64,000 bases of DNA from Dehalococcoidia bacterium (GTDB lineage: Bacteria; Chloroflexota; Dehalococcoidia; DSTF01; JALHUB01): assembly GCA_030018455.1 (NCBI GenBank), contig JASEFU010000001.1, forward strand, positions 187,545 through 251,544, in the 5' to 3' direction. This document shows positions 1 to 64,000 of this stretch, piece by piece (position 1 is the stretch's first letter; each line of letters opens with the position of its first letter). The notes beneath the pieces are model-generated. The model was given only the letters and a program-made list of their open reading frames with translations. It was not told the DNA's origin and searched no databases. The position numbers and the translations under genes are program-made.

Positions 1-69
1 GCGCGTCTGCTGTCGGCGGTTGTCATCGGCGGGTTTGGCGTCGCGGCGCTGGCTTCGCTCGCCCTTTAG
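1..69 (+). CDS. C-terminal end of a membrane protein (partial)
   Basis: The window opens inside a reading frame that ends at a TAG at 67-69. The visible 22 residues are almost entirely hydrophobic (Leu, Val, Ala, Gly), as in a last transmembrane helix that stops at the membrane face. No family can be assigned from so short a piece. It reads in the same direction as the next gene, but a -10 box at 76-81 suggests that gene has its own promoter. Confidence 0.5.
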   Translation, partial: ARLLSAVVIGGFGVAALASLAL

Positions 70-75
70 TTCGGG

Positions 76-81
76 TATACT
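76..81 (+). promoter_or_regulatory. -10 box TATACT for the ThDP enzyme
   Basis: TATACT lies 38 bases before the ATG at 120, placing transcription start near 88. No good -35 is visible. The box covers the in-frame TTG at 81, which argues that translation starts at 120 and not 81. Confidence 0.45.
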
Positions 82-119
82 TGGAGACCGAAGCAACGCG
101 ACTTCTAAGGAGAGAAGCG

Positions 120-1760
120 ATGGCAGAGATTGACGGCGGCGAGCTTGTGGCCCGCGCGCTCGAAGCGGAAGGGATCGATTGCATCTTCACCCTCACGGGC
201 GGCCACATCATGAACATCTACACCGCCTGCGTCGCTCACGGCATCAAAGTCATTGACACGCGCCACGAGCAGGCAGCCGGCCACGCCGCCGAAGGCTGGG
301 CGCGAATTAAGCGCCGGCCGGGCGTCGCCGTCGTCACCGCCGGCCCCGGCGTGACCGATATCGTGACCGCCGTCGCCAACGCCTACCACAACCGCAGTCC
401 GATGCTCGTCATCGGCGGCGCGAGCGCTCTATCGCAGCTCGGGATGGGCGCCCTCCAGGAGATGGAGCAGGTCGACCTCATGAACCCGATCACGAAGTGG
501 GCGGGCGCCTGCTACCGCACAGAGCGCATCCCTGAGTACCTGGCGACCTGCTTCCGCACCGCCATGACCGGCCGCTACGGCCCCTGTTTCCTGGAGCTGC
601 CGATCGACGTCCTGTTCGGAAAGGTGGAAGAGGCGTTCGCCCGGATCCGTGAGAACTACCGCCCGGCCGGACGCGTCGCCGGCGACCCCACGCTCATCGC
701 TGAAGCGGCGCGGCTGCTGGCGAAGGCGGAACGTCCCGTCGTCATCGCGGGCAGCGAGGTCTACTGGTCGGAGGCCCACGACCAGTTGCGACTGCTCGTC
801 GAGCGGCTGCAGGCGCCTGTTTACCTCAACTCGATGGCCCGCGGCTGCGTCCGCCGCGACCACCCCCTCTTCTTCTCCCGCACGCGGCGCGCCGCGCTGA
901 CCGAAGCCGACGCCGTCCTCATTCTCGGCGTGCCGCTCGACTTCCGCCTCGGCTACGGCCGCGACGTCCCCGAGGGACGTAGCGTCATCCACGTCGACAT
1001 CGACCCCGCCGAGATCGGACGCAACCGCAGCTACACCGTCGGCATCGAGGGCGATGCGCGGCTCGTGCTCGACGCCCTGCTCGCGGACCTCGGCGAGAAG
1101 ACGGCGCCGCCGCGCGAGTGGGTCGCCGACCTCCGGCATCGCGAGCAGCGGATCGAGGAGGAGCGCCGCCGCTGGCTGGAATCGGACGCCGTTCCTATTC
1201 ACCCGCTGCGCCTCTGCAACGAGATGGCCGCGTTCGTCGACGACAACACGTTGGTCGTCGGTGACGGCGGCGATATCGTCAACCTTGCTTCGCAGGTGCT
1301 GCCGGTCAATAACCCCGGCCAGTGGTTCGACCCCGGCCCGATGGGCACGCTGGGCGTGGGCACTGGCTTCGCCATTGCCGCGCAGATTACGCATCCCGAG
1401 AAGCGCGTGCTCATGGTGAACGGCGACGGGTCCTTCGGCTTGAACGGCTTCGAGTTCGACACCATGGTCCGCTGCGGGCTGCCCGTCGTGTCCGTGGTAG
1501 GGAACGACCGCCAATGGGGCCAGATAGCAATGGCCCAGCTCAAAGCCTACGGCGACCAGGGCGTGATAGGCTCGCTCCTTGCCGACAACGCCCGCTACGA
1601 TAAGGTAGTCGAGGGGCTCGGGGGACACGGCGAGTTCGTGGTGGAGCCGTCGCAGATCCGTCCCGCCCTTGAGCGGGCCTTTGCTTCCGGCAAGCCCGCC
1701 TGCGTCAACGTCTTGACGGACCCCCGGCCACCGGGCGTGACATCTGCCGAACCGGTCTGA
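120..1760 (+). CDS. Thiamine diphosphate-dependent enzyme, acetolactate synthase / 2-hydroxyacyl-CoA lyase family
   Basis: This 546-residue protein has the three-domain layout of ThDP decarboxylases and carboligases. The N-terminal pyrimidine-binding domain carries [12 protein letters not shown], whose Glu50 should activate the cofactor. A central domain follows, then a C-terminal pyrophosphate-binding domain with GDGS at about 435 and the partner Asn at about 462 (GDG-x27-N), the Mg-ThDP signature. The ATG at 120 follows AAGGAGAG at good spacing. No small regulatory subunit or branched-chain amino acid genes are nearby, so biosynthetic acetolactate synthase is unlikely. Oxalyl-CoA decarboxylase, 2-hydroxyacyl-CoA lyase or a related carboligase are alternatives; the substrate cannot be read from sequence. 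Confidence 0.85.
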
Positions 1761-1765
1761 CCGCC

Positions 1766-3067
1766 TTGGAAACAGAAGCCGAACTGCCCATCGATTCGGA
1801 GGTTGCCGCTCGGCCCGCGGCGGCGGCGAAGCGAGCGCGCGCGGGTGTGCTGCCCAGCGCGGCCACTTTCTCGTCCCTCGCCTACTCCAACTACCGCTAC
1901 ATGTGGCTGGGTCAGCTCGGACACTCCGCTTCGCTGTGGATGGAGCAGGTCGCGAGGCCCGTCCTCATCCTCGACCTCACGGGATCGGCGTTCCTCGTCG
2001 GCCTGGTGATGGCGACGCGCATGGCCCCCATGCTCATCTTCGGCCTGGTGGCGGGCGTAGCCGCCGACCGCATGGACAAGCGGGGCCTCCTGCTGACGAC
2101 ACAGGCGGTCACAATGGCCACCCACTTCGCGCTCGCCTTTCTCGTCCTTTCCGGCGCCGTCGAAGTGTGGCACGTGTTCGTCACCGCCTTCATTAGTGGC
2201 ACCTCGATGTCGTTCAACCAGCCGGCGCGGCAGTCGCTCATCCCCCGGCTGGTGCCGCAGGAGGCGCTGCTCAATGCCGTCGCCCTCAACACGGCCGCCA
2301 TGAACGTGATGCGAATCGGCGGCGGGGCGCTTGCCGGCGTCCTTCTCATACCGCTCGGCATCGGCGGCGTCTATCTGATGAACGGGATACTCTTCATCGG
2401 CGTGATGGCGGTCACGTGGGCGATCCGTGTCGAACGGGAGGTCAGGACGGCTGTCGAGGGTGGCGCTTCGTGGCTGCGGGAGCTCGGCGAGGGGCTGGCC
2501 TTCGTCACCCGCGGCCACCTTGTCTACGTCGTTGCGCTCGCCTTCATCCTCTTCGTTTTCGGCTTTCCGTACCAGGGCGTGTTTGTACCGCTGCTGGCGA
2601 TAGACGTGCTCGGCCTCGGCGATTCGGGTGTGGGCTGGCTCGTGGCGACGACGGGCGTGGGCGCCCTCATCGGCTCCCTCGCGATGGCGACGCGTCAGCG
2701 CTTCGAGCGGCGCGGCATCCTGCTGCTGGCGTTTCTCGGCGTGTTCAGCGGCGCCCTCATCCTCACGTCGCAGAGCACGTGGATCGCCCTCACGATAGTC
2801 ACGCTGATCATCGTCGGGGCGGCCGGCGTCTCCTACATGGCGCTGACGACGACGATTCTGCTCGAGAACAGCCCGCCGGAGCTTCAGGGAAGGGTGATGA
2901 GCGTGGTGAGCCTCGACAGGGGGCTGGTACCGCTGGGCGCGGTAATCGCCGGCGCGCTCGCGTCCGCTCTCGGCGCGCAGACGGGCCTACTCGTTATGGG
3001 CGCCGTCTGTCTGGTCCTGACGGCCGGGGCGGCTATTGTCTCCCCGCGACTGCGAGCGCTCGACTAG
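1766..3067 (+). CDS. MFS transporter, EntS-like (MFS_3 type)
   Basis: The 433-residue protein has a hydrophilic leader of about 30 residues followed by roughly twelve hydrophobic helices, the usual size for the major facilitator superfamily. The loop after helix 2 has GVAADRMDKR, the MFS motif between helices 2 and 3. FNQPARQSLIPRLVP is typical of the EntS-like exporter group. A TTG start lies 5 bases after the preceding stop, so the two genes are probably cotranscribed; the Shine-Dalgarno is poor and the true start could be slightly downstream. The cargo is unknown. It converges on the next gene with a 2-base gap. Confidence 0.85.
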   Translation: METEAELPIDSEVAARPAAAAKRARAGVLPSAATFSSLAYSNYRYMWLGQLGHSASLWMEQVARPVLILDLTGSAFLVGLVMATRMAPMLIFGLVAGVAADRMDKRGLLLTTQAVTMATHFALAFLVLSGAVEVWHVFVTAFISGTSMSFNQPARQSLIPRLVPQEALLNAVALNTAAMNVMRIGGGALAGVLLIPLGIGGVYLMNGILFIGVMAVTWAIRVEREVRTAVEGGASWLRELGEGLAFVTRGHLVYVVALAFILFVFGFPYQGVFVPLLAIDVLGLGDSGVGWLVATTGVGALIGSLAMATRQRFERRGILLLAFLGVFSGALILTSQSTWIALTIVTLIIVGAAGVSYMALTTTILLENSPPELQGRVMSVVSLDRGLVPLGAVIAGALASALGAQTGLLVMGAVCLVLTAGAAIVSPRLRALD

Positions 3068-3069
3068 CG

Positions 3070-4191
3070 CTACCCCATCCCCGGCCACCTTTGCGGCCCT
3101 TCCTCATCCTCTCCCTCCTCTGCGGGACCTTCCACCGCCGACCCCTTCATTTCTTCTCCGCCGCGCATCTCTTTCCTGCCCAAGGACATGATGTCGCGGA
3201 GGCTCAGGTTGAGGAACCAGACCGCGAGCAGCCCTGTGATCGTGATCCAGATGATGGTGAAGATGTGCGTCCCAAAAGCGTACGCCGCCGCCACCGATCG
3301 GTTCGCGCCCAGGCCTGCCGCCACCTCCTGGACAACGAACTCGTATGTCCCCAGGTTCCAGGGCGTTATCGGCAGCGAGACGATGAGGTTGGCGCCGATC
3401 ATCACGACGATGTACTCGTGCGGCTGAAGGCCCAGCCCGAAGGCGAGTCCGAGCAGCCAGAACATCAGTGCCTCCACCAGCCAGGCGGGAAAGGAAATTG
3501 CGAGCACCCTTCCCAGCCGCGGCATCTCCCGCATCGCCTGAAGCCCTTCGAGCAACTGGGGCACGATCTCTGCGATGCGGCGGCGGGCATTGTCCGAGAA
3601 GATGCGCGTCCACCGCGACTCGGCAAGGTGACGCGGCGGCCGTATGCGCGCGATAAGCAGCAGGCCGATGAAGGCGGTGAGCGCGCCCAACGAAAGGCCG
3701 AGGACCAGTTGCGCCGGTACCGCCGGCAGCCCCAGAAAAGTCAGCACCGCGAGCAGCAACACGAAGAAGGTGAACGCGTCGAACACCGTCTCCACAACGA
3801 TGACGGAGGAGGTCAGCTCGGCGCGCGGTATCCCGAAGCGTTCCGCCGGCACCTGGATGCGAAGCACATCGCCGGCGCGAAAGGGGATGGCGTTGTTCGT
3901 CATGTTCGACACCAGGTAGATGCCGAAGAGCTCGGCCACCGGGGCGCGCTCCGTCGCCTTGAGCAGCATCTGCCAGCGAATGGAATGAAGCAGCTTGGAG
4001 AGGGAAAAGACAATAAGAGCGGGCAGCACCCAGCCGTAATTAACGGCGCCGAAGGTCTCAATCGTCTGGCGGATGTCGACCCGCCAGATCAGTATGCCGA
4101 TGAAGACCGCGGAGATGAGAAACTGAAGCGGGAGCCGGTGCTGAACGATCAGGTGAATCGGGTTCAGGCTCTCCTTGTGATCCTTAGACAT
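3070..4191 (-). CDS. Flippase-like integral membrane protein (LPG synthase TM-domain family, UPF0104)
   Basis: The 373 residues hold about eight transmembrane helices and conserved features of the lysylphosphatidylglycerol synthase membrane-domain family: SNMTNNAIPFRAGDVLR near residue 95-110, and LPITPWNLGTYEFVVQE near 283-298. The C-terminal 35 residues are a charged Glu/Gly-rich tail. There is no soluble aminoacyl-transfer domain, so it is not MprF itself. Such stand-alone domains are thought to move lipids or lipid-linked sugars across the membrane, which is inference here. It sits alone between converging and divergent neighbours. Confidence 0.75.
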   Translation of the reverse strand: MSKDHKESLNPIHLIVQHRLPLQFLISAVFIGILIWRVDIRQTIETFGAVNYGWVLPALIVFSLSKLLHSIRWQMLLKATERAPVAELFGIYLVSNMTNNAIPFRAGDVLRIQVPAERFGIPRAELTSSVIVVETVFDAFTFFVLLLAVLTFLGLPAVPAQLVLGLSLGALTAFIGLLLIARIRPPRHLAESRWTRIFSDNARRRIAEIVPQLLEGLQAMREMPRLGRVLAISFPAWLVEALMFWLLGLAFGLGLQPHEYIVVMIGANLIVSLPITPWNLGTYEFVVQEVAAGLGANRSVAAAYAFGTHIFTIIWITITGLLAVWFLNLSLRDIMSLGRKEMRGGEEMKGSAVEGPAEEGEDEEGPQRWPGMG

Positions 4192-4325
4192 TCACCCGAG
4201 CGCGATGCGCCCCCTCCTGAGCTCATCTCCTCGAACGCATAGTAACACAGCGACGGCCTCTTTCGCATCGCTGCGGGCGTCCTCCCCACCGGACGGACGA
4301 GGTTCTGTCGCGCGATCGGGGGTGG

Positions 4326-4331
4326 TACAAT
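4326..4331 (+). promoter_or_regulatory. Extended -10 TGG-TACAAT
   Basis: TGG directly precedes TACAAT, giving an extended -10 about 27 bases before the ATG at 4358. No -35 element was recognised. Confidence 0.4.
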
Positions 4332-4357
4332 CGCCAAAAGGACGCGGGAGGAAACGC

Positions 4358-5878
4358 ATGACTGAACAGCGCGACGTGATAGTGATCGGGTCCGGAATAG
4401 GAGGGCTTTCGGCGGCGGCATCGCTGGCGAAAGCGGGCCTGAAGCCGCTCGTCCTGGAGCACCACTTTCTGCCCGGCGGCAACGCCTCGACCTTCCGCCG
4501 CAAGCGCATGTTCGACTTCGATGTCGGGCTGCACTACATCGGCGGCTGCCAGCCCGGCGGGCTCTTTCTCACGCTTCTCAAGAACATCGGCATCGAGGAA
4601 GAGATCGAGTTCCTGCCCATGGACCCCGATGGCTTCGATACCCTCATCTTCCCCGACCTGACGTTCCGCGTGCCCGCGGGCTGGGAACGCTACCGCCAGA
4701 GGCTGCACGAAGCTTTCCCCCAGGAGAAGGCGGCCGCCGACCGCTTCCTGGAGTTCGTCCACGCCGTGACGGGCAGCGCACCCGCGCCGGCCGTGCCCGA
4801 CGTGCAGCGGAGACTGGGCAAGCCGCCCGCCGACTGCACGCTGGAAGAGGTCTTCGACGCCCTGGAATGCAGCCTGCGCCTGAGACACGTCCTCGCGTCC
4901 TTCAGCGGCACATACGCGGCCCCTCCTTCGCGCGCCTCCGCCGTCACCCACGCCGGGCTGATGGCGCACTACATCCCTTCCGGCGGCTACTTCGTCAGAG
5001 GCGGGGGACGCGCCCTTATCGACGCCCTCGTGGGCGCCATCGAGAAGAACGGCGGCGAGATCAGGCTGCGCTCCCGCGTCCGGCGCATCATCGTCGAGAA
5101 CGGCGCCGCCCGTGGCGTCGAGCTCGCTTCCGGCGAGGCGCTCCGCGCCAATACCGTCATCTCCAACGCCGACGCCAAGCGCACCTTGCTGGAAATGGTG
5201 GGGCGCGAGCACCTGGGCCGCGAGACGGTCGAGAAGGCGGAGCAGGGGCGCATGGCGCTGCCCCTGTTCGTCACCTACCTCGCGATGAAGCGCGACGTGC
5301 GCGAACTCGGCATACCCAACACGAACTACGGCGTCGCGACGCGCTACAACATGGAGGAGCAGTACGCCGCCTGCTACGCCGGCGAGGTCCCCGAGGAGCC
5401 CCGGGTCTTCATTTCCATCGCGTCCCGCAAGGACCCTGAGAGCCGCAACATCGCGCCCGAAGGCTACACCAACCTCCAGCTCATGACCATCGCGCCCGCT
5501 GCCGTGACCACATGGGGCGCCGAGACCGGCCCGGCGAGTGGCGGCCGCTACCGGCACACGCCGCCCTACGTCGAAGCGAAGAAGCTGTTGGAGGAGCGGA
5601 TGCTCGCCCAGGTCGAGCGCATGATGCCGGGCTTCATCCGCGACGTCGTCTGGCTGGAGTCGGCGACGCCGCTCACGCAGGAGCGCTTCACGCTGTCGAC
5701 GGGCGGGACGAGCTACGGGCTGGAGCACACCGTCGAGCAGGCGCGGCGCGGTCGCTTCCCGCTGGCGACCGAGATAAGCGGTCTGTACCTTGTGGGAGCG
5801 AGCACGCTGGGGCACGGCATCGCGGGGACGATGGTGAGCGGCGTCGCCGCCGCCGGCGCCATTCTCTCGAGTCGCTAG
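4358..5878 (+). CDS. FAD-dependent oxidoreductase, CrtI / RetSat / carotenoid isomerase family
   Basis: The 506-residue protein begins with a dinucleotide-binding fold, VIGSGIGGLSAAASLAKAG, then PGGNAS and FDVGLHYIGG, the latter characteristic of the retinol saturase and carotenoid isomerase branch of the phytoene desaturase family. The C-terminus has GLYLVGASTLGHGIAGTMVSG, the second FAD-contact motif. ATG 4358 follows GGGAGG. No phytoene synthase or other carotenoid gene is adjacent, so the substrate may be a carotenoid, a retinoid-like compound or another polyunsaturated lipid. Length is normal for the family and the gene looks intact. Confidence 0.8.
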   Translation: MTEQRDVIVIGSGIGGLSAAASLAKAGLKPLVLEHHFLPGGNASTFRRKRMFDFDVGLHYIGGCQPGGLFLTLLKNIGIEEEIEFLPMDPDGFDTLIFPDLTFRVPAGWERYRQRLHEAFPQEKAAADRFLEFVHAVTGSAPAPAVPDVQRRLGKPPADCTLEEVFDALECSLRLRHVLASFSGTYAAPPSRASAVTHAGLMAHYIPSGGYFVRGGGRALIDALVGAIEKNGGEIRLRSRVRRIIVENGAARGVELASGEALRANTVISNADAKRTLLEMVGREHLGRETVEKAEQGRMALPLFVTYLAMKRDVRELGIPNTNYGVATRYNMEEQYAACYAGEVPEEPRVFISIASRKDPESRNIAPEGYTNLQLMTIAPAAVTTWGAETGPASGGRYRHTPPYVEAKKLLEERMLAQVERMMPGFIRDVVWLESATPLTQERFTLSTGGTSYGLEHTVEQARRGRFPLATEISGLYLVGASTLGHGIAGTMVSGVAAAGAILSSR

Positions 5879-5940
5879 CTCCATCGCCCGTGCCGCGCTG
5901 GGCGCCGCGTGCCGCGTCCCTCGACGCAGCGCAAGTCTTT

Positions 5941-6801
5941 CTACCCGCCGTTCCCCAGCGCCTCAGCGCGTATCGACTTCAGGATGTCGAGGTTCTCCTT
6001 GTCCGGCCCCTGGTTCGCGAACCCCGGTATCTCCAGGATGAACGGCAGATCACGGAACGCGGGGTGCGACATTATGTTCAGGAAGCCCTCGCGCCCGATG
6101 CGTCCCTCCCCGATGTTCTCGTGCCGGTCGCGGACCCCCCCCAACGGCGTTTTCGAATCGTTGGCGTGCACCGCCACCAGCCGCGCCAGCCCGATCTCGC
6201 GTTCGAACTCGTCCAGCGTTGCCTCCAGCCCGTCGCGGGTCGCCACGTCGTAGCCCATCGCGAAGGCGTGCTGCGTGTCGAGGCAGACCTTGATGCGCCC
6301 GTCTCCGGCCTCGCGGATAACCCGCCCCAGCTCTGAGAATTTCGCGCCCACGCTTCCACCCATGCCGGCGCTGTTCTCCAGAATTAGCCAGCAGCCGGCC
6401 GGGCAGCTCGCCATGACCTCGGCGGTGACCGCGATGACCTGCGGGAACACGGCGTCGAGCCCCGCGCCGTGATGGCTCCCCAGATGCAGGATGCTGCCCG
6501 CCGCGCCGATGCGCCCGCACAGCTCAAGATCGGCGATGATCGACGCCTTCCCCTTGACCAGATGATCGGGGTTATCGGCGGCGAAGTTGATGAGATAGAC
6601 GGCGTGCAGGAAGACGGGGTCGATGCCGGCGGCCGCCCGCTTCTCGCGGAAGAGCGCGACCTCCTCGTCGGGTATCGCGCGGCGACGCCACATCTGGGGC
6701 GCCGACCCGAAGATCTGGATGGTTTCGGCGCCCATCGCCTGCCCGCGGTCGATGGCCTTGTCCAGCCCGCCCGCAGTCGATACGTGCAGTCCCAGTCTCA
6801 T
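5941..6801 (-). CDS. nfo: Endonuclease IV (AP endonuclease)
   Basis: The 286-residue protein cuts the DNA backbone 5' of abasic sites in base excision repair. It shows the TIM-barrel metal ligands of the family: His67 (HAVYL), His109, Glu142 in LENSAG, Asp175 and His178 in CLDTQH, His212 and Asp215 in VHANDSK, and Asp225/His227 in RDRHENIGEG. ATG 6801 was chosen because AGGAAG precedes it and an upstream in-frame start would lie within the -10 box. It is transcribed alone, divergently from the cupin gene. Confidence 0.95.
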   Translation of the reverse strand: MRLGLHVSTAGGLDKAIDRGQAMGAETIQIFGSAPQMWRRRAIPDEEVALFREKRAAAGIDPVFLHAVYLINFAADNPDHLVKGKASIIADLELCGRIGAAGSILHLGSHHGAGLDAVFPQVIAVTAEVMASCPAGCWLILENSAGMGGSVGAKFSELGRVIREAGDGRIKVCLDTQHAFAMGYDVATRDGLEATLDEFEREIGLARLVAVHANDSKTPLGGVRDRHENIGEGRIGREGFLNIMSHPAFRDLPFILEIPGFANQGPDKENLDILKSIRAEALGNGG

Positions 6802-6832
6802 ACGCGGCTCGCTTCCTGCGTCTCCTGCGCCC

Positions 6833-6838
6833 ATTATA
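6833..6838 (-). promoter_or_regulatory. Extended -10 TGC-TATAAT for nfo
   Basis: On the minus strand TGC-TATAAT ends 31 bases before the nfo ATG, predicting a 5' leader of about 25 bases. The position where a -35 would fall is a poor match, as expected for an extended -10 promoter. Confidence 0.6.
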
Positions 6839-7073
6839 GCAGCCTGACGGTTGCCACTCCCCAGATGGAGCCGGCATCCTGCCCGCGTAGAGTCGCTTGC
6901 GGCCCTGATTCAAACGCTCCTCCTCCTGAGTACGCCTTCCTTCGACGTCCGCTTGTCCGCCTCATGTCCGTCACAGGCCGCTCGCCCCCCGTTTATGCGC
7001 GCTACCCTCTTGTTGTACCATTGCCCTCAAGAGGCTCGAGAGTCACGCGCCCTTTCTGAAAGGAAACGCAAAT
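6839..7073. other. Intergenic region between nfo and the cupin gene
   Basis: About 235 bases lie between divergent genes. Only a weak -10-like TACCAT at 7016 and the cupin Shine-Dalgarno at 7059-7064 can be picked out. No hairpin, repeat or small gene was recognised. Confidence 0.4.
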
Positions 7074-7403
7074 ATGAAGGTCCAGGACTACCGCGACGTC
7101 ACGGCCCGCGAGGAGCTGCCCGGCGTCACCCTTCGCGTCGTCATCTCGGAAGAAGACGGCGCGCCCAACTTCATTATGCGCGTCTTCGAGGTGCAGCCCG
7201 GGGCATCGACCCCCTGGCATACACATGATTGGGAGCACGAAGTGTTCGTGCTGGCCGGCGAGGGCCAGGCCGTCTCAGCCGGGGGCAGGACGCCTATCGA
7301 GCCCGGCTCCGTCGTCTTCGTCGCCCCCAACGAGCAACACCAGTTCGTCAATGCCGGCTCCGACGTTCTTCGCTTCATCTGCTGCATCCCGCGGAAAGCG
7401 TGA
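7074..7403 (+). CDS. Cupin-domain protein
   Basis: This 109-residue single-domain cupin has both family motifs. The first, PGASTPWHTHDWEHEVFVL, holds the His-x-His...Glu metal ligands at about 47-54. The second is GSVVFVAPNEQHQFVN near 78-93 with the fourth ligand His. AAAGGAAA precedes the ATG. Small stand-alone cupins of this kind are metal-dependent enzymes or sugar/small-molecule binders, and nothing in the sequence picks one. It is followed 16 bases later by a hydrolase gene, probably in one transcript. Confidence 0.85.
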   Translation: MKVQDYRDVTAREELPGVTLRVVISEEDGAPNFIMRVFEVQPGASTPWHTHDWEHEVFVLAGEGQAVSAGGRTPIEPGSVVFVAPNEQHQFVNAGSDVLRFICCIPRKA

Positions 7404-7419
7404 TCCTGCGCGTCGTCTC

Positions 7420-8046
7420 ATGAGCGGCGAGCTTATCCGCATCGAAACCGAGCGCGGCCCCATCTCCTGTCTCTACCACCGCGGCAAGCAGGGCGGCGGA
7501 GCCGTCATCTGGGTCGGCGGCACCGACGGCGGCTTCGACGGCCCGGCAGACTCCATATACGCCGACCTCGCCGAAGACCTTGTGGAAGACGGGATCGGCT
7601 CGCTGCGCCTCGATTTCCGGCGCCGCGACGCGCCCGGCATCGTCTCCGAGGGCGTGTACGACGTGCTGGCGGGCGTTGCCCTCCTCAAGAACAAAGGCGT
7701 GGGCAGGATCGGGCTCGTCGGCCATTCTTTCGGCGGCGCCGTCGTCATAACAGCCGCCGCCCTCTCCCCCGACGTGAGCGCCGTCGTCACCCTCAGCACC
7801 CAGACGGCGGGCACCGCGCCCGCGCCGCGGGTGGCGCCGCGTCCCCTCCTCCTCGTTCACGGCGAACTCGACAGGCGCCTGCCGCCCGCCTGCTCCGAAT
7901 ACGTATACGAGCGCGCCGGCGAACCCAAAGAACTGGTCATCCTGCCCGGCGCCAAGCACAGCCTCCGCCAGCGTCGCCGCGAGCTGCGCGAGCTACTTCG
8001 AGCGTGGCTGCGGGAGAAAGTGGGCGCGACGGGGGGTACGGTATAA
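7420..8046 (+). CDS. Small alpha/beta hydrolase (dienelactone hydrolase-like)
   Basis: The 208-residue protein has a complete catalytic triad: Ser103 in the nucleophile elbow GHSFGG, Asp151 in VHGELDRRLP and His180 in PGAKHS. Family members hydrolyse esters, lactones or amides; the substrate is unknown. ATG 7420 begins the conserved region, and longer upstream frames overlap the cupin gene. The TAA stop at 8044-8046 lies inside the -10 box of the next gene. A cupin next to a small hydrolase would fit degradation of a ring or ester compound, but that is only suggestive. Confidence 0.8.
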   Translation: MSGELIRIETERGPISCLYHRGKQGGGAVIWVGGTDGGFDGPADSIYADLAEDLVEDGIGSLRLDFRRRDAPGIVSEGVYDVLAGVALLKNKGVGRIGLVGHSFGGAVVITAAALSPDVSAVVTLSTQTAGTAPAPRVAPRPLLLVHGELDRRLPPACSEYVYERAGEPKELVILPGAKHSLRQRRRELRELLRAWLREKVGATGGTV

Positions 8047-8047
8047 T
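8042..8047 (+). promoter_or_regulatory. -10 box TATAAT overlapping a stop codon
   Basis: A perfect TATAAT covers the TAA stop of the upstream hydrolase and precedes the ATG at 8071 by 23 bases. No -35 is evident. Confidence 0.55.
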
Positions 8048-8070
8048 CGAAATAGAGAGGAAATTCGAGG

Positions 8071-9126
8071 ATGCGCGAGTGGCCGCGGACCAAGGTCGTT
8101 CTCTTTGAGGTGCAGCCCTGGGAGAGGCAGTTTTTGCCGCCGGAGACTCCGCGCCTCGATCTTACGGCTGTCCCCGAACTCCTTACGTCGGCAACACTGG
8201 CGCAAGCGCGCGACGCGGAGGTAGTCTCCGTCTTCATTCGCTCCCAGATCACCCGAACCGTACTTTCTGAGCTGCCCCGGCTCAGGCTCATCGCCACCCG
8301 CAGCACCGGCTACGACCACATCGATTTGCAGGCCTGCGACGAGCGGGGAGTTACCGTCTCCAACGTCCCCTCCTACGGCGAGAACACCGTCGCCGAGCAC
8401 ACCTTCGCCCTCATCCTCGCCCTCTCACGCAACACACACCGCGCGTACCAGCGCACTGTGCAGGGCAACTTCGCGCTCGAAGGGCTGGAGGGCTTCGATC
8501 TGAAGGGGAAGACTCTGGGCGTCGTCGGCGCGGGCAACATTGGGCTGCACGTGATCCGAATCGCCAAGGGCTTCGCGATGGAGGTGCTTTCCTACGACGT
8601 GCGCCAGGACCACCTGCTGTCGGAAGTCCTGGGCTTCCAGTACGTCCCGCTCGAAGAGCTACTGCGGCGCTCCGACATCGTGACTCTGCACGCCCCCTTG
8701 ATGCGGGAGACGTACCACCTCATGAATGAGCGCACGCTGCGGATGATGAAGCGCGGCGCCCTGCTCATCAACACCGCCCGCGGCGCTCTCGTCGACACGA
8801 ATGCCCTGATCCAGGCGCTGGACCAGGGCATTGTGGGCGGAGCAGGGCTCGACGTCCTCGAGGGCGAGGAGCTCATCCAGGAGGAGAGCCAGCTACTCAC
8901 CGATGGGGTCGCTGAGGACAAGCTGAGGGTGCTGCTTCAGAACCACATCCTCATGCGGCGCCCCAACGTTGTGATAACGCCGCACATCGGCTTCTTCAGC
9001 CGCGAGGCGCTGCAGCGAATCATCGAGGCGACGATCGAGAACGTCGAAGCGTGGCTCGACGGCAGCCCGCGCAACGTTGTTAACCGTCCGCAGCCGGCCG
9101 GCGAGGCCGCCGCTAGCGGATCCTGA
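8071..9126 (+). CDS. D-isomer-specific 2-hydroxyacid dehydrogenase, D-lactate dehydrogenase-like
   Basis: The 351-residue enzyme interconverts a 2-oxoacid and a D-2-hydroxyacid using NAD(H). The catalytic domain carries RSTGYDHIDLQAC, and the Rossmann fold carries GVVGAGNIGLHV near 150. The catalytic Arg is in INTARGALVDT near 236, Glu in DVLEGEE near 265 and His in TPHIGF near 304. The roughly 35-residue stretch between Glu and His matches the longer D-lactate dehydrogenase/VanH branch. Its last 14 bases overlap the convergent acyl-CoA dehydrogenase gene. Confidence 0.88.
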   Translation: MREWPRTKVVLFEVQPWERQFLPPETPRLDLTAVPELLTSATLAQARDAEVVSVFIRSQITRTVLSELPRLRLIATRSTGYDHIDLQACDERGVTVSNVPSYGENTVAEHTFALILALSRNTHRAYQRTVQGNFALEGLEGFDLKGKTLGVVGAGNIGLHVIRIAKGFAMEVLSYDVRQDHLLSEVLGFQYVPLEELLRRSDIVTLHAPLMRETYHLMNERTLRMMKRGALLINTARGALVDTNALIQALDQGIVGGAGLDVLEGEELIQEESQLLTDGVAEDKLRVLLQNHILMRRPNVVITPHIGFFSREALQRIIEATIENVEAWLDGSPRNVVNRPQPAGEAAASGS

Positions 9127-10288
9127 CGCCGCCGCTGATGGCGCGGGCAATCACGATCCGCTGGATCTCATTCGCTCCCTCGAATATCTGGAATATCTTG
9201 GCGTCGCGCATCCACTTCTCGACAGGGAACTCGCTCACGTAGCCGTACCCGCCAAGGATCTGCACCGCGTCCACCGTCGTCCGCATGGCGACATCCGACG
9301 GGTACGCCTTTGCCATGCTGCCCTCTGCCCGCCAGAAAGGAACGCCTGCGTGCGACATCCAGGCGGCGCGCCATATCAGAAGACGCGCGGCGTCGAGCTC
9401 GATCGCCATGTCCGCCAGCTTGAAGGCGATCGCCTGGTTCATGATCAGCGGCCGCCCGAACTGCACCCGCTCTTTCGAGTAGTCAAGCGCGTACTCGAAC
9501 GCGGCCCGGCCGATGCCGAGTGCGAAGCAGCCGATCATGGGGCGCGTGCGCTCGAGGGCATTGAGCGCCCCCAAAGCGCCGCTTCCACCGCCCGTGCCGG
9601 GGGCAGCGCCCGGCGGAGGGCCGAGGCGATTACGTGCCGGAACGCGGCAGTCGTCGAGCACCACGTCGGCGGTATGGGAAGCGCGGATACCCATCTTCTT
9701 CCACACCGTCCCCATGGACAGTCCGGGCGTCCCCTTTTCGATGGCGAAAGCGCACAAGCCGCCCCACTTCTTGCTCTTGTCTTCCGTCGCGAAAACGACA
9801 TGCACGTCAGCTATGCCGCCGTTGGTAATGAACCGCTTTGTGCCGTTGAGGACGTAGTCGTCGCCGTCACGCACCGCCGTCGTCGAGATGTTCGCCACGT
9901 CTGAGCCCGCCTCCGGTTCAGTCAGGCAGTAGGCTCCCAAACGCAGCTCGGTCTCCGTGCTCAGGCACTTCGGCACCCATTCCTTTTTCTGCTCGTCAGT
10001 GCCCATCGCCATGATGGCGGCGAGAGCCAGACCGCTGGAGGAGATGGAGAGAGCGACGCCGCCGTCGCCCCACGAAAGCTCCTCCGTTATCAGCACCGAC
10101 GTCAGCGCCGAGCCGCCGGCCATCATCCCTGCTGAGAGGCCAAGCTGGTTCGCCTTGAGCATGATGTCGCGCGGCAGTTCCTCGTGCTCGTCGTAGTACT
10201 GCGCCCGCGGCCGTATCTCCTTCACCGCGAACTCGTGCGCCAGCTGCTGGACCATCCGCTCTTCTTCGTTCAGTCCGAAGTCGGCCAT
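9113..10288 (-). CDS. Acyl-CoA dehydrogenase
   Basis: The 391-residue flavoprotein oxidises an acyl-CoA to the trans-2-enoyl-CoA in beta-oxidation or branched-chain acid breakdown. It has the family signature YCLTEPEAGSD, the FAD-contact region FITNGG, a C-terminal QILGGYGY motif, and the expected catalytic base Glu370 in FQIFEGANE. ATG 10288 follows TTGGAGGT. A Gly/Ala/Pro-rich insertion at about 220-235 (PPPGAAPGTGGG) is unusual and lies before the C-terminal helical domain. It overlaps the convergent dehydrogenase by 14 bases. Confidence 0.92.
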   Translation of the reverse strand: MADFGLNEEERMVQQLAHEFAVKEIRPRAQYYDEHEELPRDIMLKANQLGLSAGMMAGGSALTSVLITEELSWGDGGVALSISSSGLALAAIMAMGTDEQKKEWVPKCLSTETELRLGAYCLTEPEAGSDVANISTTAVRDGDDYVLNGTKRFITNGGIADVHVVFATEDKSKKWGGLCAFAIEKGTPGLSMGTVWKKMGIRASHTADVVLDDCRVPARNRLGPPPGAAPGTGGGSGALGALNALERTRPMIGCFALGIGRAAFEYALDYSKERVQFGRPLIMNQAIAFKLADMAIELDAARLLIWRAAWMSHAGVPFWRAEGSMAKAYPSDVAMRTTVDAVQILGGYGYVSEFPVEKWMRDAKIFQIFEGANEIQRIVIARAISGGVRIR

Positions 10289-10329
10289 TCTAACCTCCAA
10301 ACTAACTTGTTCATCCGTCGACCGGCGCA

Positions 10330-10335
10330 ATTCTA
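10330..10335 (-). promoter_or_regulatory. Extended -10 TGC-TAGAAT for acyl-CoA dehydrogenase
   Basis: On the minus strand TGTGC-TAGAAT lies about 42 bases before ATG 10288, giving a leader of about 35 bases. Confidence 0.5.
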
Positions 10336-10390
10336 GCACAAGGCGATTCTGAACAATAGCGACGGCAAATACAGGAATCGGAGATAGCTC

Positions 10391-10419
10391 TTGCCCGCTT
10401 CGACGCCCCCTCATATACT
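10391..10419 (+). promoter_or_regulatory. Promoter of dut: TTGCCC-N17-TATACT
   Basis: TTGCCC at 10391-10396 and TATACT at 10414-10419 are spaced by 17 bases and precede ATG 10447. The same two hexamers at the same spacing occur in front of nuoA. Confidence 0.6.
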
Positions 10420-10446
10420 CCTCAGCGAGGACGCAAGGACCGCGCG

Positions 10447-10890
10447 ATGCAAGTAGAGAAGCTTCTCAAGGTCAAACGGCTGCGACCGCACGCCCGGCTG
10501 CCGGAACGCGCTACCGCCGGCTCCTCAGGCTTCGACCTCTACGCCTGCATCGATGACCCCGGTTACGTTATCGTTGGACGCCACCCGGTGCGCGTCGGAA
10601 CCGGCATCGCCATCGAGTTCCCGCCCGGCTTCGACGTGCAGGTACGCCCTCGCTCCGGGCTGTCGGCAAAAGGTGTCGGCGTCACCTTCGGCACCATCGA
10701 TAGCGACTACCGCGGGGAAGTGCTGGTGACGATGTACGTCTTCGGCGAAACTGAAGAGCACCGCATAAACCACGGCGACCGCATCGCACAGCTTGTGGTC
10801 ACGCGCCTCGCCGACCTGCCGCTGGCGGAGGTGCCGGAGCTGAGCGTCACCGCCCGCGGCGACGGCGGCCACGGCTCCACCGGCCACTGA
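10447..10890 (+). CDS. dut: dUTP diphosphatase
   Basis: The 147-residue trimeric dUTPase hydrolyses dUTP to dUMP, keeping uracil out of DNA and supplying thymidylate synthesis. All five motifs are visible: GSSGFDLYA, RPRSGLS, GTIDSDYRGE with the catalytic Asp, GDRIAQLVV and the C-terminal Gly-rich arm RGDGGHGSTG. Length is standard. It is a single gene with its own promoter, converging on the nuo operon. Confidence 0.95.
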   Translation: MQVEKLLKVKRLRPHARLPERATAGSSGFDLYACIDDPGYVIVGRHPVRVGTGIAIEFPPGFDVQVRPRSGLSAKGVGVTFGTIDSDYRGEVLVTMYVFGETEEHRINHGDRIAQLVVTRLADLPLAEVPELSVTARGDGGHGSTGH

Positions 10891-10931
10891 CGCAGACTGG
10901 AACCGCTATCGCGCCGCTGCGCATCTTGGGT

Positions 10932-12398
10932 CTAGGAGAAAATGCGCACCGCCGTCTCGCTCGCCGAGATGAGCGGCGTCGGGACTACGCCCACTATCGC
11001 GACACCCAGAGTGACGGCAGCCAGTGAAATGCTTGCCGGCCAAGGCGTCGGGATGCCTTCCTCGCTGGGCGCCGGCGCGAGGAATATCTGGCTCACGACC
11101 CGCAGGTAGTAGAACGCCGCTATCACCGTGTTGAGCACGGCGACCACCACCAGCCAGACGAGGTCGCTCTGGACGGCGGTGTTGAAGATGTACACCTTGG
11201 CGACGAAGCCCGCGGTCGGCGGCAGGCCCGTCAGCGACACCAGGCAGAACGCCAGCGCAAAGCCCAGAAGCGGCGCCCGCCGGAAGAGGCCGCCGTAGTC
11301 GTCGATCTGGTCGCTGCCGATCTTGTTCGAGATGATGATGACGGCAACGAAGGCGCCCAGGTTGGTCAGGGCGTACGCCGCAAGGAAGAAGACGACGCCG
11401 CTCGCGCCCAGCGCCATGTTGCCTGCTGCCGATATCGCCGCCATGCCCACCATGAAGTTCCCCGCCTGGGCGATGGAGCTGTAACCGAGCAGACGTTTGA
11501 TGTTCGTCTGCACGAGGGCAATGATATTGCCCACCGTCATCGATATCGCCGCCAGCACCGCAAATAGCATCGACCAGTCGCCGCTGATGAAGTCGCCACC
11601 CAGCCCCTCGTAGAACACGCGCAGCACCACCGCGAACGCCGCCGCCTTGCTGCCTACGGAGAGGTAAGCGGCCACCGGCGTCGGCGCCCCTTCGTACACG
11701 TCGGGCACCCACATCTGGAACGGCACAATCGCCATCTTGAAGGCGAAGCCGACGGCGAGAAACACCATCGACATGATGAGCGCCGCCCGGATGTCCGAGT
11801 CCGCCGCCGCCACCGTCGCCGCGATGCTGGGCTCGCCCTCGGCGCCCGTCAGCTTCGTCGTCCCCGATAGGCCGAACAGGAACGCCATGCCGTAGAGGAT
11901 GACGGCGGAGCTTATCGCGCCCAGCAGGATGTACTTCAGGCCCGCTTCCGTCGACCGCCGGTCGCGCAGGAACGCGGCGAGCACGTACTGCGAGATGCTC
12001 GTCAGCTCGAGGGCCACGAAAATGGCGATGAGGTCGCGCGTTCCCGCCAGGAGCATCAGGCCCGCCGCCGAAGCCAATATCAGCGCGTAGTATTCGCCCT
12101 GGTAGCGCTCGAACTTCTGCACGTAGTCGATAGATGACAGGATGACGACGGCGGCAATCCCGGCGAACAGGAAAAGGAAGAAGATGCTGAAGTCGTCCAC
12201 CGACAGCGCCCCGGCGAACGCTTCCGCCTGCCGGTCGCGCAGGACGAAGGTGAGCGTCCACACAACCGATGCGAGGACTCCCGTCAGACCGAGCCACGGC
12301 AGCCAGCGCTTGTCGCGCAGGACGAGGTCGGCCAGCACCACCAGACCGGCAGCGGCGATGAGCGCCAGCTCAGGGCCCAGGAGGTCTATGTTGTCCAC
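10932..12398 (-). CDS. nuoN: NADH-quinone oxidoreductase subunit N
   Basis: The 488-residue, roughly 14-helix antiporter-like subunit sits in the membrane arm of complex I and forms one proton channel. WVPDVYEGAPTPVAAYLS and the nearby conserved Lys are family hallmarks. The gene begins at GTG 12398, 4 bases after nuoM ends, and is the last gene of the operon. No clear terminator is visible in the 41 bases before dut, which converges. Confidence 0.95.
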   Translation of the reverse strand: MDNIDLLGPELALIAAAGLVVLADLVLRDKRWLPWLGLTGVLASVVWTLTFVLRDRQAEAFAGALSVDDFSIFFLFLFAGIAAVVILSSIDYVQKFERYQGEYYALILASAAGLMLLAGTRDLIAIFVALELTSISQYVLAAFLRDRRSTEAGLKYILLGAISSAVILYGMAFLFGLSGTTKLTGAEGEPSIAATVAAADSDIRAALIMSMVFLAVGFAFKMAIVPFQMWVPDVYEGAPTPVAAYLSVGSKAAAFAVVLRVFYEGLGGDFISGDWSMLFAVLAAISMTVGNIIALVQTNIKRLLGYSSIAQAGNFMVGMAAISAAGNMALGASGVVFFLAAYALTNLGAFVAVIIISNKIGSDQIDDYGGLFRRAPLLGFALAFCLVSLTGLPPTAGFVAKVYIFNTAVQSDLVWLVVVAVLNTVIAAFYYLRVVSQIFLAPAPSEEGIPTPWPASISLAAVTLGVAIVGVVPTPLISASETAVRIFS

Positions 12399-12402
12399 CT
12401 TC

Positions 12403-13872
12403 TTACCCCAGTCTCGCGATTATGGGCTCGATGCCCATGTCCAGAACGTCGACGATGGCGGACGGGTAGACGCCCACACCGATGATCACCGCGACCAGCG
12501 CCGCCATCGGTATATGCTCCCACCAGCTCGAGGCGTCTCCCAGCTCCGCCCACTCCTCGGTCTTCGGACCAAAGAACACGCGCTCCACCATCCACAAGAT
12601 GTAGCCGGCGGTGAGCACGATGCCCACGACGGCAAAGATAGTGGCGGGCGCGAACGCTTTCACGCTCCCTAGGAACACCATCGCTTCCGCGACGAAGCCG
12701 GACATGCTCGGCAACCCCAGAGAGGCGAGGCCCGCGATCACCATCACCGTCGCGATCACGGGCATGTGATGAGCTAGCCCCCTTAGCACCGCGATATCGC
12801 GGGTATGAGTCCGGTTGTACACCAGCCCCACCATCACGAAGAGGAGGCCGGTAATCGTGCCGTGCGTGAACATCTGCAACGCGGCGCCAGTCAGCGCCAC
12901 CTGCCCGAAAGCGGCGATGCCGAGCAACACGTAGCCCATATGGCTCACGCTGCTATAAGCGATGAGCCGCTTGAGGTCGGTCTGGCGGAGGGTGACCAGC
13001 GCGCCGTAGATCACGCTTATCGCGGCGAACGCCGCCAGCCAGACGCCGTAGTCCTTCGCGACTTCCGGCAGGATGCTCACACAGATGCGTATCATCCCGT
13101 AGCCGCCCATCTTCAGCAGCACACCTGCCAGTATCACGCTGACCGCGGTCGGCGCGTCCGTATGGGCGTCGGGCAGCCAGGTGTGGAACGGGAACACGGG
13201 CAGCTTGATGGCGAAGGCGGCGAAAATCAGGAAGAAGATCGCGGGCAGCGGCAGGAGCGTGTCGCGGATGTCCGCCTCCATCAGCACCGTCATATCGAAG
13301 CTCTGCGGGTCGGCGGAGAAGGCGAGCACCAGTATGCCGACGAGCATCAGCGCGCTGCCGGCGATCGTGTAGAGCACGAACTTGATTGCGGAGTATTCCT
13401 TGCGGCCGGTGCCCCATATCGATATCAGCATGTACATGGGCACCAGCTCGACTTCCCAGAAGAGGAAGAACAGTATGAGGTCGAGCGAGGTGAACACCCC
13501 CAGCACGCCCGTCTCGAGGACGAGCATCCACGCGAAGTACTCTTTCGGCCGGAGGTCTATGTTCCACGAGATGAGCACCGCCAGCACGAAGAGGAAGGTG
13601 GTGAGGATGACCATCACCAGCCCCAGGCCGTCGACGCCGAGGAAGTATTGGATGTCGAAGCCGGCGCTGCCCGCCCTTATCCAGCGGATCTGCTCGGTGA
13701 ACTGGAAGCCGGAGGCGTCGCGGTCAAACAGGGCGAAGGCGGCCAGCGAGACCACAAAAACGATGGTCGCGACCACTGCCGCCATCTGCTTCGCCCGCTG
13801 CTCCTGCTGTCGCGGCAGGAAGGCAATCGCCAGCGCCCCCAGGACCGGAAAGAAGACGATGAATGTAAGCAA
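12403..13872 (-). CDS. nuoM: NADH-quinone oxidoreductase subunit M
   Basis: The 489-residue membrane-arm subunit has the antiporter-type signature LPDAHTDAPTAVSVILAG with LLKMGGYG following, and a Glu in the early helix (FWEVELVPMYM) that aligns with the essential Glu of NuoM. It forms the middle proton channel. Translation starts at TTG 13872 with GGGTAAG upstream. The gene lies 19 bases after nuoL. Confidence 0.95.
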   Translation of the reverse strand: MLTFIVFFPVLGALAIAFLPRQQEQRAKQMAAVVATIVFVVSLAAFALFDRDASGFQFTEQIRWIRAGSAGFDIQYFLGVDGLGLVMVILTTFLFVLAVLISWNIDLRPKEYFAWMLVLETGVLGVFTSLDLILFFLFWEVELVPMYMLISIWGTGRKEYSAIKFVLYTIAGSALMLVGILVLAFSADPQSFDMTVLMEADIRDTLLPLPAIFFLIFAAFAIKLPVFPFHTWLPDAHTDAPTAVSVILAGVLLKMGGYGMIRICVSILPEVAKDYGVWLAAFAAISVIYGALVTLRQTDLKRLIAYSSVSHMGYVLLGIAAFGQVALTGAALQMFTHGTITGLLFVMVGLVYNRTHTRDIAVLRGLAHHMPVIATVMVIAGLASLGLPSMSGFVAEAMVFLGSVKAFAPATIFAVVGIVLTAGYILWMVERVFFGPKTEEWAELGDASSWWEHIPMAALVAVIIGVGVYPSAIVDVLDMGIEPIIARLG

Positions 13873-13891
13873 GTCTTACCCTCTCGCTCCG

Positions 13892-15811
13892 CTAGCCGTT
13901 CACGACGATGATCGTCCCGATGATGAAGAGCAGGCCGGCGATCGCGACCACCGCGTAGCCCTGCAACTGACCCGCTTGCGCCAGCCTGAGCGTCGCGCCG
14001 CCGCGTCGCGCGAGCTGCGCCACCCCGTTCACGGCCCCGTCGACGACGTACTTGTCAAACGTGGCAAGTACGAAGCCGATGCCTCCGTACAGCACCTTCC
14101 CTACGATGATGTTCTCGTAAAGGTGGTCCAGGTAGTACTTGTTGACGACGAGCGTGTGCACCGGCCCGAACGCCTTGCGCAGCGCTTCTGCCGACACGAC
14201 TCGCGCCCCATAGATCATCCAGGCGCTCCAGATGCCGAGCAGCGCCAGCGCCGTCGACCCGAGCGCGATGGGCATGCTGAACGCCGCCTCGTGGAGCTCG
14301 TGCAGCTCTTCGGGCAGCGCCCCTCGCAACAAATGGCTTATGCCGTCGCTGATGTTCGCGAAGCCGGAGAGCACTGAGGGCACCGCCAGTACCAGCAGGG
14401 GAACCGCCATCACCCACGGAGACTCGTGCGGCCCGTGCGATTCGCCGTGCGCCGCGTGGCCCCCCTCCGGCTCCTCGCCCCCTCGGTACTCGCCGGAGAA
14501 CGTCATGAATATCGCCCGGAATATGTAGAATGAGGTCAGGAAGACCACAAACATCGCCAGGAAGAAAAGGGCCTTATTCTCGCCCCAGGAGTCGCCGAGT
14601 ATCTCGTCCTTGCTCCAGAACCCGGCGAAAGGGAACACGCCCGCCAGGCTCAGCCCGGCGATGGTGAAGGTCGCGAACGTGATGGGCATGAAACGGGCCA
14701 GGCCGCCCATCTTCCGCATGTCGAAGGTGTTCGTCGCGTGGTTGACGCTGCCCGACCCGAGGAAGAGGAGCGCCTTGAAGAAGGCGTGGTTCATCAGGTG
14801 GAAGATAGCCGCCACGTAGGCGCCGACGCCGAGCGCCATCATCATGTACCCGAGCTGGCTGATTGTTGAGTAGGCGAGGACGCGCTTGATGTCCGTCATC
14901 ACCACGCCCATCGTCGCTGCGATGAGGGCGGTGATGCCGCCGACTGTCGCGACCGCCAGCCGCGCGTCGTCCGACGCCTCGAACACCGGGAACATGCGAC
15001 CGACGAGATAGACGCCGGCCGCCACCATCGTCGCGGCATGGATGAGGGCGGACACGGGCGTCGGACCTTCCATCGCATCCGGCAACCACACGTGCAGCGG
15101 GAACTGCGCCGACTTGCCGGCCGCGCCCGCCAGCAGCCCCAGTGCGAACACGGTTATCACCCCTGAGCTGAGGGCACCCGTTATCGCCAGGTGCTGGATC
15201 TCACCGATGTCAAACGTGCCCGACTTGGCGAAGATGAGCAGTATCGCCCCCATGAAACCGAGGTCGCCGAAGCGGGTGACGATAAACGCTTTCTTCGCGG
15301 CGGCGGCCGCCGACGGCTTGTGGAACCAGAACCCGATCAGCAGGTACGAGCACAGCCCGACCATCTCCCAGAACACAAACACGAACAGCAGGTTGTCGGC
15401 GAGGACGAGCCCGAGCATCGCCGCCGTGAACAGCGACATGTAGGTGAAGTAACGCGAGTAGCCGCCATCGCCGGCCATGTACCCCTGCGAGTACACCTGC
15501 ACCATCAGCGAGACGCCGGTAACGACGATGAGCATGACGCCGGTGAGGCCGTCAACGGTGATGCCCACATTGACGGTTAGCGCCCCCACTTCCAGCCACT
15601 TGTGCGGCCCGAACCCGAGGTCGCCGCCGTCTGACTGGATCACGCTGTCCAGCGCCCACAGCGAAAGCACAAAGCCGGCGCCTATGGCGGCGATGGTCAC
15701 GTAGCCCGCCGCCTTCGAGCGCGCCGGCAGGAACAAAGGTATGATTACAAACGATGCCAGGGGCAGGAAGAAGATCGCCCAGACCGCCCCTTCAGGAATC
15801 GTCGGCAGCAT
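13892..15811 (-). CDS. nuoL: NADH-quinone oxidoreductase subunit L
   Basis: The 639-residue protein is the distal membrane-arm subunit, with about 16 helices including the long lateral helix expected near the C-terminus. Motifs include VFVFWEMVGLCSYLLIG and WLPDAMEGPTPVSALIHAAT. A His/Glu-rich loop (GGEEPEGGHAAHGESHGPHE) lies at about 445-465, a common variable region in NuoL. Its ATG directly abuts the TAG of the small upstream gene, so the two are translationally linked. Confidence 0.95.
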   Translation of the reverse strand: MLPTIPEGAVWAIFFLPLASFVIIPLFLPARSKAAGYVTIAAIGAGFVLSLWALDSVIQSDGGDLGFGPHKWLEVGALTVNVGITVDGLTGVMLIVVTGVSLMVQVYSQGYMAGDGGYSRYFTYMSLFTAAMLGLVLADNLLFVFVFWEMVGLCSYLLIGFWFHKPSAAAAAKKAFIVTRFGDLGFMGAILLIFAKSGTFDIGEIQHLAITGALSSGVITVFALGLLAGAAGKSAQFPLHVWLPDAMEGPTPVSALIHAATMVAAGVYLVGRMFPVFEASDDARLAVATVGGITALIAATMGVVMTDIKRVLAYSTISQLGYMMMALGVGAYVAAIFHLMNHAFFKALLFLGSGSVNHATNTFDMRKMGGLARFMPITFATFTIAGLSLAGVFPFAGFWSKDEILGDSWGENKALFFLAMFVVFLTSFYIFRAIFMTFSGEYRGGEEPEGGHAAHGESHGPHESPWVMAVPLLVLAVPSVLSGFANISDGISHLLRGALPEELHELHEAAFSMPIALGSTALALLGIWSAWMIYGARVVSAEALRKAFGPVHTLVVNKYYLDHLYENIIVGKVLYGGIGFVLATFDKYVVDGAVNGVAQLARRGGATLRLAQAGQLQGYAVVAIAGLLFIIGTIIVVNG

Positions 15812-16003
15812 CTATATCTTCCTCAGTATCTCGTCCGCCACGTGCGTCTTGCTGTCGGGCACCCAGAGCTCCCGCGGGCTGAGCGCGGGCTCGGCCGACT
15901 CCAGCGGCGGCACGACCCTCACGGCCAGCCCTTCCGCTGCGAACAGCTCCTTCCACGCCTCAGCGATGTAGGCGTTCTTGACTTCCATCAGCTTAGCCCA
16001 CAT
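15812..16003 (-). CDS. Small protein inserted between nuoK and nuoL (DUF2007-like?)
   Basis: This 63-residue frame fills the space between nuoK and nuoL with a 3-base gap to nuoK and no gap to nuoL, which implies that it is translated. It has no membrane helix. The pattern AWKELFAAEGLAVRVVPP followed by ELWVPDSKTHVADEILRKI resembles the short 'signal transducing' DUF2007 fold (helix, strand, WVP, C-terminal helix). That match rests on pattern alone. It is not a standard complex I subunit and could be an assembly or accessory factor. Confidence 0.6.
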   Translation of the reverse strand: MWAKLMEVKNAYIAEAWKELFAAEGLAVRVVPPLESAEPALSPRELWVPDSKTHVADEILRKI

Positions 16004-16006
16004 CCG

Positions 16007-16321
16007 TCACCACCTCAGCAGGTTTATGCGGTCGACGCTTATCGTCTCGCGGCTGCGGTAGATAGCGACCGCGAGCGCCAGCGCGACCGCCGCCTCTGCC
16101 GCCGCCATCGTGATCACGAACACGGCGAACACCTGGCCGTCGATGGGCCGCGGCGAGTCCGCGAAACGCGAGAAAGACACGAGGGTAACGTTCACCGCAT
16201 TCAGCATGAGCTCGATGCCCATGAGGATGCCGATAGCGTTCCGCTTGCCGAGCGCCAGGAAGAGACCGATCCCAAAGAGGATCGCCCCGACAACCAGGTA
16301 ATGCTCGAGCCCTACCGACAT
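16007..16321 (-). CDS. nuoK: NADH-quinone oxidoreductase subunit K
   Basis: The 104-residue, three-helix subunit (MSVGLEHYLVV...) carries the two conserved membrane Glu residues, in MGIELMLNAVN and in AAAEAAVALAL, used in proton translocation. ATG 16321 shares bases with the TGA stop of nuoJ (TGATG), so translation is coupled. Confidence 0.95.
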   Translation of the reverse strand: MSVGLEHYLVVGAILFGIGLFLALGKRNAIGILMGIELMLNAVNVTLVSFSRFADSPRPIDGQVFAVFVITMAAAEAAVALALAVAIYRSRETISVDRINLLRW

Positions 16322-16812
16322 CAGTCCTCCCGCACCAGCACGATGGCGCCGATCATCGCCACGACCAGCACCAGCGACGCGATCTCGAACGGCAGCACGA
16401 AGGGATCGAGAAGCGCCTCGCCCAAAAGCGTCGCGGTCGCCGGGAAGGGCCCATCGAGCGCCTCGCTCCACTCTGTGCTCACCGCAATGAGCCCGATCGT
16501 CGCCGCCACCAGACCGCCCAGCACGATGGCGGGCAGCCTGAAGAGCGTCTCGCTATTGTCGCGCGCCGTCCGCGGCGTCAGCATGATGGCGAATATCATC
16601 AGCACGGCGATGGCCCCGGCGTAGATCAGTATCTGCACCATCGCCACGAAGTCAGCCGAGAGGGTTATGTAGAGCCCGGCGACGCCAACGAGCGTCAACA
16701 CCAGGAAGAGCACCGCGTGCACCAGGTTGCGCACGATGGCGACCATCAGCGCGGAGCCGACGGTGATCGCCGCCAGTCCCCAGAACGCGATTACGACTCC
16801 CGGTTCGTCCAC
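16321..16812 (-). CDS. nuoJ: NADH-quinone oxidoreductase subunit J
   Basis: The 163-residue, five-helix membrane-arm subunit has the conserved QILIYAGAIAVLMIFAIML segment. It starts at GTG 16812, about 30 bases after nuoH. In most operons nuoI, encoding the two-cluster ferredoxin-like subunit, sits between nuoH and nuoJ. Here there is no room for it. Confidence 0.93.
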   Translation of the reverse strand: MDEPGVVIAFWGLAAITVGSALMVAIVRNLVHAVLFLVLTLVGVAGLYITLSADFVAMVQILIYAGAIAVLMIFAIMLTPRTARDNSETLFRLPAIVLGGLVAATIGLIAVSTEWSEALDGPFPATATLLGEALLDPFVLPFEIASLVLVVAMIGAIVLVRED

Positions 16813-16842
16813 TTCGTCACCCGTAATGAATAATCCGCGCCA

Positions 16843-18162
16843 TCAGCCCGACCCCGATCCGCCGGCGACCTCTTCGACGGCCGGCGCAGGAGCCGGCGCC
16901 CACGACCGCCGGGCGGCAGGCACAGGCGGAGCGTGCTGCGCGAACACAAGGCCGCTATCGGGAACGAGTACGGCCGCCTTCGGCAGCTCGTCGAAGTGGA
17001 ACGACATCAGCTTCGTCCAGGCGACGACGAGCGCCCCCGAGAGCGCTACATTGGCCACTGCGAAGACCGGCAACACCACCGCGGCGCTCAGCTCGTACTC
17101 CTCCCAAACCAGCACCTCGACGGCGACCAGGAAGACGTTGGCCAGCGCCAGAGGCAGCATGATCTTCCAGGCGAACCCAAGAAGCTGGTCGATGCGGAGC
17201 CGCGGCAGCGTTCCCCGCATCCATATGAGCACCATGTAGAACGCGTAGAGCTTACCCAGGAATATCATCCAGCCGGGAATCCAGCGGTCGAGGCCAAACA
17301 GCCACCAGCCGCCGAAGAAGAGGGTGGCGACGATCCCCGAGATGGCGACGGCGTTCACGAGTTCGACAGCGTAGAACAGGCCGAAGCGCATCCCTGAGTA
17401 CTCAATATTGTACCCGGCGACGATTTCCGATTCCGCCTCCGCGATATCGGTGGGCGTGCGGTTCAACTCCGCGGTGGCCGAGAACAGGTATACGAACAGC
17501 GCCAGCGGCTGCAGGACGATCAGCGGCACCCGGTAATCGTGCTGCCACTCGACGATGCCGTTGAGGCTCATCGTCCCCGCGAACAACACGACCGCCAGCA
17601 GCGTCAGCACCATCGGTATCTCGTAGCTGACGAGCATGGCGATGACCCGCATCGAGCTGATAAGCGAGAACTTGTTGTTCGATGACCAGCCGGCCATGAA
17701 GACGCCTATAGCGGTGATAGAGGAGACGGCAAGCATGTAGAGGACGCCGACATTCAGGTCGACGAAGGTCATCCCCCGCCCGACGGGAAAGACCGCGAAG
17801 ACCAGTATCGCCGGTATGTAGACGACGATGGGGGCGAGGATGAACAGCGCCTTGTCCCAGCGGCGCGGAAACAGCGCCTCCTTTAGCATCAATTTCAGCA
17901 TGTCGGCTATCGGCTGTATGAGACCAAACGGACCCAGGCGGTTGGGGCCCAGACGCGCCTGTATGCGGCCGATGGCGCGTCGCTCCAGCCAGACGTTGAA
18001 GATGGCCGTGCCTGCTGCAAGCCCGAATATCGCCGCTCCGCCGATGATTGCACTGACGACGTAGACCAGCCAGTGCGGCCCCCAGTCACCGATCCACTCC
18101 AGCAACTGCTCGACGGCGTACGAGAGATCGCGGATGTCGTACCACTGGTAGAGGACCGGCAT
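16843..18162 (-). CDS. nuoH: NADH-quinone oxidoreductase subunit H
   Basis: The 439-residue subunit anchors the peripheral arm and lines the quinone channel. Motifs are ERRAIGRIQARLGPNRLGP, the EAESEIVAGYNIEYS loop and RGTLPRLRIDQLL. It is about 50 residues longer than usual because of a soluble C-terminal tail rich in Ala and Pro (after about residue 400). The start overlaps the nuoD stop (TGATG). Confidence 0.95.
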   Translation of the reverse strand: MPVLYQWYDIRDLSYAVEQLLEWIGDWGPHWLVYVVSAIIGGAAIFGLAAGTAIFNVWLERRAIGRIQARLGPNRLGPFGLIQPIADMLKLMLKEALFPRRWDKALFILAPIVVYIPAILVFAVFPVGRGMTFVDLNVGVLYMLAVSSITAIGVFMAGWSSNNKFSLISSMRVIAMLVSYEIPMVLTLLAVVLFAGTMSLNGIVEWQHDYRVPLIVLQPLALFVYLFSATAELNRTPTDIAEAESEIVAGYNIEYSGMRFGLFYAVELVNAVAISGIVATLFFGGWWLFGLDRWIPGWMIFLGKLYAFYMVLIWMRGTLPRLRIDQLLGFAWKIMLPLALANVFLVAVEVLVWEEYELSAAVVLPVFAVANVALSGALVVAWTKLMSFHFDELPKAAVLVPDSGLVFAQHAPPVPAARRSWAPAPAPAVEEVAGGSGSG

Positions 18163-19268
18163 CAGCGGTCGACCTCCCCCAGCACGATATCGATGTTGCC
18201 CAGCGTGATGATGGCGTCGGCTATTGTCCCGCCGACAAGCAGCTCCTTCAGTACCGAGAGGTTGATCAGGGAGGGCGCGCGTATCTTGAACCGATAAGGC
18301 GTGGGGCCGCCATCGCTCACCAGATAGAACCCGAGCTCGCCCTTCGGCGCCTCGATGCGGGCGTACGCCTCACCGGCGGGCGGGCGCATCGCCAGCGGCA
18401 CGTTGACCTTCACCGGGCCGCCGGGGAGCTGTTCCACCGCCTGCTCTATGATACGCACGCTCTGCTTGAGCTCCTCCAGCCGCACGACAAGGCGGTCGTA
18501 GTTGTCACCGTTCACGCCTACGGGGATGTCGAACTGCATGCGGTCGTAGACACAGTAGGGGTCGGCTTTGCGGAGGTCCCAGGCGACGCCGCTCGCCCGC
18601 AGCATGGGGCCGCTCATCGAGGCGTTGATTGCCAGGTCGGCGGGGAGGACGCCGGTGCCGCGAGATCGCGCGAGGATGATCTCGTTTTCCAGCAGCAGAT
18701 CGGAGTATTCCTGGATGCGCTCGGGCATCTCGTCGAGGAGCCTGCGAAGCGCCGGCAGAAACTCGGGCGGCAGGTCGAAGGCTACGCCACCGATACGGAT
18801 GTAGTTGGTCGTGAGGCGTGCGCCGCACGTCATCTCAAACAGGTCCAGCACCTTCTCCCGCTCGCGGAACATGTACATGAGGGGCGTGAAGTAAGTGCCG
18901 ATGTCGTTGGTGTAGGCGCCGATTGCCATGGCGTGGTTGGCGATGCGTTGCAGCTCCGCCATGATCACCCGAATGTAGTCCGCCCGCTCCGGCACCTCGA
19001 TCCCCGCCAGCTTCTCGACGGCGAGACAGTACGCCAGGTTGTTCGACATGGCGGACAGATAGTCCATGCGGTCGGTGAAGGGGATGTTCTGGATGTACGT
19101 GCGCTCCTCCGCCAGCTTCTCCATGCTGCGGTGCAGGTAGCCGACCACCATGTCGACGTCCGTGATCCGTTCGCCGTCCAGTGTGACGCGCATGCGGAAG
19201 ACGCCGTGCGTGCTCGGGTGCTGCGGCCCGAAGTTGACTACCAGCGGCTCGGTGGTGACGTCCGGCAT
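18162..19268 (-). CDS. nuoD: NADH-quinone oxidoreductase subunit D
   Basis: The 368-residue, 49-kDa-type subunit forms the quinone site with Nuo[14 protein letters not shown] near the N-terminus holds the conserved His of that site, with [11 protein letters not shown] following. The C-terminal Cys ligands of [NiFe] hydrogenases are absent, so this is complex I and not a hydrogenase. ATG 19268 directly follows the nuoC stop. Its partner NuoB, carrying cluster N2, is not encoded nearby. Confidence 0.95.
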
Positions 19269-19769
19269 CTAGGCCTCCGCCCCGACGCCGGGGAAGCGGG
19301 GGAGCCCAGGCTTGAAGCCTCCCGGCAAGTTCAAGAAGTCCTTTCGCAGCGGGTGCCCGGCATACCCCTCCCACAGCAGGATGCGCCGCAGGTCGGGGTG
19401 GCCGCTGAAGCGGATACCCATCAGGTCATAGACCTCGCGCTCCTGGAGGTTCGCGCCACGCCATATTAACGCTACCGACGGTACCTCCGGGTTCTCGCGG
19501 TCCGCCGGACGCGTCTTCAAGACCAGCATGTGGTTCCTGGTCAGCGAGGCGAGGTGATAGACGACTTCGAAATGGTCGATGTAATCGACCCCGGTGATCG
19601 ATATCAGGTACTTGCAGTCGAGCTCGGGGTCATCGCGAAGGAATGCGGCGACCGGCGCCAGGCTCTGCGGCTCAATCATCACCCATCCGGACGCCTCTTC
19701 GAGGACCGCGTCGGGGAAGCGCTGGCGAATCGCCTCAGCGACCTCGGGTCCGGCCAGCTCTCTGGTCAT
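19269..19769 (-). CDS. nuoC: NADH-quinone oxidoreductase subunit C
   Basis: The 166-residue, 30-kDa-type subunit has the signature EREVYDLMGIRFSGHPDLRR followed by WEGYAGHPLRKDF. ATG 19769 was preferred to the GTG six bases upstream because AAGGAG sits at ideal spacing. NuoC is separate here and not fused to NuoD. It comes directly after nuoA, where nuoB would normally lie. Confidence 0.93.
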   Translation of the reverse strand: MTRELAGPEVAEAIRQRFPDAVLEEASGWVMIEPQSLAPVAAFLRDDPELDCKYLISITGVDYIDHFEVVYHLASLTRNHMLVLKTRPADRENPEVPSVALIWRGANLQEREVYDLMGIRFSGHPDLRRILLWEGYAGHPLRKDFLNLPGGFKPGLPRFPGVGAEA

Positions 19770-19787
19770 TAACACTCCTTCGGCGGC

Positions 19788-20159
19788 CTAGCGCCACTCC
19801 AGCGCCCGCTTGCGCCAGGCATAGACGTAGCCCACGAGCAGGATGAGGACGAACAGCAACGCCTCGATAAGCCCGAAGAACTTCACCTGCCGGAAGGCCA
19901 CCGCCCAGGGATAGAGAAAGATGACCTCTACGTCGAACACGACGAAGAGGAGCGCGAACATGTAGTAGCGCGGGTTGAATCGCACCCAGGTCTCGCCCTC
20001 AGTCTCGACCCCGCACTCGTACGTCTCTTCCTTCACGGGGTTGGGGTTTTGCGGCCGCAGGCGAAGGATACCCAGGGCATAGGACAGAAGGAGAGCGCCA
20101 ACAGGAAAAGCGAGAGCGAAGAACAGGAGGATGCCGATTCGTCCGTACTGCTCGAGCAA
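19788..20159 (-). CDS. nuoA: NADH-quinone oxidoreductase subunit A
   Basis: The 123-residue, three-helix subunit has the expected KEETYECGVETEG loop with the conserved Cys near the quinone cavity, and FVVFDVEVIFLYPWA in helix 2. The TTG start at 20159 is the only one that fits the conserved length. It is the first gene of the operon, about 38 bases after the predicted transcription start. Confidence 0.93.
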   Translation of the reverse strand: MLEQYGRIGILLFFALAFPVGALLLSYALGILRLRPQNPNPVKEETYECGVETEGETWVRFNPRYYMFALLFVVFDVEVIFLYPWAVAFRQVKFFGLIEALLFVLILLVGYVYAWRKRALEWR

Positions 20160-20204
20160 AGTCCAGTCTCGTTTGTGAAATCTATCTTTTTCTAGGGCGA
20201 CGGA

Positions 20205-20233
20205 AGTATAGCATAAGGGTTAGATAGGGGCAA
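20205..20233 (-). promoter_or_regulatory. Promoter of the nuo operon: TTGCCC-N17-TGC-TATACT
   Basis: On the minus strand TTGCCC (20228-20233) and TATACT (20205-20210) are spaced 17 bases apart, with TGC as an extended -10. It is the only convincing promoter seen before the nine nuo genes. Confidence 0.65.
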
Positions 20234-20301
20234 CACAGAGGCAACACACACGCACTTGTCTTCCATCTGCCTCGAGACCCAAACGAGATTCCCTTGCGGC
20301 C

Positions 20302-20330
20302 TTGACACACTGCGCGCACACGGCTATTCT
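20302..20330 (+). promoter_or_regulatory. Promoter TTGACA-N17-TATTCT before the protease gene
   Basis: A perfect TTGACA -35 at 20302-20307 and TATTCT at 20325-20330 with ideal spacing predict a start near 20337. A strong Shine-Dalgarno (AAAGGAGGGG, 20350-20359) follows but has no start codon at the usual distance. Confidence 0.6.
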
Positions 20331-20445
20331 AACGCCGATATTACCTTAGAAAGGAGGGGACCCGTATAAGACAGTAGAGCGCGTGTCACGGTTGCCGTTG
20401 GCCCGGCGAAGGCAGCGCCGATTCGTGGCACAAGGATGTGCGAGC

Positions 20446-21929
20446 GTGCGACGCGCGATTGACCCCACAAAGAAGAGTCTGAGACGCTTCGTTTTGGTGG
20501 TACTGTCCCTGCTACCTCTCGTTCTTTTCGGCGAGCTTAAGCCTCTCGATCCCCCTTCAGCATTGGCGAACCACGCAAATGGCCATCTCAGCGATGGAAT
20601 AGGGTTCCAATACCTGGCTCCCAACGAGTATGGCTTTCTTCCCGTCTACGTGCACTCCGGCGTTGGCAGCATAGGCACGGACGCGGTCAACGACTGGAAC
20701 AGCAGAGGGCTTCAGTATTTGGTTCGGCACGTAACGGTGATTGCCAGTGACCCAAGCTATGCCCTCGCTGAAGTCAGATGGAAGTGGCAGCCCAGTGCGT
20801 TCGGGCAGGAGTATACCGACAAGTGCAACGAGTTCTTCAGCGACCCCAACAACGCGTGGGCCTACGCCGCGACCATGATCAAGGACAGTGGGGGGTGGTG
20901 GCGTGGGTTCGACACTTCTGGGTTCATGAACCAGCACCCGGGTTATCCATTCTATAGGGCTAGCATCTGTCTTAACTCAGACTACGCCATCATAGGGGAC
21001 ACGTGGCCCACGAGCTGGGACACGCGTTGGGGCTGGACGACGTGAACTGGAACCGAGGGCCTGGGGACATGGGGCCATGCGCTGAAACAAAGAAGGACTC
21101 CATTATGGCCTACAACTATGCGGCATGGAGCACTCAATGGCCCTCCGACTTGAAACCGACAAGGGAGGACCTGGTGGGCGCATGGGTTTGTAACTTGTCC
21201 TACCCCGCCGGGCTCGACTACGTGTACCAGTACACCACGACGCCTGGTTGGGGGAATCCCGTCAACATTGACGTCCGCGTTGGTTACATGAACGGCACTC
21301 TCAACCCCGTCCGCAACAATGGGACCGATTCGGTCAGGTATGGCATGACCATCGCGAACTTTAGCAACGTCACTGTTTACAACGTGAAGGCAGTGATACA
21401 TGCTCGGAACGGGGCGAGATACGAGGTGCGCACGGCATCGTCTCTCTCCCCTGGAGCAAGTACTTCGATGGGGTACGCCCCTTATCTTACGTACGGGGGC
21501 TGGGCCGATGGTTCAATAGACCCGGTGAACTTTGGGGGAGAATACTACATTACACCAGCAAGCAAGAGTGGCACCATCAATTACGTTACTGGAGAAGGCC
21601 TGGCGGAACGGGTGGTAACCAACCTGAGCCATACCCGGGTGCAGTTCATGGAGACGAACGTGAATCCCGTCAACCAGAACGCCCCCGTTACGTTCAGGAT
21701 ACAGGTGTGCAACGTGCTCTACGCGGGGCCTGCGAACGTCAGGCCGGTCATTTACTCTGACGGCAGGCACAACCTAAGCTGGAGCTGTCTGTCCTTCCTG
21801 CAGTGCACGCCAGTTAGAAACTACGTTGAGTACTACGGTTGGACGGGAATCGACTGGGTTGGGTTCGCAGGAGAGCGGGACGGAATGGGCCTCGTCCCGT
21901 ATCAGTATCTGTGGCAGCAGATTAGATAG
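20446..21929 (+). pseudogene. Secreted metzincin-type zinc protease, split by a frameshift
   Basis: Two overlapping frames form one protein. The first (to 21045) has a signal peptide-like hydrophobic stretch (LRRFVLVVLSLLPLVLF) and an N-terminal domain. The second (from about 21003 to 21929) has the zinc site HELGHALGLDD and, 26 residues later, SIMAY, the Met-turn of metzincins. The third ligand position is Asp, as in snapalysin-like enzymes. Adding one G to the GGGG run at 20995-20998 would join them as ...DYAIIGGHVAHELGH. GTG 20446 has AAGGA at good spacing; GTG 20383 is an alternative. The GC content is visibly lower than in the neighbours, a hint of transfer. A real mutation and an assembly error cannot be told apart here. 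Confidence 0.7.
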
Positions 21930-21962
21930 TCCGGCGCGGTCGGGTCAGGAAGGAGACGTACA

Positions 21963-22871
21963 ATGAAGCACCAGCTAAACATTCTGGCGGGTTTCGCCGC
22001 AGCCGTAGTGTTGACAGCAGTCGGCACCTATGCTGCGCGCGCGGAAACCCCCCAGCCGGCTTCCACGCCATCGGTAGTAGCCACCGAGATTCCGACACCG
22101 GTCTTGCCGACAGTGGCTCCAGAGCCCGAAGGGCCGCCCGTGGCGAAGTTCTCCGGCTCCGCCTGGGTGAACGCGCAGCCTTCCTTCGAGCCGGTGACGG
22201 CCCAGATCGGAGACACCGTGTGCGGCGAGGCGGGTCCGGTGGTTGCGGGAGGGGGCACGCCGTTCTTTGTGCTGTATGTCGCCTCGGATGAGACAATTCC
22301 GGGCTGCGGCAAGCCGGGTGCGGAGGTCACCTTCTTCATCGGTGGCAAGCGGGCAAACCAGACGGCGCAGTGGCAGGCAACGGAAGGGCTCATGTCCCTC
22401 GGCTACCTGGTTGTGGGACCGCCCTTCGCGGTCTTCGGCGGCAAGGTAACGTTGACGGAACCTCCATCACAGCAGGAAGTGGTGCCCTTCATCGGCGCCG
22501 TGCCCTGTGGCTATCAAACGAATCCCTGGGTGGGCGAAGGCCCAGTATATGGGTACGCTGTCGTCGTGTACCCGAGGGAGCTCGTGGACGGTTGCGGTGT
22601 CGACGGGGCTGAGGTCACCTTCAAGCTGGTGGATCAAACGACGCGAGAGGTCGTGGCCGAGGCGATTGGCAGCGCGATCTGGCGGCCGATGGCTTCTGAA
22701 AGCGACGTTAACCTCGTGTTCACTGCCGTGCCTCTTGCCGAAATGCCGGTCGCAGGCGGTGGCGGCGGCCGTCACTTCAACTGGTGGGCGCCGGCCCTTG
22801 CGGCTGGCGGCCTGCTGGCCCTGGGAGTCGCCACTATCTCGCTCGGCAGGAGATCGGCTAAGACCGTCTGA
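21963..22871 (+). CDS. Secreted, membrane-anchored protein with two tandem GCG..GAEVTF modules
   Basis: The 302-residue protein has a signal peptide (about 1-27), a Pro/Thr-rich spacer (30-60), two related modules and a C-terminal anchor helix (about 274-294) followed by Arg-Arg. Module 1 (about 82-140) and module 2 (about 177-241) share an IG...CG opening, a GCG-x3-GAEVTF core and a closing W; each has two Cys (87/115 and 182/211) that could pair. Such modules are, from general knowledge, common in exported Chloroflexota proteins, with no known function. A strong AAGGAGA lies before the ATG, and a terminator follows the gene. It lies just after the protease gene and may be its partner. Confidence 0.75.
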   Translation: MKHQLNILAGFAAAVVLTAVGTYAARAETPQPASTPSVVATEIPTPVLPTVAPEPEGPPVAKFSGSAWVNAQPSFEPVTAQIGDTVCGEAGPVVAGGGTPFFVLYVASDETIPGCGKPGAEVTFFIGGKRANQTAQWQATEGLMSLGYLVVGPPFAVFGGKVTLTEPPSQQEVVPFIGAVPCGYQTNPWVGEGPVYGYAVVVYPRELVDGCGVDGAEVTFKLVDQTTREVVAEAIGSAIWRPMASESDVNLVFTAVPLAEMPVAGGGGGRHFNWWAPALAAGGLLALGVATISLGRRSAKTV

Positions 22872-22894
22872 CGCGTGTTACTTCAGTTGTGCGC

Positions 22895-22928
22895 GAGGGG
22901 CCGCTTCCCGAGGGAGCGGCCCCTCTTT
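22895..22928 (+). terminator. Rho-independent terminator
   Basis: An 11-base perfect inverted repeat (GAGGGGCCGCT / AGCGGCCCCTC) with a 9-base loop is followed by TTT. The T tract is short but the stem is very strong. It closes the protease/surface-protein transcript. Confidence 0.75.
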
Positions 22929-23082
22929 GGTTGGGCATGCCCGGTGTTCTGAATACGGCATCGGTGCTTTGGACTTCATGCCGGGGGCGGCAAGTCCCAG
23001 CAGCTAGCTGTTAGCGACACAGGACAGTGGCCTCGTTTGACACAGCCTCAACATCGCGATGATACTTGGTCGATCGCGTCTC

Positions 23083-23763
23083 ATGCTTATCGACCTGCAC
23101 GCCCACACGCAGCCCATCTCCTGGGACTCCGACCTCACCCCTGACGAACTGGTCGAACTGGCGAAAGCCGCCGGCCTCGACGGCGTATGCCTCACCGAGC
23201 ATGACGCCTTCTGGGATCCCGCCGACGTCGCCGCCCTCGCGCGAAAGCACAGCTTCCTTGTCCTCCCCGGCGCTGAACTGAACACGGAGATCGGACACGT
23301 CCTCGTCTACGGGCTCGACCGCTTCGAGTGGGGCATGCACCGCATCGACAAGCTGGCGGAAATGGTGGACGCCGCCAACGGCGCCATGATCGCCGCCCAT
23401 CCCTACCGTCGTTACATGCCCTGGTACTACCTCGAGGAAGACGACCTGAACGCCACCCTTCAGCGGGCGCTCAGGAACACCGCGTTCAAGCGTTGCGTCG
23501 CGCTGGAAACGGCGCACGGCCGCGCGTCACGGGAGCAGAACGACTTCTCCCGCCGCCTCTGCGACCTGCTCGGCATGCGGGGCGCCGGCGGCAGCGACGC
23601 CCATCAGCCGTCACACGTTGGGCGCTGCGCTACCCGCTTCGAGCGCCGCATCAGCGACCTGGCGGGCCTCGTCGAAGAACTGAAGGCGGGGCGCTTCGAG
23701 GCGGTGCAACTCCGCGACGACCCCTCGCAAAGCGGGCGCGCAGGCCACCCCAGGCCGCGTTAG
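23083..23763 (+). CDS. PHP-domain metal-dependent phosphoesterase
   Basis: The protein of about 226 residues has the PHP metal-site motifs in order: DLHAHT, TEHDAFWDP, PGAELNTEIGH, AAHPYRR and GGSDAH, giving the usual cluster of His, Asp and Glu ligands. Stand-alone PHP proteins hydrolyse phosphomonoesters such as histidinol phosphate, 3',5'-bisphosphonucleotides or short nucleic acid ends; the substrate is not evident. The start may be ATG 23083 or ATG 23059, and neither has a good Shine-Dalgarno. The roughly 25 C-terminal residues are low-complexity. Confidence 0.82.
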   Translation: MLIDLHAHTQPISWDSDLTPDELVELAKAAGLDGVCLTEHDAFWDPADVAALARKHSFLVLPGAELNTEIGHVLVYGLDRFEWGMHRIDKLAEMVDAANGAMIAAHPYRRYMPWYYLEEDDLNATLQRALRNTAFKRCVALETAHGRASREQNDFSRRLCDLLGMRGAGGSDAHQPSHVGRCATRFERRISDLAGLVEELKAGRFEAVQLRDDPSQSGRAGHPRPR

Positions 23764-23769
23764 TAGCGT

Positions 23770-23799
23770 TTGACACTGGTCCGGCCTTCGAAGTATCCT
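23770..23799 (+). promoter_or_regulatory. Promoter TTGACA-N18-TATCCT for the hydratase/SDR operon
   Basis: TTGACA at 23770-23775 and TATCCT at 23794-23799 precede the GTG at 23851 by about 50 bases. This supports the GTG as the real start and marks the beginning of the four-gene operon. Confidence 0.5.
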
Positions 23800-23850
23800 C
23801 ATGCCGCTAGTGGCCGTGACGCAGGCAACGCCAGGAAGGAGGCAAGGAAC

Positions 23851-24345
23851 GTGACGCAAGAATCGCTGATCACGGACGAGATGCGGGCCGTTATCGGCAA
23901 AGAGAGCGAGCCGATAACCATCGAGGTCGAAAAGCACCCCATCCGCATGTTCGCCCGTGCCGTCGGACACACCGACCTCATCTTCTACGATGAAGAGTAC
24001 GCCAAAAGCAAGGGGCACCGCAGCCTCGTCGCGCCGCCGGGGTTCGTGGGCCACGCCGTGCACCGCCCCGACAGGCCATCGGGCATCATCGGCTCTTCCG
24101 TAACCCGCGCTCCCGAGATCAGGGTGCAGTTCAAAGGCGTACTGAACGGGGGCACCGAATTCGAGTACTACGGCGAAGACATCTGCGCCGGCGACGTCCT
24201 GACCGGCAAGAGCAAGGTCATCGACATCCGCGAGCGCACAGGCGCGATGGGCAAGATGCTCATCGTCGTCTCCGAGACAAACTACACCAACCAGCAGGGC
24301 AAGCTGGTCGCCACCCAGCGCGGCACCGCCATCATGTACGTGTAG
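23851..24345 (+). CDS. MaoC-like hydratase, N-terminal-type subunit (HadA-like)
   Basis: The 164-residue protein resembles the non-catalytic 'MaoC dehydratase N' half of two-part hot-dog hydratases. It has the EVEKHPIRMFARAVG opening and the APPGF loop, and ends in TNQQGKLVATQRGT, but lacks the Asp-x4-His catalytic pair of the next gene. GTG 23851 follows GGAAGGAGG. In HadAB-type enzymes this half shapes the acyl-binding tunnel of a (R)-specific enoyl-CoA or enoyl-ACP hydratase. The adjacent catalytic subunit 11 bases downstream supports a heterodimer. Confidence 0.8.
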   Translation: MTQESLITDEMRAVIGKESEPITIEVEKHPIRMFARAVGHTDLIFYDEEYAKSKGHRSLVAPPGFVGHAVHRPDRPSGIIGSSVTRAPEIRVQFKGVLNGGTEFEYYGEDICAGDVLTGKSKVIDIRERTGAMGKMLIVVSETNYTNQQGKLVATQRGTAIMYV

Positions 24346-24356
24346 AGGAGGCAGAG

Positions 24357-24776
24357 ATGGCTCAGGTCTACTACGAAGACGTCAACGTCGGCGACGAGAT
24401 ACCGAAGCTGGTGAAGAACTGCAGCACGCAACAGCTCGTCATGTGGGCGGCCGGCTCCGGCGACTTCTACCAGATCCACTACGACAAGGATTTCGCGCTT
24501 GGCAACGGGCTCCCCGGCCTCATCGTCCACGGAGCGCTCAAGCACGCCTTCCTCGGACAGATGCTGCACGACTGGCTCGGCGACGGCGGCCGGATCAAGA
24601 AATACGGCTGCCAGTACCGCGGCATGGACTTCCCCAACCAGGACATCACCTGCCGCGGCGTCATAACTGCGAAGTCCGAAGGCGGCATCGTCGAATTGGA
24701 CATCTGGACGGAGAACCCGAACGGCGACAAGACCTCGCCGGGCAAGGCGACGGTCATCCTGCCGTCGCGCGGCTAG
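24357..24776 (+). CDS. MaoC-like hydratase, catalytic subunit (HadB-like)
   Basis: The 139-residue hot-dog protein carries the hydratase 2 catalytic motif GDFYQIHYDKDFA (Asp41 and His46) with GLIVHG following, as in (R)-specific enoyl-CoA hydratases. It should add water across a trans-2-enoyl thioester to give a (3R)-hydroxyacyl thioester, probably together with the preceding gene product. GAGGAGG precedes the ATG. The next two genes encode dehydrogenases suited to oxidising that (3R)-hydroxyacyl product. Confidence 0.85.
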   Translation: MAQVYYEDVNVGDEIPKLVKNCSTQQLVMWAAGSGDFYQIHYDKDFALGNGLPGLIVHGALKHAFLGQMLHDWLGDGGRIKKYGCQYRGMDFPNQDITCRGVITAKSEGGIVELDIWTENPNGDKTSPGKATVILPSRG

Positions 24777-24810
24777 CCGGCTGGATGGCATTCCCATCGG
24801 GAGATAGCTC

Positions 24811-25728
24811 TTGACCAAGGCTTTGGAAGGCAAGGCAGCGGTAATAACCGGTGCCGGACGGGGGATTGGCCGCGCCATCGCTCTCCTCTTCGCGAAGGAG
24901 GGGGCGCGCGTCGTCGTCAATGATGCCGGCGTCGGCCCCGACGGCGTCGGCCACGATAACGGCCCCGCCGAGACCGTCGCGGAAGAGATAAGGAGGGACG
25001 GCGGCGAAGCGGTCGCCAACTATGACTCGGTGGCGAGCATGGAGGGCGGCGAGCGCATCGTCCAGGCCGCCCTCGACGCCTTCGGCCGCATCGATATTCT
25101 CGTGAACAACGCGGGCATACTGCGTGACCGCCTCTTCGTCAACATGAGCGAGGAGGACTGGGACGCCGTCATCGCCGTCCATCTCAAGGGCACCTTCGCC
25201 TGCACGAAGGCGGCGGCCACCGCAATGCGCGGCCAGCGTTATGGCCGCATCATCAACACGTCGTCCTCGTCGGGGCTCATCGGCAACGCCGGCCAGGCAA
25301 ACTACGGCGCCGCCAAGGCGGGGATCGCCGGCTTCACGCGTGTCGCCGCCCGCGAGCTGGGACGCTTCGGCATCACCTGCAACGCCATCGCCCCCATGGC
25401 GGCGACGAGGCTCACCGAGGGGATGATCGAGCAGGCGGCGAAAATCGGCCTTATCATCCCCGAGCCGGAGTACGTCGCCCCGCTCGTCGCCTACCTCGCC
25501 AGCGACAGCGCCTGGAACGTGAACGGGCAGGTCTTCTACGTGTTCGGCGGCAGCATCTGCCTCTGCCAGCAAGCAGTGCCCTACCGCACCATCTTCAAGC
25601 AGGAGCGCTGGACGCTCGACGAGCTGGTGCAACTCGTGCCCCAGCAGTTGATGGGTGGAATCGCGAACCCTGCGCCACCGGCCGAACACCTGCGCCCCGG
25701 CGCGACAGCGACGGCGGAGGGCGGTTAG
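24811..25728 (+). CDS. Short-chain dehydrogenase, MFE-2-like (3R)-hydroxyacyl-CoA dehydrogenase
   Basis: The 305-residue SDR has the cofactor motif GAGRGIG, VNDAG (Asp suggesting NAD), NNAG, the catalytic Ser of TSSSSG about 13 residues before Tyr165, and Lys169 (YGAAK). HLKGTF replaces the usual SDR Asn and matches the dehydrogenase domain of peroxisomal multifunctional enzyme type 2. The C-terminal 60 residues extend past the SDR core. Starting at TTG 24811, it lies 34 bases after the hydratase gene. The predicted step is (3R)-hydroxyacyl-CoA to 3-ketoacyl-CoA. Confidence 0.85.
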   Translation: MTKALEGKAAVITGAGRGIGRAIALLFAKEGARVVVNDAGVGPDGVGHDNGPAETVAEEIRRDGGEAVANYDSVASMEGGERIVQAALDAFGRIDILVNNAGILRDRLFVNMSEEDWDAVIAVHLKGTFACTKAAATAMRGQRYGRIINTSSSSGLIGNAGQANYGAAKAGIAGFTRVAARELGRFGITCNAIAPMAATRLTEGMIEQAAKIGLIIPEPEYVAPLVAYLASDSAWNVNGQVFYVFGGSICLCQQAVPYRTIFKQERWTLDELVQLVPQQLMGGIANPAPPAEHLRPGATATAEGG

Positions 25729-25818
25729 AAGAGCGGCCGACAGGGGCAGGGCTCCCCGCCTGCGACGGGTAGGCGTCCCCGCCCGGAGTTATAGCGCCAT
25801 CCAAGGAGACAGAAACGA

Positions 25819-26739
25819 GTGGGAGAGCGACTTAAGGGCAGAGCGGCAGTAGTTACCGGTGCCGGCCGTGGCATCGGCAGAGCGGTCGCGCTGGCGCTGG
25901 CGGCGGAGGGCGCATCGGTCGTCGTCAACGACCTCGGCGCCGCCGTCGACGGCAGCGGCGAGAGCACGGGGCCCGCGGACAATGTCGTCGACGAGATACG
26001 GACCGCCGGCGGCAGCGCCGTCGCCAGCTTCGATAGCGTGGCCACTCCCGAAGGCGGACAAGCCATCATCCGGACGGCTCTCGACAACTATGGACGTGTC
26101 GACATCCTCGTCAACGTTGCCGGCATCCTCCGCGACCGCGCGCTGCTCAACATGACGGAAGAGGAGTGGGACGCAGTGATCGCCGTCCACCTCAAGGGCC
26201 ACTACTGCACCTGCAAGCCCGCCGCCTCTCAGATGCGGCGCCAGCGCTTCGGCCGCATTATCAACTTCTCCTCCGCTTCGGGGTTCATCGGCGCGCACGG
26301 GCAGGCGAACTTTGCGGCCGCGAAGTCGGGCATCGTCGGCCTGACGCGCGTGCTCGCCCGCGAACTGGGGCGTCACGGCATCACCTGCAACGCCATAGCT
26401 CCCGTGGCGGAGACGCGCCTGACGGCGCCCATCAGCGAAGCGGCGCGCCAGATGGGGGAAACGCCGCCCAAACTGGGCGACCCCATGCAGGTGGCGATGA
26501 TGGTCTGCTACCTGGCCACGGAAGACGCCTGGAACGTAAACGGCAAGCTTTTCTACGTGTCCGGCGGCGCCATCTCCCTCGCCTACGACGAGGACATGGG
26601 CCGAACCCTCACAAAGGACGGGATGTGGACGGTGGAGGAGCTGGCGGGCCTGCTTCCCGGACGGCTGCTTCAGGGGGTGCCGAATCCCGCGCCGCCGCCC
26701 GAGCTGGAGATACCCGGCCGTCCCACCGGCACCGCCTGA
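25819..26739 (+). CDS. MFE-2-like short-chain dehydrogenase paralogue lacking the catalytic Tyr
   Basis: This 306-residue SDR is a close relative of its neighbour, with GAGRGIG, the same HLKG segment, and the catalytic-site Ser and Lys169 at matching positions. Position 165 is Phe (codon TTT at 26311), so YGAAK reads FAAAK, and NNAG reads NVAG (Val100). Loss of the Tyr should abolish normal SDR chemistry. It is probably a structural or regulatory partner of the first SDR in a hetero-oligomer, though another activity cannot be excluded. GTG 25819 follows AAGGAGAC. Confidence 0.82.
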   Translation: MGERLKGRAAVVTGAGRGIGRAVALALAAEGASVVVNDLGAAVDGSGESTGPADNVVDEIRTAGGSAVASFDSVATPEGGQAIIRTALDNYGRVDILVNVAGILRDRALLNMTEEEWDAVIAVHLKGHYCTCKPAASQMRRQRFGRIINFSSASGFIGAHGQANFAAAKSGIVGLTRVLARELGRHGITCNAIAPVAETRLTAPISEAARQMGETPPKLGDPMQVAMMVCYLATEDAWNVNGKLFYVSGGAISLAYDEDMGRTLTKDGMWTVEELAGLLPGRLLQGVPNPAPPPELEIPGRPTGTA

Positions 26740-26804
26740 GGCTCCGACCCGACAGGGGTCGGGGTGAACCGAGAGCCGCCGGAGTGAGGCGGGGAGGCCC
26801 GCGC

Positions 26805-27344
26805 CTACTCGAGGGAAAGCCACTCCTTGCGAAGCTCCATCAGGAAGAACGTCCCATTGCTGCGACGCGACGTCCCGATAAGCGCGAACCCCGCCTTCTC
26901 GAACGAACGCTGCGCCCGGCGGTTCCAGTCCAACGTCTTCAGGTACAGCCTGGTGAGCCGCGTCTGCGTGAAGAGGTATCGCGCGAGCGTCTTAAGGGCG
27001 TCGGAGCCGAAGCCGCGGCTCCAGTAACCGCGGTCGCCGATCGTGATCCCGACCTCCGCCTCGCCTTTCACGTTGTCGATGTTGTAGAACATCACGTTGC
27101 CGATGTGCCTGCCGTCCTGATCATCGATGGCGAGGGTGCGCCTGAAAACGCTGGGGTTAGCGAGGTCGTCATCGTACAGGGCGAGAAAGTCTTCGAAAGA
27201 GGCGCTCAGGGGCTTGGCCGCGTCGTAGGCCGCCAGTTCGGGGTCTTTGCGCCAAGCGTAGTCATCAGCGGCGTCTTCCCTGCGCTTTTCGCGAAGGACG
27301 ACAAGCTCCCCGCGCGCAATCTCGCCCTCAACCACCGCCCTCAT
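26805..27344 (-). CDS. GNAT-family N-acetyltransferase
   Basis: The 179-residue protein fits the RimJ/RimL-type acetyltransferase fold. It has an early VVLREKRREDA strand, the central EVGITIGDRGYWSRGFGSDAL with the acetyl-CoA loop (Arg/Gly-x-Gly), and the LDWNRRAQRSFEKAGF motif typical of the group. The acceptor, whether a protein N-terminus, antibiotic or small molecule, is unknown. ATG 27344 follows GGAGG and overlaps the Nudix stop codon (ATGA), so the two are cotranslated. Confidence 0.85.
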   Translation of the reverse strand: MRAVVEGEIARGELVVLREKRREDAADDYAWRKDPELAAYDAAKPLSASFEDFLALYDDDLANPSVFRRTLAIDDQDGRHIGNVMFYNIDNVKGEAEVGITIGDRGYWSRGFGSDALKTLARYLFTQTRLTRLYLKTLDWNRRAQRSFEKAGFALIGTSRRSNGTFFLMELRKEWLSLE

Positions 27345-27820
27345 CTCGCCGCGCCTCCACAATCAGAAGGACCGCCCACAGCCATTTCCTCCGCCCTGCG
27401 CACGATCTCAGCCTCGTTGGCGTACGTCAGTCTGCGGCACGCTTCTTCCACGGGCAGCCACTCCACCCTATCGTACTCCTGGTCGTGGTCCGCCAGGCTC
27501 CCACCGGTGGGGACAAAAAGGAAGTGGTGCACCGTCTTGTGATAGCGGACCCCCTCATCCTTTCGTACGAACCAGTAGCGGATGCTCCCGATCTTCCGCT
27601 GCGGCGCGACTTCGAGCCCCGTCTCCTCCCGGACTTCTCGCGCTGCAGCGGTGGCCAAATCTTCGCCGGGCTCAGGCGCCCCCTTGGGCAGCCCCCAAAT
27701 CCCCTCCTGGGTGCGCCCGCAGACCACAACTTCCATGCCCTCCCGCCCGACGCGATAAACGACGCCGCCGGCGGAGGTCGCCGAATCCGTCCGCAGAGCG
27801 GGGGTTCGCCTGTTCGACAA
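27341..27820 (-). CDS. Nudix hydrolase
   Basis: The protein of about 159 residues has a complete Nudix box, GAPEPGEDLATAAAREVREE-TG, which binds the Mg ions for diphosphate hydrolysis. The WGLPKG lead-in and VHHFLFVP resemble the Ap4A/MutT-like group that hydrolyses dinucleoside polyphosphates or oxidised nucleotides. The best start is TTG 27820, 10 bases after the HEAT gene; another TTG at 27871 would overlap that gene. Confidence 0.82.
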   Translation of the reverse strand: MSNRRTPALRTDSATSAGGVVYRVGREGMEVVVCGRTQEGIWGLPKGAPEPGEDLATAAAREVREETGLEVAPQRKIGSIRYWFVRKDEGVRYHKTVHHFLFVPTGGSLADHDQEYDRVEWLPVEEACRRLTYANEAEIVRRAEEMAVGGPSDCGGAAR

Positions 27821-27830
27821 TTTCCGCCCC

Positions 27831-28763
27831 CTAGCTGAAGTTGAACCCGAGCGGGTCCTCGTCGAAGTCAATCTGCTCGAGGGCAGATGCGGCCGCGTCG
27901 CGCACGCGCCCCTCTGGATGGCGCGTCAGGCGTTTCAGCGCCGCCTTCGCCTGGTCGCCGCCGATCTCGCCCAGAGCGGTGACGGCCGCCTCCTGCACCT
28001 CGGCGTCTTCATCCTCCGTGAGCGATATCAGCTCCGGCACTGCCGTCTCGCCGCAGACGAAGGCGCAGGCGTTAGCCGCTTCGTAACGCATCTCCGGGTC
28101 GTCGCTGCTTAACTCCTGAATGAGTATCGGCGCCCAGCGCGGGTCACAGTGGCGCCCCATGGCGTGGACCGCGCTCACGCGCATCCGGTGATTGGAGTCA
28201 CGGTACGCCTCTTCAATGCTTCGCCGCACCCAGGGAACGCTTCTCGCGCCCGCGGATTCGAGCGCGCGCGCCCGCACTTCGACCTTCTCCTCGGGATTCT
28301 CGATCACCGCCTGAAGGGCCCGTTCCACACGCCTGCTGTCGCTATCGCTCAGGCGCTCGAATTCCGCTTTCATCACAAAGCTGCCCAGAGCGAGCGCCGC
28401 CTGCGCGCGCACCGCAGTGTCGGGGTCCTGTTGCAGCATATCGATGAGGGACGAGATGAGGTCTCGTCCCTCGTACTCCCAGAGCCCTTGTATCGCTGTG
28501 AACCTGACTTCGGCGTCCTCGTCTTTCAAGACAGCCATGAACACGGCATCGAAATCAAGCTCAATGTTGTCTTCCGCCAACTCGACGAGCCATCTCGCGA
28601 TCTGACGGCGGCGCCGCACCTCCGTGTGGTCCCACGCGCCGCGAAAGCGCGCGATCTCATCAGCGCCGAGCGACGAAAGGACCGTCAACCGCGAGGCGAG
28701 AAGGGGCATGGACGAGTCCTCCATCTCGCTGAGGAAATCGCTGAAAAACGAATCAGGCGTCAT
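27831..28763 (-). CDS. HEAT-repeat protein
   Basis: The 310-residue soluble protein is built of about six HEAT-like helical repeats from residue 70 on, each of the form D-x-AEVR-x-A-A-x-AL-G (for example EDAEVRFTAIQGLWEYEG and EDAEVQEAAVTALGEIGG). Such repeats form a curved scaffold for protein binding; no catalytic motif is present. Start and end are highly acidic. It is the first gene of a minus-strand set with Nudix and GNAT, and its role cannot be predicted. Confidence 0.8.
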   Translation of the reverse strand: MTPDSFFSDFLSEMEDSSMPLLASRLTVLSSLGADEIARFRGAWDHTEVRRRRQIARWLVELAEDNIELDFDAVFMAVLKDEDAEVRFTAIQGLWEYEGRDLISSLIDMLQQDPDTAVRAQAALALGSFVMKAEFERLSDSDSRRVERALQAVIENPEEKVEVRARALESAGARSVPWVRRSIEEAYRDSNHRMRVSAVHAMGRHCDPRWAPILIQELSSDDPEMRYEAANACAFVCGETAVPELISLTEDEDAEVQEAAVTALGEIGGDQAKAALKRLTRHPEGRVRDAAASALEQIDFDEDPLGFNFS

Positions 28764-28884
28764 CCGTCCGGCCTTCGACCCACGTCCTGATCCAGTCTAG
28801 ACAGGGGCAAAACGCCTTGTCAATGACGGACTGAACAAAGAGACGCCACGGCCGCCAGCGCGGCCGGTGACGATGGGAAGGGAA

Positions 28885-28913
28885 TTGACCGAGCCGGCCA
28901 CACGACCTACAGT
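28885..28913 (+). promoter_or_regulatory. Promoter TTGACC-N17-TACAGT, probably leaderless
   Basis: TTGACC at 28885 and TACAGT at 28908 have ideal spacing. The -10 ends 6 bases before GTG 28920, so transcription should begin at or within a few bases of the start codon. Confidence 0.55.
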
Positions 28914-28919
28914 GGTGCC

Positions 28920-29183
28920 GTGCCTGTTCGCGCGACCCGGATCAATCCAGTAGACAACGTCGCCATCGTCACCGCCGACGTCAGCGAGGGCGAGCTTGTC
29001 CGCGTCGACGGCGGCATCGAGCTCCGCTCAACGGAGGCGGTGCCCCGCGGCGGCAAGATAGCGCTGTCGCCGATCCCCGCCGGCAAGGCTGTCCTGCGTT
29101 ATGGCGAGGAGATCGGCGTTGCCCTGACGGATATCGCCGCCGGGCAGCACGTGCACACCCATAACCTGGGCGGCGGCAAATGA
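28920..29183 (+). CDS. UxaA-family dehydratase, small SAF-domain subunit
   Basis: The 87-residue protein is a single SAF domain, the N-terminal part of altronate and galactarate dehydratases and of sulfolactate sulfo-lyase (SuyA). NPVDNVAIV, IPAGKAVLRYGEEIGVA and HVHTHNL at the end are typical. It begins with GTG and overlaps the large-subunit ATG by four bases, the usual arrangement for a split enzyme. Confidence 0.85.
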   Translation: MPVRATRINPVDNVAIVTADVSEGELVRVDGGIELRSTEAVPRGGKIALSPIPAGKAVLRYGEEIGVALTDIAAGQHVHTHNLGGGK

Positions 29184-30346
29184 GCGACGTGTTCACTTTC
29201 GAGGGCTGGCGCCGGCCCGACGGGCAGATCGGCGTGCGCAATCACTGCCTCGTGCTGGCCACCGTCGTGTGCGCCGCCGGTGTCGCGCGCGAGGTCGGGC
29301 GGCGTCTGCCCGATGTCGCCGTCGTAGAGCACCCCCACGGCTGCGGGCGCGGTCTGCCCGATATCGGCCTCCAGATCAAGACGCTCGCCGGTATCGTCAA
29401 CAACCCCAACGTCGGCGGCGCGATACTTGTCGGCCTCGGCTGCGAACCGCTTTCCGTCGATGTCCTGACGGCGGCCCTCGGCGACAACAAGAAGCCGCTC
29501 CAGGGGATCGTCATCCAGCAAGCGGGCGGCTCTCAGAAGGCGGCGGACCGGGTGGAGGCGATGGCCCGCGAGATGATGGCCGAGCTGGCGTCGATGCCGC
29601 GTGAGAAGGCTTCCCTTGCCGATCTAACGGTCGCGCTGGAGTGCGGCGGCTCCGACACCTTCTCCGGCATGACCGCAAACCCCGCCGTCGGCAGCGCCGT
29701 CGACCGCATCGTCGAGATGGGGGGCGCCGCCATCCTCTCCGAGACGACGGAGATGATAGGCGCCCTAAACCCTCTGCTGCGCCGCGCCGAAAACGACGAG
29801 ATCGCGGCCCAGGTCAAGCAGATGGTCGACCGGCAGGAAGCGGTGACCCGTCAGATGCTGGGCCCTCTCGCCGACCGCGTGCTCGCGCCCGGCAACGTGG
29901 AGTCGGGCCTCTCCACCATCGCCGAGAAGAGTCTCGGCTGCATCGCCAAGGGCGGAAGCAGTCCCATCCGCGAAGTCGTCGGTTACGCGGAGCGGCCGAC
30001 AAAGCGCGGGCTAGTCCTCATGGACACGCCCGGCTTCGACGCCGAGAGCATTACCGGCATGGCGGCGGCAGGGGCGCAGGTTGTCATCTTCACAACCGGC
30101 AGGGGGACGCCCGTCGGCTTCCCCATCGCGCCGGTGATAAAGGTCTCGTCGAATAGCGAGCTGTTCCAGGCGATGCCCGACGATATCGACGTCGACGCGG
30201 GGACGGTGCTGAGCGGAAAAACGATAGGCGAGGTCGGCGACGAGATATTGCGGCTGCTGGTGCGCGTCGCGGACGGCGAGAAGACGAAGGCGGAGACCAA
30301 CCGCCAGGAGATATTCGCCATCGCCCAGACCCACCAGGCCTTCTAA
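29180..30346 (+). CDS. UxaA-family dehydratase, large subunit
   Basis: The 388-residue protein belongs to the altronate/galactarate dehydratase and sulfolactate lyase group, which remove water or sulfite from 2-hydroxy acids using iron. The conserved Cys/His motifs HPHGCGRG (near 50), LGCEPL (near 93) and ECGGSDTFSG (near 154) are present. The substrate is uncertain: no hexuronate isomerase, KDG kinase or sulfonate genes are near. The C-terminal MDTPGFDAESITGMAAAGAQ is also family-typical. It converges on gpsA. Confidence 0.85.
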   Translation: MSDVFTFEGWRRPDGQIGVRNHCLVLATVVCAAGVAREVGRRLPDVAVVEHPHGCGRGLPDIGLQIKTLAGIVNNPNVGGAILVGLGCEPLSVDVLTAALGDNKKPLQGIVIQQAGGSQKAADRVEAMAREMMAELASMPREKASLADLTVALECGGSDTFSGMTANPAVGSAVDRIVEMGGAAILSETTEMIGALNPLLRRAENDEIAAQVKQMVDRQEAVTRQMLGPLADRVLAPGNVESGLSTIAEKSLGCIAKGGSSPIREVVGYAERPTKRGLVLMDTPGFDAESITGMAAAGAQVVIFTTGRGTPVGFPIAPVIKVSSNSELFQAMPDDIDVDAGTVLSGKTIGEVGDEILRLLVRVADGEKTKAETNRQEIFAIAQTHQAF

Positions 30347-30362
30347 GCCGCCGGACGGAGCC

Positions 30363-31376
30363 CTACTGCACCCCGTGTAGCTCGTGCTTCGGCGCCCGTC
30401 CCATCAGCTCGGCGACGCCCTGCCGCGGGTCCAGCCCCTCGAACAGCACGCGGTACATTTGCTCCGTAATCGGCATCTCCACGTTCAGGCGGCGCGCCAG
30501 GTTGCGCGCGGCCACCGTCGTCGTCACCCCCTCCGCCGTCTCCTGCAGCGACGCCAGCACCTCCGACAGCGGGCGTCCTTTTGCCAGCTCCACACCGACG
30601 GTGTGGTTGCGGCTGAGCGCGCTGTAACACGTCGCCATGAGGTCGCCGACGCCGGCGAGGCCGATGAACGTCAGCGGCTTCGCGCCCGCCGCGACTCCCA
30701 GGCGCGCGATCTCCGCCAGCCCGCGCGTCAGAAAGCCGGCCTTCGCGTTGTCGCCGTAGCCCAACTCATCGCACATCCCGGCGCCGATGGCGATGATGTT
30801 CTTGAGGGCGCCTGCAAGCTCGACGCCGGCGACGTCGTCGTTCGTGTACACCCGGAGTGTGGGGCCCATGAACATATTACGCACCGTCTCCGCAACGGCG
30901 AGGTCACGGGAGGCGATGATCGTCGCCGCCGGCAGCCCGCGCGCGATCTCGCGCGAAAGGTTGGGGCCCGAGAGCACGCAAAGAGGCGTCGGCGAGGGCA
31001 ACTCCTCTTCGATGAGCTCCGACATCCGCTTGCCGCTATCCGCCTCCAGCCCTTTCACCGCGCTCAGGACTATCGTTTGTGGCTCGAGATGGGGGCGCAT
31101 CCACCGCAGGTTGTCGCGCATCGATGCCGACGGCACGGCGATCACCGCCAGGCTGGCGCCGGAGAGCGCCTCCGCCATGCCGTGCGTCACGGCGAGCTCC
31201 GGCGGAAACGCCAGGCCCGGCTGGCGGGCCGCGTTCTCGCGGTCGCGCCGCAGCCGCTCTGCTTCCTCCTCTTCCCACGACCAGAGGCACGTAGGCAAGC
31301 CGCGCTTCGCCAGGAGCACAGCCAGAGTCGTCCCCCAGGCCGTAGTGCCGATGACCGCCGCCTTCTCGATACCCAC
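30363..31376 (-). CDS. gpsA: Glycerol-3-phosphate dehydrogenase [NAD(P)+]
   Basis: The 337-residue enzyme makes sn-glycerol-3-phosphate, the phospholipid backbone, from dihydroxyacetone phosphate. It shows VLSGPNLSREIARG, the catalytic Lys in ELAGALKNIIAIGAG and GLAGVGDLMATCYS. The dinucleotide loop reads GTTAWGT instead of the usual GAGSWGT, so the middle Gly is Thr. GTG 31376 begins two bases after the plsY stop. It lies directly downstream of plsY, which uses its product, at the end of the argF-to-gpsA operon. Confidence 0.93.
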   Translation of the reverse strand: MGIEKAAVIGTTAWGTTLAVLLAKRGLPTCLWSWEEEEAERLRRDRENAARQPGLAFPPELAVTHGMAEALSGASLAVIAVPSASMRDNLRWMRPHLEPQTIVLSAVKGLEADSGKRMSELIEEELPSPTPLCVLSGPNLSREIARGLPAATIIASRDLAVAETVRNMFMGPTLRVYTNDDVAGVELAGALKNIIAIGAGMCDELGYGDNAKAGFLTRGLAEIARLGVAAGAKPLTFIGLAGVGDLMATCYSALSRNHTVGVELAKGRPLSEVLASLQETAEGVTTTVAARNLARRLNVEMPITEQMYRVLFEGLDPRQGVAELMGRAPKHELHGVQ

Positions 31377-31377
31377 G

Positions 31378-32016
31378 TCAGCCGTCCCCCGAAGTCGGGC
31401 CGCCCACCTGCTCCCGCTGCCCGATCTTCCTTTCGGTGCCCGCAAGCAGCCTTTCGATGTTGTCGCGATGAAGGACGATAATCAGCGCGGCCACGATCAG
31501 CGCGAAGACGGCGTAGGCGTAGGGATGAACGCCGGCGATCGCCAGCGCCACGAACACGCCCGCGGCGATGGCCGCCATCCCAACCGACATCAGCGACATG
31601 TAGCGCGTCGTGGCAACGATCAAGATGGCGACGGGGATCAGCGCCACGCTGGCGAGCGGGTCCATCGCCAGCACGGAACCGAAAGCGGCCGAGACCCCAC
31701 GTCCACCCCGAAAACCGACGTATAGCGGCCATACGTGTCCCGCCACTGCCGCCAGGCCCGCGACCACCTGCACGTACGGCTCATCGGATATCGCGCGGGC
31801 CAGCAACACCGATGCAGAACCCTTTGCGACATCGAAGACGATCACCGCAACCGCCGCTGCCAGTCCGAGCGTCCGCAGCACGTTGGTGCCGCCGGTCTTC
31901 TTGCTCCCGTACTCGCGTATGTCGATGCCGCGCGTCACCTTCCCGATGACGTATCCGGCGGGGACAGAACCGAGCAAGTATCCAAATACAACGGCGACCA
32001 GGTATTGCCAGACCAT
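31378..32016 (-). CDS. plsY: Acyl-phosphate:glycerol-3-phosphate acyltransferase
   Basis: The 212-residue membrane protein catalyses the first acylation in phospholipid synthesis. Its motifs are GSVPAGYVIGK, a KKTGGTNVLR version of the usual GSGN-x-GATNV, FDVAKG, HVWPLYVGFRGGRGVS (acyl-phosphate site) and HRDNIERLLAGTE. About five helices are evident. Der ends one base before its ATG. Confidence 0.93.
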   Translation of the reverse strand: MVWQYLVAVVFGYLLGSVPAGYVIGKVTRGIDIREYGSKKTGGTNVLRTLGLAAAVAVIVFDVAKGSASVLLARAISDEPYVQVVAGLAAVAGHVWPLYVGFRGGRGVSAAFGSVLAMDPLASVALIPVAILIVATTRYMSLMSVGMAAIAAGVFVALAIAGVHPYAYAVFALIVAALIIVLHRDNIERLLAGTERKIGQREQVGGPTSGDG

Positions 32017-33342
32017 CTAGCCCTCGCTCCGACTCTTGAACACCAGCTTGATCGGCGTGCCGGGAAAGCCGAACGCGCGCCTGAGCTGGTTCTCGATGTA
32101 ACGCTGGTAGGAGAAGTGCAGCAGGGATGCATCGTTGACGAAAAAGACGAAGGTTGGAGGCGCTCTTTCGGCCTGGGTCGCGTACAGCACCTTCAGCCTC
32201 CGGCCGCGCACCGAAGGCGGCGCCCTCTCTCCGACAGCCCGCCGCACCACGGCGTTCAGCTCGCCGGTGCTCACGCGCTTCTGCCGCTCCTCACCTGCCT
32301 TCACCGCCTCTCGCAGCAGGCCCTCGATCCCTGTCCGCTCCTTCGCGGAGACGAAGCAAACGGGCGCCCAGGGCGCAAAACGCATCCGCTGCCGCACCAG
32401 ACGCTCGAACGCCTTGCGGGTCGCGGGCGACTGGTCCATCAGGTCCCACTTATTCGCGACGAGCACCAGCCCCACAAGCGCATCGACGATGTCGCCCGCG
32501 ATGTGCGTGTCCTGCGCAGTGATCCCCTGGGGCGCGTCCATCAGCAACAGGCCCACCTCGGCTCTCTCGATTGCCCTGCGAGCGCGCAGCACCGAATGCT
32601 TTTCGACGCCCCGCTCGATGCGGCCGCGCCGCCGTATGCCCGCCGTGTCCACGAGCAGCAGCCGCTTCCCTTCGAACTCGAACACCGTATCGACCGCGTC
32701 GCGCGTGGTCCCCGGCTCTTCGCTGACGATGACACGCTCCTCCCCCAGGATAGCGTTCAGCAGCATCGACTTCCCCACGTTCGGCCGCCCGACGATAGAG
32801 ACCGCCAGGGCCGCTCCGGCTTCGGCGGCGACTTCTGAGGGCAGCATCTCAACCAGCATGTCCATCACGTCGGCGACGCCGTGCCCGTGGTGAGCGCTGA
32901 CGGGAATCGGCTCGCCGAGGCCCAGCTCGTAGAACTGGACCGCCGCCTCGCGCCGGGCCTCGCTCTCGGCCTTGTTGGCGAGAAGGAGCACCGGCTTAGC
33001 GGTACGTCGCAGCACCTCCGCGACATCAAAGTCACCGGCTGTCGGTCCGTCTCTCGCATCCACGACGAACAGCACTGCCTGCGCTTCGTCAAGCGCTGAG
33101 GCGACCTGCTCGCGTATCAGCGTTATGTAAGGTAGTGAGCCGTCGAGAAGGAGGCCACCCGTGTCGACCAGGCGAAAGCGGCGCCCCCGCCACTCGACGT
33201 CGCCGTAGAGGCGGTCGCGAGTGGTGCCCGGAAGTTCTTCGACCAGCGCCTTGCGGCCGCGCAGCATCCTGTTGAAAAGGGCGGACTTGCCGACGTTGGG
33301 CCGGCCCACAAGGGCGACTACGGGAGGGCCGGGAGAAGCCAA
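32017..33342 (-). CDS. der: Ribosome-assembly GTPase Der (EngA)
   Basis: The 441-residue protein has two GTPase domains in tandem followed by a KH-like C-terminal domain, needed for 50S subunit maturation. The G1 motif GRPNVGKS occurs near 13 and again near 187, each with PGTTRD, D-T-G/D-T-A and NKxE/NKWD. The start is TTG 33342 with AGAGGGA upstream. Placement between cdaR and plsY is typical of some Firmicutes and Chloroflexota operons. Confidence 0.95.
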   Translation of the reverse strand: MASPGPPVVALVGRPNVGKSALFNRMLRGRKALVEELPGTTRDRLYGDVEWRGRRFRLVDTGGLLLDGSLPYITLIREQVASALDEAQAVLFVVDARDGPTAGDFDVAEVLRRTAKPVLLLANKAESEARREAAVQFYELGLGEPIPVSAHHGHGVADVMDMLVEMLPSEVAAEAGAALAVSIVGRPNVGKSMLLNAILGEERVIVSEEPGTTRDAVDTVFEFEGKRLLLVDTAGIRRRGRIERGVEKHSVLRARRAIERAEVGLLLMDAPQGITAQDTHIAGDIVDALVGLVLVANKWDLMDQSPATRKAFERLVRQRMRFAPWAPVCFVSAKERTGIEGLLREAVKAGEERQKRVSTGELNAVVRRAVGERAPPSVRGRRLKVLYATQAERAPPTFVFFVNDASLLHFSYQRYIENQLRRAFGFPGTPIKLVFKSRSEG

Positions 33343-33367
33343 GATAGTCCCTCTTCTTCGCGGTCTG

Positions 33368-34612
33368 CTAGGGCCGCTGAACGGCCACCAGGACCTCGGC
33401 AGGGTCCACTTTCACCAGTTGCGTTCCTGCCGGAACCTGAATAGTGGGGGCGAATCTGTAGGCGGCGGAAGGAAGGTTGGAGACATCGACGGAGGCCGTG
33501 ACGCTGCCCGGTGAAAGCGATTGCAGCAGAGGCATATCACCCCTTAGAGTGACAAGCACTGTCGGCGGATTCAATTCCACCCTTGAGCCCGATTGAGCGC
33601 CGTTGACCGTGACAGCGACGCTCAACGCCGTTTCCCCTGGCGCGGGCGCGACCGTCACCCGCACGACCACCTCGTCGCCGCCGACGGCGCGCGCTCCTTC
33701 CGGGAGCCGAAGCTTCACACTGCGCACTACGTCGGACTCGGCGCCATCGACACTTATGTCTTCCGTCGTCAGGACATCTATCGATTGCAGCACTTCAACT
33801 GAGGCAGTCACCTGCACAAAGGGACGATCGATTTCCACCTTTACGGCGCGATAGCCCGCGGCAACGTTCCCGGATATCTGCGGATTCACTATGAAGGTGA
33901 CGGTGAACTCATTCTGAACGATTTCCAGGCTGACGCGCGCCATGCCGGGATCGAGAGTTACGCCCTCAATCTCTCCCCCTTCCGAGTCGCGAGCGGTCAG
34001 GGCAAAGTCCTGGTCTAGACTGACGCGTATTCCCGTCAAGTTGACATCCGCTTCGGCCGCCGCCACCCTCTCAACGAGACTGGCGGGCCCCGAAACCTCG
34101 ACTTCTTCCGGCGAGAAGCGGGTAGAGGCGAGAGCGTAGCCCAGGGGTGTGGCGCCGACCGGCTTGACCTTTACGGGGACAGTGCTCGTCATGATAGGCT
34201 CGAGGTTAACGGTCACGCGGGCGGGCTCGATGGTCTCTATCTTGACGTTGCCGCGTTTCACGTTGACGCGGACGGGCACACTCGCCTCCCTTTGCTTTAT
34301 GCCGGAGAGATCGGCCACTGCTTCGAAATCATCGACCGAAAGCTTGTCCCAGACGTCCTTGTCGGCTGTGATCCTGACGCTGACGTTCGATGGGTCAGAT
34401 ATCTTGGACACCGCCAGTCCCTCGGGGACGTTGACAGTTTGGACGGAGATCGGGCTGGGGAAGTAGTCGGTGCGCGACTCGCTTTCGACATCGATGACGA
34501 AGAACCAGATGGTCACGGCGAGGGCCAAAGACAGGAGCCCCAGCGTCACGTTGCCGGCGATTACCGATGCCCCTTCGCGGAGAACGCTCAGGAGATTGCC
34601 GAGGATGCGCAC
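33368..34612 (-). CDS. cdaR: YbbR-domain protein, CdaA regulator
   Basis: The 414-residue protein has one N-terminal transmembrane helix (about 20-42) and four YbbR-like beta domains outside the membrane. Repeated VTV, VSG and VPV strands with GYALASTRFSPEEVEVSGP near 155-175 mark the repeats. CdaR proteins bind CdaA and tune c-di-AMP synthesis. It starts with GTG 34612, 74 bases after cdaA, beyond a hairpin in the gap. Confidence 0.85.
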   Translation of the reverse strand: MRILGNLLSVLREGASVIAGNVTLGLLSLALAVTIWFFVIDVESESRTDYFPSPISVQTVNVPEGLAVSKISDPSNVSVRITADKDVWDKLSVDDFEAVADLSGIKQREASVPVRVNVKRGNVKIETIEPARVTVNLEPIMTSTVPVKVKPVGATPLGYALASTRFSPEEVEVSGPASLVERVAAAEADVNLTGIRVSLDQDFALTARDSEGGEIEGVTLDPGMARVSLEIVQNEFTVTFIVNPQISGNVAAGYRAVKVEIDRPFVQVTASVEVLQSIDVLTTEDISVDGAESDVVRSVKLRLPEGARAVGGDEVVVRVTVAPAPGETALSVAVTVNGAQSGSRVELNPPTVLVTLRGDMPLLQSLSPGSVTASVDVSNLPSAAYRFAPTIQVPAGTQLVKVDPAEVLVAVQRP

Positions 34613-34637
34613 TGTATCCGCCTCTAACTTCTGTTCT

Positions 34638-34677
34638 GGCGCCGCGTCGTCGCGTCGAAACCGCCGGCGGCGGCGCC
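34638..34677 (-). other. Hairpin in the cdaA-cdaR gap
   Basis: An 8-base stem (34638-34645 with 34670-34677) encloses a second small palindrome CCGCCGGCGG. It has no T tract. It may stabilise the mRNA end of cdaA or reduce read-through into cdaR. Confidence 0.4.
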
Positions 34678-34686
34678 TGACTTCAC

Positions 34687-35487
34687 TTACCGATTCTTCG
34701 GTGTCAATCCCAGTATACTGATCAGGCTCGCCCTGAGCCTTCCTTCGTCCAGACGGTGGAGCATACGGCCGTCGGACGCGAGGCAGATCTGTCCCGTCTC
34801 TTCCGAGACGACCACGGAAATGGCGTCCGTCCGCTCGGTGATCCCGAGCGCCGCGCGATGCCGGGTGCCCATTTGCCCGTGGCGCGCGTCCTCCGCCAGG
34901 GGGAGTGTGCAGGCGGCGGCGATGACGCGGTTTTCGCGCAGGATCACGGCGCCGTCATGAAGGGGAGAGTTGGGATAGAAAATGCCCTCGAGGAGCTCCG
35001 CTGAAGGAGCCGCATCAACGCGGACGCCGGTATCAATGTAGTCCTGAAGACCCGTCTCGCGCTCGAGGACCAACAGAGCGCCGTGTCGCCGTTCGGCGAG
35101 ATTGCCGGCGGCCTGGGTAAGGGCGTCGATAACCGCCTCGTAGCTGGGCCGGCCTATCCAGGCGCGCCTGCCTGCACGGCCGAGCCGCTCCAGGGCGCGT
35201 CGCAGCTCGGGCTGAAAGACGATGGGGACAGCGATTGCCAGCCCGACGAGCGAGTTGCGGAGCAGGAAGTTGAGAACACGCAGATCGAGGGCGCGCCCGA
35301 TGACAAAGGCGCCAATGAGAACGATCGCACTGCCGCGGAGGACAGCCATCGCGGTGGTGCCGCGCAGCAGCAGGAGCACCCAGAAGATGAACGCGGCTAT
35401 CAGGAGGATGTCGATGACGCTCCTCGCGTCGAGCCGTCCCAGGTTTTCCCCGATTGAGTCAAGCAGTTCTTCCAAACGGAGCCTCAC
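34687..35487 (-). CDS. cdaA: Diadenylate cyclase (c-di-AMP synthase)
   Basis: The 266-residue membrane enzyme joins two ATP into c-di-AMP, a regulator of potassium, osmolyte and cell-wall balance. Three N-terminal helices (about 25-92) precede the DAC domain, which has GALLVLER, the catalytic DGA at 178-180 (SPLHDGAVIL) and RHR at 209-211 (GTRHRAALG). GTG 35487 overlaps the argF stop (GTGA). Confidence 0.93.
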   Translation of the reverse strand: MRLRLEELLDSIGENLGRLDARSVIDILLIAAFIFWVLLLLRGTTAMAVLRGSAIVLIGAFVIGRALDLRVLNFLLRNSLVGLAIAVPIVFQPELRRALERLGRAGRRAWIGRPSYEAVIDALTQAAGNLAERRHGALLVLERETGLQDYIDTGVRVDAAPSAELLEGIFYPNSPLHDGAVILRENRVIAAACTLPLAEDARHGQMGTRHRAALGITERTDAISVVVSEETGQICLASDGRMLHRLDEGRLRASLISILGLTPKNR

Positions 35488-36437
35488 TCAGAAGCTTTGT
35501 CTGTTCCAGCAACCGGCCCGTATTCGTCGGCGAGCAGAAGCGCGAGAAGCGCCCGCTGCGCATGGAGGCGGTTTTCCGCCTGATGAAACACAACGGACTG
35601 CTCTCCCTCGATGACCTCGTCCACTATTTCTTCGCCGCGATGGGCGGGCAGGTCGTGCATCACTATCGCCTCGGCGGGCGCGTGCGCCAGGAGTTCCCGG
35701 TTGACCTGATAGTCCGCGAACGCCTGCATTCGCGCCTGATAGCTGTCCTCTTGCCCCATGCTGATCCATACGTCCGTGTAGACGACGTCAGCCTTGCGCA
35801 CGGCCTCCGATGGGCGCCGCACTATCTCGACGCTCGCTCCGTTGCGGCCGGCCCAGCGCTGGGCCTGTCGCAAAACATGCTCCGGCAGCTCGTAGCCCTC
35901 GGGCGAGGCCATGATGAAATTCATTCCCATCATCGCCGATGCCTGGGCAAGGGACGATGCCACGTTGTTGCCGTCGCCGATGAAGGCGAGGGTGAGGCCT
36001 CTGAAGTCGCCCTTGCTTTCGTAGATCGTCAGCAGGTCGGCGAGGGCCTGACAGGGATGCTCCTCATCCGAGAGGGCGTTGATCACCGGCACGCTAGCAT
36101 ACGTGGCGAGGTCGACGATGGTCTGTTGCGTGTAGGTACGGGCGGCGATGGCGTCAACGTAGCGGCTGAGCACTCGCGCCACGTCTGCCACCGGCTCCCG
36201 TGTGCCAAGCCCGACCTCGCTTTGCCCGAGGTAGACGGTCTGCCCGCCCAGTTGCTGCATGGCGACGTTGAAGCTGACGTGGGTGCGCAGCGAGGCCTTT
36301 TCGAAGAGGAGGGCCAGCGTCTGCCCGGCAAGCAGCTGGCGATAGCCGCGCTGCTTCATGTAAATCGCCGTATCGATGACGCGTTTCACTTCCTCCGGCG
36401 TGAGGTCGGCTATCGAGATGAGGTCTCTTCCTCGCAC
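35484..36437 (-). CDS. argF: Ornithine carbamoyltransferase
   Basis: The protein of about 317 residues carbamoylates ornithine to citrulline in arginine synthesis. The carbamoyl-phosphate motif is present as FEKASLRTHVSF, slightly changed from the usual S-x-R-T-R-x-S-F, with His where the second Arg normally lies. HPCQALADLLTI and MHDLPAHRG (the HCLP-type loop with Asp in place of Cys) are also seen. These changes could mean a related transcarbamylase, but overall it fits OTC. The start is GTG 36437 with AAAGGG upstream. It is the first gene of the operon. Confidence 0.82.
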   Translation of the reverse strand: MRGRDLISIADLTPEEVKRVIDTAIYMKQRGYRQLLAGQTLALLFEKASLRTHVSFNVAMQQLGGQTVYLGQSEVGLGTREPVADVARVLSRYVDAIAARTYTQQTIVDLATYASVPVINALSDEEHPCQALADLLTIYESKGDFRGLTLAFIGDGNNVASSLAQASAMMGMNFIMASPEGYELPEHVLRQAQRWAGRNGASVEIVRRPSEAVRKADVVYTDVWISMGQEDSYQARMQAFADYQVNRELLAHAPAEAIVMHDLPAHRGEEIVDEVIEGEQSVVFHQAENRLHAQRALLALLLADEYGPVAGTDKASE

Positions 36438-36465
36438 GGGCAAACCCTTTCGACAAGTCGAAAAA

Positions 36466-36471
36466 AGTATA
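36466..36471 (-). promoter_or_regulatory. Extended -10 TGC-TATACT for the argF operon
   Basis: On the minus strand TATGC-TATACT-TTTTTT lies 28 bases before GTG 36437. No good -35 is present. The sequence around it is nearly the same as at the nuo promoter. Confidence 0.6.
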
Positions 36472-36503
36472 GCATAGCGATCTTTGACGATGTATCCTTC
36501 CAC

Positions 36504-36861
36504 GTTCAGATGCTATCGAGGGCAGGGTCCGGGCGCAACGTGAGGCGCGAGGCGCAGAGCAGCCGTGGTGCGCGGTGGCGCCGCGCCCGCGAAGCGGGCA
36601 GGCTGTCGCCCAGGGCGACAGCCTTGAGCGCCTTCGGCGCTCGCGGCGCCACCACGCACGACGCCTGCATTCCCCTCACCACACCACCCCCGCTACCGGC
36701 CGGAAGCCCGCGCGTCCCTTCCGCCGAAACCACCGCAGTCACCGACCCGCAGCGACCGCCCTTGACAACAAGGCCGGCAGATACTAGCCTCGCCCTTGAT
36801 CCCGCTCTCGTCGTCTTTGCCTCCTGCTGGCGCTCGAGAGCGCCCTGGGAACGGAAATCCC
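36504..36861. other. Intergenic region between argF and comEA
   Basis: About 360 bases separate divergent genes. Apart from the cloverleaf element (36568-36659) there is only unstructured GC-rich sequence and the comEA Shine-Dalgarno (ACGGAAA). No clear promoter for comEA was recognised and no small gene is convincing. Confidence 0.5.
36568..36659. repeat. Cloverleaf inverted-repeat element (long outer stem, three inner hairpins)
   Basis: An 18-base arm at 36568-36585 pairs with 36642-36659 at 17 of 18 positions. Enclosed without gaps are three hairpins: CCCGC-GAA-GCGGG (36586-36598), an 11-base perfect stem with CAG loop (36600-36624), and GAGCGCC-TTC-GGCGCTC (36626-36642). All 92 bases can be paired into a four-way junction. 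It could be a structured RNA, a mobile palindromic repeat or a DNA cruciform. No T tract follows, so a simple terminator is unlikely. Confidence 0.75.
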
Positions 36862-37422
36862 GTGAACGTCTGGCTCGACCGTAACCGCGGGCTTCTAATC
36901 ATCGCGTTTGCCGCCCTCCTCGCGCTCGCCCTCGTCCTGCTTCTGTCGCGCTACCGACACGACCCGCCGCCCCTCGAACTGCGCCTCGACCAGATCGTCG
37001 ACGGCGAGATCGTCGTGCACGTCGCGGGCGCCGTCCGGCACCCCGGCATCTACTCGCTCGCGGCCGACGCCCGCGTCGCCGACGCCCTTGAGGCCGCCGG
37101 CGGCCCTGCCGAGGACGCCGACCTTCTCACCCTGAACCTCGCGAAACGCCTCCACGACGAGGAACAACTCATCGTTCCTGCCATCGGAGCGACGGACGGA
37201 CTTCCCGCTACCAACGCCGATGCCGGAAAGATTGACATCAACTCCGCCGATGCCCGGCTTCTCGACACCCTCCCCGGCATCGGCGAGGTCTACTCCCAGC
37301 GCATCGTCGATTCGCGCGAGGCCAACGGCCCCTTCCAGACGGTCGACGACCTCATAACGCGCGAACTCATCCCGCGCTCCACCTACGACAAGATCAAAGA
37401 CCTGGTGACCGTCGGGCCGTGA
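36862..37422 (+). CDS. comEA: Competence protein ComEA (SLBB plus helix-hairpin-helix)
   Basis: The 186-residue protein binds incoming DNA at the outer face of the membrane. It has one transmembrane helix (about 10-30), an SLBB-type domain (HVAGAVRHPGIYSLAADARV, about 55-110) and a C-terminal tandem helix-hairpin-helix (INSADARLLDTLPGIGEVYS, about 128-180). GTG 36862 was chosen because the membrane segment starts soon after. The stop overlaps the comEC start (GTGA). Confidence 0.92.
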   Translation: MNVWLDRNRGLLIIAFAALLALALVLLLSRYRHDPPPLELRLDQIVDGEIVVHVAGAVRHPGIYSLAADARVADALEAAGGPAEDADLLTLNLAKRLHDEEQLIVPAIGATDGLPATNADAGKIDINSADARLLDTLPGIGEVYSQRIVDSREANGPFQTVDDLITRELIPRSTYDKIKDLVTVGP

Positions 37423-39851
37423 CCCTTGCCTACCTCGCTGCCGCCTGGGCCCTGGGAATCGTCGTCGCCGCACTGGGACGGGAGCCGCCGTGGCCCGCCG
37501 TCGCCGCTGGCGTCCTCCTCGCCGTCCTGCCCCTCTTGCGACGAAAGGCGTCGCTTGCCCTCCTTGCGCTTGCCTGCGTCGCTTCCTTCTCCGGCGGCGT
37601 CCTTCGCTATCAGACAGACGAGCCACCTGAGCAGCCCGGCGGCATCGCCCTCTTCAACGACACCCGCGCAAACGTCACCTTCCGCGCCGTCGTCACCGAC
37701 GAACCGGACGAGCGTGAGCGGTCGCTGCGTGTCCGCCTCGAAACGAAAGAGGTGCTCGAAAACGGCGAATGGCGCCCCACCGAAGGCGGCGTCCTCATGC
37801 GACAGGGCCTCTTCCCGCGTTACCGCTACGGCGACCTCATCGAGGTCAGGGGCGCGCTGGAAACGCCCCCCGAGCTCGATTTCGGCTACCGCGATTACCT
37901 CGCCCGGCAAGGCATCGTCTCCGTCATCGACTTCCCCCAGACCGATCTCCTGCGGTCGGGAGAGGGCAACGTTTTCATGTCGAGCGTACACTCTTTGCGC
38001 CGCAGTCTCTCTTCGGCGCTCGCGAAGGCGCTCCCCGAGCCTCAGGCTGCCCTGGCGCAGGGCATCCTCCTCGGCGAACGCTCCGTCCTCCCCCAGAACC
38101 TCACTGATGCCCTCAACGCCACCAGTACCTCACACATCATCGCCCTCTCCGGCTACAACGTCACCGTCATCTCCGCCCTCGTCATCGGCGCCTTCGCCTG
38201 GCTCATCGGACGCTACAGGGCTGCGCTGCTCGCGCTCGCGGTCATCGCCGGCTACGTTGTGCTCACGGGAGCCTCGCCCAGCCTTGTGCGCGCGGCGATA
38301 ATGGGCGGACTCTACCTTCTGGCGAACATCACCGGACGTCAGAGCAGCGGCGTCATCTCTCTTCTCTTCGCCGCCGCACTCATGACGGGCCTCGATCCCT
38401 CCGTCGTCCACGACGTCTCGTTCCAGCTCAGCTTCGCTGCCGCTGCCGGCCTGATCACCCTTGGGCCGCTCCTCTACCGGCAAACGGCCGATTTTCTGGT
38501 GCGGCTCGGGGCGATGCCGACGCACCCGTCGGGCCTTTCGGGCATGCTCGTCGAGACCGCCGCCGTCACCGCCGCCGCCATCGCCGCCACCCTGCCGCTG
38601 ATCGCCCTGCACTTCCACCGCGTATCCTTGATAGCGCTTCCCGCCAACCTGCTTGTTGTCCCTGTATTTCCCCTCATCCTGCTCTCGTCGACTGCTGTCG
38701 CGCTTGTCGCCCTTCTTTCCGGCGCCGTAGCCGACATCCTGGCCTGGCCCGCGTGGGCAGTCCTTAAGTACATGACGGAGGTGGTGCGCCTGCTCGCCGG
38801 CCTCCCGTTTGCCTCTATCGAATGGAAGGGCTTCACCGCCGTCCACGCCGCGGCAGCTTATTCGTTGCTCTTCGCCGCCGCGCTCTCCTTCAGCCGCTAC
38901 AGGCCGTCACCGCAACTGCTCGAACCGCTCGCGGCGTTCTTCGCGCGCCTCTCCGATGCCGTAAACCGGCCCCTCCGGCGCCTGCCCGCCGTCTGGGTTA
39001 TCGCCGGCCTCGCTGTCGCCAACGTCCTCGTCTGGGCCGCGCTCATCTTGCAACCCGCGCCGCGCCTCGAGATCACAATCTTCGACGTCGGCCAGGGCGA
39101 CGCCATCCTCATACGCACACCGGCCGGTCACAATCTACTCATCGACGGCGGCCCCAGCGGACGTCTGCTTACGGAGGCGCTGGGCGACGAGCTTCCCTTC
39201 TGGGACCGCGAGCTCGACATGGTCGTCCTCACGCATCCCGACAGCGACCACCTCACCGGCCTCGTGAGCGCCCTTGAGCGCTACGATGTCGAGCAGGTGC
39301 TGACCGGCGCTCAGCAGTCGGACAGCGACGCCTTCGAGGCCTGGCGAGAGGCGCTCGACGAAGAGGGCGCGCCTGTCCATGTCGCGGCCGCCGGGCACTG
39401 GATCGACCTGGGCGATGGCGCCCGTCTCGAGGTGCTTGGCCCTCCGCCCGGCTTCTCCGGAAGCGGGCCGGAGTCCAACGACGCCTCGCTTGTCCTCAAG
39501 CTCACGTGGCGGAAGGCAAGCTTCCTCTTCACGGGCGACGCCGCAAACGCCGCCGAAAACGCTCTCATCGAAAGCGGGGCAGACCTGCGGGCCGCCGTCC
39601 TCAAGGTCTCTCACCACGGCTCCGCGTATTCCACCAGCCGCTCCTTCCTCGACGCTGTGCGCCCCGCCATCGCCGCCATTTCCGTCGGCGACGACAACAT
39701 CTTCGGCCACCCCTCAGCAGCCACGCTCGGCCGGCTGCAGGACACGCTCGTCCTTCGCACGGACGAGCAGGGGCAGATCGATTTCTCCACCGACGGCGAA
39801 CGCCTCTGGATAGCTACCGAACGCCCGCTTCCGGAGGAGGTCTTGCGTTAG
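37419..39851 (+). CDS. comEC: DNA uptake channel protein ComEC/Rec2
   Basis: The full-length 810-residue protein forms the inner-membrane channel for transforming DNA. An N-terminal DUF4131/OB region (1-190) contains [16 protein letters not shown]. The Competence membrane domain (about 200-480) has GILLGERS and [13 protein letters not shown]-terminal metallo-beta-lactamase domain (about 550-780) has [21 protein letters not shown] and KVSHHGS, likely the nuclease that degrades one strand. With comEA it indicates natural transformation ability. Confidence 0.95.
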
Positions 39852-39885
39852 CCAGCGTTCGCTTTCCAAGCTCACTCGCCGATGC

Positions 39886-39891
39886 TATACT
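39886..39891 (+). promoter_or_regulatory. Extended -10 TGC-TATACT for rph
   Basis: GATGC-TATACT-TCC precedes TTG 39922 by 30 bases. It is the same extended -10 as at nuo and argF. Confidence 0.6.
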
Positions 39892-39921
39892 TCCTGCATA
39901 TTGCGTCAGCAAGGAGCTGCC

Positions 39922-40650
39922 TTGACCCGCCTCGACGGCCGCCGCCCCGACGAACTTCGCGTAGTCCGCATTACTCCCGGCTTCCTCGAATATGCGGAGG
40001 GCTCCGCCCTCATCGAAATGGGCGGCACGACCGTCCTCTGTACCGCCACTTCCGGCGAGCGCGTTCCCCCGTTCCTTCGGGGTGCCGGCAGCGGATGGGT
40101 CACCGCTGAATACGGCATGCTCCCGCGCTCTACCCCCACGCGCACTCCGCGTGAGGCGATGGCGGGGCGCCCCAGCGGCCGCACCCAGGAGATACAGCGC
40201 CTCATCGGCCGCGCCCTGCGCGCCGTCACCGACCTCGACCTCTTGGGCGAGCAATCGTTCATCGTTGATTGCGACGTCATTCGCGCCGACGGCGGCACAC
40301 GCACGGCGGCCATAACCGGGGCATACGTTGCTCTCAAGCAGGCTTTCCAGAGGCAGGTCGATTCCGGCGCGCTGCCAGCGATGCCGCTCAAGGATGCCAT
40401 CGCCGCCGTCAGTCTCGGCATCGTCGACGGCGTGCCCCTGCTCGACCTCACCTACGAAGAAGACTCCCGCGCAGAGGTCGACTTCAACGTGGCCATGACG
40501 GGTTCCGGGGAGTTTGTTGAGGTGCAGGCCTCAGGGGAATCGGCCTCGTTCTCGAAGGCGGCGATGGAGGAGTTGCTCGCCCTCGCCGCGAAGGGCATCC
40601 GCGAGCTCCTCAACGCGCAGAGAGCAGCGCTCCAACAGCCCCTGACCTAG
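39922..40650 (+). CDS. rph: Ribonuclease PH
   Basis: The 242-residue phosphorolytic 3'-5' exonuclease trims tRNA 3' ends. It starts [12 protein letters not shown], the family N-terminus, which fixes TTG 39922 with AAGGAGC upstream as the start. Other motifs are [35 protein letters not shown] (phosphate site) and the DFNVAMT strand. Length is normal. It is transcribed from its own promoter after comEC. Confidence 0.95.
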
Positions 40651-40759
40651 CAGCGCCTTGTCGCGCCCCCGCATCCACCACAACCGGGGGCCCGTATTCT
40701 ACTCTCGCCCTGCCTCTATGCGTAACCTTCCATATGTTGCGCGCCCATTGTCCCGCCGC

Positions 40760-41080
40760 CTATGCATACTCGCCCAGCCACGTCCCGCCGAGCACGTGCA
40801 CGTGCCCATGGAACTGGCTCTGCATCGCGTCCCGCCCAAAGTTCGACAGCAAACGGAAGCCGCCGGGGCAGTGCTGCTTGCCCATCATCACCGCTACCTC
40901 GCCTACCCTTCCGAGGTCTTGCCACAACTCTTCCTGGCTCATGTGCCGCCTCGGAACAACCAGCAACATCACCGGCACCCACCGGAGCACGTTCCGGAAC
41001 ACTACGACATCATCGTCCTCGTAGATGATCTCCCCCGCAGCCCTCTTCTCGATGATGTCGCAAAACGCGCAGTAGACCAT
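40760..41080 (-). CDS. HIT-family nucleotide-binding protein
   Basis: The 106-residue protein ends with the histidine triad QFHGHVHVLGG that names the family, and starts with CAFCDIIEK, where two Cys and later His residues often bind zinc. HIT proteins hydrolyse adenosine 5'-phosphoramidates or dinucleoside polyphosphates. ATG 41080 was preferred to a TTG four codons earlier because GGAG precedes it. A TAGAAT -10-like box at 41119-41124 lies upstream. Confidence 0.9.
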   Translation of the reverse strand: MVYCAFCDIIEKRAAGEIIYEDDDVVVFRNVLRWVPVMLLVVPRRHMSQEELWQDLGRVGEVAVMMGKQHCPGGFRLLSNFGRDAMQSQFHGHVHVLGGTWLGEYA

Positions 41081-41185
41081 CAACCGCTCCAACGCTATGC
41101 TAGGTGAAAACCGGCGCTATTCTAAGGACGAGCCTCCTTGCCGGTCAAACCCAGGCGCTGCCCAGACGCGTCGAGGAGTCCCAGC

Positions 41186-42466
41186 TTGACCGACGTCCGG
41201 CCCTTTCGTGGCCTTCGCTTTAACCACCACCTCGTGTCCCAGCTCGCCGACGTGCTGTGCCCGCCGTTCGACGTGATCTCGCCGCAGGAGCAGCGCCTGC
41301 TCTACGAGCGCAGCCCGTTCAACGCCGTCCGCCTCGAACTCGGCGAAACGTCCCCTTCCGACTCCCCTTCCGACAACCGCTACACCCGCGCCGCCGCCAC
41401 CCTCAGCGACTGGCTCTCCCGAGGCGTGCTGCTGCAGGAGCCTTCTCCTGCCTTCTACCTCTACGAGCAGGACTTCGAGCACGAGGGCCACCCCCTAACT
41501 CGGCGCGCCCTCTTCGCCCGCGTCCGCCTCCATCAGTGGAGCGAGGGGAAGGTCCTCCCCCACGAACGCACGCTCGGCGGCCCCAAGGAAGACCGGCTGC
41601 GGCTGTTGCGCGCCGCCCGCGTGAACGTAAGCCCCATCCTTGCTCTTCACCGCGATTCCGCCCGCCTGCGGGAGGTCTTCGGCGCCCTCGAACGGCCGAC
41701 GATCGAGACAGAGGACGCGGCCGGCCAGCGACACCATCTCCACGTGCGGCAGGACGCGTCCGCCATCGGATTGATCACGGAGGCTTTCCGGGATGCGAGC
41801 GTCTACGTCATCGACGGCCACCACCGCTATGAGACGGCCCTCGCTTATCGTGAGGAGCGGCGCGAGCAGTCATCGCGCTGGAGCGGCGACGAGCCCGAGA
41901 ACTTCGTCCTCATGGCCGTCGTCGCCCTCGACGACCCCGGCCTCGTCGTGCTGCCGTCGCACCGCCTCCTGCGCACACCGCCACCACCGCGCTTCCTTGA
42001 CCGTTTGGCAGAAACGTTCCGGCTACGTGACGTCGGCGACTGGGACGAAATGCGCGCCGCGCTTGCGAAAACGGATCGGGAGGAGATCTCTTTCGGCGTC
42101 GCAACGGCCGAACGCCGCGTCATCGCCGTCATCGACACCAACAGCGCCGCGCGGCTCATGCCGTCGGAGACGCCCCGCCTGTGGCGCTCGCTCGATGCCG
42201 CCGTCCTTCGCGAGCTGGTGCTCAAACGGTTGCTGGGCATTGACGAGGAGCGGGCGGCATCGGAGCAGTCGGTGGAGTTCACGCATAACGGCGCAGAGGC
42301 GCTGCGCCTCGTGGAATCAGGAGGGTACGGGCTTGCCTTCCTTCTCAGCGCCGTGCCACCGGAGAAGGTGATCGAGATCGCTGACGCCGGCGAGCGGATG
42401 CCCCAGAAGACGACCTACTTCTACCCCAAGATACCGGCCGGCTTGGTCCTGAACCCGCTCTTCTAG
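41186..42466 (+). CDS. DUF1015 family protein
   Basis: The 426-residue protein has the DUF1015 opening VRPFRGLRF, then VLCPPFDVIS, RARL/HERTLGGPKEDRL and the most conserved block VYVIDGHHRYETALAYR (about 208-225), with a C-terminal TYFYPKIPAGLVLNPL. The biochemical role of the family is not established. In many bacteria and archaea it lies beside serA, as here where the two converge, so a link with serine metabolism has often been supposed. TTG 41186 follows GAGGAG. Confidence 0.88.
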   Translation: MTDVRPFRGLRFNHHLVSQLADVLCPPFDVISPQEQRLLYERSPFNAVRLELGETSPSDSPSDNRYTRAAATLSDWLSRGVLLQEPSPAFYLYEQDFEHEGHPLTRRALFARVRLHQWSEGKVLPHERTLGGPKEDRLRLLRAARVNVSPILALHRDSARLREVFGALERPTIETEDAAGQRHHLHVRQDASAIGLITEAFRDASVYVIDGHHRYETALAYREERREQSSRWSGDEPENFVLMAVVALDDPGLVVLPSHRLLRTPPPPRFLDRLAETFRLRDVGDWDEMRAALAKTDREEISFGVATAERRVIAVIDTNSAARLMPSETPRLWRSLDAAVLRELVLKRLLGIDEERAASEQSVEFTHNGAEALRLVESGGYGLAFLLSAVPPEKVIEIADAGERMPQKTTYFYPKIPAGLVLNPLF

Positions 42467-42486
42467 CAGGTCGATTGCGCGGCCGG

Positions 42487-44064
42487 CTAGATTCTCGCCT
42501 GGCGCACCGCAAAGATGTCCGGCACGCCCGATATCTCCTGAAGCACGTCGTCGCTCGCAGCCTGATCGAGCCCGAGCACCATCAGCGCCCGCCCCAGCTT
42601 GTTGGCCGACACGCGCATGGAGTTGATGTTGATCTTGTGCTGACCCAGGATCATGCCGATCGCGCCGATCATTCCCGGCCTGTCGACGTTCTCGCAGATC
42701 AGCAGGTGGCCGTCGCCGGGGGACACGTCGACCCAGAACTCGTTTATCTGCACGATGTGCGGTCCGTCGTGCCCCATCGTGCCGCCCACAAGCGTCTCGC
42801 CCGCGCTAGTCCTCGCCTGCACCCGCAGCAGGTTCGTGTAAATCCCTTCGTACGAGCCCTTTCGCTCGTTGATCCTGAGGCCGCGGTGCTCGGCGATCAT
42901 GTTCGCGTTGACTATTGTTACGTTCTCTTCGCTTATCGGCTCCAGCAGGCCCTTGATGACGGCGGCCTTGAGCGGCGTGACGTCGTGGTCGGCGATGTCG
43001 CCCAGGTACTCGACGTCCAGGCCGGCGAGCTGCCCCTCGCTCAGTTGCGTTGCCAGGGAAGCCACCTTGACGGCAACCTCGACATACGGGCCGATGATCG
43101 CCATCGTCTCCGGCGGCACGAGCGGAGCGTTGACCGCGTGCGTCGGCGACTCGCCGCTGAAGATAGCGAGTATCTGGCGCGCCACGTCCAGCGCCACGCG
43201 CTCCTGCGCTTCCGCCGTCGACGCGCCGAGATGCGGCGTGACGATTATGCGATCGCTCTTGAGCAGTATGTTGTCTTCAGCAGGCTCCTTGCTGAACACG
43301 TCTACAGCCGCGCCCGCTATCCAGCCTTCTTCGACCGCCTGGAACAGCGCCTGCTCGTCGACGATGCCGCCGCGCGCCGCGTTGATCAGCCGCGCCCGCG
43401 GCTTCATCATGCGCAGCTCCTTTTCGCCGATCATCCCTTTCGTCTGGGGCGTGAGACCTGTGTGTATCGATACGTAATCGGATTCGCGGAGGAGCTGCTC
43501 CAGCGGCACCATCTCTACCTTCAGCACCTGCGCCATCTCCTCGGAGACAAACGGGTCGCAGGCGATGACGCGCATCTCCAGTCCGCGGGCGCGCCGGGCC
43601 ACCTCCGACCCGATCTGCCCGAGGCCGATGACGCCCAGCGTTTTCCCTCGCACCTCCACGCCCATGAAGCTGCGCCGGTCCCACTTGCCCGCTTTCAGGG
43701 TGGCGTTTGCCTGCGGGATGTGGCGCGACAAAGCCAGCATCAGCGCGATGGCATGTTCGGCGGCCGAGATGCTATTGCCCAACGGCGCGTTCACCACAAT
43801 GATCCCGCGTCGTGTGGCCGCATCGAGGTCGATGTTGTCGACTCCGGCGCCCGCCCGTCCGATCACCTGCAGCCGCTTTCCCGCCTCGATGACGTCGGCG
43901 GTGACCTTCGTCTCGCTGCGCACGATCAGGGCATCGTACTCGCCGATAACGCCGATCAGCTCGTCGGGCGGTATCCCCAGCTTGACATCGACTTCGACAT
44001 GCGGCGTCAGGGCGTCGATGCCGTCCTGCGCTATTGGATCTGTGACCAGGACTTTGCGCTTCAC
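42487..44064 (-). CDS. serA: D-3-phosphoglycerate dehydrogenase
   Basis: The 525-residue enzyme oxidises 3-phosphoglycerate in the first step of serine synthesis. It has the catalytic domain, an NAD-binding domain with VIGLGQIGSEVARRA (near 145), the Arg-Glu-His triad (LINAARGG, DVFSKEPAED, TPHLGAST), an allosteric substrate-binding domain and a C-terminal ACT domain (from about 450) for serine feedback. GTG 44064 follows AGGAGA. The aminotransferase gene is 34 bases upstream in the same operon. Confidence 0.95.
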   Translation of the reverse strand: MKRKVLVTDPIAQDGIDALTPHVEVDVKLGIPPDELIGVIGEYDALIVRSETKVTADVIEAGKRLQVIGRAGAGVDNIDLDAATRRGIIVVNAPLGNSISAAEHAIALMLALSRHIPQANATLKAGKWDRRSFMGVEVRGKTLGVIGLGQIGSEVARRARGLEMRVIACDPFVSEEMAQVLKVEMVPLEQLLRESDYVSIHTGLTPQTKGMIGEKELRMMKPRARLINAARGGIVDEQALFQAVEEGWIAGAAVDVFSKEPAEDNILLKSDRIIVTPHLGASTAEAQERVALDVARQILAIFSGESPTHAVNAPLVPPETMAIIGPYVEVAVKVASLATQLSEGQLAGLDVEYLGDIADHDVTPLKAAVIKGLLEPISEENVTIVNANMIAEHRGLRINERKGSYEGIYTNLLRVQARTSAGETLVGGTMGHDGPHIVQINEFWVDVSPGDGHLLICENVDRPGMIGAIGMILGQHKININSMRVSANKLGRALMVLGLDQAASDDVLQEISGVPDIFAVRQARI

Positions 44065-44098
44065 TGCCGGTCTCCTCAAATTGCTGGCGGTCTTCGCC

Positions 44099-45196
44099 CT
44101 AAGGCGCGGCGGCGGCGGGCGCGAAACCGACGCGCGGCAGCGCCTTTTTCAGAGCGTCCACACAGGCCACAATGTCGTCTTCCGTCACGGCGCCCAGGTG
44201 TCCGATGCGGAATATCTTGCCCTGGAGCGCCGCCTGGCCTCCCGCCAGCACCGTGTCGTAGTCTTCCCGCATGATGCGGTTCAGCTCGCGGCCGTCGACG
44301 CCTTCCGGCACCTTTACCGCCGTCACCGTGTCGGAGGCGACGCTCTCATCCGCCAGCAGCTCCAGCCCCAGCTCCTTGACCAACTTGCGCGTCAGCGCGC
44401 CGATGCGGGCGTGCCGGGCGAAGATGTTCTCCAGCCCCTCGCGGAGCATCATTTCCAGCGCAACGTCCATCGCGAAGAAGACGGAGACGGCCGGCGTCCA
44501 CGGCGTTTGCCCTCGCTCGAGGTAGCTCTTCGCCTTGCCCAGGTCGAGGTAGAAGCGGGGCATCTTCGCCTCTTCGTACGCCTTCCACCCGCGCTCATTC
44601 AGCGAGATCATGGCCAGCGCCGGCGGCACCATCCAACCCTTCTGCGAACCGGTGACCACGATATCGAGGTCCCACTCGTCGACGGGGCAGGGAATGGCGC
44701 TGAGGCTGCTCACGGCGTCGACGATGGTGAGGGCGTTGTGCTTGCGCGCGACCGCCGCCAGCTCCTTGAGCGGATTGGTTACGCCGGTCGAGGTCTCGTT
44801 GTGGGTGACGAGCATTGCTTTGTAGGAGCCGCCCGCGAGAGCCTTATCGACGGCGGCGGGGTCGGCTGCCTTGCCCCACTCGAAGTCGAGCTTCGTCACC
44901 TTCGCCCCGTACGTTTCGCAGATCTGGGCGAAGCGGTCGCCGAAAGCGCCGATGGAGACGCACAGCACGCTGTCGCCGGGGGAGAGGGCGTTGATGACCG
45001 CTGCCTCCATGCCTCCGGTGCCGGAGGTTGTGAGGATGAAAACGTCGTTCTTCGTCTGGAAGACCTGCTGCACTCCGGAGGTCACCCGCCGGAGGATGTC
45101 CGCGAACTCGGGTCCGCGGTGGTTGATCATCTGGCGCGACATAGCCTCGAGGGCTTCCTTCGCACAGGTAGTAGGGCCGGGGATGCGCAAATTCAT
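44099..45196 (-). CDS. Class V aminotransferase (alanine-glyoxylate / serine-pyruvate type)
   Basis: The 365-residue PLP enzyme has the family start IPGPTTCAKEALEAMS, TSGTGGMEAAVINAL near 58-71, and the PLP-binding Lys186 in TGSQKGWM. The serine-glyoxylate/alanine-glyoxylate branch is indicated. Being in one operon with serA and the only aminotransferase there, it may serve as the phosphoserine aminotransferase, as suggested for archaeal relatives, or it may interconvert serine and glyoxylate. TGGAGG precedes the ATG. Confidence 0.88.
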   Translation of the reverse strand: MNLRIPGPTTCAKEALEAMSRQMINHRGPEFADILRRVTSGVQQVFQTKNDVFILTTSGTGGMEAAVINALSPGDSVLCVSIGAFGDRFAQICETYGAKVTKLDFEWGKAADPAAVDKALAGGSYKAMLVTHNETSTGVTNPLKELAAVARKHNALTIVDAVSSLSAIPCPVDEWDLDIVVTGSQKGWMVPPALAMISLNERGWKAYEEAKMPRFYLDLGKAKSYLERGQTPWTPAVSVFFAMDVALEMMLREGLENIFARHARIGALTRKLVKELGLELLADESVASDTVTAVKVPEGVDGRELNRIMREDYDTVLAGGQAALQGKIFRIGHLGAVTEDDIVACVDALKKALPRVGFAPAAAAP

Positions 45197-45436
45197 GGCG
45201 AACCTCCAGGGTGGTATGGTCAGATGTTACAGGATTAGTGAAAAAAGGATCAACGTCCTTCATCGTCGCCATGTGCTAGAATTGCAGGGCCGGACGGGTT
45301 GGCTCGACGGGCCCTGCGGCCTGCCGCACCTGCCGCATCGGCGTGACGCTGCGTCCTTCAGGGCGCGTCCTGGAAGACAACGCGTAGCGGCCGCGGGCGC
45401 AAAAGGCGCTCGCCGGTACGCTTCAGGAGCCAGGAG
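45197..45436. other. Divergent intergenic region before selA
   Basis: This 240-base region holds the selA promoter at 45277-45282 and a GC-rich leader of about 150 bases. An 8-base inverted repeat (45284-45291 / 45310-45317) spans the predicted transcription start. The leader does not fold as a tRNA: it lacks a TTCGA T-loop, so no selC is present. Confidence 0.45.
45277..45282 (+). promoter_or_regulatory. Extended -10 TGC-TAGAAT upstream of selA
   Basis: TGTGC-TAGAAT is followed directly by one arm of an inverted repeat (GCAGGGCC-N18-GGCCCTGC), which could be an operator or a 5' hairpin. The leader to ATG 45437 is about 150 bases. Confidence 0.45.
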
Positions 45437-46798
45437 ATGGCGAATCCCTATAGAGCGCTGCCCAGCGTCGACCGGCTGCTCGGCGATGAGCGGCTCAAGG
45501 CGCTCGTTTCCGAGTTCGGCGCCGCCACGGTCACCGACGCCGCCCGCGAAGCGATAGAAGCGGCGAGGCGCGCCATCGCCGCCGGCGAGACCCCCGCCCC
45601 ATTCGATTCCCTCGTCGCCGCCGTCGCCGAACGGGCGCGTGCAACCGTCGCCGTTACCCTCCGGCCCGTGATCAACGCTACCGGAATCGTGTTGCACACC
45701 AACCTCGGCCGCGCTCCACTTTCCGACGAAGCGGTCGCAGCGATGAATGCGGTCTCGCGCGGCTACAGCACCCTTGAGTTCGAGCTGGAAGCGGGCGAGC
45801 GGGGCTCGCGCACCGCGCATGTCGAAGCGCTGCTCTGCCGCCTCACCGGCGCCGAAGCGGCGCTGGCGGTGAACAATAACGCCGGCGCCGTGCTCCTCGG
45901 CCTCTCCGGTCTCGCCTCCGGACGCGAGGTCATCATCTCCCGCGGCCAGCTCGTCGAGATCGGCGGCGGCTTCCGCATACCAGAGATCATGGCCGAAAGC
46001 GGCGCCGTCCTCGTCGAGGTCGGCACGACGAATCGCACTTATCTTTCCGACTACGAGAGTGCCGTCAACAGCGACACGGCGGCGGTGCTCCGCGTCCACA
46101 CGAGCAACTTCCGCATCGTAGGTTTTGCCGCGTCCCCTTCGCTCGAGGAGCTGGTGCGCCTGGCGCGCGAGCGGCGGTTGCTGCTGCTCGACGATCTGGG
46201 CAGCGGATGCCTGCTCGACACGACGCAGTTCGGCCTGGGCAAGGAGCCGACGCCGCAGGAAAGCCTCATTTCGGGGGCCGACCTCGTTTTCTTCTCCGGC
46301 GACAAGCTGCTCGGCGGGCCGCAGGCGGGCGTGATCGCCGGGCGCGGCGATCTCGTCTCCGCCCTGAAGCGCCACCCCCTGGCGCGGGCGCTCCGCCTCG
46401 ACAAAGCGGCGCTGGCCGCCCTCCAGGCGACGCTCCTGCATTATGTCAAGGGCGAGGCGCTTCGGAAGGTCCCCGTCTGGCGGATGATCGCCATGCCGCT
46501 GGCCGATATCGAGGAGCGAGCGCGGCGCTGGGCCGACGAGGTCGGGGAACCGGCAGTGGTCGCGTCGGGACGCTCGATGATCGGTGGCGGCAGCCTCCCC
46601 GAGGAGAGCCTCCCGACCGCGCTCCTGGCCATCCCAGCAGACGGACTCGACCTCGACGCGATCGCCCGCCGGCTGCGCCTCAGCGAGCCGCCGGTGGTGG
46701 CTCGCATCGAGCGCGACAGGCTGCTGCTCGATCCGCGCACCGTCGACCCTCGCGACGACGGGGCGCTCATCGCCGCCCTTAAGTCCGCCCTCCGCTGA
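45437..46798 (+). CDS. selA: L-seryl-tRNA(Sec) selenium transferase
   Basis: The 453-residue PLP enzyme converts Ser-tRNA(Sec) to Sec-tRNA(Sec), so the organism probably makes selenoproteins. The N-terminal helical domain starts YRALPSVDRLL, followed by RPVINATGIVLHTNLGRAPL, and SGDKLLGGPQAG holds the PLP Lys290. CAGGAG precedes the ATG. selB, selC and selD, often nearby, are not in the window. Confidence 0.95.
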   Translation: MANPYRALPSVDRLLGDERLKALVSEFGAATVTDAAREAIEAARRAIAAGETPAPFDSLVAAVAERARATVAVTLRPVINATGIVLHTNLGRAPLSDEAVAAMNAVSRGYSTLEFELEAGERGSRTAHVEALLCRLTGAEAALAVNNNAGAVLLGLSGLASGREVIISRGQLVEIGGGFRIPEIMAESGAVLVEVGTTNRTYLSDYESAVNSDTAAVLRVHTSNFRIVGFAASPSLEELVRLARERRLLLLDDLGSGCLLDTTQFGLGKEPTPQESLISGADLVFFSGDKLLGGPQAGVIAGRGDLVSALKRHPLARALRLDKAALAALQATLLHYVKGEALRKVPVWRMIAMPLADIEERARRWADEVGEPAVVASGRSMIGGGSLPEESLPTALLAIPADGLDLDAIARRLRLSEPPVVARIERDRLLLDPRTVDPRDDGALIAALKSALR

Positions 46799-46878
46799 AC
46801 AACTGCCGGAAGCGCTAATCATCGTACAAGATTCTTCGATAGAGGCTTTTCTTTTTCCCCACGCGCGTTTCGAAATGC

Positions 46879-46884
46879 TATAAT
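46879..46884 (+). promoter_or_regulatory. Extended -10 TGC-TATAAT, leaderless
   Basis: TGC-TATAAT ends 10 bases before ATG 46895, so transcription should begin about 4 bases before the start codon. No Shine-Dalgarno is possible in such a message. Confidence 0.65.
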
Positions 46885-46894
46885 TAGGTTAACT

Positions 46895-47974
46895 ATGCGC
46901 GAGAGACCCGCACCGGCGCGCGAAGCGCTCCTCTACGAAACACTGCCCGACGGCCGCGTCCGCTGTAACGTCTGCCGCCGCCGCTGCACCATCCCCGACG
47001 GCTCATTCGGCGTCTGCAAGATGCGCCAGGCCGTCGCCGGCCGCATCCGCCTCTACAATTACCCCGGCGTCGGCTCCGTCAACAACGACCCGGTCGAGAA
47101 GAAGCCGCTCTTTCACTTCTTCCCCGGCTCCGCCTGCCTCTCTCTCGGCTCGTGGGGCTGCAACTTCCACTGCAAGCACTGCCAGAACTGGCAGATATCG
47201 TTCGCGACCCCCGAAGAAGCGTTGAGCCAGTCCCACGACCTCATGCCGGACGACGCCGTCGCCCTCGCCAAACGGCTGGGCAGCGAAGGCATGGCCTTCA
47301 CTTACAACGAGCCCGGCATCTGGCTCGAGTACGCCCTCGATTGCGCCCGCCTCGCCAAGTCCGCCGGACTCTACACCGTCTTCGTCACCAACGGCTTCAG
47401 CACCATCGAAGCGCTCGACCTCATCGGGCCCTACCTCGACGCCTACCGCGTCGACCTGAAAGGTTTCAGCGACACGTTCTACCGCCAGCTTGCGAAAGTG
47501 CCCCGCTGGCGCGAGGTGCTGGAATCGGCCGTGTACGCCAAGCGGCACTGGGACATGCACGTCGAGGTGGTGACCAACGTTATCCCCACGATGAACGACG
47601 ACGATGAGCAGTTGACTGCCGCCGCCCGCTGGATCCGAGACGAGCTGGGGCCGGAAACGCCCTGGCACGTCACCGCCTTCCAGCCCCATCACGAGCTGCG
47701 CCACCTGCCGCCGACGCCGGTGAGTACCCTGGAGAAGGCCATGGCCATCGGGCGCAACGAGGGGCTGCTGTACGTCTATCCGGGCAACGTCTTCGGCCAT
47801 CCCGACGAGAACACGCGATGTCCCGGTTGCGGGGCCGACGTAATCAGCCGCGCCGGTTATCGCATTGCCCTGCGCGCCCTCAGCAGCGACGGCCGCTGCG
47901 CCCGCTGCGGCGCCGATCTGAACATCCGCACTGCCAGCTATCAGCGGCGGCTTCCCGTATCGGCAGGTAGTTAG
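46895..47974 (+). CDS. AmmeMemoRadiSam system radical SAM enzyme
   Basis: The 359-residue radical SAM protein has the cluster motif Cys89-x3-Cys93-x2-Cys96 (GCNFHCKHCQNWQ). An N-terminal zinc-type set C24, C27, C31, C41 precedes it, and a C-terminal zinc ribbon with two CxxC pairs (CPGCG, CARCG) follows. NEPGIWLEYALD and the PHHELR segment match the AmmeMemoRadiSam subfamily, related to pyruvate formate-lyase activases. Its substrate is not known. The next gene, 15 bases away, encodes the other members of the system. Confidence 0.92.
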   Translation: MRERPAPAREALLYETLPDGRVRCNVCRRRCTIPDGSFGVCKMRQAVAGRIRLYNYPGVGSVNNDPVEKKPLFHFFPGSACLSLGSWGCNFHCKHCQNWQISFATPEEALSQSHDLMPDDAVALAKRLGSEGMAFTYNEPGIWLEYALDCARLAKSAGLYTVFVTNGFSTIEALDLIGPYLDAYRVDLKGFSDTFYRQLAKVPRWREVLESAVYAKRHWDMHVEVVTNVIPTMNDDDEQLTAAARWIRDELGPETPWHVTAFQPHHELRHLPPTPVSTLEKAMAIGRNEGLLYVYPGNVFGHPDENTRCPGCGADVISRAGYRIALRALSSDGRCARCGADLNIRTASYQRRLPVSAGS

Positions 47975-47989
47975 CCAGCGGACGGACTC

Positions 47990-49366
47990 ATGGCCGGAAT
48001 CGTCTACGCCTGCATCGCTCCCCACCCACCGATCCTCGTCCACGAGGTCGGCCGCGGGCGCGAGCGCGAGACCCAGCGGACTATCGATGCCCTGGGGCAG
48101 GTCGCCGCCGAGATGGCGTCGTTCGGGCCGGAGACGGTCGTCCTTTTTTCGCCTCATGGGCCCGCCGACCCACAAGACATCGGCATCCTCACCGCTCCGT
48201 TGGCCCAGGGCACCCTCGCCCGCTGGGACGCCCCCGACGTGCGCTTCCACTATCAGAACGATCTCGAGGCGGTGAAGCTGATCCGCGAGGAGGCGGAGCG
48301 CGCCGGCCTGCCGTTGATGACGATAGACGAGTGGGACGACGGCCTCGTGGCCGGCCTCGATTGGGGATGCACCGTCCCCCTGTACTACCTCCGGCCCGGC
48401 ATTGCAGGCGCGAGGCTCGTCCCCATGACGCCCGCATACCTCTCGCCGCAGCGCCACTACCTTGTGGGGCAGGCCATCGGGCGCGCGCTTGAGCGCCTCG
48501 GCAGGCGGGCCGCCATCGTTTGCAGCGCCGACCTCTCGCACGCCCTCAGTCCCGGCGCGCCCGGCGGCTACAACCCCGCGGGACGCGAGTTCGACGAGAA
48601 GTACCAGCAGGTCATCGCCGATTGGGACGTGAGCTGGGTCCTGGAGGCGCAGCTCGACTTCCGCCGTCGCGCCGCCGAGGACGCCGTGCCGCAGACCGCG
48701 ATGCTCATGGGCGCCCTCGACCGGCTGCGCGTCCGGCCGCGCGTCCTCTCATACGAAGGGCCGTTCGGCGTGGGCTACCTCGTGGCCGCCATAGACGTCC
48801 TCAGTCGGAAGCCTGAGCGCGAGGCCACGGAGATGAAGCAGGAGCCCACACTGCCCGACGCCGGCATGCATCCGCTCGTCCTCCTCGCCAAGCAGACGGT
48901 CGAGCAGTACGTGCGAACAGCCAAAGTGTTGATGCCGGAGCTGTCCCCCGGCATGGAAGGCCGGGCGGGCGCCTTCGTGTCGATAAAGAAGCACGGCGAT
49001 CTCCGCGGCTGCATCGGCACGATCGAGCCGACGCAGGAGAACGTCTGTATGGAGATCGTGAAGAATGCCGTGGCCGCCGCCAGCCGCGACCCGCGCTTTC
49101 CGCCCATCTCCGAGGACGAGCTGTGCCACCTGACGTACAGCGTCGACATTCTAATGCCGCCCGAGCCGGTGGACGACCCCGAATGCCTCGACTGCAAGCG
49201 CTATGGCGTGATCGTGCAGAGCGGCCTGCGTCGCGGCCTCTTGCTGCCCGACCTCGAGGGGGTGGAGACGGTGCAGCAGCAAATCGAGATAGCGAAGATG
49301 AAGGCGGGGATCTTCCCCGACGAGCCCTGCCGCCTCTACCGCTTCGAAGTCCGCCGCTACACCTGA
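47990..49366 (+). CDS. AmmeMemoRadiSam fusion: class III dioxygenase/MEMO-like domain plus AMMECR1
   Basis: The 458-residue protein fuses two domains. Residues 1-275 resemble the LigB/MEMO fold, with [12 protein letters not shown] at the start, FSPHGPAD and [11 protein letters not shown] holding the His ligands of a likely metal site. Residues about 285-455 are AMMECR1, with [20 protein letters not shown] and [18 protein letters not shown]1, MEMO and the radical SAM enzyme are often neighbours across bacteria and archaea; the pathway is unresolved. The fusion supports direct physical cooperation. Confidence 0.9.
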
Positions 49367-49454
49367 TCCGGCCCTACGCTTAGGCGGTTCTCGTGCCGTC
49401 CCCGACCTCGGTCACCTCGCGTCGGAGCGCAGATGTTCGTGCAGTCGCTGCCGC

Positions 49455-49576
49455 AGCCCTCAACATTTGCGCTTGTCTTCCCACCTGCCTGCCGGCAGGC
49501 AGACCCTCCCGCCCACAGGCGTTTATGGAACCCAAGGGGACACCCCTTGAACCCCGACAGAGGGGAGAACCCCTCT
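49455..49576 (+). repeat. Hairpin-rich repeat, copy A, before mutS2
   Basis: A perfect 18-base palindrome (49485-49502, centre GCCGGC) lies in a block reading CAACATT...TCTTCCCACC...CACAGGCG, which reappears reversed at 53311-53415. Two more hairpins follow: 49533-49549 (7-base stem, ACA loop) and 49559-49576 (7-base stem, AGAA loop). It ends about 48 bases before the mutS2 -10 box. Confidence 0.65.
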
Positions 49577-49623
49577 GCACTCCCCCTTTTGCACGCGGGC
49601 AAGCCCCAGTTGCTCGCGTCTGC

Positions 49624-49629
49624 TACAAT
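49624..49629 (+). promoter_or_regulatory. Extended -10 TGC-TACAAT for mutS2, leaderless
   Basis: TGC-TACAAT ends 9 bases before ATG 49639. The ATG is fixed by homology (MutS2 proteins begin with a LEFDKIL-type segment), so the message should have nearly no leader. Confidence 0.6.
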
Positions 49630-49638
49630 TGGGGCGCA

Positions 49639-52011
49639 ATGGACGAAAAGACCCTCACCACCCTCGAATTCGACAAAATACTCGCCCGCCTTGCGGCCCA
49701 CACCTCCTTCTCCGCCGGCCGCGAGCTCGCCCTCGCGCTGCGCCCCTCGGCCGACCACGGCGAGGTCGTCCGCAGGCAGCGCCTCACCGCCGAAGCGCGC
49801 CGATTCCGCGAGATCAGCGCCCGCAGGGGTCTGGGCGGCGTCCACGACATACGGCCTCCGGCGAACAAGGCCAATCTCGGCGGCGTCCTCGAGCCCACGG
49901 AGCTCCTCGATGTCGCCGCCACCCTCTCGGCCGCCCACGATCTCCGCGACGTGCTCACCCGTCTCTCGGAGCCCCTTCCGCTGCTCGCTGAAACCGCGGG
50001 ACGCATCGCCGACCTCGCCGACGTCGCCGCAGACATCTACCGCTGCATAAGCCCCCGCGCCGAAGTGGTCGACAACGCCAGCCCGATGCTCGCCGTCCTC
50101 CGGCGCGACCTCCGCACCGTCCACGACCGCCTCTACGCCCGGCTCCAGGAGCTGATCAACTCCGCGGAGATGCGCCCTGTAATTCAGGAGCCAATCATCA
50201 CCCTGCGCGACGGCCGCTACGTCATACCGGTGAAGGCGGAAATGCGCGGCCACCTCCAGGGCATTGTCCACGACGTCTCCGCCAGCGGCGCCACCGTCTT
50301 CATGGAGCCGCTGTCGGTGGTGGAGCTCGGCAACACCTGGCGCGAGACACAACTCGAGGAGCAGCGCGAAGTGGAGCGCATCCTGCGACGCCTCAGCTCG
50401 CTCGTCGGACGGCACGCCCACGCCATCGAGCTCAGCATCGAGGCGCTGGCCGAGATCGACCTGGCCCTCGCGAAGGCGCGCCTGGCCGAGGACATGGGAG
50501 CGTTCGAGCTTCCATACGAAGGCGAGCGCCAGCCCTGGATCACGGAAGCGCCGTCGCTGCTTAACCTCGTGAACGCGCGCCACCCGCTGCTTGCGGGTGA
50601 CGTCGTGCCCATTTCGCTGAGCGTCGGCGGCAACTACTCCGTGTTGCTCATCACCGGGCCCAACACCGGCGGCAAGACCGTCGCCCTCAAGACCGTCGGC
50701 CTGCTGACGGCGATGGCGCAGGCGGGGTTGCCCGTTCCCGCCGACGCCGGCAGCCGCATGCCCGTCTTCGCTTCCCTCCACGCTGACATCGGCGACGAGC
50801 AGAGCATCGAGCAGTCACTCTCGACGTTCAGCAGCCACATGACGAACATCATCGCCGCCCTCCGGGACGCCGGGCCCAACAGCCTCGTCCTCCTCGACGA
50901 GCTGGGCGCCGGCACGGATCCCGGCGAAGGCGCTGCCCTGGCCCGCGCGCTCCTCGAGCACCTGCTTCGCATCGGGTGTCTCACCATCGCCACAACGCAC
51001 CACGGCGAGCTCAAGGTGTTCGCCCACGGCACGGAAGGGATCATGAACGCCAGCGTCGAGTTCGACGCGGAGACGCTCGCCCCCACCTATCGCATCTCCA
51101 TCGGCCTGCCCGGCAGCAGCAACGCCCTCGCCATCGCCGAGCGGCTCGGCCTGCCCGCCGGGATCATCGAACGCGCCCGCGAGTCCATCGACCCCGACCA
51201 GGCGCGCGCCGAGAGTCTGCTCGCCGCCATCCAGCGCGAGAAAGCGGAGGCCGCCGACGCCCGCCGCGCCGAGATGCTCGCTCGCAAGGAGGCGGAAGAG
51301 ATACGCAGCGGCCTGGAAGAGAAGCTCGACGCCATCGACCGCGAGCGCGAGCAGATCATCGCCGCTACACGCGCGCAGGCGGAGGAGGAGCTTGCCCGCA
51401 TACGTCAGCTTATCGCCCACGCCGGACGCCGCATCGAGCGTGCGAAGCCGGAGGCCGCCGCTGAGAAGGTCGCCGCCGCCGAGGCGCGCCTCGAGACGTT
51501 GAAGCCGCCGCCGGCGCCCAAGCGACGCCGACGTGGGGGCGACACCGTCCCGCCGGAGGAGATACAGCCCGGTGACCTCGTCTGGGTGCGCGGACTCGGC
51601 CGCTTCGGCGAGGCGCTCTCGACGCCCGACGCCAAGGGCGAGGTAAAGATACGCCTGGGCGCCCTGCGCAGCACCGTCTCGCTGAAGAAGGTGGAGAAGG
51701 TGCAGCGGGTGAAGGCGCACGGCCCCACGCTGGGCGGCACGGCCGTCCCGCCTCCCCCGGCGACCGTCGCCTCGGAGATCGAGCTGCGCGGCCGCCTCGT
51801 CGATGAGGCCCTGCCCGACCTGGACAAGTACCTCGACGACGCGTTCCGCGCCGGACTGCCATGGGTGCGGATCATCCACGGCCGCGGGACGGGGACGCTG
51901 GCGCGGGCGGTGCGACACGCGTTATCGCTGCACCCGCTGGTGCGCTCGCACGAGCCTGCCCCGCGCGAAGAGGGCGGCGACGGCGTCACCATCGCCCACC
52001 TCGCCACCTAG
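49639..52011 (+). CDS. mutS2: Endonuclease MutS2
   Basis: The 790-residue MutS paralogue acts on recombination intermediates or collided ribosomes and lacks the mismatch-recognition domain. The N-terminal TLEFDKILARLAAHTSF fixes the start. The core/lever region is followed by Walker A GPNTGGKT near 340 and Walker B LLDELGAGTDPGEG near 418. A long coiled coil (about 520-620) and a C-terminal Smr nuclease domain with RIIHGRGTGTLARAV (about 712-790) complete it. It is intact and of normal length. Confidence 0.95.
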   Translation: MDEKTLTTLEFDKILARLAAHTSFSAGRELALALRPSADHGEVVRRQRLTAEARRFREISARRGLGGVHDIRPPANKANLGGVLEPTELLDVAATLSAAHDLRDVLTRLSEPLPLLAETAGRIADLADVAADIYRCISPRAEVVDNASPMLAVLRRDLRTVHDRLYARLQELINSAEMRPVIQEPIITLRDGRYVIPVKAEMRGHLQGIVHDVSASGATVFMEPLSVVELGNTWRETQLEEQREVERILRRLSSLVGRHAHAIELSIEALAEIDLALAKARLAEDMGAFELPYEGERQPWITEAPSLLNLVNARHPLLAGDVVPISLSVGGNYSVLLITGPNTGGKTVALKTVGLLTAMAQAGLPVPADAGSRMPVFASLHADIGDEQSIEQSLSTFSSHMTNIIAALRDAGPNSLVLLDELGAGTDPGEGAALARALLEHLLRIGCLTIATTHHGELKVFAHGTEGIMNASVEFDAETLAPTYRISIGLPGSSNALAIAERLGLPAGIIERARESIDPDQARAESLLAAIQREKAEAADARRAEMLARKEAEEIRSGLEEKLDAIDREREQIIAATRAQAEEELARIRQLIAHAGRRIERAKPEAAAEKVAAAEARLETLKPPPAPKRRRRGGDTVPPEEIQPGDLVWVRGLGRFGEALSTPDAKGEVKIRLGALRSTVSLKKVEKVQRVKAHGPTLGGTAVPPPPATVASEIELRGRLVDEALPDLDKYLDDAFRAGLPWVRIIHGRGTGTLARAVRHALSLHPLVRSHEPAPREEGGDGVTIAHLAT

Positions 52012-52257
52012 GCGCGACGGGCAATCGTCCGCCCGGCTAGGTCTCAGCTCGACGCACGTTTCATCCAAGCGCGCCGAATTACATATTCATAACGAAAGGG
52101 GGTAGATTTATAACATAATCCTCCCTACAATGGCACGCGACCTTGTGGGGGTGGGCTCGTTGAGTGGTGGGAACCGCGTTCGGCTTCAGAAGGGAGGACC
52201 GCAAAAGCATAGCCGGGGCATCGCCCTCAAGCCAATTAGCTTCAGGAGGTGCACCCG
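52012..52257. other. Intergenic region before the Tat-exported protein
   Basis: The 246 bases include an AT-rich patch at 52080-52131, unusual for this chromosome, with several overlapping -10-like boxes (TATAAC 52109, CATAAT 52114, TACAAT 52126). The active one cannot be chosen. A strong AGGAGG at 52244-52249 sets the next start. Confidence 0.4.
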
Positions 52258-53265
52258 GTGCTCAGAAAGCGAGTCAACAGACGACGTTTCCTCGGCTCTG
52301 CCGCCATCACAGCCTTTGCATTGGCCGTCGGTCGATACCGGCCCCCGGAAAAAGACCCGCCGCCTCGATCGAAGGCCCCCCTCTCTCGCACTTCTCCCAC
52401 TTCTCCAACTCCACCGCCTCCCTCTCTCACCCCACCGCCCGAACCGTCGCCTCCCCCTCCTCCACCTCCGGAGCTGCCCCACCTGGCCTGGGTATGGCAG
52501 TTCCCCGCCGACGGGAAGCCCGAAGATATCGCCCCTGTGCTGCACGAGAACTCGTTGGGCATACTCATGAAGACCCACGACGGCACCGACTGGATGTCGC
52601 GCTACGACCGCTCGCCGCATGCCATCTACGGCCCCGAGCAGGTGAACCGGCTGGCCGTGTACTTCGAGGCCTGGAAGGTGCCCTTTCACGCCTGGTACGT
52701 CGCCAAGGGGATCGACCCCGTGCGCGAGGCCCAGATGTGCTCGGAGGTGATCGATGCCGGCGCGCGCAGCATCACCGTCGACCTCGAGCCGTTCGATCTG
52801 TACTGGCGCGGCACGCCCGAAGGAGCGCTGGCGTTCGGGAATGAGTTCCGGCGTCTCAAGCCGGACGCCAAGCTCTACGTTACGGTCGACCCGCGCCCGT
52901 GGATGCTGTGTAAGACGCCTGTCGCCGAGTTCGCGTCCTTCAGCAACGGCCTCGCGCCGATGACGTACTGGGAGACGTTCAACTCGCCCGCGAACTGGCG
53001 CCTGTTCCAGCAGCACGGCTTCCCGCCCGGCCCCTTCGGCGTCACTCCCGAATACGTCCTCGACGTCGCGAAAACCGTGCTCAGCCCGTACGGTCTGCCG
53101 ATATGGCCGGCAGGCGAGGGCTCGCCCAGGAACGGCGACGCGTGGGTGAACTTCGTTTCCCACGCCAACGGGCTCGGTATGCGCTCCGTGTCGGTCTGGC
53201 GGTACGGCACGGCGGACCAGCGCGTGTGGCGTCTTCTGAAGGAGATGGGGCCAAAGCCGGCGTAG
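52258..53265 (+). CDS. Tat-exported protein with Pro-rich linker and TIM-barrel-like domain
   Basis: The 335-residue protein begins with a twin-arginine signal, RVNRRRFLGSAAITAF. A low-complexity linker (about 43-74) of Pro, Ser and Thr follows, then a domain of about 260 residues. GILMKTHDGTDWM, VPFHAWYVAKGIDP, SITVDLEPFDLYW and AKLYVTVDPRPWM look like successive strands of a TIM barrel, as in glycoside hydrolase-like folds, with acidic residues at strand ends. I do not recognise an enzyme family. GTG 52258 was preferred because AGGAGG overlaps the GTG at 52249. Confidence 0.7.
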   Translation: MLRKRVNRRRFLGSAAITAFALAVGRYRPPEKDPPPRSKAPLSRTSPTSPTPPPPSLTPPPEPSPPPPPPPELPHLAWVWQFPADGKPEDIAPVLHENSLGILMKTHDGTDWMSRYDRSPHAIYGPEQVNRLAVYFEAWKVPFHAWYVAKGIDPVREAQMCSEVIDAGARSITVDLEPFDLYWRGTPEGALAFGNEFRRLKPDAKLYVTVDPRPWMLCKTPVAEFASFSNGLAPMTYWETFNSPANWRLFQQHGFPPGPFGVTPEYVLDVAKTVLSPYGLPIWPAGEGSPRNGDAWVNFVSHANGLGMRSVSVWRYGTADQRVWRLLKEMGPKPA

Positions 53266-53310
53266 AACCGGACTCCGGAAGCCCCAGGCTAGACGGGACT
53301 CAAAAGCAGC

Positions 53311-53415
53311 GCCTGTGGGAGGGCGGGCTTGCCCGCCGGAGGCAGGCTTGCCCGCCGCAGGCGGGCTGCCCGCCCCGGGCGGGTGGGAAGATCAGCGCCA
53401 ATGTTGCGGGCAGCG
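53311..53415 (-). repeat. Hairpin-rich repeat, copy B, before the hydrolase gene
   Basis: Read on the minus strand, this block shares the CAACATT...TCTTCCCACC(C/T)GCC...CACAGGCG framework of copy A at 49455-49525. Its centre is expanded into several GC hairpins: GCGGGC-TT-GCCCGC (53323-53336), GCCCGCC-GCA-GGCGGGC (53350-53366) and CCCGCC-CCG-GGCGGG (53369-53383). It lies about 40 bases before the next -10 box. Confidence 0.65.
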
Positions 53416-53456
53416 GCAGCGGCCGCCCCCGGCTCGTGCGTCGCCGTGAGCTCTGC

Positions 53457-53462
53457 TATCAT
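53457..53462 (+). promoter_or_regulatory. Extended -10 TGC-TATCAT
   Basis: CTCTGC-TATCAT precedes GTG 53495 by 32 bases. It has the same TGC extension as other promoters of the window. Confidence 0.5.
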
Positions 53463-53494
53463 CCCTCAAGGACACCAGCGAAGGCTCAATCGCC

Positions 53495-54301
53495 GTGCCG
53501 AAAGCGCCCACCAACGGGATCAACACCTACTACGAGGAAGAAGGTTCCGGGCCGGCTGTCGTCCTCATTCACGGACACAGCGCCAATAGACACCTGTGGG
53601 ACGGGCAATTCGCCTTCCTCCCCCGTAACGGCTTCCGCGCCGTCCGCTACGACGCGCGCGGACACGGTCGCAGCGACGCCCCGCAGTCCGGCTACACCTT
53701 CGAGAATTACGCGCTCGACCTCCGCGATCTCCTCGATCACTTGCGCATCGAGCGCGCCCACCTGGTGGGTCTTTCCATGGGCGGGGGTATAGCGCTCACC
53801 TTCGCCCTCGATAACCCGCGGCGGGCCGCTTCCCTTGCCCTCATCTCCTCCTGCCTGCCCGGCTACGCCTACTCGCCGGAGTACGAAGAGGATATCGAAC
53901 GCCTTCGAGACGCGGTCCGTAGGGAGGGCCCGGCCGCGTTTGAAAAGCACTGGCTGGAGCACCCGATGTTCGCCCCCATCCGGCGTTCCCCCGAGCGTTT
54001 CGATTCTCTGCGCCGGATTGTCACAGGCTACAGCGCCGCTGACTACCTCGACGAGACGGAATACCCGCTGCCCGAGCGGCGGCCCTCCGACCGCCTGCAC
54101 GAAATCGCGGCGCCCACGCTCGTGATGGCGGGCGCGCTCGACCTGCCGGACTTCCTCCTGATCGCTGAGATACTCGCCGCCAACATCCCGGGCGCCCACA
54201 GGCTCATCGTCCCCGATGCGGGAGACGTCCTCAGCCTGGAAGCGCCGGACGCCTTGAACGAGGCGCTCCTCTCGTTCCTACGCAACGCTGGCACCCGGTG
54301 A
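53495..54301 (+). CDS. Alpha/beta-fold hydrolase lacking the catalytic His
   Basis: The 268-residue protein fits the small-molecule esterase/haloperoxidase-like group: oxyanion motif HGHS, DARGHGRSD, nucleophile Ser94 in GLSMGG and a candidate acid Asp216 in GALDLPD. Where the catalytic His is expected, in the motif before SLEAPDALNEALLSF, the sequence is PDAGDVLSLE, with Asp244 (GAC) in place of His. It may be inactive, use another base, or act as a binding protein. GTG 53495 has CGAAGG upstream. Confidence 0.82.
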   Translation: MPKAPTNGINTYYEEEGSGPAVVLIHGHSANRHLWDGQFAFLPRNGFRAVRYDARGHGRSDAPQSGYTFENYALDLRDLLDHLRIERAHLVGLSMGGGIALTFALDNPRRAASLALISSCLPGYAYSPEYEEDIERLRDAVRREGPAAFEKHWLEHPMFAPIRRSPERFDSLRRIVTGYSAADYLDETEYPLPERRPSDRLHEIAAPTLVMAGALDLPDFLLIAEILAANIPGAHRLIVPDAGDVLSLEAPDALNEALLSFLRNAGTR

Positions 54302-54518
54302 GTTGCTGTCCTCTCTCGTCAAGCCCGATGGCGCCGCGGCGCTATAGCGATTGCAGCGCCGCTGGTCTAGAATGGAATTGCGGGAGCAGCAATGGGCGCT
54401 TTCGAGCCCTTCGGACGGGCGGGCGCCTGCTTCGGCCCGCCGCGACGCCTGCCGGTCGAAAGGTGACCTACAGGGAACGATGATGCGCCACCAGGACAAG
54501 TGAGGTGACGCACACCCC

Positions 54519-55880
54519 GTGAAACAGCGCAAGAGGCCGCCGAACGGCGAGATGTTCGAGGAGAGCGGACGCGCCCGCATCGAACGGGAGGCGCCGCTGG
54601 CCGCCCGCATGCGCCCTCGCAACTTCGAGGAGTTCGTGGGGCAGGAGCACCTTATCGGGGAGGGGCGTCTGCTGCGGCGCCTCATCGACGCCGATCAGGT
54701 CCCATCGATGATCTTCTGGGGGCCGCCCGGAAGCGGCAAGACCACCCTCGCCCGCATTATCGCCGCCCTCACGAAGTCGCACTTCGAGCCCATATCGGCT
54801 GTCACCGCAGGGGTAGCCGACCTGCGCCGCATCGTGGAGGAGGCGCGCGAGCGCCGTGGCATGTACGGCCGGCGCACCATCCTCTTCATCGACGAGATCC
54901 ACCGCTTTAACAAGGCCCAGCAGGACGTCGTCCTCCCCCACGTCGAGAACGCGACCGTGACTCTCATCGGCGCCACCACCGAAAACCCGTCGTTTGAGGT
55001 CATCGGTCCCCTGCTCTCGCGCTCCCGCGTCTTCACGCTTAACCTGCTTACGCCTCAGCAGATAGAGACGATCCTGCGACGCGCTCTGGAGGATGAGGAG
55101 CGGGGCCTCGGAGTCGAGAAGATCGAAGTCGACGACGAGACCGTCGCCGCCCTCGCCGCCAGCACCGGCGGCGACGCCCGGATCGCCCTCAACGCCCTCG
55201 AGCTGGCGGTGGCGGCCGCGCCGCGGGGCGCAGGCGGCGTCAAGCAGATCACGCCGCCAATGATCGAGGAGGCGCTGCAACACCGCACCTACCTCTACGA
55301 CAAGGCGGGCGAGGCACACTACGACACGATCTCCGCCTTCATCAAGTCGCTACGCGGCTCCGACCCCGACGCCGCCCTCTACTGGCTCGCCCGCATGATC
55401 GACGCCGGCGAAGACCCCCTCTACATCGTCCGCCGCATGGTCATCCTCGCCGCCGAAGACGTGGGCCTCGCCGACCCGCAGGCGCTGGTGGTCGCGACCG
55501 CCTGCCAGCAGGCCGTCCACTTCGTAGGCATGCCTGAGGGCTTCCTGCCGATGGCCGAGTGCGCGATCTACCTCGCGACCGCGCCCAAGAGCAACAGCGC
55601 CCTCACGGCGTACCAGCGCGCCGTCGCCGACGCGCGCGAGACCAGGAACGACCCCGTCCCTCTGCACCTGCGCAACGCTGTTACCGGCCTGATGCGCGAA
55701 CTCGGCTACGGCCGCGGCTACAAGTACGCGCACGACTATCCGGGACATCGTGCGGAGCAGGAGCATTTGCCGCCGCGTTTGAGGGGGCGCCGGTACTACG
55801 AGCCGGGAGAGCAGGGCTGGGAGCGGCGCATCCGCGAGGCCTACCAGCGGCTACGACGCGTTGCCGAAGAAAAGCAGTAG
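54519..55880 (+). CDS. rarA: Replication-associated recombination protein A (MgsA-type AAA+ ATPase)
   Basis: The 453-residue AAA+ ATPase acts at stalled forks and single-strand DNA ends and is related to clamp loaders. After [16 protein letters not shown] come Walker [14 protein letters not shown] near 67, Walker [16 protein letters not shown] near 126, sensor 1 [11 protein letters not shown] and the arginine-finger region. The C-terminal tetramerisation domain includes [15 protein letters not shown] and ends [12 protein letters not shown]. It starts at GTG 54519. The upstream 217 bases contain a TAGAAT -10-like box at 54368. Confidence 0.95.
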
Positions 55881-56003
55881 GCCCGCCCTTCATCCGCTGT
55901 TTCGCACTCTTGCTTGTGCGCCCCTTCTCCTTGACAGAAGGCGTGTCGCTGCAATACCTTTCACCCTTGATTGAACGCTGGCGTAGCTGGAAAGGCCGGG
56001 AGG

Positions 56004-57287
56004 ATGCGATCCATAGTTGCGGGGCTGGTGGTGAGCCTTTTCGCGCTTGCCCTGGCGGTAGGATCGAAAACGGAAACGGCGGAGAGCATCACGCTTCCGT
56101 GCACGGTCAGACTCGCGCCGGGGGCAAGTGTGGGGAATGCGGTCCGGTCGGCGCGGCCAGGAGAAGTCATCTGCCTCGAACCGGGCTGGCACGTCGGGAA
56201 GGGGCTTGTGATCGACTCGTCGAAGCCGGGCCTGACGATCCGCGGCGCCGGAGCGGGCGCCGTCCTCGCCTCCGACGGCTCGATTGACGTGGCCATCGTC
56301 GTGAACACCCGCGGCATCGCTTTCGAGAATCTGATCATCGCGGGCGGCGGACCGGCGGGCGTCTACGTTTCCAACTCCCAGGACGTCGCCTTCAGGAACG
56401 TCGCTGTCGGGTTTAACGGCATCGGCCTTCACCTCGACTCGGGGACGGCGGCAACTGTCACCGACTCCATCATCGCCGGCAACATCCACGACGGTATTCT
56501 CGTCCGCAATGGCTCAAGCGGCACGCTCGCGGGCAATCAGGTGTTCTCGAACGGCGGCGTGGGGGTCTCCGTCGTCGGCCACACCGGCCCTTTAATGGTG
56601 AAAGGCAACCAAATCACGAACAACGTTGGCCCCGGCTTCTTCGCCGGTCAGCCGCCGTGCGCACTTCTGCCCGCCGGACAGCTTGCCGCGCCGTCCTGCT
56701 ACCTGTGGGACCTGCCGGCGTACGTCGGCGGCAGCAACGTCACATTGGAGGACAACGTCGTCCGTGGAAACCGGAGCACGGGGCTCGTCTTTTTCCCCGG
56801 AACAACCGGCCTGCTGCGTCGAAACGACGTCTCAGAGAACCTCCTGACTGGGCTCTTCGTATGGGGCGCCAGGGTCGACGCCTATAAGAACGCCTTTGTG
56901 AAGAACGAAGAACACGCCATAGAGTACCGCGCCTACCCCGATCCCCTGCACTTCGGCCGCCTTCCCGGCGCTTACCCGCGCAGGGCCACCGGCATCGTGA
57001 GCGGTAACACGGTGAAAGAAACGTACCGCTGGGGGAGCATCCTGGGCGGCGGCATCCTATCGCAGGGCGCTGAGATCAAGGTGCGGGACAACGATATCCG
57101 GCGCAACGCAGGGATAGCGGTATCGTTCGTGAACCGCGCGAAAGGGGAGATCCGCTCCAACAGCATCCTCCAGAACGGAGGGTCGGCCGTGTGCCTCAGC
57201 CCAGATTCCACGGCCTCGGTATCTTCAAACCTGGTCTTCGGCAACCTGGTCAACAAGACAGGCGTGTGCGCGGAGGCCGCGCCCTGA
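56004..57287 (+). CDS. Secreted right-handed beta-helix protein (NosD/PbH1 repeats)
   Basis: The 427-residue protein has a signal peptide (about 1-28) and then repeated short strands of the parallel beta-helix type. DSIIAGNIHDGILVRNGSSG, NVVRGNRSTGLVFF and NDIRRNAGIAVSF are PbH1-like turns with Asn/Gly ladders. Such folds bind or cut polysaccharides or serve as surface structures. No clear catalytic site is seen. ATG 56004 has AAAGG at suitable spacing. A TTGACA at 55931 lies upstream but its -10 is poor. Confidence 0.78.
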   Translation: MRSIVAGLVVSLFALALAVGSKTETAESITLPCTVRLAPGASVGNAVRSARPGEVICLEPGWHVGKGLVIDSSKPGLTIRGAGAGAVLASDGSIDVAIVVNTRGIAFENLIIAGGGPAGVYVSNSQDVAFRNVAVGFNGIGLHLDSGTAATVTDSIIAGNIHDGILVRNGSSGTLAGNQVFSNGGVGVSVVGHTGPLMVKGNQITNNVGPGFFAGQPPCALLPAGQLAAPSCYLWDLPAYVGGSNVTLEDNVVRGNRSTGLVFFPGTTGLLRRNDVSENLLTGLFVWGARVDAYKNAFVKNEEHAIEYRAYPDPLHFGRLPGAYPRRATGIVSGNTVKETYRWGSILGGGILSQGAEIKVRDNDIRRNAGIAVSFVNRAKGEIRSNSILQNGGSAVCLSPDSTASVSSNLVFGNLVNKTGVCAEAAP

Positions 57288-57310
57288 GCCGACGGCGCCG
57301 GCGAGCGGAG

Positions 57311-57904
57311 TCAGTCAGAAGTCCGCAGCAGCTCCAGAAGCTGCCTGAGGATGCGCGCCGTCGCGCCCCAGATAACGTGGTCGCCGAAACGGTAAGAAAG
57401 CGCCTCCACCTTCTCGCCGTCGACCTCCTGCGTTTCCCGGATCACGTTCGCCTCGTCCAGTAAGCTGGCGACCGGCACCTCCAGTATCTCCTCCACCTCG
57501 TGCTGGGCGTGAACGAAAGGATAGGGGAGCGGCGCCTGAACGGCTCCAACATAGGGGGTGATGACGAAATTGCTGCCGAACGAGACGATGTCGTGCAGCC
57601 GGCCGATCGGCTCGACGTGCTCCGGCCGCACCCCCACCTCCTCGAACGTCTCACGGAGGGCTGTGTAGAGAAGATCGGGATCGTCTTCCTCCCGCGAGCC
57701 GCCGGGAAAGCATATCTGCCCTTTGTGGTGCTCGACCAGCACCGTCCGCCGGGTGAACAGAAGGCGGGTCTCGCCGTCGACGTCATAGAACAGCAACAGC
57801 ACGCCGGCGCGAGGACGTCCCTCCGGCGCGATCAGGCGCGGCTGAAGGCGGCTCAGCTTCTCCCTTAGCCGAGGGATAAACGACTGCGACTGCAGGGGAA
57901 CCAT
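57311..57904 (-). CDS. Nudix hydrolase, CoA pyrophosphatase type
   Basis: The 197-residue protein matches the NudL/NUDT7 group that hydrolyses coenzyme A to 3',5'-ADP and 4'-phosphopantetheine. The lead motif LLFTRR...HKGQICFPGG, typical of CoA-specific members, is followed by the Nudix box GGSREEDDPDLLYTALRETF-EEVG. Its ATG lies 16 bases beyond the 3' end of the tRNA gene and no separate promoter is visible, so the two may be transcribed together. Confidence 0.88.
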   Translation of the reverse strand: MVPLQSQSFIPRLREKLSRLQPRLIAPEGRPRAGVLLLFYDVDGETRLLFTRRTVLVEHHKGQICFPGGSREEDDPDLLYTALRETFEEVGVRPEHVEPIGRLHDIVSFGSNFVITPYVGAVQAPLPYPFVHAQHEVEEILEVPVASLLDEANVIRETQEVDGEKVEALSYRFGDHVIWGATARILRQLLELLRTSD

Positions 57905-57920
57905 GCTCTGGAATTACGGA

Positions 57921-57995
57921 TGGTGGGCCCGGCAGGATTCGAACCTGCGACCAACCGGTTATGAGCCGGCCGCTCTGCCGCTGAGCTACAGGCCC
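57921..57995 (-). tRNA. tRNA with anticodon CAU (tRNA-Met, or tRNA-Ile2)
   Basis: The 75-base gene on the minus strand folds fully. The acceptor is GGGCCTG/CGGGCCC, the D arm GCTC...GAGC, the anticodon loop CTCATAA on a GCCGG/CCGGT stem, and the T arm GCAGG-TTCGAAT-CCTGC, with an encoded CCA. The anticodon is CAU. The first acceptor pair is G-C, so it is not an initiator. The TTGGTCGC variable/T region and CTCATAA loop resemble tRNA-Ile2, in which lysidine modification changes decoding to AUA; elongator Met is the alternative. Confidence 0.95.
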
Positions 57996-58004
57996 TCGAC
58001 ACGC

Positions 58005-58033
58005 ATTATACTACAGTCCGACGCGCTTCTGAA
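58005..58033 (-). promoter_or_regulatory. Promoter of the tRNA gene
   Basis: On the minus strand TTCAGA (58028-58033), 17 bases, then TATAAT (58005-58010) lie just before the tRNA 5' end at 57995. Confidence 0.6.
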
Positions 58034-58058
58034 GGCCGCGCGGCCGGCTCCGCCCTGC

Positions 58059-59747
58059 TCAGGTCTCGCCCCCGGCCTCTGCCTCGAGCGCACCAGGCTC
58101 GCCCGCCCACGAGTCTGAGGTACCCTTATCCGGAATGGGCGCGCGCTCCGGCGGGGCCTCGTCATGGACGCTGGTCCTCAGCGGCAGCTCCTTCAGAAAC
58201 AGGCTCACGAAGAACGCGGCAATTGCTACTATCAGCCCCAGGAAGAACACTTCGGCGAGGGCATCGCCGAGGACGCCGCGCATGGATGAAATGGTCTCCT
58301 GGAAGAGGCGCGACCCGTCGCTGCCGAGCAGGCCGAACCCCGCCTCGAGCTTCTCCAGTGCCGAAGGGCTGAGCAGGATCTGAGGGTCTTCCAACCGGGC
58401 CAGCAGGTCGGCGGGGACACGGTCCTGGACGCCGGAAGGCAGCGCGCCCTTCAGGTTGTCGTGCACGTGCGTCGACATCAGCGTCCCAAAGACGGCGATG
58501 CCGACGGTGCCGCCGATCGAGCGGAAGAAGAGGACGCTGGACGTGGCAATGCCCAGGAAACGGTACGGCAGCGAGTTCTGGACAGCCAGATTGATGAGGG
58601 GAAGCGAAACCCCTAGCCCGGCCCCGATGATGATCATGTTCCGCACCGCTGCCGAATGAGGAGTCCCGGCGCCCATCTGTGACATGAACCACATCCCGAC
58701 CACAAGTACGACGCCAGCCAGAATGACGAGCATCTTGTAGCGCCCCAGGCGCGTCACCGCCTGGCCGGAGAGAAAGCTCCCCGCGACCACGCCTACCATC
58801 ATGGGGATCATCACCATGCCGGAGTTGGTGGCGGAATCGCCGAGCACGCCCTGCATGAACAACGGCATGAATGTCATCGCCCCGAACATGCCCATGCCCG
58901 TGAAAAGGGCGATCGCCGAGGCGACGACAAATATGCGGTCCTGGAACATCATGAGCGGCATGATCGGCTCGTCGGCAGCCTGCTCCACGCGGATGAAGGC
59001 CACCAGCATCGCGGCGGAGGCCACCAGCAAGCCGATGATCTGCGGCGACGCCCAGGGGTAGACATCGCCCGCCCATACCATCGCGAAAAGGAGCGGGACG
59101 ATCGCCGCCGCGAGGACGCCGCTGCCCAGGTAGTCTATTCGGCGTTCTCCGGCAAGGCCGCGCTGCCAGGGGAACCCGATCCAGAGCACAACCAGCGCGA
59201 GGAGGCCGAAGGGCACGTTGACGAAGAAGACCGACCGCCATGTCAGGTGATCGGTAAGGTAGCCGCCGAACGTGGGGCCGATGACGCTCGCAAACCCGAA
59301 AACCGCTCCGAAGAGCCCCTGGTACTTCCCTCTCTCAGAAGGCGGAAAGAGATCGCCGATGATGCTGAACGCGTTGCCCATCATCATGCCGCCGCCGATC
59401 CCCTGGATGCCCCGGAAGACGATGAGCTGGGTGATGTTTTGCGAGACGCCGCAGAGTATGGAGCTGAACATGAATATCGCTATGCCCGTCATGTAGAAGG
59501 GCTTCCGCCCGTAGATATCGGAGAGGCGGCCCGCGAGCAGGATCACCGTTGTCGAGGTGAGCATCGTCGAGGTGAGGACCCAGCTATAGACGTTTAGGCC
59601 GCCCAGCTCGCCGACAACGCGTGGCAAAGCGGTGCTGACGACCGTCTGATTCATGGCAGAAAAGAATAGGCCGAGCATTGTGCCGGCCAGGACCAACGCT
59701 TTCGCGCGGCCGCTCAACTCATGAAGAGGGGCTGCTCCTGCCTGCAA
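58059..59747 (-). CDS. Multidrug efflux MFS transporter, EmrB/QacA (DHA2) family
   Basis: The 562-residue protein has about 14 transmembrane helices, the DHA2 number. Motif A appears as GRLSDIYGRKPFYMTG and motif C as GPTFGGYLTDHLTWR. The N-terminal helix has the acidic-motif variant SAMNQTVVSTALP, where Asn stands in for the usual Asp (LDxTIVNVALP), so coupling may differ. It starts at TTG 59747, 7 bases after the MarR gene, a standard regulator-pump pair. The C-terminal 40 residues are soluble. Confidence 0.92.
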   Translation of the reverse strand: MQAGAAPLHELSGRAKALVLAGTMLGLFFSAMNQTVVSTALPRVVGELGGLNVYSWVLTSTMLTSTTVILLAGRLSDIYGRKPFYMTGIAIFMFSSILCGVSQNITQLIVFRGIQGIGGGMMMGNAFSIIGDLFPPSERGKYQGLFGAVFGFASVIGPTFGGYLTDHLTWRSVFFVNVPFGLLALVVLWIGFPWQRGLAGERRIDYLGSGVLAAAIVPLLFAMVWAGDVYPWASPQIIGLLVASAAMLVAFIRVEQAADEPIMPLMMFQDRIFVVASAIALFTGMGMFGAMTFMPLFMQGVLGDSATNSGMVMIPMMVGVVAGSFLSGQAVTRLGRYKMLVILAGVVLVVGMWFMSQMGAGTPHSAAVRNMIIIGAGLGVSLPLINLAVQNSLPYRFLGIATSSVLFFRSIGGTVGIAVFGTLMSTHVHDNLKGALPSGVQDRVPADLLARLEDPQILLSPSALEKLEAGFGLLGSDGSRLFQETISSMRGVLGDALAEVFFLGLIVAIAAFFVSLFLKELPLRTSVHDEAPPERAPIPDKGTSDSWAGEPGALEAEAGGET

Positions 59748-59754
59748 CCGTCCC

Positions 59755-60240
59755 TCACGCTCCAGTCTGCTGCTTCGATTCCCGCCCGAACTCCCCTGCC
59801 GTCTGCACCGCCTCAGCCGCGTCCCAGAACTCCTGCAGCAGTTCCGTCAGCTTTCTGACGTGGTCGGGCGGCAGCCTGCCCAGCACTTCCTTCAAGAACG
59901 CCCGGCCCACCGTCTCCAGCTCGTTGGTGATGCGGCGCCCTTCGTCCGTGAGGCGCAGCCGCACCAACCGCCGGTCGCACGGGTCCTCCTCCCTCGTGAC
60001 GAGCCCTTGCTTCACCAGACGGTCGGTAAGGCCGGTCATTGTCGGCGGCGTCACGTGCATGCGCTCCGCGAGGGCGCCGGGAGTGGCATCGCGCTGGTTC
60101 GCGAGTATGAACATTATGCGCAACTGGGGCGTAGTAAGGTTCCGGTCGTCCCAGAAGCGGAGGCGCAGGGGATCGATTATTGACAGCGAGCGCACGTAGG
60201 CGCGCACCGCTTCTTCCAGGAGACCGTCGTTATGCTTCAT
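59755..60240 (-). CDS. MarR-family transcriptional regulator
   Basis: The 161-residue winged-helix protein has the MarR core: LTTPQLRIMFILANQ, the recognition-helix region TPPTMTGLTDRLVKQGLV and the wing EEDPCDRRLVRLRLTDEGRRI. It probably represses itself and the efflux pump downstream until a drug or phenolic ligand binds. The -10 box lies 6 bases upstream of its ATG, so its message should be leaderless. Confidence 0.93.
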   Translation of the reverse strand: MKHNDGLLEEAVRAYVRSLSIIDPLRLRFWDDRNLTTPQLRIMFILANQRDATPGALAERMHVTPPTMTGLTDRLVKQGLVTREEDPCDRRLVRLRLTDEGRRITNELETVGRAFLKEVLGRLPPDHVRKLTELLQEFWDAAEAVQTAGEFGRESKQQTGA

Positions 60241-60246
60241 GGATAG

Positions 60247-60252
60247 ATTATA
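60247..60252 (-). promoter_or_regulatory. -10 box TATAAT for marR-emrB, leaderless
   Basis: On the minus strand TATAAT ends 6 bases before the ATG at 60240, so the predicted transcription start falls at or next to the A of the start codon. The -35 region TGGCTA is weak. Confidence 0.6.
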
Positions 60253-60298
60253 CGGGAGAACGAAATCTTTAGCCAGAGGTTAACTATTCCGCCGTTTG

Positions 60299-60327
60299 TT
60301 GACAGGGCCGGGGCCCGTAGCTAGAAT
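60299..60327 (+). promoter_or_regulatory. Promoter of otsBA: TTGACA-N17-TAGAAT
   Basis: A perfect TTGACA (60299-60304) and TAGAAT (60322-60327) are spaced by 17 bases. An inverted repeat GGGCC-GG-GGCCC fills 60305-60316 between them and could be an operator. The leader to ATG 60439 is about 105 bases. Confidence 0.7.
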
Positions 60328-60438
60328 TCGGCGGGCGGCCGAGAGGTTGCGGGCCCGCCGGGCGCTGCGCTCCGTCCGCCTCCCGTCCGGCGGCGATGCC
60401 CCCGGGCTCCTTCCTGCTCTGTGAGGTGACTGAAGCCC

Positions 60439-61293
60439 ATGATTCCGGAACGAGAAGACGCGCGACAGATCGGAGAGGCCGGCCGGGCTTCCCTGGACGC
60501 CGAGCACCTGGAAAGGGCGCTCGCCGCCTTGAGGGCGAGGCCCTCAGGCATATTTGTCGACGTCGACGGCACGCTCAGCCCCATCGTCTCCATCCCGGAG
60601 GAGGCGCAGGTGCTGCCCGCCAGTCGGCGGGCGCTGCGAGACCTGGCGTCGCTGACCGACCTCGTCGTCATTGTCTCCGGGCGACGCGTGGTCGACGCGC
60701 GCCGCATGGTCGGCCTTGACGACATTGTGTACTTCGGCAATCACGGACTGGAGAAATGGGACCCGGCTGAGGGCTATCAGAGCCGGGCCGGGCAGTACCG
60801 GACGCGCGTCCTGCGGGCGCTCGCCGTGCTGGAGCGACGCCTCGCCTCGCTCCCGGGCGTCCGGCTGGAGAACAAGGACACGGTGGTCTCCATCCACTAC
60901 CGTCTGGCCGCCGACCCGGCGGAGGCGCGAAGAGAGATACTTAGAACGGCCGCGCAAATTGCCGACGAGTCGGCTCTGACGGTGACCGAGGGGAAGAAAG
61001 TGGTCGAGCTGCGACCCCCTCTAAGTATCGACAAGGGCACAACGCTGGAGACGGCGGTACGGGAGAACCGCCTGCGCGGCGTCCTCTGCCTGGGCGACGA
61101 CCTGACCGATGTAAGCGCGTTCCGGGCCCTGCGAAGACTGCGAGAGCAGGGCGCAGTCGAGGGTCTCGCCATTGGCGTGGGAGGAAAGGAGACGCCGGCC
61201 GAGCTATCGGAAATGGCTGATGCGCTGCTGGACGGCCCCCGCGAGGTGGCGACATTCCTGCAACAACTGGCGAGGGCCCTGGAACGCAGGTAG
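60439..61293 (+). CDS. otsB: Trehalose-6-phosphate phosphatase
   Basis: The 284-residue HAD-family enzyme removes phosphate from trehalose 6-phosphate, the last step to trehalose. The nucleophile motif is FVDVDGTLSPI (Asp41, Asp43), motif II is IVSGR, and motif IV is LCLGDDLTDVSAF, with YFGNHGLE and the HYR cap-loop in between. The N-terminal 30 residues precede the HAD core. It is followed 56 bases later by the synthase. Confidence 0.93.
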   Translation: MIPEREDARQIGEAGRASLDAEHLERALAALRARPSGIFVDVDGTLSPIVSIPEEAQVLPASRRALRDLASLTDLVVIVSGRRVVDARRMVGLDDIVYFGNHGLEKWDPAEGYQSRAGQYRTRVLRALAVLERRLASLPGVRLENKDTVVSIHYRLAADPAEARREILRTAAQIADESALTVTEGKKVVELRPPLSIDKGTTLETAVRENRLRGVLCLGDDLTDVSAFRALRRLREQGAVEGLAIGVGGKETPAELSEMADALLDGPREVATFLQQLARALERR

Positions 61294-61349
61294 GGGCAAA
61301 GGATGGCCTCGCAGATGCCGACAATCAATCAGTTTGCTTTCGTCTTCCG

Positions 61350-62960
61350 ATGCCATATCAGCATGCCCATGTCACGAGAGACTACTGTCGAGCACGAGAA
61401 GGAACGACGCTGACCGTGCAGGAGATACCGACGCTTTCTCACACGATGCCTAGGCCCGCACCCGAGCGAAGTTCGCGCCGGCTGGTGGTGGCGAGTCACC
61501 GGGGGCCTATCGAGTACTACCGCGACCGGTCGCGTCACTTGCGGGCGCGGCACGGCAGCGGCGGCCTGGTGACGGCGCTGACCGGCCTCGCGCCCCTCGT
61601 CGACCTGTCGTGGGTCGCCGCCGCGATGACGGAGGCCGACCGTGAGGTGGCGGCGCGCCACGGAGCGCGTGCGCGCGTCTCCCTGGGGACAGGCAAGTGC
61701 TGGCTCCGTTTCGTCACCATTCCTGAAGAGACGTACGACCTCCACTACAGCATCGTGAGCAATCCCATACTCTGGTTCGTCCAGCACTCCCTCTGTGACG
61801 AGTTCAGGTCGCCGGAAATGCAGAGACAACTGCCGCGCGCCTGGGAAGAGGGCTATCTTCCCGTGAACCGTCTGTTCGCGCAGGCGGTGGCGAAAGAGCT
61901 TCAAGGATCGCAGTCGTCTCCCTTCGTGATGGTCCAAGACTATCACCTCTACATGTGCTCCTCCTATCTCCGCGCGCTCTCGCCGTCTGCCGTGGTCCAG
62001 CACTTCGTCCACATCCCCTGGCCGGCGCCGGCGGTGTGGGCCGAGATGCCCCGCGAGTACGTGGCCTCCATCTGTCGCAGCCTCCTCGAAGCGGACGTCG
62101 TCGGCTTCCAGACGCGAACAGATGCGCACAACTTCCTGGCGACGTGCCACCGCTTCCTAGGCTCCGCCCTCATCGATTTCGATCGCTCTCGCGCCCGCGT
62201 CAAGGGCCGGCGCACGCGCGTCAAGAGTTACCCTATTTCGGTCGACGTTTTGGGGTTGAGACAGAGGATGAGATCGCCTGAGGTCGCCGCCTATCGCAAG
62301 CGCCTTGCCGGCCTTCGCGCCAGGCACACCATTGTCAAGGTCGACCGCCTCGATCCCATCAAAGACATAGCCACAGGTCTCGAAGCATTCGACCTCCTGC
62401 TCCGGCAACACCCCGAGCTCATCGGTGAGATCAAAATGTTGGCCTTCCTCGTCCCCTCGCGCGAGACGGTCCCCCAGTACGAGAAGTACGCCGACGACGT
62501 CCGCCGGCGGGTGGCCGAGATCAACGCCCGGTACGGCAACGCGGAGTGGCGTCCGATCGAGGCTTTCGAGGAGAACAACTACCCGCAGGCGCTGGCGGGA
62601 ATGAGCCTTTACGACGTGCTGCTGGTCAACTCCGTCGCCGATGGCATGAATTTGGTCTCCAAGGAGGGGCCGGTCGTCAACCAGAGGGACGGAGTGCTCG
62701 TGCTATCGCGAGGCGCGGGCTCCTACGCCGAGCTCCGCTCAGGGGCGCTGGGCGTGGAGCCGAGGGATGTCGAGGGAACGGCGAAGGCGCTGTGGCAGGC
62801 ACTAAACATGCCCGCGGAAGAGAAGCGGGAGAGGGCGCGCCGCCTGCGGAACGCCGTCGAGAGGCACGACCTCCGCGCATGGTTGCGCGACCAGCTGCAG
62901 GACCTCGAGGAGATCGCTTCCCAACGGGAAACGGTCGCTGCGGCCGGGCAGGCAGGCTAA
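61350..62960 (+). CDS. otsA: Trehalose-6-phosphate synthase (GT20)
   Basis: The protein of up to 536 residues transfers glucose from a nucleotide sugar to glucose 6-phosphate. GT20 features are HGSGGLVTAL, VQDYHLYMC, HIPWPAPAVW, VDRLDPIKD (usually VDRLDYIKG) and the donor-site SVADGMNLVSKE. The first 40 residues before RLVVASHRGP are not conserved. ATG 61350 gives the longest frame; GTG 61416, 12 bases after AAGGA, or ATG 61446 may be the real start. With otsB it forms a complete trehalose pathway, giving osmotic or desiccation tolerance. Confidence 0.93.
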   Translation: MPYQHAHVTRDYCRAREGTTLTVQEIPTLSHTMPRPAPERSSRRLVVASHRGPIEYYRDRSRHLRARHGSGGLVTALTGLAPLVDLSWVAAAMTEADREVAARHGARARVSLGTGKCWLRFVTIPEETYDLHYSIVSNPILWFVQHSLCDEFRSPEMQRQLPRAWEEGYLPVNRLFAQAVAKELQGSQSSPFVMVQDYHLYMCSSYLRALSPSAVVQHFVHIPWPAPAVWAEMPREYVASICRSLLEADVVGFQTRTDAHNFLATCHRFLGSALIDFDRSRARVKGRRTRVKSYPISVDVLGLRQRMRSPEVAAYRKRLAGLRARHTIVKVDRLDPIKDIATGLEAFDLLLRQHPELIGEIKMLAFLVPSRETVPQYEKYADDVRRRVAEINARYGNAEWRPIEAFEENNYPQALAGMSLYDVLLVNSVADGMNLVSKEGPVVNQRDGVLVLSRGAGSYAELRSGALGVEPRDVEGTAKALWQALNMPAEEKRERARRLRNAVERHDLRAWLRDQLQDLEEIASQRETVAAAGQAG

Positions 62961-62962
62961 GA

Positions 62963-63454
62963 TCAAGACTTTCCTTTCCCGGAACGTATGACGAGCACGG
63001 GCCCCGGCGCCTGCCGGATCACCCTATCGGCGACGCTGCCCATCACCGCGCGGACGAGGCCGCTCCGGCCGTGAGTGGCGATAGCTACCAGGCCCATCTG
63101 CTCCTCTTTCGCATAGCGCACAATCTCCGCGCCGGCGTCGCCCTGGGCCGTCACTGTGTGAACATTCGACAGGCCCGCGTTCATCAGGCGCGTCCGCACG
63201 CCCGAGAGGTATCTGCGCGCGGCCCGCGCCCGGTTCCGCACTTCCCGCTGCGCGATCTCCACGCCGGCCTGCGCCCCTGACGGCGCAATATCGACGGTGC
63301 CCGGCACGGTCTCGCGCCATATCTGATAGAAGGCAGGAACCACCCGCATGACGACGACCTTCGCCTCATAGCGCTTCGCCAGGTCGATGGCGTACGGTAG
63401 CACGGCTTCGGCGCGGCGGGAGCCGTCGAGAGGGACAAGGATCGAATCGTACAT
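62963..63454 (-). CDS. Universal stress protein (UspA family)
   Basis: The 163-residue single-domain protein starts YDSILVPLDGS and has the ATP-binding signature G-x2-G-x9-G-S in HGRSGLVRAVMGSVADRV, so it is probably of the ATP-binding class. Its role in stress survival is general. ATG 63454 follows AAGGAG. It lies 12 bases after the response-regulator frame, suggesting one transcript, and ends 2 bases from the convergent otsA. Confidence 0.92.
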   Translation of the reverse strand: MYDSILVPLDGSRRAEAVLPYAIDLAKRYEAKVVVMRVVPAFYQIWRETVPGTVDIAPSGAQAGVEIAQREVRNRARAARRYLSGVRTRLMNAGLSNVHTVTAQGDAGAEIVRYAKEEQMGLVAIATHGRSGLVRAVMGSVADRVIRQAPGPVLVIRSGKGKS

Positions 63455-63465
63455 CTCTTTCTCCT

Positions 63466-64000
63466 TCACGAATCCCGAGACGGCCTGTCGGCAAGACGGT
63501 AACCCCGGCGGGCGACGGTCTGCAACAGGAAGGCCTTGTCACCCAGTGTCTCCATTTTGCGCCGCAGGTTCGACACGTGCGCCCTCACGATGTCCGGCCC
63601 ACCGGTGCCCGGGAGAAACCCCCAGACGTTCTCCAGCAACGCGCTCACAGAGACCGCCTCGTCCGGCCGCTCCATCAAGTAGGTGAAAAGCCGGAACTCA
63701 GTCGGCGTGAGCCTGACGCTCGCGCCGTCGGCCCACAGTTCATAGCGCTCGCAGTCGGCGATGAACGCCCCCGAACGCGACTTCACGAATCGCCGCGAGG
63801 CGCGTTCGCGTTTCGTCGCGGCGCGCAAGAGAGAGGTCACCTTCTGTTGCAGTTCTGCGCCGTCGCGGCCTGAAGACGACGCCGTCAATTCCCGGCCGGA
63901 AGCGTCCCAGCGGCTTCACCCAGCGCATCGCCGGCGGCACGAGGAAGAGCACAGGGACGCGCGACCGCTCGCGGCCGGACTGCAGCCAGCCCCAGAAGTC
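63466..64000 (-). pseudogene. OmpR/PhoB-type response regulator, frameshifted and cut by the window edge
   Basis: The winged-helix output domain (63466 to about 63888) is clear, with LTPTEFRLFTYLMERPDEAV, VRAHVSNLRRKME and TVARRGYRL, preceded by a linker (AELQQKVTSLLRA) that normally follows a receiver domain. The end of a receiver (RVPVLFLVPPAMRWVKP ... GIDGVVFRP) is encoded directly upstream but in another frame; the break is near 63870-63885. One extra or two missing bases there would explain it. The receiver continues past 64000. It is either a sequencing indel or a real lesion; alternatively the DNA-binding part alone is translated. Confidence 0.65.

Follow-up and report, generated by a model that had tools for sequence, protein, structure and literature searches.

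An old arrangement of paired SDR genes behind a two-subunit MaoC hydratase is widespread in the class Dehalococcoidia, and one family of this class has lost the catalytic Tyr of the second SDR. The arrangement was found in the window, the whole stretch of 64,000 nucleotides that was analysed, as an operon at positions 23851-26739 with four co-directional plus-strand genes, which encode HadA-like and HadB-like hydratase subunits followed by two MFE-2-like SDRs (Table 1). The explanation that we favour, with some reservation, is that SDR1 and SDR2 form a heteromer and that SDR2 of this family, which may still hold NAD, serves as a non-catalytic support for SDR1. The paired arrangement itself is the more interesting part of the observation; the lost Tyr taken alone is a single lineage-specific event within a paired-SDR operon.

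Table 1. Operon genes, the adjoining upstream gene and two altered sites of SDR2 (positions in the window)
Feature	Position	Strand	Details
PHP-domain protein	23059..23763	+	directly 5' of MaoC A; Pfam PF02811 and PF13263
MaoC A, HadA-like hot-dog subunit (FAS1_DH_region)	23851..24345	+	GTG start behind AGGAGG; Pfam E 9.3e-33
MaoC B, HadB/ChsH1-like hydratase subunit	24357..24776	+	Pfam PF01575; catalytic Asp and His (GSGDFYQIHYD)
SDR1, MFE-2-like (3R)-hydroxyacyl-CoA dehydrogenase (predicted)	24811..25728	+	TTG start; best PDB relative 2et6, E 1.4e-107
SDR2, SDR1 paralogue, likely pseudo-subunit	25819..26739	+	GTG start behind AAGGAG; best PDB relative 2et6, E 8.8e-99
NVAG motif of SDR2, residues 99-102	26113..26124	+	sequence
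Phe165 codon TTT of SDR2	26311..26313	+	sequence; the G001 codon is TTC

The first two genes of the operon are adjacent and encode hot-dog proteins of the HadA and HadB type, the second with the Asp and His expected of a two-subunit MaoC hydratase. MaoC A resembled FAS1_DH_region/HadA (NCBIfam E 1.8e-13, under the curated cut-off; HadA structures E 1.8e-4) and MaoC B resembled MaoC/HadB (NCBIfam E 1.5e-14, under the cut-off; HadB 5zy8 E 4.5e-11 and ChsH1 4wnb E 1.5e-6). As the NCBIfam HadA and HadB scores stayed under their cut-offs, the two proteins are not HadA and HadB proper. The active-site motif of MaoC B is retained in nearly all of its relatives.

Three other loci of the window were recorded. 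Two overlapping plus-strand ORFs in different frames lie at 20383-21045 and 21003-21929; the second starts with MAHELGHALGLDD, an HExxH motif like that of zinc metalloproteases. The first resembles the secreted N-terminal part of the product of the second, and a frameshift is possible. A Pfam search matched neither ORF to a family. A two-gene UxaA-like dehydratase, made of an 87-residue SAF-domain protein and a 388-residue GD_AH protein, is encoded at 28920-30346. The minus-strand row at 32020-35487 (EngA-like GTPase, YbbR-domain protein and CdaA-like diadenylate cyclase) is ordinary.

SDR1 and SDR2 are 59-60% identical and both carry the cofactor motif TGxxxGxG in the form TGAGRGIG. SDR1 possesses the full catalytic set of NNAG (99-102), Ser152, Tyr165 and Lys169, whereas SDR2 contains NVAG at 99-102 and Phe165 next to the retained Ser152 and Lys169. 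Judged from these residues, SDR1 agrees with the Ser-Tyr-Lys pattern of MFE-2-like classical SDRs, and SDR2 is a homologue and not an active member of this group. The NNAG motif, present in SDR1 and absent from SDR2, is a weaker guide, since many Tyr-bearing relatives deviate from it as well; its change to NVAG may weaken NAD binding by SDR2. Both proteins were nearest to the NCBIfam family NF005861/PRK07791, at scores under its cut-off, and for both the structure matches were led by 2et6, 3qlj, 1gz6 and 1zbq, which places them among the kin of the MFE-2 dehydrogenases. A single-protein model of SDR2 (pLDDT 78, pTM 0.85) recovered the SDR fold and the same relatives. All sequence details of a preliminary description of this DNA, namely the four co-directional genes and the altered and intact motifs of SDR2, were thus confirmed, and its interpretation as a split MFE-2-like module of hydratase and dehydrogenase was supported by the gene families and the nearest structures. 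A short substrate loop was also considered as proof of inactivity and was rejected; it measures 20-21 residues in the Phe copies and 34-41 in the Tyr orthologues, but only 18 in the presumably active SDR1.

The distribution of Phe165 is narrow. Tyr occupies this site in 151 of the 153 related SDRs with a readable position, drawn from the window's class and from other phyla; all nine SDR2 orthologues from other families of the order are among the 151. The nearest relative of SDR2, from the only other genome of the same family that was compared (G001), is 72% identical and also has Phe165. The codon is TTT in the window and TTC in G001, and a base-calling slip, a sequencing error or chance as the source of Phe165 could be discarded because two genera carry it with different Phe codons. 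A DNA-pattern scan for the Phe version across 393 genomes of the class yielded this locus in the two genomes of the family only; further pattern matches in G218, G276 and G203 were judged by their translations (QWNFGSSK, QSNFSTSK and one with a stop) to be due to chance. In a phylogenetic tree, SDR2 grouped with ten second copies of the same order in one clade of 11 (SH-aLRT 98), within which the two Phe copies were a single branch nested among nine Tyr copies. This topology indicates that the exchange of Tyr for Phe occurred once, on the stem of the family, and Phe165 is accordingly a derived and recent state of this family as represented by two genomes.

The preliminary description had asked whether Phe165 is fixed in the second copy of such pairs and had named orthologues bearing Tyr at this site as a refutation. 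Such orthologues do exist. The Tyr found in the order-level orthologues and in nearly all relatives removes Phe165 as a hallmark of the second copy, while the loss of the proton donor from this family's own SDR2 stands. NVAG is present in each of the nine Tyr-bearing orthologues and is therefore older than Phe165, so that the two changes had separate origins. Nor does an altered NxAG motif mark exactly one copy of each pair, as both copies are altered in G011, G047 and G046 and neither is in G050; in G053, G040 and G044 it is the first SDR that carries the alteration.

The loss of Tyr165 took place in a gene that is still under selection. A Nei-Gojobori (NG86) comparison of the window's genus with G001 gave a dN of 0.215 and a dS of 0.894 for SDR2 and of 0.203 and 0.811 for SDR1, a rough estimate given the high dS, and the resulting dN/dS of SDR2 (approximately 0.24) equals that of SDR1. 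As SDR2 evolves as slowly as its partner (dN 0.21 versus 0.20), it does not behave as a decaying gene. Conservation within the class reaches 90% or more at 78 positions; SDR2 of the window retains 74 of these and lacks Met108, Tyr165, Tyr186 and Pro227; the copy of G001 has lost the same four and four more, and among the nine Tyr orthologues eight deviate at none of the positions and one at a single position. Going by these substitutions, the constraint on SDR2 has shifted, at the active site among other places. One could regard SDR2 as a redundant duplicate in early decay, with Phe165 as a nearly neutral step towards gene loss, and this would agree with the restriction of Phe to one family, with the additional conserved positions lost and with a third MFE-2-like SDR in the window's genome (G000:C1:462239-463147), which has NNAG and Tyr, is 53% identical to SDR2 and has no adjoining MaoC genes. 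However, the reading frame has stayed open in both genera at 72% identity, the constraint on both SDRs is the same, most class-conserved positions are kept in the window's copy, and G001 lacks the third paralogue and possesses the pair alone. Decay is hence considered improbable.

The search for tandem SDR pairs beside MaoC pairs, which the preliminary description had suggested, was productive. Eighteen genomes, which represent about a dozen families of the class, have MaoA-MaoB genes (MaoC A and B) followed by at least two SDRs or a fused pair, with several further pairs located at contig ends. The recurrence of this gene set in many families of the class argues for an arrangement beyond chance. 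In complete or partial form, the class-wide module reads (DUF35-thiolase)-PHP-MaoA-MaoB-SDR1-SDR2. The PHP gene precedes MaoA in the window, G001, G050 and G038 and is, owing to this conserved order, probably part of the block; behind the SDRs, a GNAT gene in the opposite direction follows in these four and in many other genomes. A DUF35 protein and a thiolase are encoded directly in front of the block in G050 and G038, and the DUF35-thiolase genes adjoin alone in G049/C8 of G050. In the window's genome the locus lacks a thiolase gene, but ten thiolases of that family scored over threshold at other sites, where seven DUF35 proteins are encoded as well. G038, G043 and G034 show a single SDR, so that a second copy is not obligatory throughout the class. 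No operon of this kind was found described for Dehalococcoidia or SAR202 in the open-licence papers that were searched, in keeping with what had been assumed. The arrangement turned out to be widespread and not singular.

Two variants of the hydratase and dehydrogenase sets were observed. Six loci of one family of the order (f3; L052, L053, L055, L056, L057 and L058) have two successive MaoA-MaoB pairs in front of the SDR pair, and the second B subunit reads GSGDFNPLHFD in place of GSGDFYQIHYD, a difference in motif that suggests a second substrate range. G035 and G045 have three successive MFE-2-like SDR genes behind MaoA-MaoB (L063 4851-7868 and L065 2136-5112).

At three loci, the two SDRs are fused into one ORF of approximately 600 residues behind MaoA-MaoB (L162 5086-6900, L100 5089-6903 and L077 6809-8602, the last on the minus strand). 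Ser, Tyr and Lys are present in both halves of these proteins, and TAAG, TVAG or TPAG replaces NNAG. By sequence, the closest solved relative of the fused protein is the yeast MFE-2 dehydrogenase 2et6, which matches it over both halves. The predicted structure matched 2et6 over its full length (TM 0.67/0.70, compared with approximately 0.38 for single SDRs), and with a modest pTM of 0.68 the packing of the domains in the fused model is suggestive only. The agreement of these fusions with the paired domains of yeast MFE-2 supports a physical pairing of SDR1 and SDR2. Together with the conserved tandem order and the equal constraint on both genes, it makes the two SDRs probably a working pair, as had been proposed for the window. 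Several observations count against this explanation: the fusions belong to lineages that are separate from the window's clade and carry Tyr in both halves, and the class also includes loci with a single SDR. SDR2 is moreover separated from SDR1 by 90 bp, so that strict co-translation is not implied.

Two further rival explanations bear on SDR2. It could be a separate homomer that does not bind SDR1 and that exchanged its dehydrogenase activity for a new role, for example in sensing or binding NAD(H) or acyl-CoA. The retention of the Rossmann motif, Ser and Lys despite the loss of Tyr, the constraint equal to that of SDR1 and the ribosome site 90 bp behind SDR1 would all suit such a role; but the tandem order is conserved, such pairs occur as natural fusions and SDR2 has no extra domain, which leaves this rival unlikely. 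SDR2 could also have stayed catalytically active, as a dehydrogenase or as some other acyl-CoA enzyme, with Ser152, Lys169, water or a newly acquired residue like Tyr256 in the acid-base role. Ser and Lys are kept, and Tyr256, Cys132 and Glu198 are common to both Phe copies and each found in only 2-3 of the 151 Tyr-bearing relatives. Against this, Tyr165 is near-universal among the relatives, Tyr-to-Phe mutants of classical SDRs generally lose most of their activity, and the model of SDR2 is least sure at residues 258-260, which bears on the placement of Tyr256. We therefore give this alternative a small chance.

Under the favoured heteromer, the operon would encode an MFE-2-type beta-oxidation unit divided among separate proteins. 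Its HadA/HadB-like subunits would together hydrate trans-2-enoyl-CoA to (3R)-hydroxyacyl-CoA, which the SDR pair would oxidise with NAD+ to 3-oxoacyl-CoA, and a DUF35-linked thiolase, whose gene adjoins the operon in some relatives and lies elsewhere in the window's genome, would finish the cycle. As the enzymes are of the hydratase 2 and (3R)-hydroxyacyl-CoA dehydrogenase types, the two middle steps of beta-oxidation by the (3R) route are the most likely function of the module; the neighbouring thiolases and the kinship with MFE-2 suggest that it works in breakdown and not in synthesis. SDR1 and SDR2 would be joined in one dimer or tetramer, comparable to domains A and B of the yeast MFE-2 dehydrogenase, and both subunits would ancestrally have had Ser-Tyr-Lys. 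In this family, SDR2 appears to have lost Tyr together with Met108, Tyr186 and Pro227 while retaining the Rossmann motif, Ser and Lys, and it would now probably be a structural or regulatory subunit, perhaps NAD-binding, with the chemistry performed by SDR1.

A more far-reaching proposal, which is put forward only tentatively, is that the class harbours an undescribed operon type with an obligate MFE-2-like SDR heteromer, of which all stages are preserved: both copies complete, the second with an altered NxAG motif, the two fused and, within a single family, a second copy that has become an NAD-binding pseudoenzyme required by the active subunit. If the heteromer is real, one conserved operon would offer a natural series that starts with both subunits complete and ends with one of them a pseudoenzyme. 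Since close orthologues represent the states before and after the change, it would be testable how an SDR heteromer first tolerates and then fixes the loss of an active site. It would also point to a beta-oxidation module that is common in an uncultured class.

Among known systems, the nearest solved relatives of both SDRs are the MFE-2 dehydrogenases of yeast (2et6) and animals (MFE-2/17beta-HSD4; 1gz6, 1zbq and 3oml). Hydratase 2 activity belongs to the same system, and yeast MFE-2 likewise joins two SDR domains, both of which are matched by the three fusions. The operon differs from MFE-2 in its four separate genes and in a hydratase composed of two single hot-dog subunits; in addition, both yeast domains have Tyr in the alignment whereas one subunit has Phe here. 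HadAB and ChsH1-ChsH2 share the two-subunit MaoC hydratase of the HadA/HadB kind, and ChsB1 (7lg9) is a relative of both SDRs. HadAB, however, acts on ACP substrates in mycolate synthesis, and the DUF35 part of ChsH2 corresponds to a separate gene beside the thiolase in relatives of this operon. Malonyl-CoA reductase of Chloroflexota contains paired SDR domains, one catalytic and one auxiliary, its SDR2 and SDR4 being the auxiliary ones (PMC10470521), but it is an extended, fused protein with another reaction and 16-19% sequence similarity. The arrangement is also reminiscent of BbsCD from anaerobic toluene degradation (PDB 7pcs), which the title of its report (von Horsten et al., FEBS J. 289:1023, cited in PMC10818641) describes as a heterotetramer that contains inactive pseudoenzyme subunits. 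Two side-by-side SDR genes encode one 3-hydroxyacyl-CoA dehydrogenase in that system; in the window, too, one of the two genes is without a full active site. The BbsCD genes furthermore adjoin a thiolase with a Zn-finger subunit (BbsAB), which is comparable to the thiolase context in G050 and G038. BbsD is a distant relative of SDR2 (E 2e-40, against 8.8e-99 for 2et6), MFE-2 and ChsB1 structures being much closer, and BbsC was absent from the best 60 structure matches of SDR2, and the likeness is therefore a parallel of arrangement and not shared descent as a pair. The pairing of an active with an inactive SDR thus has precedents in malonyl-CoA reductase and, as far as the title of its report indicates, in BbsCD.
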